A DNA stretch of 24,021 nucleotides, taken from assembly GCA_021791145.1 (NCBI GenBank), contig JAJYXE010000052.1, positions 1 through 24,021 on the forward strand, written 5' to 3'. This document shows, piece after piece, positions 1 to 24,021 of the stretch; positions within the stretch are counted from its first letter, which is position 1; each line of letters begins with the position of its first letter. The position numbers and the translations under genes are program-made. A model generated the notes under the pieces. That model saw nothing but the letters and a program-made list of their open reading frames with translations. It made no database searches and had not been told where the DNA came from. The DNA comes from Actinomycetes bacterium. Its GTDB lineage: Bacteria; Actinomycetota; Acidimicrobiia; Acidimicrobiales; RAAP-2.

Positions 1-126
1 GCCTGAGGTCGTCGGTGCCGACGTCCCGGTGCCGGTCCCGCTCGCAGTGCCTGAGGTCGTCCGTGCCGACGTCCCGGTGCCGGTCCCGCTCGCAGTGCCT
101 GAGGTCGTCCGTGCCGACGTCCCGGT
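1..126. repeat. 48-bp tandem repeat, about 2.6 copies
   Basis: Units lie at 1-48, 49-96 and 97-126 (partial). Copies 1 and 2 differ at one base, position 14 of the unit. The period equals 16 codons, so copy-number change would keep frame. On the minus strand each unit encodes a Ser/Thr/Gly/Ala-rich block. The array may continue to the left of the window. Confidence 0.95.
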
Positions 127-777
127 CTCCGTCGTCTTCGGCGCGGTAGCGCTACCTCGTCGAGTCGTGCGACCAGATCGATGTGCGCTCGACAGCTCGG
201 TGGCCGGCTTCGTCGACCCAGGCACGGTGGTTGACCCTGCGGACGTGCGTCCTGGGGACGTGCGTCCTGGGGACTGCGTGGCAGAGTCTCTCGCACCGAC
301 CCTGGTGCTCACCGTCCTCACCGTCCTCACCGTCCTCACCGTCCTCTGGGGATTCGCAGCTCCAATCGAGACGGTTCCCTCACCCGTAGCGCTCGAGGAT
401 GCGCCTGCAGCACTGCCAGTTGTCGCTGAGGCCGTTGACCTGCGACCTCCCATGCGGACGCCTGCGTGGGGCGCACCGTTGTTCCCGAGCTCGCTCGTGG
501 CTCCGGCGCGGACGGTCTCCCGCCTTCCGGACGTACCCGCGCGGACCTCCGAGGGAACGTGCCCTTCGCCGGATGCGTGCGCTCCTGCGTTCGCGGGGCG
601 AAAGCGATGCCGCGCTGAAGCTGTGACCGAGTGGGCGGAACCGACGTGCCCGAGCGCCGCCGGCATCGACTTGCTTCTGTGGTCCCTCGCGGAGGAGAGG
701 GCCGTCACGAGCGCCATCAATGCGAGCGACACGGCCAGGACACCCCATGCCCGGGATCGGCGGCCAAGATCAGCCAC
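1..777 (-). CDS. Membrane-anchored Ser/Thr/Gly-rich repeat protein, 3' end outside window
   Basis: A minus-strand frame stays open from a stop at 784-786 to the window edge (259 codons seen). The only start just after that stop is GTG at 777. The product begins with a few basic residues and a hydrophobic segment at about residues 10-28 (key part AWGVLAVSLALMALVTALSS), which suits a signal anchor. The rest is low-complexity and rich in Ser, Thr, Gly, Ala and Arg, like an extracytoplasmic stalk. It contains four RTV repeats, two PGRTS-type repeats and almost three copies of a 16-residue block with SARTTSGTASG at its core. All repeat periods are multiples of three bases. The gene is on the same strand as the sigma-like gene upstream, 183 bases away. 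No clear Shine-Dalgarno precedes the GTG. A plus-strand frame is also open here but gives no signal sequence or recognisable domain. The family is not recognised and a C-terminal domain may lie beyond the edge. Confidence 0.62.
   Translation of the reverse strand, partial: MADLGRRSRAWGVLAVSLALMALVTALSSARDHRSKSMPAALGHVGSAHSVTASARHRFRPANAGAHASGEGHVPSEVRAGTSGRRETVRAGATSELGNNGAPHAGVRMGGRRSTASATTGSAAGASSSATGEGTVSIGAANPQRTVRTVRTVRTVSTRVGARDSATQSPGRTSPGRTSAGSTTVPGSTKPATELSSAHRSGRTTRRGSATAPKTTETGTSARTTSGTASGTGTGTSARTTSGTASGTGTGTSAPTTSG
241..270. repeat. 15-bp tandem repeat, 2 copies
   Basis: The unit ggacgtgcgtcctgg occurs twice without a gap and is followed by ggac, the start of a third copy. The period is five codons and lies inside the minus-strand Ser/Thr-rich frame. 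Confidence 0.9.
308..343. repeat. 9-bp tandem repeat, 4 copies
   Basis: The unit ctcaccgtc is repeated four times exactly. On the minus strand it gives four consecutive Arg-Thr-Val triplets. Period nine keeps the reading frame. Perfect short repeats like this are prone to slippage. Confidence 0.95.
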
Positions 778-850
778 AGTGCGTCAGCCGAAAGCGGCGC
801 GTGGCTCGGGAGTCGGCTCGGCAGGGCGCTTGCTCCCGGTCCCCAACGTC

Positions 851-867
851 CGTGCCCTTCGGGCACG
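851..867. other. Perfect 7-bp hairpin in the gap between two minus-strand genes
   Basis: CGTGCCC pairs with GGGCACG around a TTC loop. It sits in the 183-base gap (778-960) between the sigma-like gene and the Ser/Thr-rich protein gene, in which I see no ORF of merit. There is no T-run on either side, so an intrinsic terminator is not well supported. A partial attenuator or RNA-processing structure is possible. Confidence 0.4.
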
Positions 868-960
868 CACCATCCACGAACTCCCACCGTAGCCGTCCGT
901 GACATCCGCTGGCACCAGGCCGTGATCGGTTCCATCAGGCATTTGGACCGACTCAGGCCT

Positions 961-1719
961 TCACGCGATCAGCGTGCCGACTGCCCGGTCTCGACACGCT
1001 GCAAGGAACCGCCGCGAGTGGCCCGAGCGCGCAGACAGCTCGGAAAGGGAGTAGCCGAGGACTCGGTGCGCGTACAACACGGCAGCGTCGCCGGCGTCGA
1101 GCTGACGCCGCTCCCTCGAGATCGCTCGCGCCAATTCCTCCGCGTCGCTCTCGCCGGGGGCCGCGAGCCCTGCGAGCCCCCCGTCGTCGGAGGCCAGCAC
1201 CTCGGCGAGCTGTAGGTGACGGTGGCGGAGGATACGTCGACGGAGCCGGCACCGCACGGCCGAGAGCACGTCGAGCACCGCGTAGGCGCGATCCTGGCCT
1301 CCCCACTCCTCGACGACCTCCCATGCCGTCGTGATCGCGTCGACGAAGAAGGTAGCCTGGCTCTCCCATTCGCCTCCTTGCCCCCATGTGAGGCGACGCG
1401 CGACCCCGACGAGCCCTGGCAAGAGCGCTTGCACCAGTGCGCGGGGCACCAGCGGATGGACGGGTGCAGCGCGCAGCACGACCCGGAAGAGCGCCGCCGC
1501 TCGCGCGCGTTCTCCAGGTCCCCGGGTGGCTCGCCTCGTAGACAGGCTCGAGCCGATGAGCGCATCGACGAGGTCGCCGAGGTCCCGTGCCTGGAGCCGT
1601 GCCAAGTCGGGCTCGGCTTGGACCAGCGCTCGCAACGCGTCCTTCGAAGACTGCGAGCGCCGTCGCGCCTCCCAGTCGCTTGCCAGCCGGTCGAGTGGTC
1701 GGGGTGCGTGGCTTGTCAT
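961..1719 (-). CDS. Sigma-70-like / HTH regulatory protein (actinobacterial type)
   Basis: The product has 252 residues from ATG at 1719, which has AGGG about nine bases upstream. An in-frame start at 1833 would add 38 unconvincing residues. The middle part (HPLVPRALVQALLPGLVGVARRL, then a long helix-rich stretch) resembles sigma region 2 as found in divergent actinobacterial sigma-like proteins. The C-terminal 45 residues (YAHRVLGYSLSELSARSGHS) resemble the region 4 helix-turn-helix. The region 1 and region 3 parts of a housekeeping sigma are absent, and the product is somewhat longer than a typical ECF sigma. It probably binds DNA or RNA polymerase in the cytoplasm. The next gene downstream on the same strand encodes a membrane-anchored protein, which recalls sigma/membrane-partner pairs, but that protein has no recognisable anti-sigma domain. 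The gene is divergent from the small plus-strand gene at 1867, with a 147-base shared upstream region. The sigma call is by resemblance only. Confidence 0.68.
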   Translation of the reverse strand: MTSHAPRPLDRLASDWEARRRSQSSKDALRALVQAEPDLARLQARDLGDLVDALIGSSLSTRRATRGPGERARAAALFRVVLRAAPVHPLVPRALVQALLPGLVGVARRLTWGQGGEWESQATFFVDAITTAWEVVEEWGGQDRAYAVLDVLSAVRCRLRRRILRHRHLQLAEVLASDDGGLAGLAAPGESDAEELARAISRERRQLDAGDAAVLYAHRVLGYSLSELSARSGHSRRFLAACRDRAVGTLIA

Positions 1720-1852
1720 GCAGCGACCCTGCGCGTGGGCGCTCCCTCCGTCGCTCCCACCCGCGGCGCATTCGTGGAAAATCTTCTTCACCAGGGAGCT
1801 CGTGTACTCGGATCGACGGTCGATCACCCACATCGGCCACTCGAGGTCGGAC

Positions 1853-1858
1853 TACAGT
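1853..1858 (+). promoter_or_regulatory. Candidate -10 box (TACAGT), leaderless
   Basis: TACAGT fits TANNNT and ends eight bases before the ATG at 1867, so transcription would begin at or next to the start codon. No Shine-Dalgarno is seen for this gene. No good -35 is visible. Confidence 0.45.
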
Positions 1859-1866
1859 GCGCCCGG

Positions 1867-2259
1867 ATGGACATCGAGCAGTTCTACGACGCGGACGAGC
1901 GGCGACGAGCTTCTGTCGAGGTGGAGTTCGGGCAGGACTGGCGGGACTCGAGCGGTGTCCGCTACGAGCTGAGCTGGATCGCCGATACTGGGGAGCTCTA
2001 CGTGATGAGGGAGCCAGTGCCGGCCGAGTGGGCGACACCGTTCGGTGGGATCCACGCCCGGGGCTCGCACAGCAGCGACGAGAGCGAGGTCGAGCGCATG
2101 AGCGTCACGGTTCTCGGGGTAGTGCCGAGCCGAGAGGCGGTCGAGCAGCTGCTGGAAGGCTGGCAGCAGGCGATGGAGAGCCCTGACAGCGTGGCCTGGC
2201 TGGCGCAGCGTCTGCGTGAGCGGGGTGTGGTTCTTCCAGACGCCGCGCTCACAAAGTGA
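1867..2259 (+). CDS. Small hypothetical protein, 130 aa
   Basis: The product is acidic and has no signal or membrane segment, so it is probably cytosolic. The N-terminal half is beta-strand-like (ASVEVEFGQDWRDSSGVRYELSWIADTGELYVMREP), and the C-terminal half has helices (SREAVEQLLEGWQQAMESPDSVAWLAQRL). I do not recognise the family. The start is ATG at 1867; the frame is open much further upstream but there it is the shadow of the opposite sigma-like gene. The start lies eight bases after a TANNNT box, which supports it. The gene is divergent from the sigma-like gene and convergent with the CHAP gene. Orphan placement gives no clear functional hint. Confidence 0.72.
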   Translation: MDIEQFYDADERRRASVEVEFGQDWRDSSGVRYELSWIADTGELYVMREPVPAEWATPFGGIHARGSHSSDESEVERMSVTVLGVVPSREAVEQLLEGWQQAMESPDSVAWLAQRLRERGVVLPDAALTK

Positions 2260-2287
2260 CTCGACGCGGCTCGTCGGGTCTGACGAG

Positions 2288-2301
2288 GTGACCGTGGTCA
2301 C
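2288..2301. other. Dyad GTGACC-GT-GGTCAC in a convergent gap
   Basis: This perfect 6-bp inverted repeat with a 2-bp spacer lies in the 123-base gap between two converging genes. A second, imperfect dyad (gatcgtcac/gtgatc) lies at about 2324-2343. With so short a spacer it looks more like a protein-binding site than an RNA hairpin. A role at the 3' ends of both genes is possible. Confidence 0.35.
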
Positions 2302-2382
2302 TGCCGCGACGGGAGCCGAGTGGATCGTCACTCGTCGTGATCATGCCTGCCCCGGTGCGCCGGCCCGTCTGGTCCAGGCGGG

Positions 2383-3096
2383 CTAGTGCGCGGAAGGCGT
2401 GGGCGGGATCGGGGACGCGTAGCCGGCGAGCGCCGATCGCGTACCAGGAGTGTCCGCCTGGTACTGGTCGGTGCCAGTCTCCACGACGCTGAACCCGGTG
2501 CGATCCCCGTCGCCGTTCACGACCTCCGGCCCGCGGGCTCCGGGAGGGTCGCCGATCACGATTGCAACGTGGACTGCAGTGCCCGTCCTGGGGTCGAGCC
2601 CGTAGACGGCGACGTCACCAGGCTGAGGCGAGTAGCCGCTTCCAACTGGATGCCACGTACCGTGGGAAACCGCCCACAGGTAGAAGCTTCCCGACGCCGC
2701 GTTCACGTCTCCGGGGCTGTAGCCGTACGTGAACTGCGCACTCGCCTCCCGCCACACCCACGCTGCGAAGTCCGCGCACCACTCTTCGCTGCGCAAGCCC
2801 GGACCGCAGGCTGTCGCTGTGCCCGCTCCCCAGAAGGCGCTGAACTTGTTGCAATAGGAGTGGGCGGGATCGGTGTGGTAGCCGAGTTGAGATTCGGCGA
2901 TGGTCACGATGCGGGCCCGAAACGGTGTGGAGGGAAGCGGCGGCAGGGCCGCTCTGGTCGAGAACGAGAGCGCGGCAGCGACAAGTCCGACGACCAGGAC
3001 CGCGAAGAGCGCCAGCGCGGCGGCCCGCCGTCTGCGCGCCCTCCTCGTGGCAGCTGGCTGCGCCCTCGCGGAGGGAGTGTCCTCAGCCCGAGCCAC
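2383..3096 (-). CDS. CHAP-domain secreted/membrane-anchored cell-wall hydrolase
   Basis: The product has 237 residues from GTG at 3096. An Arg-rich N-terminus is followed by a hydrophobic segment at about 25-50 (ALALFAVLVVGLVAAALSF), giving an uncleaved anchor or signal peptide. The CHAP domain spans about 62-225. Its nucleophile Cys is C107 in EEWCADFAAWVW, the catalytic His is H176 in VHVAIVIGD, and a polar third residue may be N194 in NGDGD. CHAP enzymes cut peptidoglycan peptides as amidases or endopeptidases outside the membrane. Extra cysteines near C82 and C97 may form a disulfide. The gene overlaps the upstream lipoprotein gene by 14 bases and is last in a three-gene operon. The preceding genes may encode a partner or regulator. 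Substrate specificity cannot be told. Confidence 0.87.
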   Translation of the reverse strand: MARAEDTPSARAQPAATRRARRRRAAALALFAVLVVGLVAAALSFSTRAALPPLPSTPFRARIVTIAESQLGYHTDPAHSYCNKFSAFWGAGTATACGPGLRSEEWCADFAAWVWREASAQFTYGYSPGDVNAASGSFYLWAVSHGTWHPVGSGYSPQPGDVAVYGLDPRTGTAVHVAIVIGDPPGARGPEVVNGDGDRTGFSVVETGTDQYQADTPGTRSALAGYASPIPPTPSAH

Positions 3097-3556
3097 CCTG
3101 CCCCGACGGTGATGTGCCCGATGTCGGTGGAGCGGTCACGGGGGATTGCGCTGTCGCTGTCGGGTTGTCCGCCGCTTCGCACTGCGCGCGCAACGCGGGA
3201 ATGAGGTTCGCTTCGGACGTGCGGCCGATCTCCTGGAGCGTCGTCATCAGGGGATTGAACGCGGGGTCCGCAGAGTTGGCTTGCGCAGCAAGCTGCACGG
3301 CCTGGTTCAGCTGGCTCGCGGCCCTTTCCACCTTGGCACGGGCTGCGGCTGCAGTCTTCGTGTCCTCGGCCTCCGTGTAGAGGTGGATCGAGGTGTCCAC
3401 GTGCGCGCACGCTTGCTTGGCGAGCGAGGTGCCCGCGTTCGAGCACCCGGTGAGGAGGAGGGCTGAGCCGGCGATCAGGGCGAGCGCGACGGCTGGGACG
3501 CGTGCAGCGCGCAGGCGGCGAGCGGGATCCGTCGGCACGCGCACGACGTTGGTCAC
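3083..3556 (-). CDS. Lipoprotein with helical domain, 157 aa
   Basis: The start is GTG at 3556, chosen because it overlaps the upstream stop by four bases (GTGA) and gives a proper signal. The signal has a basic N-terminus, a hydrophobic core (VPAVALALIAGSALLL) and the lipobox LLTGC with lipid-bearing Cys38. The mature part is helical with Ala/Glu/Lys-rich stretches (about 65-95) and resembles the short helical lipoproteins of actinobacteria. It ends in a Pro/Thr/Ser/Gly-rich tail. Two further Cys (about C50 and C126) could pair. It is expected on the outer face of the cytoplasmic membrane. Downstream translation of the CHAP gene starts inside this gene, so coupling is likely. A role in holding or controlling the wall hydrolase is an inference from context only. 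Confidence 0.82.
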   Translation of the reverse strand: MTNVVRVPTDPARRLRAARVPAVALALIAGSALLLTGCSNAGTSLAKQACAHVDTSIHLYTEAEDTKTAAAARAKVERAASQLNQAVQLAAQANSADPAFNPLMTTLQEIGRTSEANLIPALRAQCEAADNPTATAQSPVTAPPTSGTSPSGQGGSG

Positions 3557-4110
3557 CCGAGCCAGGCCTCCGCGGCCTCGAGCAGGAAGCGGCTCACGGC
3601 GAGGCAGCGATCGAACACGTCGCAGAGCAGCTCCTCGCCGGCGAGCACCCGGGCGAGCGAGACCTGGTGCTTGGCGACGATGTTCAGGCGCCGCTCCGGT
3701 CCGTCGGTCGCCGACGCGAACGAGTCGATGGCGGATACTTCGAGGGGCAGCTCGATACCACCGATCCCCGCGAGGTCGATGGCGAGCCTGAGGAGGTCCG
3801 GGCCATGGGGCAGTGGAGGGAGCGCCCACGTGAACGTCAGCGGGAAGTGGAAGTCGTCGGGGGGTTCCTCGTCGTCGGAGAGCTCCATGACCACGTCCTC
3901 GAAGGACAGCAGGACTCTCGGGTCGACCTCGAGCGCGAGGTGCAGGTCGAGCGGTCCTCCGCAACCCTCCTCAGGGTGGAGGTCCACCTCCCAGACCTGG
4001 CGCAATGAGTAGGTCTCGACGAAGTGGCGTTCGTCGTGCACATGGAACCCATGGTCGACGGAGTGATCCTTCAGGTCGGCTACGTAGCCGGCGACGTCGA
4101 TGGCAGCCAC
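3553..4110 (-). CDS. Acidic conserved-type hypothetical protein, 185 aa
   Basis: The start is GTG at 4110 (VAAIDVAGYVADLKDH). Codons further upstream belong to the shared promoter region with the phosphatase gene. The protein is soluble and strongly acidic, with many His, Asp and Glu residues in the first half (HVHDERHFVETY, HPEEGCGGPLDLHLAL, DDEEPPDDFHF), which could bind metal. A mixed alpha/beta fold is likely. No signal peptide is present. It is first in an operon with the lipoprotein and CHAP genes, with a 4-base overlap to the next. I do not recognise a named family, though the pattern resembles uncharacterised actinobacterial proteins. TAGTCT ten bases upstream of the GTG suggests a very short leader. 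Confidence 0.78.
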   Translation of the reverse strand: MAAIDVAGYVADLKDHSVDHGFHVHDERHFVETYSLRQVWEVDLHPEEGCGGPLDLHLALEVDPRVLLSFEDVVMELSDDEEPPDDFHFPLTFTWALPPLPHGPDLLRLAIDLAGIGGIELPLEVSAIDSFASATDGPERRLNIVAKHQVSLARVLAGEELLCDVFDRCLAVSRFLLEAAEAWLG

Positions 4111-4120
4111 AGTGGCTACG

Positions 4121-4126
4121 AGACTA
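4121..4126 (-). promoter_or_regulatory. Candidate -10 box (TAGTCT) of the 3-gene operon
   Basis: On the minus strand TAGTCT lies ten bases before the GTG at 4110. It faces away from an identical hexamer on the plus strand at 4210-4215 that serves the phosphatase gene. Confidence 0.4.
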
Positions 4127-4209
4127 CGGGCTGGCCGCGACGGCGGCGCGCTGGCCGTTCGGCGAGCGAGCGTCTTCGACGGCGTCCGACGGGAGCACGA
4201 CCTCGACGG

Positions 4210-4215
4210 TAGTCT
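4210..4215 (+). promoter_or_regulatory. Candidate -10 box (TAGTCT), leaderless
   Basis: The hexamer ends eight bases before the GTG at 4224, and no Shine-Dalgarno is seen. Spacing is the same as at 1853-1858 and 20689-20694. Confidence 0.45.
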
Positions 4216-4223
4216 CCGCCCCG

Positions 4224-4979
4224 GTGAGCGCACGTGCCGAGGACCCCGAGGAGCTGCTCACGACGCTCCTCGAAGGTGCTCGCGCCGCCCACGAGGCGCT
4301 GGAGCGGATCGATCCGGCTGATCGCCGTCGGCCGGGCGCTCGGCCTGGACAGTACGAGTTCGACGTGGTGGCCGACGACGCGGTGCGCGCCGTGCTCCAC
4401 CGAGAGGGACTCGGGGTGCTCTCCGAGGAGTCCGGGAGCACCGGACCACGCTCGAAGCTCCTCGTCGTGGTGGACCCGATCGACGGGTCGACCAACGCCG
4501 CGCTCGGGATTCCCTGGTACGCGACGAGCATGTGCGTCCTCGACGAGAAAGGCGCGCTCGTGGCGCTCGTCGTCCACCAGGTCTCGGGAGTCTGCTACCA
4601 CGCGGTCCGTGGAGGCGGCGCCTTCCGCGACGCGGTCCGTGTGCGGCCTGCGTCGACCACCGAGCTGGCTCGCGCAGTGGTGGGCATCTCGGGCTTCCCC
4701 CGGTCGTACCCTGGCTGGTCGCAGTTCCGGGCGCTTGGAGCTGCCTCGCTGGACATGTGCGCGGTGGCCGAGGGCGTCCTCGACGCGTACAGGGTCGCCG
4801 GCCGGTCGGCGTTGAACGTCTGGGACTACGTAGCGGCGATGCTCGTGTGCACCGAAGCGGGCGCGGTCGTCGCAGAGCGCGACGGGCTCGACCTCGTCGT
4901 GCGGAACCGCTCACCGCGCAGACCGATCGTCGCAGCGACCCCGCCTCTGCTCGCTGAACTGTCAGCCGCCGAACTGTGA
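4224..4979 (+). CDS. Inositol monophosphatase family protein
   Basis: The product has 251 residues from GTG at 4224; the long open frame upstream is a shadow. The family's metal and catalytic motifs are present: SEESG (Glu pair), VDPIDGSTN (the DPIDGT/S motif) and NVWDYVAAM (the WDxAA motif with the third metal Asp). These Mg-dependent enzymes remove phosphate from inositol-1-phosphate, histidinol phosphate, PAP or fructose-1,6-bisphosphate, in the cytosol. Length is usual for the family. In actinobacteria members serve inositol and lipid (PIM, mycothiol) synthesis or histidine synthesis. Which substrate applies is not clear from the sequence. The gene stands alone on its strand before tRNA-Val. 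Confidence 0.9.
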   Translation: MSARAEDPEELLTTLLEGARAAHEALERIDPADRRRPGARPGQYEFDVVADDAVRAVLHREGLGVLSEESGSTGPRSKLLVVVDPIDGSTNAALGIPWYATSMCVLDEKGALVALVVHQVSGVCYHAVRGGGAFRDAVRVRPASTTELARAVVGISGFPRSYPGWSQFRALGAASLDMCAVAEGVLDAYRVAGRSALNVWDYVAAMLVCTEAGAVVAERDGLDLVVRNRSPRRPIVAATPPLLAELSAAEL

Positions 4980-5074
4980 CTGGTCGTACGATCCTGGGCC
5001 CTGTCCGTGGGTCGACGCCCGCCGACCGGAAGCTGCGCACAATCGTGATCGCGCGCAACGGGCTGCTCCAGCAA

Positions 5075-5080
5075 TACGCT
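5075..5080 (+). promoter_or_regulatory. Possible -10 box (TACGCT) for tRNA-Val
   Basis: This TANNNT hexamer lies 35 bases before the tRNA, in the otherwise featureless gap 4980-5115. No -35 match is visible, so the call is weak. Confidence 0.2.
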
Positions 5081-5115
5081 CGGGACCCACCATGACGTGC
5101 TCCTCGGCACCCCGA

Positions 5116-5191
5116 GGGCGTTTAGCTCAGTTGGTAGAGCAGCTCGCTTACAACGAGCAGGTCGTCGGTTCGAGCCCGGCAGCGCCCACCA
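5116..5191 (+). tRNA. tRNA-Val (anticodon TAC), CCA encoded
   Basis: The sequence folds into a full cloverleaf. The acceptor pairs GGGCGTT with AGCGCCC, the D stem pairs GCTC with GAGC, the anticodon stem pairs GCTCG with CGAGC around CTTACAA, and the T stem pairs GTCGG with CCGGC around TTCGAGC. The anticodon at positions 34-36 is TAC, reading GUA/GUG valine codons. The 3' ACCA is encoded. The 182 bases after it (5192-5373) show no gene. Confidence 0.97.
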
Positions 5192-5373
5192 AATCTGTCA
5201 CGGCGCGGCGCTGACGCGGGTGACGGCAGTTGCTCGGGAGCCGGCACGGTCGTCACCCAGGGTGCGCCACGAGCTGCCGTCGAAGCACGAAGCTGCCCGA
5301 GCGCGCAACGTGCGTCACGGAGCTGGTCCGGCTGGCCGTGTTGTCGCAAGACCCCCACCAGGAAGTCCGTCCC

Positions 5374-6393
5374 TCAGGGGAACCGAACCACGGCACGGCC
5401 GATCACCGAACCGGCGCGGAGCAGGTCGAGCCCGTCGTTCACAGCCTCGAGCTCCAGCTCGTGCCCGACGATCGGCCTGATCCGCCCCCGAGCGACGAGC
5501 TCCACAGCCTCCAGCAGATCTGCCCTGGTCGTTCCCCGGGACCCCATGATCGTGACCTCGTCGTACACGAGCCGCATCGTTGTCGTCCGTACCTCCGGCG
5601 CTACGTAGCCGATCACGACGACCTTGCCGCCCTTGCGGCTCGAGAGCACGGCCTCGTGCCCAGAGCCCTCGATCCCGACCAGGTCGAAGAACGCATGCAC
5701 GCCCCGCCCGCCCGTCAGCTCGCGGATCTGCTCGCTCACTGGGGCAACGTTCGGATCGATCGTCCAGGTTGCTCCGAGCTCCTGGGCGAGCTCCCGACGG
5801 TCTGGGGTCCGCGCGATCGCGATCACCTCTGCACCGCAGATCGCCGCGATCTGGACGGTGCTGAGCCCAAGCCCCCCCAAGCCCCATACGGCCACGACCT
5901 GCGCTGGGCGCACGTCGGCTCGCCTGCGGACCGCGTGGTACGGCGCGCCCACCGCGTCGGGGATCATGGCTGCGAGCTCGTAGGGCATGGAGTCGGGGAC
6001 TGGGATCAGGTTCGCCGCGGGGACGCGCACGAGGTCCGCCAGGGCGCCGTCGCGCTCCATGCCAAGGCGTCGGAGGTTGGAGCAGTGGTCGAGCTCTCCT
6101 GCACGGCAGTACCGGCAGACCCCGCAGGAGATGTCGAGGCTCACTGCCACGCGAGCGCCTTCTTCGACGCCTGCGGTGTCGCGCCCAACGCCTACGACGT
6201 CACCGGCCAGCTCATGGCCCAGGACGAGCGGGATCTTCACCGTCGGGATCGCGCCGGCGACCACCTTCAGATCGGTCCTGCAGATCCCGGCTGCCCGAGT
6301 TCGCACCACCACCTCGCCTGGTCCAGGGGTCGGATCCGCCATCTGCCTGATGTGCAACGGGGCGTCGAATTCCTCGAGCACGGCGGCTCTCAT
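5374..6393 (-). CDS. Zinc-dependent alcohol dehydrogenase (MDR superfamily)
   Basis: The product has 339 residues, the usual length for the family. Catalytic zinc ligands are C38 (GICRTD), H60-E61 (GHE) and probably D146 (PDAVGAPYHAV). The structural zinc site has C90, C93, C96 and C104 (CGVCRYC...DHC). The nucleotide-binding loop is GLGGLG at 171-176. It oxidises an alcohol or polyol with NAD(P); the substrate is unknown. The ATG at 6393 has GAGGAGG four bases upstream, which decides the start. It lies 112 bases after the EboE-type gene on the same strand and is likely co-transcribed with it and, before its decay, with the Gfo/Idh/MocA gene. Context suggests a sugar or cyclitol substrate. 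Confidence 0.93.
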   Translation of the reverse strand: MRAAVLEEFDAPLHIRQMADPTPGPGEVVVRTRAAGICRTDLKVVAGAIPTVKIPLVLGHELAGDVVGVGRDTAGVEEGARVAVSLDISCGVCRYCRAGELDHCSNLRRLGMERDGALADLVRVPAANLIPVPDSMPYELAAMIPDAVGAPYHAVRRRADVRPAQVVAVWGLGGLGLSTVQIAAICGAEVIAIARTPDRRELAQELGATWTIDPNVAPVSEQIRELTGGRGVHAFFDLVGIEGSGHEAVLSSRKGGKVVVIGYVAPEVRTTTMRLVYDEVTIMGSRGTTRADLLEAVELVARGRIRPIVGHELELEAVNDGLDLLRAGSVIGRAVVRFP

Positions 6394-6505
6394 TGCTCCT
6401 CCTCGTGGTCGTTCGCTTCGAGCAGATCGTTGTCCGGCGAGGGGAAGCGCGACCGAGCGACCTTCTCACCGAGTGGAGCTCGAAGCGTCGCCGCCGCGCA
6501 CCCGC

Positions 6506-7726
6506 TCAGGGTCGGCCAGCCCGCGTGGGCGTCTCCAGCTGCCCGATGACCCAGTCGAGCTCTCGAGCGACGTAGTCGACGATGTCTCCGGTCTTCAGGT
6601 GCGCCGGTAGCACGTCCCAGGTATAGGTCTCGACCTCCAGGTGGGCCGACAGCGGACTGGCTCGGTGCACAGCGAGCGCCTGTTCGATCGCGAACCGGGT
6701 CGAACGGAACGGCCCGAGCTCGTCGAGGAAGACTGGGACGTGGAAGTGAACGCGCCATTCGGCTGGTCTCGGCGCTCTTCTCCAGGACTCGATCGCGTCC
6801 TCGAGATTGAGATACTGCAGGCGCGAACCTTCGCTCAGCTCGGTCGTCTGGGTCAGATAGATCGAACGTGCGTACCGCTCGAGCTCCTCGATCGCCTCGG
6901 GGCCGACCTCTGGCACCCACAAGGCCGCAGCCTCCTGAAGCTTGAAGATCGGCACCTCTGCCTGCCGCAGCTTGGCGAGCGAGGACGCGACGTCTTCGAA
7001 CCCGACCGACTGGTGGCCGATGTCGAAGACCACCCCCAAGTGACGGCGCAGGTGCTCCTCCGCCTGCCCTTCGTCCACCTGAGCAGCCTGGGCGAGCCGA
7101 GCGATCGCCCTGGGCGAGTGGATCTCCTCTTGGAAGAAACGGATCGTCTCGTCAGTCGACTCGAGGTAGCAATAGGGCTCAGGCTCGAGAGCCAGAGTGA
7201 CGAGGCGCCCGGTCCTATGCCGAAGCTCCACGAGGTGCGCGACGACGCGCAGCACGTTGTCGGTCATCACGGTGAGGTAGGCGCGGTCACGCACCGACGG
7301 GCGGAACGCGAGCGGGGCCGACTGGATGGAAGGGTCCACGTCAGGTGGTGAGAGCATGGCGAGCAAGTCGGCAACCTGCTCGGTGTACCGCAGGCGCTCC
7401 TCGGTGCTCCAATCAGGCTCGTACACCCGCTCCTTGACAGTGGTGCCCTTGAAGGATCCTTGCGGGAAGGCGTTGACCGTGTAGACGTAGAGGTCGTTGT
7501 CCTCCAGGATCCCGGCGAGCTCGCGGCGGGCGGAAGCGTCCTGGGTGAGGCGGGTGGCCGAAGCCCCGGAGAGCCGGAGCGAAACACCGAAGCGTGTGCC
7601 AGGAGAGATGACCGACTTCACCTTCGGCACATACGCTGACAAGCTGTCGCGCAGCTCTTCCCAGGTGTCGCTCGGATGCACCAAGGTCGAGTACGAAAGA
7701 TGGCCAAGATGGTCGGGGAGTTGCAT
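6506..7726 (-). CDS. eboE: EboE-like TIM-barrel protein (xylose-isomerase-like fold)
   Basis: The product has 406 residues. Family hallmarks as I know them are all here: HLSYSTLVHPSDTWEEL at the N-terminus, then GVSLRLS, LYVYTVNAFPQGSFKG, VKERVYEPDW, LALEPEPYCYLEST and GVVFDIGHQSVGFED, spaced along a TIM barrel. EboE proteins belong to the ebo cluster, thought to help move a precursor across the membrane, usually with the prenyltransferase-like EboC and with EboA, B, D and F. None of those is in this window. Here the neighbours are an alcohol dehydrogenase and an oxidoreductase remnant, so a sugar isomerase/epimerase-like role is also possible. A strong AGGAGGG site stands six bases before the ATG. 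Family call is firm, function is not. Confidence 0.85.
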   Translation of the reverse strand: MQLPDHLGHLSYSTLVHPSDTWEELRDSLSAYVPKVKSVISPGTRFGVSLRLSGASATRLTQDASARRELAGILEDNDLYVYTVNAFPQGSFKGTTVKERVYEPDWSTEERLRYTEQVADLLAMLSPPDVDPSIQSAPLAFRPSVRDRAYLTVMTDNVLRVVAHLVELRHRTGRLVTLALEPEPYCYLESTDETIRFFQEEIHSPRAIARLAQAAQVDEGQAEEHLRRHLGVVFDIGHQSVGFEDVASSLAKLRQAEVPIFKLQEAAALWVPEVGPEAIEELERYARSIYLTQTTELSEGSRLQYLNLEDAIESWRRAPRPAEWRVHFHVPVFLDELGPFRSTRFAIEQALAVHRASPLSAHLEVETYTWDVLPAHLKTGDIVDYVARELDWVIGQLETPTRAGRP

Positions 7727-7732
7727 CGCTTT

Positions 7733-7739
7733 CCCTCCT
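7733..7739 (-). promoter_or_regulatory. Ribosome binding site of the EboE-like gene
   Basis: AGGAGGG on the minus strand, six bases before ATG 7726, fixes that start. It contrasts with the many genes here that lack such a site. It lies in the 48-base gap after the oxidoreductase remnant. Confidence 0.75.
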
Positions 7740-7774
7740 GGATTGTCTCGAGTCGCGGTCTCGTCTCCTGCCCA

Positions 7775-8269
7775 CTACGATCCACACGAGCTTCGACCGG
7801 TGCGGTGCTGCACGCGCTCGGGACGGTGCGAGGCGGCAGAAGCGAGGATCGCCTCGGTCACGGCGACGGTGTGGAGGATCTGGTCGAGAGGGATCGGGGG
7901 ATCCCCCTTGCCCGAGGCGGCGCGGGCGAAAGCGTCGAGAGCTGCTCTGGCGATGTCACAGGTCTCAGCGTCCCAGACGCGTTCTTCGTTCTCGACCGTC
8001 CGGGCGATGCAGCGACCGAAGAGCCTCGACCGCCTCTCCTCGGAGGTCGCGCTGGAGGTGTGGGTCATGCCTTCGAGGCGGACGAACTGTTCGCTCCCAT
8101 ATACCTGAAAGCTGAAGGACGGCGCGGTCGCGGTGATGAGCCCGAGATAGCCGGTCATCCCGTTGCTCATCGCGAACAGGATGGACGTCGTGTCGTCGGA
8201 ATCGATCGCGACGACACGCTTCACGCTCTGGCAATAGACGGACTGGACGTCGCCGAACAGGTCGACCAT
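7775..8269 (-). pseudogene. C-terminal remnant of Gfo/Idh/MocA-family oxidoreductase
   Basis: The 164-codon frame contains only the C-terminal half of this family, beginning near the conserved VDL...FGDVQSV segment and continuing through the beta-sheet substrate domain (SILFAMSNGMTGYLGLI, FQVYGSEQFVRLEG). The N-terminal Rossmann domain (about 150-180 residues, with the NAD-binding GxGxxG and the catalytic EKP motif) is missing. Immediately upstream the sequence changes to a permease remnant in the other direction, so the gene was cut at about 8255-8285. GGAG is found nine bases before the ATG at 8269, so a short product could be made, but it would lack the cofactor site. It probably once led the operon with the EboE-like protein and the dehydrogenase. 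Confidence 0.8.
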
Positions 8270-8272
8270 CGC

Positions 8273-8527
8273 GGGAGCTCCGTCGTCCTCGAGGTCATCG
8301 CAGCGGTGATCATCGGCGGCACGAGCCTCAGCGGGGGAAAGGGCGGTCTCGTGGGCACGCTCGTCGGGGTGCTGTTCATCGAGATCATCAACGATGGATT
8401 GACCTTGCTCAACGTGAGCCCGTTCCTCGTCGAGTTCATCGAAGGCGTGCTCATCTTCGCGGCGATCTCGATCGACGTCGGCTACGGCGGGAAGCTTCGC
8501 AGTCGCGTGCTGGGCTCTCGCTCCTGA
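8273..8527 (+). pseudogene. C-terminal remnant of a sugar ABC transporter permease (RbsC type)
   Basis: In one plus-strand frame the codons from about 8273 read as the last 84 residues of a ribose/xylose/inositol-type permease. The family signature VIAAVIIGGTSLSGGKGGLVGT is followed by the last membrane segments (GVLFIEIINDGLTLLNVSPF, GVLIFAAISIDVGYGGK) and a stop at 8525-8527. The first three quarters of a usual permease (about 320 residues) are absent, and upstream bases belong to the opposite-strand oxidoreductase remnant. This is a non-functional fragment. ATPase and binding-protein genes are not present nearby. Confidence 0.82.
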
Positions 8528-8581
8528 CCGGCCGGCGAAGCTCGGGGACCGGTTCTTGGGGGTCGTGCCCGCGCCCGCGGG

Positions 8582-11500
8582 TCACAGCCACCGTGCGCGG
8601 TCGGAGACCGGGTCGATGACGTCGATCACCTCGTCGAGGGGCACGATGGCCACTGCGGCGCAGCGGTCCTCGACACCGAAGCTCAGCAGCAGGTCGTCTC
8701 CTCTGCGGGCGAGGCCGGCGCAGAACTCGACGCCGTCGTGCACGAACGCGAAGGCAGGCGAGATCCCGCTCGGCGTGAGCGTCGCGTCCAGCGTGACGAA
8801 GCGATGGAGGTAGTCGGGCCGGGCATTGCCGACCACCCTCGTCTCGTGGGTGACGAACAGGTAGCCGTCGTCGATGCGTAGACCCTGGGAGCTGCCCCGC
8901 AGCCCCGCGAACCGGCAGTCGGTCGGCACCCGCCTGATCTCGCGGAGCTGCCGGGCCTCTTCCTCCCAGCGGTAGACGACGAACGGACGGCAGGTGTAGA
9001 CGAAGTGCAGACGTTCGTCGACGACGAACGGCATCCAGTTCTTCTCGTGACGTGTGGCGTCCGGCCCGGCAAGCACGGCTTCGAGGTGCCAGCGCTCGCC
9101 GTCGACGCGCAAGAGGACCATGCGGCAGATGCCCTGAGGCTCGAGGTCCCGACAGGTCGCGACGGCCCACCAGTCATCGTGCCAGCGAAAAAGTCGGCAG
9201 TCCTCGAAGCCGAGCACGCCGGTCTGGTAGCGAGGCACGTCCCCTGGCTCGGCCAGCATCCGGTAGTCGACGAGCGAGAGGTCGTCGCCCAGGCAGAGGA
9301 GCACGTTCTCGGTACGCACGGTGCCGTCGGGCGCGTGGACGAGGTGGCCGGAGCCGTCGAGCTCGTAGTTGACCGCGCGCAGCACGGCCGAGAGTGCGTC
9401 CTCGCTGCTGGCGATGCTGGGGTTCGTCGCCGCCCAGCCGAACCGCAGTGGCGCGGTCGGCAAGGGAGCGATGTCGGCGCGCGGGCACAGGTCGCGCAGC
9501 TCTGCGTGGCGGGTCTTCCGGCAGGCGCCCTTGGGGTCGGCACCGTGGTCCCCCAGCCACCGGCGATTGCCCTCGAGCGCGGCCTTCACCTCGCAAGGTA
9601 CCCCGTCTCGCGCGAGGAGCTCGTCGGTCAACGCGAGCGCCTCGTCGAGCTCGCCCACATGGGCGGCCGCGATCGACCGTTCGAAGCGCATCCCCCACTC
9701 GTAGACCCAGCGATGCACGAACAGGATGTCGCGGGGCATTGGGATGTCGACGCCGATCGCGGTCGCCCAGTTCGCGGTGGCGAAGTCGCCCACGGAGCGG
9801 GCGCGCACGGCGATCTCGTAGAGCGGCTCGCTGCGTGAGGGCCGGCGCTCCCAGGTGTCGACGAGCAGCGAGGAGCCGGCCGGCCAGTCCGCGTCGGCCG
9901 TTAGCATTCCGAGCTGGAGCGCGGCGTAGAACACCTCCTCGTGCCAACCGCCCAGCGACACACGTCGCCGGTACAGCTCAGCCGCCCGTGCCCGGTCTCC
10001 CATGTCCCGGCAGGTCTGCGCGAGGTAGAAGACGGTCCGGGGGTCGTCAGGCGTCTCGTGGTACTGACGCTCGAGGAGCTCCAGGTCTCTGGCGAGCTTG
10101 TCCGCGCGAGATCCGCCGTCGGCGTGGTGGGTGACCGACCATCGATCGAGCCGTTCGAGGGTGAACGGCTCCTCGCTGCTCAGGTACTCGTGGGTCGCCC
10201 CCACGAAGTGCCACTGGCGGTCTCCGCGGACCAAGCGCGGAACCGAGTAGCGCAACGGGCCCTCGTGGGCGAGGAGGTAGCCGTCGGCCGTGAGCAGCGG
10301 AAGCGCACCCCGGACGTTCAGGGTCATGTCGGCGTCCAAGAGCAAGAGGTAGTCGGCCGAGCCGCGCGCGAGTGCCAGGAGCTCAGTCCGATTGGAGCCG
10401 AAGTCTCGCCACGGCCGTCGGTGCAGTGCCCCTGGGATCGCACCCAGGAGCTCGGCGACCACCGCTGGGGTGTCGTCGGAGGATCCGGTGTCGACGATCA
10501 CCCACGTGTCGATCACCCCCAGCACTGAGTCCAGGCAGCGGCCGACGACCCTCGCTTCGTCCTTCACGATCATGCACAGCGCCACGGTCTGGCGCGCCGT
10601 CCGCGTCGCGGGCTCGGCGGGGGACGTGGCGGTGTCGGCGCTTCGCACGCGGACGGCCCCGGAGGGCTCCGGTGCGTCGAGATGGGCGGCGACGACCTTT
10701 TCCGCGTCGACCAGGCGATCTTCGAGATCCCGGTGCAGGCGCGCCGTCCCAGCCTCGAGCGACGAGCGAAGGAGGCGGCACCGCTGACGCGCGTCGTGCC
10801 AGCGTTCGAAGCGGACACAGTGCTCGACGTTCGCCAGGACGCTGGGCTCATCGCCGCGCACGAGGTCCCAATTCGCGAGCGAGCTCGGGTAGTCGCCGAA
10901 CGTGTAGTCGAACAGGTCCGGGTGGAGCGCGCTGAGGGCGCTCAGCACGGTCTGGTCGGTGGGCAGCCTCCCGCCGTCGACGGCACGGTCCAGCTCCTGT
11001 GCAAAGAGCCGACCGAGGCTCACGAGCTCGTCGGCGCCGCCCCGGACGAACCCCGCGGCGATCCGGCCGCGTTCGAGGCGGTGGAAGTCCCAGTCCACCT
11101 CCTCTCTGAACACCGGCATCATCTGCAGCAAGGTCGGGCGGTCGCAGGGCGCGGGAAAGCTGGCCGGCCGCCGCGCCACGTGCCCGATGCCGACGTCCAT
11201 CCAAGCGAAACGGCCCGTGCCGAACGGATCGGCGGCGGCGACCTCGGCCAGCAGGCCGATCTTCGACAGGTTCACCACGAGGTGCCAGCCGTCGTCCTTG
11301 CCGGGCTGGCCGTTGTCGATGCAGGGGAGCTGCTCGAAGGACGCCGCACGGTCGGCCATTGCCAGCGCCTCGAGGGGCCGGGGCACGATCAGGGTCTGGT
11401 GCTGCGGGTCGAATTGACTGCGTCTCGCCGTCACCCAGCCCGCGAGGTGGGGGTCCACGAACGCGACGAGCGGCAGTGGCTGGAGCAGAGTGAGCCCGGC

Positions 11501-11590
11501 GTGCGCCTGGTAGTGGCCGAGAGGCCTCGCCCCCCGGGCACCCCGGCTCGACAGGTCGTAGAGGCAGGTGACGATGGTCTGGTTCGACAC
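8582..11590 (-). CDS. Giant multidomain glycosyltransferase (HtrL-like + GT2 + helical repeats + GH130-like propeller)
   Basis: The product has 1002 residues from GTG at 11590. Residues 1-300 resemble HtrL/YibB/WlaTC-type sugar-transfer proteins (IVTCLYDL, LPLVAFVDP, FAWMDVGIGH). Residues 334-490 are a GT2 domain with ALCMIVKDE, IVDTGSSDDT and a DxD at D419-D421 (LLLLDADM). Residues 505-670 form TPR-like helices (DPRTVFYLAQTCRDMGDRARAAELY) as in many GT2-TPR proteins. Residues 713-990 look like a five-bladed GH130-type propeller with NPS at 723, EDCRLF at 796-801 and EKNWMPF at 849-855. The protein is predicted cytosolic, with no membrane segment, and probably uses a nucleotide sugar through the GT2 part. 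It starts 51 bases after the collagen-like gene on the same strand, so that product is a candidate acceptor. No Shine-Dalgarno is obvious. The domain calls are by pattern, the N-terminal one being least certain. Confidence 0.85.
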   Translation of the reverse strand: MSNQTIVTCLYDLSSRGARGARPLGHYQAHAGLTLLQPLPLVAFVDPHLAGWVTARRSQFDPQHQTLIVPRPLEALAMADRAASFEQLPCIDNGQPGKDDGWHLVVNLSKIGLLAEVAAADPFGTGRFAWMDVGIGHVARRPASFPAPCDRPTLLQMMPVFREEVDWDFHRLERGRIAAGFVRGGADELVSLGRLFAQELDRAVDGGRLPTDQTVLSALSALHPDLFDYTFGDYPSSLANWDLVRGDEPSVLANVEHCVRFERWHDARQRCRLLRSSLEAGTARLHRDLEDRLVDAEKVVAAHLDAPEPSGAVRVRSADTATSPAEPATRTARQTVALCMIVKDEARVVGRCLDSVLGVIDTWVIVDTGSSDDTPAVVAELLGAIPGALHRRPWRDFGSNRTELLALARGSADYLLLLDADMTLNVRGALPLLTADGYLLAHEGPLRYSVPRLVRGDRQWHFVGATHEYLSSEEPFTLERLDRWSVTHHADGGSRADKLARDLELLERQYHETPDDPRTVFYLAQTCRDMGDRARAAELYRRRVSLGGWHEEVFYAALQLGMLTADADWPAGSSLLVDTWERRPSRSEPLYEIAVRARSVGDFATANWATAIGVDIPMPRDILFVHRWVYEWGMRFERSIAAAHVGELDEALALTDELLARDGVPCEVKAALEGNRRWLGDHGADPKGACRKTRHAELRDLCPRADIAPLPTAPLRFGWAATNPSIASSEDALSAVLRAVNYELDGSGHLVHAPDGTVRTENVLLCLGDDLSLVDYRMLAEPGDVPRYQTGVLGFEDCRLFRWHDDWWAVATCRDLEPQGICRMVLLRVDGERWHLEAVLAGPDATRHEKNWMPFVVDERLHFVYTCRPFVVYRWEEEARQLREIRRVPTDCRFAGLRGSSQGLRIDDGYLFVTHETRVVGNARPDYLHRFVTLDATLTPSGISPAFAFVHDGVEFCAGLARRGDDLLLSFGVEDRCAAVAIVPLDEVIDVIDPVSDRARWL

Positions 11591-11641
11591 GGCTCGTGCT
11601 GGGGCGCGACGCGCTGCACCTGAGGGTTCGGCGATGCGACC

Positions 11642-12481
11642 TCAGGGCCCCGTAGGCCCGGTCGGACCGGTCGCGCCCGCTGAGCTCGGACCCGTGGGGC
11701 CGGTCGGACCGGCCGGTCCCGTCGCACCCGCGCTGCCCGATGGCCCGGTCGGCCCCTCGGACCCGGTCGGTCCTTCGGGCCCGGTCGGCCCGGCGATGCC
11801 GCTCGGTCCTTCGGGCCCGGTCGGCCCCTCGAGCCCGGTCGGACCGGTCGGCCCCTCGAGCCCGGTCGCCCCGGTGCTGCCGGGAGGTCCCTCCGAGCCC
11901 GGCGGCCCGGACCTGCCGGCGGGTCCGGTCGGCCCCTCGGGCCCGGCGGGCCCGGTCGGGCCGAGGAGGGCCGCGAGCGTCTGGTCGTAGCTGGCCATCG
12001 CCGCCGCCGTGCCGTCGGCGTCCTCGCCATAGACGCGGGTGACGCTGAAGCCCAGGCTCTTGATGGCAGCCACCACGTTCTCTGTCACGGCCAACGGTCC
12101 GCCCACGACCACCACGAGATCCGGCGCAAGCGACTCGAGCGCGCTCCTCGTCGTGCTCGACAAGGACGTGGGGGACGTGAGGAGCAGCGGCATGCCGACC
12201 TTGCCGGCAACAGAGGCCGCGACGGCGGCGTCGAACGCGGTCAGGTTCTGGGCCACGAAGACGATCTTGCGAGGCTGGGAGCTCGCACCGGCGGTGAGAG
12301 ATCCGAGCCCTCCGGTCGCGGCGAGGATGCCGCCGACGGCGGCCCCTCCGCCACCGAACAGGATCGCCCGACGACCGACGCGGCGGGTGGCCAGGTCTCC
12401 CCGCTCGTGCGCCGCGGGATCGACCCTGCGTGGTCCACGTCCGCTCGTGCCGTCAGGTCCGCTCTTGGTCGACTCGGCCAT
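11642..12481 (-). CDS. Tat-type surface protein: CWB2-like repeat with collagen-like Gly-X-Y tail
   Basis: The product has 279 residues. The N-terminal region has a twin-arginine segment ([20 protein letters not shown], about 31-50) and a hydrophobic core, consistent with export. Residues 71-165 match a cell-wall-binding repeat 2 (CWB2): [46 protein letters not shown], then [16 protein letters not shown] single copy is seen, where families often have three. Residues 174-279 are collagen-like: 31 unbroken Gly-X-Y triplets, a two-residue break (SA), then three more and GP. Thr fills the Y place in 16 triplets, as in glycosylated bacterial collagens such as BclA. There is no C-terminal globular or anchoring domain. 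GAGGGGG stands close before ATG 12481. The giant glycosyltransferase follows 51 bases later, likely in one operon. Triple-helix formation and glycosylation are inferences. Confidence 0.87.
11645..11962 (-). repeat. Collagen-like (GGN-CCN-NNN) coding repeat
   Basis: This stretch encodes 34 Gly-X-Y triplets in 9-base periodic sequence with many GGCCCGGTC-like units and close to full GC content. The opposite strand also reads as Gly-Pro-rich triplets, so only the export signal and CWB2 part fix the true strand. Confidence 0.95.
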
Positions 12482-12527
12482 GACCCCCCTCGTGCGTGGT
12501 CGGCGGGGACCTCAGATGATCGGGAGG

Positions 12528-12533
12528 AATGTA
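12528..12533 (-). promoter_or_regulatory. Possible -10 box (TACATT) of the collagen-like gene
   Basis: The 287-base divergent gap 12482-12768 holds no gene that I can support. TACATT on the minus strand would give a leader of about 40 bases that includes the GAGGGGG site. A plus-strand TTGACA at 12540-12545 overlaps the region but has no matching -10 downstream. Confidence 0.3.
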
Positions 12534-12768
12534 GCGCACTTGACATCGGCGCCGCTCGGTTCCTGCCGCGCCCGACCCTCGGCGGATGGCAGACTCTGGC
12601 AGGACACCTCGGTGCGAGGCGCCCTGCCCCGCTCGGTCGTGTCGCGCCATGATGGCAGGAGGCGATCGTGCCGAGGCGGCGAGACGACGAGCCGAGAAAG
12701 GGTGGACCGAGCGGTCCCGCAGCCCGGGGGCGCACCGATCGCATGGGCCGACCAGGAGCGAGTCATCG

Positions 12769-13959
12769 ATGAGCAGTCCACGAGCCCTCGTCCTCACCGG
12801 GGACGTGGGAATGGGCCACCACGTCGTGACCGAGGTGGTGGCGGCCAGCCTCTCGCAGATGGGGTGGTCGACCGAGGTCCTCGACTGCATGGGGCTCCTC
12901 GGGCACCCCTACGCGCGCGCCGCAGACTGGGTGTTCCGCCGTCTGACGGCCATGCCGGCTCTCTACGACGCGATCCACTTCTCCCACTTCCGCACCGGGA
13001 GCCGGCTGGCGATGGCCATGGACCGCGCCGCGACCGCTCGGCTCGTGCCGGCTCTCACCGCCTACGTCGCTGACGACGAGGTCGAGGTGATCGTCTCCAC
13101 GTTCGCCACGGGTGCATCCGCGATCGGCAAGCTCGCCTCCGGCGCGAAGCTCCGCCGGACGCCGGCGACCGTGGCGCTGTGCACCGACGTCTGCCCTCAC
13201 AGCCTGTGGGTGCGCGAGGGCCTCCATCTCTTCCTCGTGACCTCGGCCGCGGCCGCCGCGGCGGTCCGCAGGTACTCTCCCGCACCGCCGATCGCCGTCG
13301 TGCCGGCGCCGGTTCGCCGAGCCTTCCACGACGCTCCATCCCAGCTCGAGGCGCGGCTCTCGGTCGGTGTCGATCCCGCGGCGCGCTGCGTGCTGCTCAT
13401 GGGCGGCGGCTGGGGCCTCGGCCCGCTCGCAGAGACCGCGGACGCGCTGGGGCGTCGCGGCGTGGTCGTCTTGGCGGTGGCCGGGCACAACAGCCAGCAG
13501 GCTCAGGCGCTGGCGGCGATCGCCGACCGTGTGCCGAGCGTGGTGCCCTACGGGTTCACCGACCGGATCCCCGAGCTGATGGCCGCGGCGGACCTCGTGC
13601 TCACCACGCCGGGCGCCACGACCTGCAGCGAGGCACGGGTCGTCGGGCGACCGCTCGTGCTCCTCGACGTGATGCCGGGGCACGGCCGGGACAACGTCCA
13701 GCACGAGCTCGAGCTCGGGGACGCAGACGTGTGCGATCCCCACCCTGGGCGCCTCGTCGACTGCGTGCTCGGCGCCCTGGAACGGGTCGCTCCCTTGGAC
13801 GCGAGGCGCCCTGCGCCCGATCGCTTCACCGAGGAGCTCGCCGACGCCCTCTCGATGGTCGGGATCCTGCCGAGCACACCGGTGCGACGGGCGAGCTCGG
13901 CACCTGGCGAACCCGCTGTGCCGGCCGCACCGCGGTCGCGGTCGAAGGAGGTCCTTTGA
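12769..13959 (+). CDS. MGDG-synthase/MurG-type glycosyltransferase (GT28-like)
   Basis: The product has 396 residues from ATG at 12769, with AGGAG about ten bases upstream. An earlier in-frame ATG at 12586 would add 61 residues without protein-like character. The N-terminal domain matches the MGDG synthase N-domain (LTGDVGMGHHVVTEVVAASLSQMGWSTEVLD, with the glycine-rich GMGHH loop). The C-terminal domain has a GT-B nucleotide-sugar site (LLMGGGWGLGPL, VPYGFTDRIPELMAAADLVLTTPGATTCSEA). Such enzymes move Glc, Gal or GlcNAc to lipid acceptors at the cytoplasmic membrane. The tail is disordered and basic (RSRSKEVL). HpnJ starts two bases after its stop, so translation is probably coupled, and a hopanoid polyol such as bacteriohopanetetrol is a likely acceptor. 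That is inference from context. Confidence 0.87.
   Translation: MSSPRALVLTGDVGMGHHVVTEVVAASLSQMGWSTEVLDCMGLLGHPYARAADWVFRRLTAMPALYDAIHFSHFRTGSRLAMAMDRAATARLVPALTAYVADDEVEVIVSTFATGASAIGKLASGAKLRRTPATVALCTDVCPHSLWVREGLHLFLVTSAAAAAAVRRYSPAPPIAVVPAPVRRAFHDAPSQLEARLSVGVDPAARCVLLMGGGWGLGPLAETADALGRRGVVVLAVAGHNSQQAQALAAIADRVPSVVPYGFTDRIPELMAAADLVLTTPGATTCSEARVVGRPLVLLDVMPGHGRDNVQHELELGDADVCDPHPGRLVDCVLGALERVAPLDARRPAPDRFTEELADALSMVGILPSTPVRRASSAPGEPAVPAAPRSRSKEVL
13945..13952 (+). promoter_or_regulatory. Ribosome binding site of hpnJ
   Basis: AAGGAGGT is a full anti-Shine-Dalgarno match nine bases before ATG 13962. It lies within the last codons of the upstream glycosyltransferase gene and fixes the start. 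Confidence 0.85.
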
Positions 13960-13961
13960 CG

Positions 13962-15395
13962 ATGCTGCGTACGCTGTTCCTCCATCCCCCCTCCTACGAG
14001 GGCTTCGACGGAGGCGCCGGCTCGAGATATCAGGCCCGACGGGAGATCCGCTCGTTCTGGTACCCGACGTGGCTGGCCCAGCTGGCGGCGCTCGTGCCGG
14101 GCAGCCGGTTGGTCGACGCGCCGGCCGCAGGGCTCGGCCTGGCAGACGTGCTGCCGCTCGCCGCGGACTACGACCTCGTGGTCCTGCACACGAGCTCGCC
14201 GTCGTTCCCCGGCGACGTCGAGGTCGTCGAGGCCTTGAAGGTGGCCAACCCCGCCCTCACCGTCGGTTTCGTGGGCGCCAAGGTGGCGGTCGAGCCGGAG
14301 CGGTCGCTCCTTGCGTCGAGGGCGATCGACTTCGTCGCCCGTGAGGAGTTCGACTTCACGATCGCAGAGATCGCCGGGGGCCGACCGCTCGAGGAGGTCG
14401 ACGGGATCGTGTACCGCGCCCCGGACGGCACCGTGGTGCGGACGCCCGACCGGGCGATCCTCGAGGACATGGACCGGCTTCCTTACGTGACCGAGGTCTA
14501 CAAACGCGACCTTCGGGTGGAGGACTACTTCATCGGCTACCTGAAGCATCCCTACCTCTCGCTCTACACGGGCAGGGGCTGTCGTTCGCAGTGCACCTTC
14601 TGCCTTTGGCCCCAGACGGTGGGCGGGCACCGCTACCGCACCCGAAGCGTCGAGCACGTGCTCGGCGAGATGGCGCTCGTGCGGGACTACTTCCCCCAGG
14701 TGAAGGAGGTGTTCTTCGACGACGACACCTTCACCGACAACCGGCAGCGGGCCGAAGAGATCGCACGGGGCATGGCGCGTCTGGGTCTCGAGTGGTCGTG
14801 CAACGCCAAGGCCAACGTCCCCTACGAGACGTTGAAGGTCTTGAGGGAGCACGGCCTGCGCCTGCTGCTCGTCGGGTTCGAGTCCGGCAACCAGCAGATC
14901 CTGACCAACATCAAGAAGGGCGTGAAGCTGGAGCGAGCGCGGCAGTTCGCAAAGGACTGCCGTGACCTCGGCATCACCATCCACGGGACCTTCATCGTCG
15001 GGCTCCCGGGCGAGACCAAGGAGACCATCCAAGAGACCATCCGCTTCGCCCGCGAGATCAACCCGCACACCATCCAGGTGTCCATCGCCGCGCCCTACCC
15101 GGGGACCGCGCTCTACCGGCAGGCGAAGGAGCAGGGGTGGCTGACAGACGACGGTGCCGTCCTCGTGGACGAGCACGGCATGCAAACGGCGGCGCTCTCC
15201 TATCCGCACCTGAACCGGACGGAGATCTTCGACTCGCTCGACACCTTCTACCGGAAGTTCTACTTCCGAGCGGGCAAGATCGCCGAGATCTCGGCCGAGA
15301 TGCTTCGCGACAGCGACGTCATGAAGCGGCGCCTTCGTGAGGGTGTGCAGTTCGTGAGCTTCCTGCGCAAGCGGCGCCAGCCAGCGTCGGCGTGA
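13962..15395 (+). CDS. hpnJ: Hopanoid biosynthesis radical SAM protein HpnJ
   Basis: The product has 477 residues, the length of known HpnJ. Its sequence follows the family from end to end: LFLHPPSYEGFDGGAGSRYQ, REIRSFWYPTWLAQ, LHTSSPSF, FVARNEFDFT-like FVAREEFDFT and YFIGYLKHPYLSLYTGRGC. The 4Fe-4S cysteines are C207, C211 and C214, followed by LWPQTVGGHRYRTRS. An N-terminal B12-binding-like fold (about 1-130) precedes the radical SAM barrel. In Burkholderia HpnJ acts after HpnI and HpnK and turns the glucosamine head of bacteriohopanetetrol into the cyclitol ether. No hpnI, hpnK, squalene-hopene cyclase or hpnH/G gene is in the window. A MurG/MGDG-type glycosyltransferase is directly upstream instead. 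Downstream the gene converges with the amidase gene. Confidence 0.96.
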   Translation: MLRTLFLHPPSYEGFDGGAGSRYQARREIRSFWYPTWLAQLAALVPGSRLVDAPAAGLGLADVLPLAADYDLVVLHTSSPSFPGDVEVVEALKVANPALTVGFVGAKVAVEPERSLLASRAIDFVAREEFDFTIAEIAGGRPLEEVDGIVYRAPDGTVVRTPDRAILEDMDRLPYVTEVYKRDLRVEDYFIGYLKHPYLSLYTGRGCRSQCTFCLWPQTVGGHRYRTRSVEHVLGEMALVRDYFPQVKEVFFDDDTFTDNRQRAEEIARGMARLGLEWSCNAKANVPYETLKVLREHGLRLLLVGFESGNQQILTNIKKGVKLERARQFAKDCRDLGITIHGTFIVGLPGETKETIQETIRFAREINPHTIQVSIAAPYPGTALYRQAKEQGWLTDDGAVLVDEHGMQTAALSYPHLNRTEIFDSLDTFYRKFYFRAGKIAEISAEMLRDSDVMKRRLREGVQFVSFLRKRRQPASA

Positions 15396-15421
15396 GCGCG
15401 GCTTGCAAGACGCTCAGAGCA

Positions 15422-15437
15422 GCGGGCTCGACCCCGC
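15422..15437. terminator. Weak hairpin between hpnJ and the amidase gene
   Basis: GCGGG pairs with CCCGC around CTCGAC in the 43-base convergent gap. The stem is only five pairs with no T-run, so termination is merely possible. Confidence 0.2.
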
Positions 15438-15438
15438 C

Positions 15439-16473
15439 TCAGGAGGACGAGCTGTCGAAGTACTGCTCCACCGCCTGCGCCACGCCCTCGGCGATCGCGG
15501 CGTGGCCGGCGGCACTGTTGGCGATCGAGCCTTCGAAGGGGTCCGAGATGAAAAGGGGCTCGATGAGGGCGCCAGGCATGTCGCTTGGCGTTGTGAACCA
15601 GCCGGGATAGGCGGGGCCGAGGAGGAGGAGGTGGTGGTAGGCGGCCGCAGTTGTTGTGAGCGGGGCGGCGCCCAGTGTTGTGTCGGGCTGGACCCCGTCG
15701 TTTGGGATGTGCCAGCCGTGGGCGTTCATGCGAGCGAGCACGTCTCGCTGAAGAAGCGTCGCCAGTCGCTTGCTCTCGGCGGCGAAGGAGCGATCGGGGT
15801 CGTACGCGGTGAGGCTGCCGGCGTTCGTCGGTGACGGCCCGGTGTCCATGTAGATGCCGACGAGAATTGTCGCACGTGCCAGGTTGGCGCAGACGTCCCG
15901 TGCCGCCACGTCGGCCTTTGCGCCTTCCACCGAGAGCACGCCGCCTGTGAGGTCCGCCGGGGTCGGCTTCAAGACGTCGGTGTTCGTCGTGCGCGAGACG
16001 ACGACTCGAAAGCCGTGCGCGCGCAGCAGGTTCATCGTCTCGAGCTCGATCTCGAGGTTCTCAGGCGCCTCGTAGATCACGCGCCCTGTCTGGGTGACGC
16101 CCTTTCCGCCCGGGTCGACGCCGCCGTGCCCGGCGTCGATGAAGACCGTGTGGTGGTTGTCGCCCGCAGAAGGTGCGAACGCGACGCAGGCACCGCTCGC
16201 GAAGCGGGATCGGTCGAGCGGGACGCCGCCGGAGGCGGAGACGGAGAGCGAAGGTCCAGGCCTGGATGGTCTCGCGCGCGAGGCGTCGCGCGCCTTGCCG
16301 CTCGTGGCGACGAGCACGACGAGCAAGATCGCTGCCGCGAGCGCGGCGAGCGTCCCCGCCACCGTCAGCCTGCGCTTTGCAAGCGAAGGGCGCAACGGGG
16401 CACGACGTCGAGGTCGTCTTCGGCCAGGGGTGTGTGCAGGCTGCGCCTTCCTGGTGTCCTCTCGTCGGGCCAT
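15439..16473 (-). CDS. N-acetylmuramoyl-L-alanine amidase family (amidase_3) protein, one zinc ligand altered
   Basis: The product has 344 residues. An Arg-rich N-terminus and a membrane segment (about 36-57, TVAGTLAALAAAILLVVLVA) place the enzyme outside, tethered or exported. The amidase_3 domain spans about 108-340. H116 lies in FIDAGHGGVDPGGKG, the second zinc ligand is probably E138 (APENLEIEL), and the catalytic Glu is E305 (GALIEPLFISDP). The third zinc His, normally in a VSIHAN/D motif, is replaced by Tyr208 (LVGIYMDTG), codon TAC at 15850-15852. The family cuts the bond between muramic acid and the stem peptide. With Y208 activity may be weak, changed or lost. TACCGT seven bases before the ATG suggests a leaderless transcript, though the AT3-SGNH gene ends just 57 bases upstream on the same strand. 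Confidence 0.85.
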   Translation of the reverse strand: MARREDTRKAQPAHTPGRRRPRRRAPLRPSLAKRRLTVAGTLAALAAAILLVVLVATSGKARDASRARPSRPGPSLSVSASGGVPLDRSRFASGACVAFAPSAGDNHHTVFIDAGHGGVDPGGKGVTQTGRVIYEAPENLEIELETMNLLRAHGFRVVVSRTTNTDVLKPTPADLTGGVLSVEGAKADVAARDVCANLARATILVGIYMDTGPSPTNAGSLTAYDPDRSFAAESKRLATLLQRDVLARMNAHGWHIPNDGVQPDTTLGAAPLTTTAAAYHHLLLLGPAYPGWFTTPSDMPGALIEPLFISDPFEGSIANSAAGHAAIAEGVAQAVEQYFDSSSS

Positions 16474-16480
16474 CGACTCG

Positions 16481-16486
16481 ACGGTA
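16481..16486 (-). promoter_or_regulatory. Candidate -10 box (TACCGT), leaderless
   Basis: TACCGT ends seven bases before ATG 16473, within the 57-base gap after the acyltransferase gene. The amidase gene could thus have its own promoter. Confidence 0.4.
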
Positions 16487-16530
16487 GCGTCGTACCTGTA
16501 CGAAGTGATGAAGGCCTGGACGCAACGAGG

Positions 16531-18471
16531 TCAACCCACCTGGGGCGGGTGCGCGAGCACGCGGGCGTCGTCGTTCCCGTTGCGCGAGCCGGGCGGAGGG
16601 CTCTCGAGGGCGTGGACGAGCAGAGAGGCGTAGTACCGCGCGCCCTGCGGATCGAGGTGGACGCCGTCTGGATAGAAGTACTGGGGGTTGTTCGCGCCGA
16701 GGGCGTACCAGTTGACCATCGTCGTATGGGGGTAGCTGTGGGCGACCGTGGCGATGCTCTGGTTCACTGCCTGTTCCCAGGGCCGTGTCTCCCGGGTGTT
16801 CACGAGCACGATGCGGCGCATCGGCCCGAGGGAGCGAAGGAGGGTCTCGAGCTGTGTCGGGCTGTAGTACCCGTTCGTCCCGAGCTCCAAGACGAGCTCG
16901 TCGCCCACGTCGCCCTGCCTCCTCAGCTCCGGCACCTCCGCTTGGACGTCGCTCAGCTGCTGGCCGATCACCGCGTCGATCACGGCACCGGGGAGCATCC
17001 GGCGCAGGTACGGCGCGGCGTCGACCATGATCGAGTCGCCGATGAAGGTGACCCCGGTCCCCGCAGGCAGCGTCGTGGTCGTGGTGGTCGGCGGGACGAT
17101 CGGCACCGTTCCGCGGCCTCGCGCCGCGCCGGGGCTGGGGCCGAGGGACCGAGCCGGAGGATCGGTGGCCCGGGTCGTGGTGGTCGTGGGGTGGACGCGA
17201 AGACGTGGGGGAAGGATGCTGCTCGTCGCCTCCGGGGGCGTCGCCGTTCCCGAGATCACCCCTGAGAGCCCGAGCGAGCAGATCAGGCCGCACACGAGGA
17301 CGGCACCGGTTGCAACCCAGCCTTGGGTGCCAGGGAGGAGGTCGGCCCACTCCCGGTCGCGCCACTTGTCGCCGAGCTCGTGCCAGAGACGGCCGAGCGC
17401 GCCGTGGCGCACGGGCTGCTCGACGAAGCGCCACGAGAGCGCGGATGCGACGAAGATGCCGGCGACTTGGAGCACGTCGCGCACGAGGCTCTGCTTGGCG
17501 CCTTCGGGGGTCGTAAGGACGATGATCGGCAACGACCACAGGTACATGCCGTAGGAGCGTTCGCCGATCCAGCGAAGGGGTCCGATCCCGAGGGCTCGTC
17601 CTACCCGCGCGCCAGGATGGACGCAGACGGCGATCAGCACGGCGGTGAGCACCGAGAGCAGCACCATGCCGCCGCGGTAGACGAAGGGGTCGTACTCGCC
17701 GGTTTGCCAGTACATCGCGAGGATGCCCGCCAGCGCGACGCCGCCTGCGACCTCGAGGACGGCGCGCGCCCTCGGCGTGATGGGCGCGAAGCGCCGGTTC
17801 CGAGGCAAGGCGAAGGCGAGCGCCGCACCGACGAGCAGCTCGAAGGCCCGCGTGTCGGTGCCGTCGTAGACCCGGGTCGGATCGGCGTAGGGGACGAAGA
17901 GGAGCGCCATCTCGATGGCAGAGCCGCATGCGAGCACCAGTGCGCCCGTCACGAGCACCCGTCGGTTCCTCACGAAGCGCAGGGTGCCCAGGAGCACGAA
18001 CGGCCAGAGCAGGTAGAACTGCTCTTCGATCGCGAGCGACCAGAGGTGGCCGAGCGGCGATGGCGGCCCGTACTCGGCGAAGTACGAGACGTGGTGGAAG
18101 ATGTACCACCAGTTGCTGTAGTAGAAGATCGCCGGCAGGATGTCGCCCCGCAGCCCGGGGAGCTGGGAGCGGTCGAAGAGGGTGGCCCACGCGACCGTCA
18201 CGAGGAGCATCACGAACAGCGCCGGGAGCAGCCGGCGCGCCCGGCGCGCCCAGAACTGACCGAAGGACCGGGCTCCTCGCTTTCGGATCGTCGCCGTGAG
18301 GAGGTCCGTGATGAGGTAGCCGGAGAGGACGAAGAAGACCCCGACGCCGAGCAGGCCACCGCTCGCCCATCCCAGCTCGAGGTGGTACGCGATGACTCCG
18401 AGGACGGCGATCGCGCGGATGCCGTCCAACCCTGCGTTGTAGCTGCTGGACCCTTCGACTGGTCGCGGCAT
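16531..18471 (-). CDS. OafA/YrhL-type acyltransferase (AT3) fused to SGNH domain
   Basis: The product has 646 residues from ATG at 18471, where GLDGIRAIAVLGVIAYHL begins properly; a start at 18561 would add 30 unlikely residues. Residues 10-380 are the acyltransferase-3 membrane domain with about ten helices, including the H30 motif AYHL, GVGVFFVLSGYLIT, RRARRLLPALF, HLWSLAIEEQFYLLWP and the SYGMYLWSLP segment. A further helix near 415-435 leads to a Thr/Pro-rich linker with runs of Thr (TTTTT). An SGNH hydrolase-like domain follows with FIGDSIMVD (GDS block), ELGTNG and DGVHLD (Ser-Asp-His set). Such AT3-SGNH proteins acetylate surface glycans outside the membrane. A wall or exopolysaccharide substrate fits the neighbouring amidase and surface genes. 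GGATGG upstream is a weak ribosome site. Confidence 0.93.
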   Translation of the reverse strand: MPRPVEGSSSYNAGLDGIRAIAVLGVIAYHLELGWASGGLLGVGVFFVLSGYLITDLLTATIRKRGARSFGQFWARRARRLLPALFVMLLVTVAWATLFDRSQLPGLRGDILPAIFYYSNWWYIFHHVSYFAEYGPPSPLGHLWSLAIEEQFYLLWPFVLLGTLRFVRNRRVLVTGALVLACGSAIEMALLFVPYADPTRVYDGTDTRAFELLVGAALAFALPRNRRFAPITPRARAVLEVAGGVALAGILAMYWQTGEYDPFVYRGGMVLLSVLTAVLIAVCVHPGARVGRALGIGPLRWIGERSYGMYLWSLPIIVLTTPEGAKQSLVRDVLQVAGIFVASALSWRFVEQPVRHGALGRLWHELGDKWRDREWADLLPGTQGWVATGAVLVCGLICSLGLSGVISGTATPPEATSSILPPRLRVHPTTTTTRATDPPARSLGPSPGAARGRGTVPIVPPTTTTTTLPAGTGVTFIGDSIMVDAAPYLRRMLPGAVIDAVIGQQLSDVQAEVPELRRQGDVGDELVLELGTNGYYSPTQLETLLRSLGPMRRIVLVNTRETRPWEQAVNQSIATVAHSYPHTTMVNWYALGANNPQYFYPDGVHLDPQGARYYASLLVHALESPPPGSRNGNDDARVLAHPPQVG

Positions 18472-18734
18472 GTCCCATCCAGAGCTTGCGGTCTTCTCTT
18501 GCGTGCTGTGCGCTCGGCGAAATCGAGCCGCCCTCCGATGGTGGCAGGCATCGAGCGGCAAGTCGAGTCATGGCGAAGACCTTTTTCCACCTCGTGCTTC
18601 GCGGGTCGTCTGCGCCGTGCACGACCACGGTGCTGCGCTGCAGGCGGCCCCACCTCAGGCCCGTGGGGGGATCCGGCGAGCCGGGCGACGCCCAGCCGAT
18701 CGCCGAGGCGACGGGGTTTTGCACCTGTCGTCGG

Positions 18735-19096
18735 TCCGACCCCGCGCTGGTCGCCGTCTGCGTGCTCGGGCCCGCCGTCATCAGGGCGGCGTCCTTCCTC
18801 GGTCTGGTGGTTCGTCGCGATCTTCGTGCTGGGCAGCTGTTCGCGCCTGCTGGCGGGTCCCTCGCGAACGAGCTGCTCCCGACCTCGGTGAGGGCTTCGG
18901 TGGCCGGGTGGTACATCGCGGCCGGTGCCGGCGGCGCGATCGCCGGGCTCCTGTGCTTCGGCGTGGTCGCCGACGTTCGGGGGACCTCGCACCACCTCGC
19001 GCTCGCGTCCTCGGTCGTCTTCCTCCCGATGATCGCGTCGACCGGCTTGCTCCTGCCGCTTCCCGAGACGAGAGGCAAGGAGCCCGAGCAGCTATG
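18735..19096 (+). pseudogene. C-terminal remnant of an MFS sugar-type transporter, frameshifted
   Basis: From 18852 one frame reads GGSLANELLPTSVRASVAGW, then two membrane segments and the family ending LLPLPETRGKEPEQ at about 19090, as in the last 80 residues of sugar-porter-type MFS proteins. Just upstream, VWWFVAIFVLG (18802-18834), which fits the preceding helix, is in a different frame. A frameshift therefore lies between 18834 and 18852. A possible earlier helix (ALVAVCVLGPAVIRAASFL) is back in the first frame. The first ten or so helices are missing. The region 18472-18734 before it holds no recognisable gene and may contain the acyltransferase promoter. After the MFS end the frame runs on to 19274 as a shadow of the minus-strand gene. 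Confidence 0.75.
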
Positions 19097-19118
19097 GGCG
19101 GGCCTCGCATTCGGGTCG

Positions 19119-19334
19119 TCAGCGTGCGAAGGCGTGCACCCCGAGCCACACCCAGGCGAGCACCACGAGCATGCGCAGCCACGTCCGGTCGTCGAGCATG
19201 TCTCGCACCAGGACCGAGGGACGCCCGATCCGAGCTCGCCCGAGCTTCGAGGCGCGCCGAGCGGCGAGCCATAGGACGAAGAAACCCAGCGCGGCGACCG
19301 CCCACAGCGCGTAGGTGACGTCGGCCCAGCTCAT
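19119..19334 (-). CDS. Small membrane protein, 71 aa
   Basis: The ATG at 19334 overlaps the upstream stop by four bases (ATGA), which supports both start and coding status. Two hydrophobic segments (about 6-25, YALWAVAALGFFVLWLAA, and 53-70, LRMLVVLAWVWLGVHAF) flank a basic loop (RRASKLGRARIGRPS) and an acidic patch (DMLDDR). It is the last gene of a three-gene operon behind another membrane protein and a phosphodiesterase-fold enzyme. I do not recognise the family. The DUF6186-like small membrane proteins of actinobacteria are similar in layout, but I cannot confirm this. Confidence 0.75.
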   Translation of the reverse strand: MSWADVTYALWAVAALGFFVLWLAARRASKLGRARIGRPSVLVRDMLDDRTWLRMLVVLAWVWLGVHAFAR

Positions 19335-19783
19335 CGGCGCACGAGGTACCAGCCGACCACGAGCCAGGTGAACCATGCCGCCGCCTTGGCAGCCCGGTAG
19401 CGGAACACCACGTTCATGCCGTAGCTCAAGGTGGGGTAGTGGGCACGAGGGCCGCTGTGGAAGTAGGACGCGAGCTCGACGGCGACGACCAGGGCGATCA
19501 CGACGAGCCAGGGGGCCGCCGTCCCTTCGCCGCCCGCCGGCAGCGTCGCGTCCATGCGGCGCCATGGTCCAGCGGCCGGGCGGAGCCGCTCCATCACGAT
19601 CGCGCCGACGAACAGCGCGGAGGGCAAGGCCACCGCGACGTCGCTCGGGACGGTGAAGGGCGCCGCGCCCGACGCCACGCCGGCGAAGACGGCCACGCCG
19701 ACGAGCGCGCCGACCGCCGCCAGGTGCCGGCGCGCCCCGTCGCCGACCGCCGGCGAGCGCGGGGCGCGCCGACGAGTGGTCAC
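19331..19783 (-). CDS. Membrane protein, 150 aa
   Basis: The start is GTG at 19783, overlapping the stop of the upstream gene by four bases (GTGA); the extra codons of a longer frame are shadows. A basic N-terminus precedes three or four hydrophobic segments: about 22-40 (LAAVGALVGVAVFAGVAS), 48-66, 91-108 (PWLVVIALVVAVELASYF) and 132-148 (AWFTWLVVGWYLVR). Between the last two lies HSGPRAHYPTLSYGMNVVFRYR. It ends in arginines. It may form a unit with the 71-residue protein that follows. The function is unknown. Confidence 0.75.
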   Translation of the reverse strand: MTTRRRAPRSPAVGDGARRHLAAVGALVGVAVFAGVASGAAPFTVPSDVAVALPSALFVGAIVMERLRPAAGPWRRMDATLPAGGEGTAAPWLVVIALVVAVELASYFHSGPRAHYPTLSYGMNVVFRYRAAKAAAWFTWLVVGWYLVRR

Positions 19784-20622
19784 GGCGTCGCCTCCAGGCT
19801 GAGCGTCACACGGATGGGAAGGTGGTCGGAGCCCACCGAGGCGAGCGCCTGCGCCTCGAGCACCCGGAACGGCCCGCGCACGAGGACGTGGTCGACCTGG
19901 CTGTGCGGGCGCCACGAGGGCCAGGTCTTCGCGACGGCCGCGCGTCGCCACCCGGGGAAGAACAGGCTCACCGGCGGTCCCCACAGGTTCATGTCACCAG
20001 CAAGGATGGCAGGGCGCGCCCTCACCTCGGTCGCGATCGCTCGAGCGAGCCGCACGAACTGACCGGCAGCGCCGTAGGTGAGGTGGGACATGTGCGTGCC
20101 GACGACGGCCACGGCGGTTCCCGCGTCCACCGTCGCCACCAGCGCCGCGCGTCGCGCTCGGTCGCGGGAGAGCCGCCCGAGCTCGATGACGGCGGTGTCC
20201 TCGACGGGCAGGCGGCTCAGCAGCGCGACGCCCCAGCGCCCCGGACGTGCTTGCGAGAAGCGCTGAGAGCGGACGACTCGCTCACTGAACGGCCGCTCGC
20301 TGTCGAGGAAGATCGCGTGGCTCCTCCCGCGCCAGTCGAACGAGCGCATCCACCTGGCGTCGGCGCGCGGGTGGGGGCCGGCCAGACGCCCGCCGGCGAG
20401 CGCGTGCTCCCTCACTTCGTAGCCGAGCGCGTCGGCAACACGGCGCGCGAGGCTCGGCCCCTCCTCCGGCGCCCAGTTCTCCTCGAGCACGAGGACGTCC
20501 GCGTCGATCGCCTCGCACGCGCCGACGACGTCGTAGGGGCGGCCCCACCCGTCCACGCCCGCGTGCGCGTTGAAGCTGGCGACGCTGAAGGACTTCGGAG
20601 GGTGCTGGTCGGTTCGGTGCAC
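19780..20622 (-). CDS. Endonuclease/exonuclease/phosphatase (EEP) family protein
   Basis: The product has 280 residues from GTG at 20622. EEP-fold motifs are in order: ASFNAHAG (metal Asn), VLEENW (metal Glu), WGVALLSRLP, VVGTHMSH, AGDMNLWG (Asp/Asn pair), HSQVDHVLV and GSDHLPI (catalytic Asp-His). The family hydrolyses phosphodiester or phosphomonoester bonds in DNA, inositol phosphates or sphingomyelin with Mg. No signal peptide is seen, so the enzyme is probably cytosolic. Length and lack of DNA-repair signatures do not point to exonuclease III. It leads an operon with two small membrane proteins, with 4-base overlaps, so a lipid or membrane-related substrate is possible. It is divergent from the aminotransferase gene with 80 bases between starts. 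Confidence 0.88.
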   Translation of the reverse strand: MHRTDQHPPKSFSVASFNAHAGVDGWGRPYDVVGACEAIDADVLVLEENWAPEEGPSLARRVADALGYEVREHALAGGRLAGPHPRADARWMRSFDWRGRSHAIFLDSERPFSERVVRSQRFSQARPGRWGVALLSRLPVEDTAVIELGRLSRDRARRAALVATVDAGTAVAVVGTHMSHLTYGAAGQFVRLARAIATEVRARPAILAGDMNLWGPPVSLFFPGWRRAAVAKTWPSWRPHSQVDHVLVRGPFRVLEAQALASVGSDHLPIRVTLSLEATP

Positions 20623-20632
20623 GGGCGCTCAG

Positions 20633-20638
20633 AAGATA
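20633..20638 (-). promoter_or_regulatory. Candidate -10 box (TATCTT) of the EEP operon
   Basis: TATCTT ends ten bases before GTG 20622, which would leave a leader of only a few bases. It lies back to back with the box at 20689-20694. Confidence 0.4.
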
Positions 20639-20688
20639 CGCTGCGCGCTGCTCGGCTGAGGTGGCGGCGTCCCCGGCGGCGCGCCCGG

Positions 20689-20694
20689 TAGCAT
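20689..20694 (+). promoter_or_regulatory. Candidate -10 box (TAGCAT), leaderless
   Basis: The hexamer ends eight bases before GTG 20703. There is no Shine-Dalgarno before that GTG. Confidence 0.45.
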
Positions 20695-20702
20695 CGGCGC
20701 GC

Positions 20703-21863
20703 GTGCTCACGTCTCCCGCCGGCGGTCGGCTCGCGCGGTTCGCCACGACGATCTTCGACGAGATGACCGCGCTCGCCGTCGCGACCGGATCGATCAACCT
20801 GGGCCAGGGGTTCCCCGACACCGACGGGCCGGCCGAGATCGCCGACGCGGCGGTCGCCGCTCTTCGGGGCGGGGAGAACCAGTACCCCCCGGGCCCCGGT
20901 GTGCCTGGCCTTCGCGCCGCCGTCTCGGACCATCAGCGTCGCTGCTACGGGCTCGAGTACGACCCCGTCGGAGAGGTGCTCGTCACGACCGGCGCGACCG
21001 AGGGCATCGCTGCAGCGCTGTTGGGCCTGTGCGAGCCCGGCGACGAGGTCGTGATGTTCGAGCCGTTCTACGACTCGTACGCCGCGTGCGCGGCGATGGC
21101 AGGCGCGGTCGCCAGGGTGGTGAGCCTCCATGCGCCGGACTGGTGCTTCGACCCAGACGAGCTGCGAGCGGCGATCTCGGCGCGAACCCGCCTCGTACTG
21201 CTGAACACCCCGCACAACCCCACGGGAAAGGTGTTCAGTCGCGCAGAGCTCCAGGACATCGCCCGGGTGTGCCTGGAGCACGATCTCGTCGTCGTCACCG
21301 ACGAAGTCTACGAGCACCTCGTCTACGACGGGGAGCACGTGCCCGTCGCGACCTTGGAGCAGATGCGCGAGCGAACGGTTGCCGTGTCGTCGGCGGGCAA
21401 GACGTTCTCGTTCACCGGCTGGAAGATCGGCTGGGCGTGCGGTCCGGCGGGGCTCGTCGCACGCGTGCGGGCGGCGAAGCAGTACCTCACGTTCGCGACC
21501 GGGACGCCGTTCCAGCACGCGATCGCGGCGGCGCTCGGCGCAGGGGACCGGCTCGTCGAGCCGCTGCGCGAGTCGCTGCGCGAGCGTCGGGACCTCCTGT
21601 GCGACGGTCTCGAGTCCCTGGGCTTCACCGTCTACCGGCCGTCGGCGACGTATTTCGTGATCACCGACGTCGCATCGATCGGCGCGCGCGACGCAGTGGA
21701 GTTCTGCCGGCAGCTCCCGGAGCGTTGCGGGGTCGTCGCGGTGCCCTCGTCGGCGTTCTATGCCGACCCCGAGGCCGGCAGGACGCTCGTGCGCTGGGCG
21801 TTCTGCAAGCGCCCCGAAGTGCTGCGCGAGGCGCTCGTGCGCCTGAAGGCGCTCGTCCCCTGA
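20703..21863 (+). CDS. PLP-dependent class I/II aminotransferase (DapC/KAT-like)
   Basis: The product has 386 residues from GTG at 20703 (VLTSPAGGRLARFATTIFDEMTALA); the earlier frame start at 20661 lies upstream of the -10 box. Fold type I motifs are present: NLGQGFPDTDGP, NQYPPGPGVPGLR, VTTGATEGI, LNTPHNPTGKVF (substrate/PLP Asn), VVTDEVYEHLVYDG (Asp for the pyridine N) and SSAGKTFSFTGWKIGW with Schiff-base Lys233. GQGFPD and the FSFTGWK block are typical of kynurenine/methionine aminotransferase-like and actinobacterial DapC (N-succinyldiaminopimelate aminotransferase) proteins. It works in the cytosol. A role in lysine/diaminopimelate synthesis is plausible but other dap genes are absent here. 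The zinc-ribbon gene follows after 70 bases. Confidence 0.92.
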   Translation: MLTSPAGGRLARFATTIFDEMTALAVATGSINLGQGFPDTDGPAEIADAAVAALRGGENQYPPGPGVPGLRAAVSDHQRRCYGLEYDPVGEVLVTTGATEGIAAALLGLCEPGDEVVMFEPFYDSYAACAAMAGAVARVVSLHAPDWCFDPDELRAAISARTRLVLLNTPHNPTGKVFSRAELQDIARVCLEHDLVVVTDEVYEHLVYDGEHVPVATLEQMRERTVAVSSAGKTFSFTGWKIGWACGPAGLVARVRAAKQYLTFATGTPFQHAIAAALGAGDRLVEPLRESLRERRDLLCDGLESLGFTVYRPSATYFVITDVASIGARDAVEFCRQLPERCGVVAVPSSAFYADPEAGRTLVRWAFCKRPEVLREALVRLKALVP

Positions 21864-21884
21864 GCGGCCGAGCGGCGGCAGGCT

Positions 21885-21912
21885 GCGTGCCTTGACGGGG
21901 AGCGTGCCTTGA
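21885..21912. repeat. 11-bp direct repeat before the zinc-ribbon gene
   Basis: GCGTGCCTTGA occurs at 21885-21895 and 21902-21912, each followed by a G-rich stretch (cgggga, gacggga). The second copy leads into the GGGAG that may serve as ribosome site for ATG 21934. It looks like a small local duplication. Confidence 0.7.
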
Positions 21913-21933
21913 GACGGGAGAGGGTGCCGAACG

Positions 21934-22725
21934 ATGGTCGCTGAGGCGCCCGCAGAGCCCGAAGGAAGGTCCGAGCTCGAGACGCTGCTCGAGGTCCAGG
22001 ACCTCGACACCGTGATCTCCCAGCTCCGTCATCGCAAGGCCACCCTGCCGGCGCGCCAGGAGCTCGCCCGTCTGAGCGCCGCCCTCGCCGCCGCCGACCG
22101 GCGGGCTGCAGAGGTCGAGGAGTCACGCGCGGCGCTGCTCGAGCGTCAGCGAGCGCTCGAGGGGGACATCGCGACCACCACGGCGAGGCGCGAGGCGCTC
22201 GAGCAGCGCATGTACGGCGCGCGCGGGGGATCGGCGCGCGAGCTGCAGGCGATGGACGACGAGATCCGGCACCTCCGCCAGCGCACGGACCAGATGGAGG
22301 ACGCCGAGCTCGAGGTGATGGTCGCGCTCGAGCCGCTCGACGTGGCGTTGGAGGCTCTGGAGGCCGAGAGGGCAGAGCTGCGCGCGCACATAGAGCAGCT
22401 GGGCGCCGACCTCGGTGCTGCCGAGGCCGAGATCGACGCGGAGCTCGCCGAACTGGTCGCTAAGCGCGACGCTGCGGCCAGCGGGCTCCCCGAGGAGCTC
22501 TGCAGCCGCTACGAGTCGCTGAGGGCGCGCCTTGGAGGGGTCGGCGCCGCCAGGCTCGTCGGGAACAGGTGCAGCGGGTGCCATCTCGAGCTGCCGGCGA
22601 TGGAGGTCGACCGCATTCGCCGCCTTCCTCGGGGCACGGTGGTCACCTGCGAGCAGTGCGGCCGGATCCTGGTGCCGACGGCCGCGCCGGGCGCGCCCCG
22701 AGGGAGCGCTCGGCGCCCTCGATGA
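21934..22725 (+). CDS. Coiled-coil protein with C4 zinc ribbon (CT398/Rv2229c type)
   Basis: The product has 263 residues. A long antiparallel coiled coil fills about 15-190, rich in Ala, Glu, Leu and Arg, with the family motif MYGARGGSARELQAMDDEI in the middle (compare YGGTITNPRELQ-like blocks). The C-terminal zinc ribbon has two Cys pairs, CSGCHLELP and CEQCGRILVP. The fold is that of the C4-type zinc-ribbon proteins (DUF164), found in most actinobacteria. Proposed roles include binding nucleic acid or secretion-related proteins; it is not settled. The protein is predicted cytosolic. The last 16 or so residues (TAAPGAPRGSARRPR) go beyond the usual family end and overlap the end of cydC by 83 bases. 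Confidence 0.92.
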   Translation: MVAEAPAEPEGRSELETLLEVQDLDTVISQLRHRKATLPARQELARLSAALAAADRRAAEVEESRAALLERQRALEGDIATTTARREALEQRMYGARGGSARELQAMDDEIRHLRQRTDQMEDAELEVMVALEPLDVALEALEAERAELRAHIEQLGADLGAAEAEIDAELAELVAKRDAAASGLPEELCSRYESLRARLGGVGAARLVGNRCSGCHLELPAMEVDRIRRLPRGTVVTCEQCGRILVPTAAPGAPRGSARRPR

Positions 22726-24021
22726 CCTCGACGACGCGGCCGTCCTCCATGACGAAGACGCGCTCGAGCCGTTCGAGATCCTCCGCCCGGTGCGAGACGA
22801 GCACGACGCTGGTGCCTCGCGCCCGGGCGTCGTCGACGACGTCGGCCACGAGGCGCGCGCCGCTCTTTTGGTCCAGCCCTGCGGTCGGCTCGTCGAGGCA
22901 GAGCACCGGGGCGCCCACGAGGAGGGCGCGTGCCAACGCGACCCTTCGTCGCTGCCCACCGGAGATCTGCGCACCGTCCTCGCCCACCTGGGTGTCCAGG
23001 CCGCCAGGAAGCGTGGCCACCCATTGCGCGAGGTGCGCCCGCGCGATGGCGTCGGCCACCTCCTCATCGCTTGCCTTCGGGCGACCGAGCGTCACGTTCT
23101 GACGGATGGTGCCGGCGAACATGTGCGCGTCCTGGTCGACGAGTGCGATCGTGCGCCGCACGTCTGCTTGGCGGAGCGTGTCGATCTCGACGCCTCCGAG
23201 CGTGGCCGACCCTTCCTGCAGTGGCCAGAACCGCAGCAGCGCGTGCACGAGGCTGCTCTTGCCCGCGCCGCTCGCGCCGACGAGGCCGACCCGTTCGCCT
23301 GGTGCGACGTCGAGGTTCATGCCGTCGAGCGCCCAAGGCAGGTCGGGGCCGTAGCGCAGGCGTGCATCGCGCACGGCGATCGCGAGAGGCCCGGGCGGGA
23401 GCGTCGCTGGCCGGTCGGGGTCGGTCACCGGCACGGGGATCGACGCGAGGTCGAGCAACCGCCGTCCCGCCGCCACCACGTCGGTGGCCCTCGCCGCGGC
23501 GACGGCCACCGCCGGCACCGTCTCGAAGGCGCCGATCGTCGCCAGCGGCAGCACGGCCAGCATGACCGGGCTCATCTGGTGCGCTCGCACGGCGGCCACG
23601 CCGAGCGCGAGGACGGCCGTCACGGCGGCGCCCAGGCACACCGTCACGATCGCCGCCGACGCGCCGCTCGACCATGCCCGGCGCCGCGCGATCGCGGTCA
23701 GCTCGCGGTCGGTCTGCTCGAGCGCGGCGAGCGCCGCGCCCTCGCGGCCGAACGCGAGCAGCTCGGGCGCCGCGCGCAGCAGGTCGACCACCTCCGCAGC
23801 AAGGCGGCCGTGCAGCTCGGCCTCGCGGCCGCGCGCCGTGCCGGTCGTGACCGCGGCGGCGGGGGCCGCGCTCAGCGAGAGGACGAGCGCCGCCGCGAGC
23901 ACCGCGCCGGCGACCGGGAGGACCAGCGCGACGAGGATGACCGCTGCGGTCGCCGCCGCGACGGTGACCCCGACCGGCAGGAGGCAGCGCAGGTAGAGAT
24001 CCTGGAGGGTGTCGACGTCGT
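22643..24021 (-). CDS. cydC: Thiol reductant ABC exporter subunit CydC, 5' end outside window
   Basis: The frame is open from the right edge (458 residues seen), starting inside the first domain at DVDTLQDLYLR, a CydC hallmark. Membrane helices continue to about residue 190. The ATPase domain has Walker A GASGAGKSS, the Q-loop region LVDQDAHMFAGTIRQNVTLG, signature ISGGQRRRVALARAL, Walker B VLCLDEPT and the switch His in VSHR. CydC pairs with CydD to export glutathione or cysteine (low-molecular thiols in general) and is needed to assemble cytochrome bd. The cydD and cydAB genes would be expected upstream, beyond the right edge. The C-terminus has an unusual Ala/Arg/Pro-rich tail (RSLGARPARPSAPGSGRTARR) that lies over the zinc-ribbon gene end. 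Confidence 0.95.
   Translation of the reverse strand, partial: DVDTLQDLYLRCLLPVGVTVAAATAAVILVALVLPVAGAVLAAALVLSLSAAPAAAVTTGTARGREAELHGRLAAEVVDLLRAAPELLAFGREGAALAALEQTDRELTAIARRRAWSSGASAAIVTVCLGAAVTAVLALGVAAVRAHQMSPVMLAVLPLATIGAFETVPAVAVAAARATDVVAAGRRLLDLASIPVPVTDPDRPATLPPGPLAIAVRDARLRYGPDLPWALDGMNLDVAPGERVGLVGASGAGKSSLVHALLRFWPLQEGSATLGGVEIDTLRQADVRRTIALVDQDAHMFAGTIRQNVTLGRPKASDEEVADAIARAHLAQWVATLPGGLDTQVGEDGAQISGGQRRRVALARALLVGAPVLCLDEPTAGLDQKSGARLVADVVDDARARGTSVVLVSHRAEDLERLERVFVMEDGRVVEVIEGAERSLGARPARPSAPGSGRTARR

Follow-up and report, generated by a model that had tools for sequence, protein, structure and literature searches.

Two adjacent genes on the minus strand of the window, the whole 24,021-nucleotide stretch of DNA that was analysed, may together make a glycosylated, wall-anchored collagen stalk in which three chains form the anchor; we give this reading a probability of about 0.5. 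The pair consists of the gene for a CWB2-collagen surface protein (12481..11642, 279 amino acids, ATG start), recognized from the open reading frame (ORF) list, Pfam, homologues P0002-P0008 and their alignment, followed by that for a candidate multi-domain collagen glycosyltransferase (11590..8582, 1002 amino acids, GTG start), with a 51-base gap between them (11591..11641); all features described below lie on the same strand. Both ORFs were found where the first-pass annotation had placed its two-gene cassette, and GC at third codon positions is 0.85 in the collagen gene and 0.89 in the enzyme gene, in line with protein-coding frames of GC-rich DNA. The source is a soil actinobacterium. The dedicated pair and the rare fusion put forward in that annotation held up; its threonine argument as made and its filament did not, and its wall attachment has to be qualified.

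The surface protein begins with a Tat-like signal region (12284..12385, approximately residues 33-66), made of twin arginines, x and two hydrophobic residues, then a Gly/Ala-rich hydrophobic stretch and AGA before the mature part. When the window protein was aligned with P0002-P0008, R37, R38, L41 and F42 were invariant in all eight sequences, and the RRx pattern with its two hydrophobic residues precedes the hydrophobic stretch in these eight and also in L002 and L113. The region is predicted to be of Tat type, with cleavage after AGA. It is followed by a single CWB2 module (11972..12265, approximately residues 73-170). PF04122 matches residues 77-136 (E 7.1e-7, 30.1 bits against a curated cut-off of 24.9), which bears out the wall-binding-type repeat proposed earlier, and Cwp6 (5j72_A) matches with a whole-sequence E of 1.8e-10, best against the first Cwp6 repeat. 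The motif P-[ILV]-[ILV]-[LV], required for CWB2 anchoring, reads PLLL in the window protein and is kept in seven of the eight sequences (WVLL in P0008). The HMM finds one copy of the module only, not three in tandem.

The remainder is a collagen-like tail (11645..11962, residues 174-279; PF01391, E 6.4e-14). Recounting confirmed 34 Gly-X-Y triplets, with Thr at Y in 16; none has Thr at X. The longest unbroken run is 31 triplets, whereas 2000 composition shuffles gave runs of 8 at most. A structure model built for the CWB2-collagen protein from 8 sequences is poor (pLDDT 42.6). By arithmetic (2.9 Å per residue), 34 triplets correspond to a rod of about 30 nm, and the term 'filament' is unsupported.

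In C. difficile, according to the available text of PMC4973711, wall anchoring needs all three CWB2 modules and one is insufficient, so the description 'wall-attached' needs qualifying. Every collagen-CWB2 protein examined has exactly one module, a point that the first-pass annotation missed. From 82 distinct CWB2 ORFs, 16 cut ones were dropped and the 66 complete ones counted: collagen was present in 6 of 15 single-copy ORFs and in 0 of 51 multi-copy ORFs, in regions picked largely for one CWB2 match per ORF, so that the single-copy share is inflated. L113 and L114 had been picked for collagen, their ORFs being already in the set, and L104 and L107 were counted as single-copy with a weak, perhaps degenerate, CWB2 match. 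Complete multi-copy ORFs had two to four HMM matches, mostly three. Including ORFs cut by locus ends (66/70 distinct) likewise gave 6/15 versus 0/51. A further protein search covered proteins of 193-614 amino acids (between 0.55 and 1.75 of the query length) and the best 120 of 153, limits that might let a long collagen protein carrying tandem CWB2 go unnoticed. P0201 and P0210 resemble each other closely, and also the L118 lineage.

Collagen is absent from the other 9 of these 15 complete single-copy ORFs, and five of the nine (L116, L122, L123, L124 and L128) showed no other Pfam domain above cut-off; the proposition that all single-CWB2 proteins have a trimer domain was not borne out. The collagen-free proteins may form trimers by another route, or form none. 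The fusion of CWB2 to collagen is rare, as had been suggested. In the best-ranked titles and abstract beginnings of the open-licence literature on CWB2 with collagen, or on collagen with glycosyltransferase, Tat, GT2 or TPR, the pair was not found described.

The C. difficile requirement also suits a reading in which the glycosylation pair is real, the lone CWB2 is a remnant that serves only in folding or as a head for trimerisation, and what holds the protein is a membrane segment or a signal that stays uncleaved. The Gly/Ala-rich stretch before CWB2 is highly conserved, and cleaved signals are usually less so. However, the CWB2 core is itself conserved, including its anchoring motif, and single-CWB2-collagen fusions also occur with other signal regions, Sec-like by eye, in L114, L118 and L180. 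We find a non-anchoring role doubtful, with perhaps a minor share of the probability, and retain the three-chain anchor as the preferred reading.

The enzyme contains more than the 'giant glycosyltransferase' named earlier. That name understates an enzyme with three different catalytic-type domains plus TPR, which was beyond what the first-pass annotation could see. Residues 1-305 (10676..11590) form an HtrL/WlaTC-type domain, supported by a structure model and by PF09612, HtrL_YibB (E 1.5e-6; scores of 28.4 and 33.1, above the cut-off of 24.1). The GT2 GT-A-type catalytic domain (10121..10597, residues 332-490) matches PF00535 above cut-off (E 5.7e-8), and its D367, D419 and D421 are invariant in 12 sequences. 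A TPR-like helical region follows (9545..10108, residues 495-682), indicated by a sub-threshold TPR Pfam match, the structure model and the profile. Residues 699-995 (8606..9496) are assigned to a GH130-like five-bladed propeller: the fold is that of a five-bladed propeller, and E796, D797 and R799 of its GFEDCR are invariant in 12 sequences. The PF04041 score of 18.6 lies below the cut-off of 26. We take GFEDCR to resemble a GH130 motif. The propeller segment alone matched no solved structure by sequence, and no membrane-length hydrophobic stretch was seen in the 1002 residues. Among solved structures, GmaR and SunS gave the best profile matches; the SunS equivalog TIGR04195 scores 19.5 bits against a cut-off of 350. 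Foldseek matches also include the wall teichoic acid transferases TarS and RmlT, at lower TM-scores. By sequence and fold, the core is related to protein and peptide glycosyltransferases (SunS, GmaR), and collagen is probably its acceptor.

Co-occurrence in other genomes, a check proposed by the first-pass annotation, was found. A collagen gene adjoins the enzyme gene in all four readable loci with a full-length enzyme (the window, L001, L002 and L113), the gaps in the three relatives being 38, 50 and fewer than 60 bases, respectively. A full-length enzyme match turned up in just two of 395 Acidimicrobiia genomes, and these same two alone also have a close relative of this CWB2-collagen protein. 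This four-of-four adjacency and matched occurrence uphold the idea of a dedicated collagen-enzyme system. Across the conserved pairs the enzymes are 49-72% identical and the flanks differ; the pairs share no other clear genes in their flanks, those of L001 and L002 being short on one side, where some could be hidden. L001 has one weak match (E 5e-7) to an alcohol dehydrogenase ORF in the window. In two relatives, domains such as the HtrL and GH130-like ones that flank the core here are encoded by separate genes adjoining collagen genes, in split operons.

More widely, collagen-like genes lie near 26 of 80 enzyme relatives, across several phyla; the 80 include L040 and L043, partial matches with no collagen-like ORF found and in no architecture class. 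Nine genome-search loci, picked after the matches were known, were left out of the collagen-neighbour counts. In an unpicked set of 15 Acidimicrobiia regions with relatives, a collagen-like ORF was present in 7 and absent from 8 (L178, which is L002 again, was omitted; L163, L164, L165 and L175 are, judged by length, the contigs of L003, L005, L006 and L043). Chance adjacency was rejected. The collagen density used in judging it came from 30 loci (L045 left out), 20 of them chosen since collagen had already been found there, so that any error in this density would make it an overestimate.

A clade with GT2, TPR and propeller in a single ORF showed no collagen-like ORF in the examined flanks of any of its 13 loci (L004 and L010-L012 being contigs of less than 4 kb). 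The candidate rule that enzyme architecture predicts a collagen neighbour was ruled out by this clade (0/13), and architecture alone does not fix the collagen acceptor. The enzyme might then use another acceptor, such as a wall polymer, a lipid or another protein, its adjacency to collagen reflecting shared surface function only; the resemblance to TarS and RmlT points the same way. Against this stand the four conserved pairs, which have no further clear genes in common, the matching occurrence, the split operons with collagen, the threonine contrast given below, and the fact that GmaR and SunS are the best solved relatives by profile. We consider another acceptor unlikely.

The Gly-X-Thr content of the tail had been read as a sign of glycosylation. 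Thr at Y in 16/34 triplets (47%) is ordinary for bacterial collagens: the available text of PMC8968730 gives 48.3% for Gram-positive collagen-like proteins generally. Given this background, Thr content alone was dropped as evidence, and an enzyme-linked contrast was used instead. The general figure would also fit an ordinary collagen-like protein whose unmodified threonines stabilise the helix and whose gene merely happens to lie beside that of an unrelated enzyme; but adjacency that persists where flanks differ and the enzymes share 49-72% identity is hard to ascribe to chance, and we hold such a pairing to be very improbable. Three CWB2-collagens of enzyme-free genomes have Thr at Y in 2/146 triplets, compared to 29/56 in three from genomes with the enzyme, the three genomes on each side also differing in signal region, which looks Sec-like by eye in L114, L118 and L180, and in ancestry. 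This contrast supports glycosylation of the collagen. Collagen as the acceptor of the enzyme is likewise supported, by conserved adjacency, the Thr contrast and the experimental precedent discussed below.

In the mechanism that we propose, the enzyme would remain cytoplasmic, and its GT2-TPR core would add the first sugar to Y-position threonines of the collagen tail. The HtrL-type and GH130-like domains would extend or trim the glycan, the roles of these two domains and the identity of the sugars being putative. Export of the collagen protein through its Tat-type signal, predicted from the twin-arginine motif, would allow modification, and possibly winding, to take place beforehand. The Gly-X-Y tails of three chains would then coil together as a triple helix some 30 nm long and gather three single CWB2 modules, which would form in trans the three-module prism for which clostridial proteins use three tandem repeats of a single chain, and the wall polymer would be bound by the trimer only. 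The copy-number rule holds in the sets examined; trimer formation and wall binding are what we infer. A more far-reaching proposal, tentative and with odds clearly short of even, is that the collagen helix serves as a stoichiometry device, replacing tandem CWB2 by an in-trans homotrimer such that only wound collagen binds, with the glycan built in the cytoplasm before Tat export by one polypeptide in which a peptide glycosyltransferase is joined to another transferase and to a propeller of phosphorylase-like type.

If the proposed stalk exists, it would be a second route to a three-part wall anchor, comparable to the one taken by single-SLH trimers, with a built-in check that limits display to trimeric collagen. 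The collagen-like genes near enzyme relatives nominate likely collagen glycosyltransferases in several phyla. The three-module enzyme might also equip recombinant collagen with an O-glycan in a single step, which could be of use for biomaterials.

Several known systems share parts of this arrangement. In C. difficile, the available text of PMC7157674 describes SgtA as O-GlcNAcylating threonines of the collagen-like BclA3, with the two genes adjacent; here, too, a gene for a GT-A-type, GT2-TPR enzyme adjoins a collagen-like gene. SgtA, likened to the enzyme by its description there rather than by alignment, has 358 amino acids, without HtrL or propeller, and BclA3 is a spore exosporium protein, whereas the collagen protein here has CWB2 and a Tat-like signal. 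The SunS/ThuS glycocin S-glycosyltransferases and GmaR share the GT2 core and the beginning of the TPR region, but the enzyme has extra domains and its acceptor probably differs; GmaR reportedly modifies flagellin. Unlike the GH130 mannoside phosphorylases and the Leishmania MPT mannosyltransferases (presumably CAZy family GT108), the propeller falls below the PF04041 cut-off and is fused to glycosyltransferase domains. The models of the Scl1/Scl2 and Lcl adhesins match the Gly-X-Y region, but the tail scores far below their equivalog cut-offs and the anchors are different. Clostridial SlpA, Cwp6 and Cwp8 also have CWB2, as three tandem modules per chain compared to one plus collagen here. OmpM and Deinococcus SlpA differ in having SLH rather than CWB2, a coiled coil rather than collagen, and outer-membrane barrels; each of their chains carries a single wall-binding module and a rod makes the trimer, the logic proposed here as well.

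The 279-residue ORF (12481..11642) and the 1002-residue ORF downstream of it (11590..8582) lie on the minus strand of this GC-rich window; among named assemblies, its relatives come from Acidimicrobiaceae and other Actinomycetota. Pfam assigned a CWB2 domain (PF04122) and a collagen repeat (PF01391) to the shorter product, and HtrL_YibB (PF09612) and GT2 (PF00535) domains to the longer one ('the enzyme'), with TPR below threshold. Of the 34 Gly-X-Y triplets in the collagen tail, 16 carry Thr at Y and none carries it at X; the longest unbroken run is 31 triplets, compared to a maximum of 8 across 2000 composition shuffles. The two genes described in the first-pass annotation, with their CWB2 domain, collagen triplets and 51-base spacing, were thus borne out.

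Wall-hydrolase-like proteins flank this cassette: Amidase_3 (15439-16473, minus strand) and a CHAP-domain protein (2383-3096, minus strand). Just beyond the enzyme stop, and read on from an unrelated frame, is the C-terminal remnant of a BPD_transp_2-type permease (8270-8527, plus strand; PF02653, 21.5 bits, sub-threshold), probably a truncated gene. The window also encodes an EboE metabolite traffic protein (6506-7726, minus strand; NF035939, 394 bits compared to a cut-off of 250), and a diglucosyl-diacylglycerol-synthase-like glycosyltransferase (12586-13959) before the hopanoid-associated radical SAM protein HpnJ (13179-15395, plus strand; TIGR03471, 793.6 bits), whose true start probably lies later than 13179.

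Full-length relatives of the enzyme occur at three other readable loci, L001 (72%), L002 (62%) and L113 (49%), and at all three a CWB2-collagen ORF immediately precedes the enzyme on the same strand; this count covers readable loci, other full-length homologues (for example, P0017 and P0020-P0022) being without readable context. When window ORFs of at least 150 aa were compared to these loci by tblastn, the matches were the two cassette genes, other frames over them, and one weak match of an alcohol dehydrogenase ORF to L001 (E 5e-7), in flanks that are partly seen (the L001 sequence stops 0.4 kb beyond the enzyme, that of L002 2 kb beyond it). Among 395 Acidimicrobiia genomes, with only a few candidates scored per genome so that misses are possible, full-length enzyme matches were found in G001 and G389 only, and so were CWB2-collagen matches with E < 1e-20.

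In an alignment of eight CWB2-collagen proteins (P0001-P0008, the window's included), the signal region and CWB2 align with high identity; the tails vary in length and sequence, yet remain Gly-X-Y. All eight have a twin Arg (R37 R38) with hydrophobic residues after it, a pattern that suits a Tat signal, so that export by this route may be proposed. By HMM counting, each of the eight has a single CWB2 copy, and seven retain the motif P[ILV][ILV][LV]. The window's module matches Cwp6 (whole-sequence E 1.8e-10), the first repeat best and the remaining two weakly.

Anchoring in Clostridium difficile is reported to need three CWB2 modules (PMC4973711), which form an intertwined pseudo-threefold prism (PMC8881574); the presence of collagen was therefore tested against CWB2 copy number. 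Of 82 CWB2 ORFs found, 16 cut ones were left out, and among the 66 complete distinct ones collagen was present in 6 of the 15 with a single copy and in none of the 51 with several (Fisher P = 5.5e-5). Without the query's own family, the proportions were 3/12 and 0/51 (P = 0.0055). In a separate search, limited in protein length, 117 of 120 proteins had at least three CWB2 hits and none of these had collagen, compared to two of the three single-copy proteins. Most simply, CWB2 would owe its threefold arrangement to the collagen triple helix: three collagen-wound chains would assemble the anchor in trans. We consider such an anchor probable; in it, the chains would form a trimer and bind the wall. 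Because clostridial repeats are described as not interchangeable (PMC4973711), a homotrimer would have to bind in a more symmetric way. Among the papers listed by literature searches of open-licence articles, none described CWB2 combined with collagen.

Single-CWB2 proteins without collagen were also encountered (L116, L123, L128 at 2549-3748, L179 and L185). No C-terminal domain scored above the Pfam cut-off in the first three, and a DxLDGLDS/DxIDGLDS-type motif was seen by eye in L123, L179 and L185; these five proteins possibly carry other trimerising heads.

Two loci contain split versions of the enzyme. At L166, the first of three successive ORFs (8024-9793) has an HtrL part, named by Pfam, and a propeller part, matched to the window enzyme by tblastn; next come a GT2-TPR ORF (9799-11031) and then a collagen ORF (from 11112) with a twin-Arg start. 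At L167, a propeller ORF (7538-8710; detected by tblastn, no domain named by Pfam), a collagen ORF with a twin-Arg start (8697-9218) and a GT2-TPR ORF (9264-10355) stand in a row. Since the same parts are separate neighbours of collagen genes, this argues that the domains fused in the window enzyme may serve the collagen. The twin-Arg start is absent from many other collagen ORFs adjoining relatives (for example, L016-L019, L025, L026, L169 and L170).

More widely, a collagen-like ORF lay inside the fetched flanks at 26 of 80 loci with enzyme relatives, and within 500 bases at 12; by record names, these loci belong to Actinomycetota, Acidobacteriota, Proteobacteria, Verrucomicrobiota and Bacillota. 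Across 28 of their genomes, 248 collagen domain matches were counted in 146.6 Mb, a density of at most 1.7 per Mb; with a mean flank of 14 kb, about 2 of 80 loci would then be expected to have collagen nearby. Nearer relatives more often have a collagen ORF within 500 bases: 3/3 full-length (L113 included), 8/26 GT2-TPR and 2/37 weak relatives. Counted against the association are all 13 loci where a single ORF joins GT2, TPR and propeller (four being contigs under 4 kb) and 8 of 15 Acidimicrobiia regions with relatives, where the flanks or regions held no collagen-like ORF. L003-L015 encode actinobacterial GT2-TPR-propeller proteins of this kind, without HtrL. GT2-TPR enzymes lie approximately 100-325 bp from Gly-X-Thr collagen-like genes in Streptomyces (L017-L019, divergent) and Bryobacter (L025 and L026, downstream), and these are likely further collagen glycosylation pairs.

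From the Gly-X-Thr triplets, the first-pass annotation had suggested a dedicated system building a glycosylated, wall-attached collagen-like filament. Thr content alone is insufficient for this, because Gram-positive collagens in general are reported to have 48.3% Thr at Y (PMC8968730). Within the single-CWB2-collagen architecture, Thr at Y does go with the enzyme, in a comparison of three genomes with three: it occupies 29 of 56 triplets (counted in runs of eight or more) where the enzyme is present (L113 in G389, 12/23; L082 in G002, 12/21; L081 in G001, 5/12), compared to 2 of 146 (L114 in G100, 1/115; L118 in G310, 1/18; L180 in G668, 0/13) where it was not found at E 0.001. The latter proteins come from different lineages, and the groups also have different signal regions: twin-Arg where the enzyme is present, Sec-like (by eye) where it is not. 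L114 (7160-9133), L118 (90-1142) and L180 (1426-2292) provide a ready control group, with almost no Thr at Y and enzyme-free genomes.

The cassette is real, conserved and more interesting than first claimed, but it is within known kinds. C. difficile SgtA, a GT-A domain followed by TPR whose gene adjoins bclA3, puts beta-O-GlcNAc on Thr in collagen peptides of BclA3 in vitro; of the three donors tried, it used UDP-GlcNAc only (PMC7157674). The core of the window enzyme shares this domain order, a likeness drawn from the published description of SgtA rather than from sequence alignment. We infer that the cassette is a pair like SgtA-BclA3, a collagen with a glycosyltransferase, in which the enzyme is enlarged and the collagen would be the acceptor of the sugars. 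As to the anchor, OmpM forms a trimer, and the SLH part predicted for it resembles the SLH triple tandems of Sap and SpaA at 1.0-1.3 A (PMC10628300); an SLH trimer is also formed by Deinococcus SlpA (PMC9388160). Both follow the same trimer logic as proposed here, but for SLH rather than CWB2.
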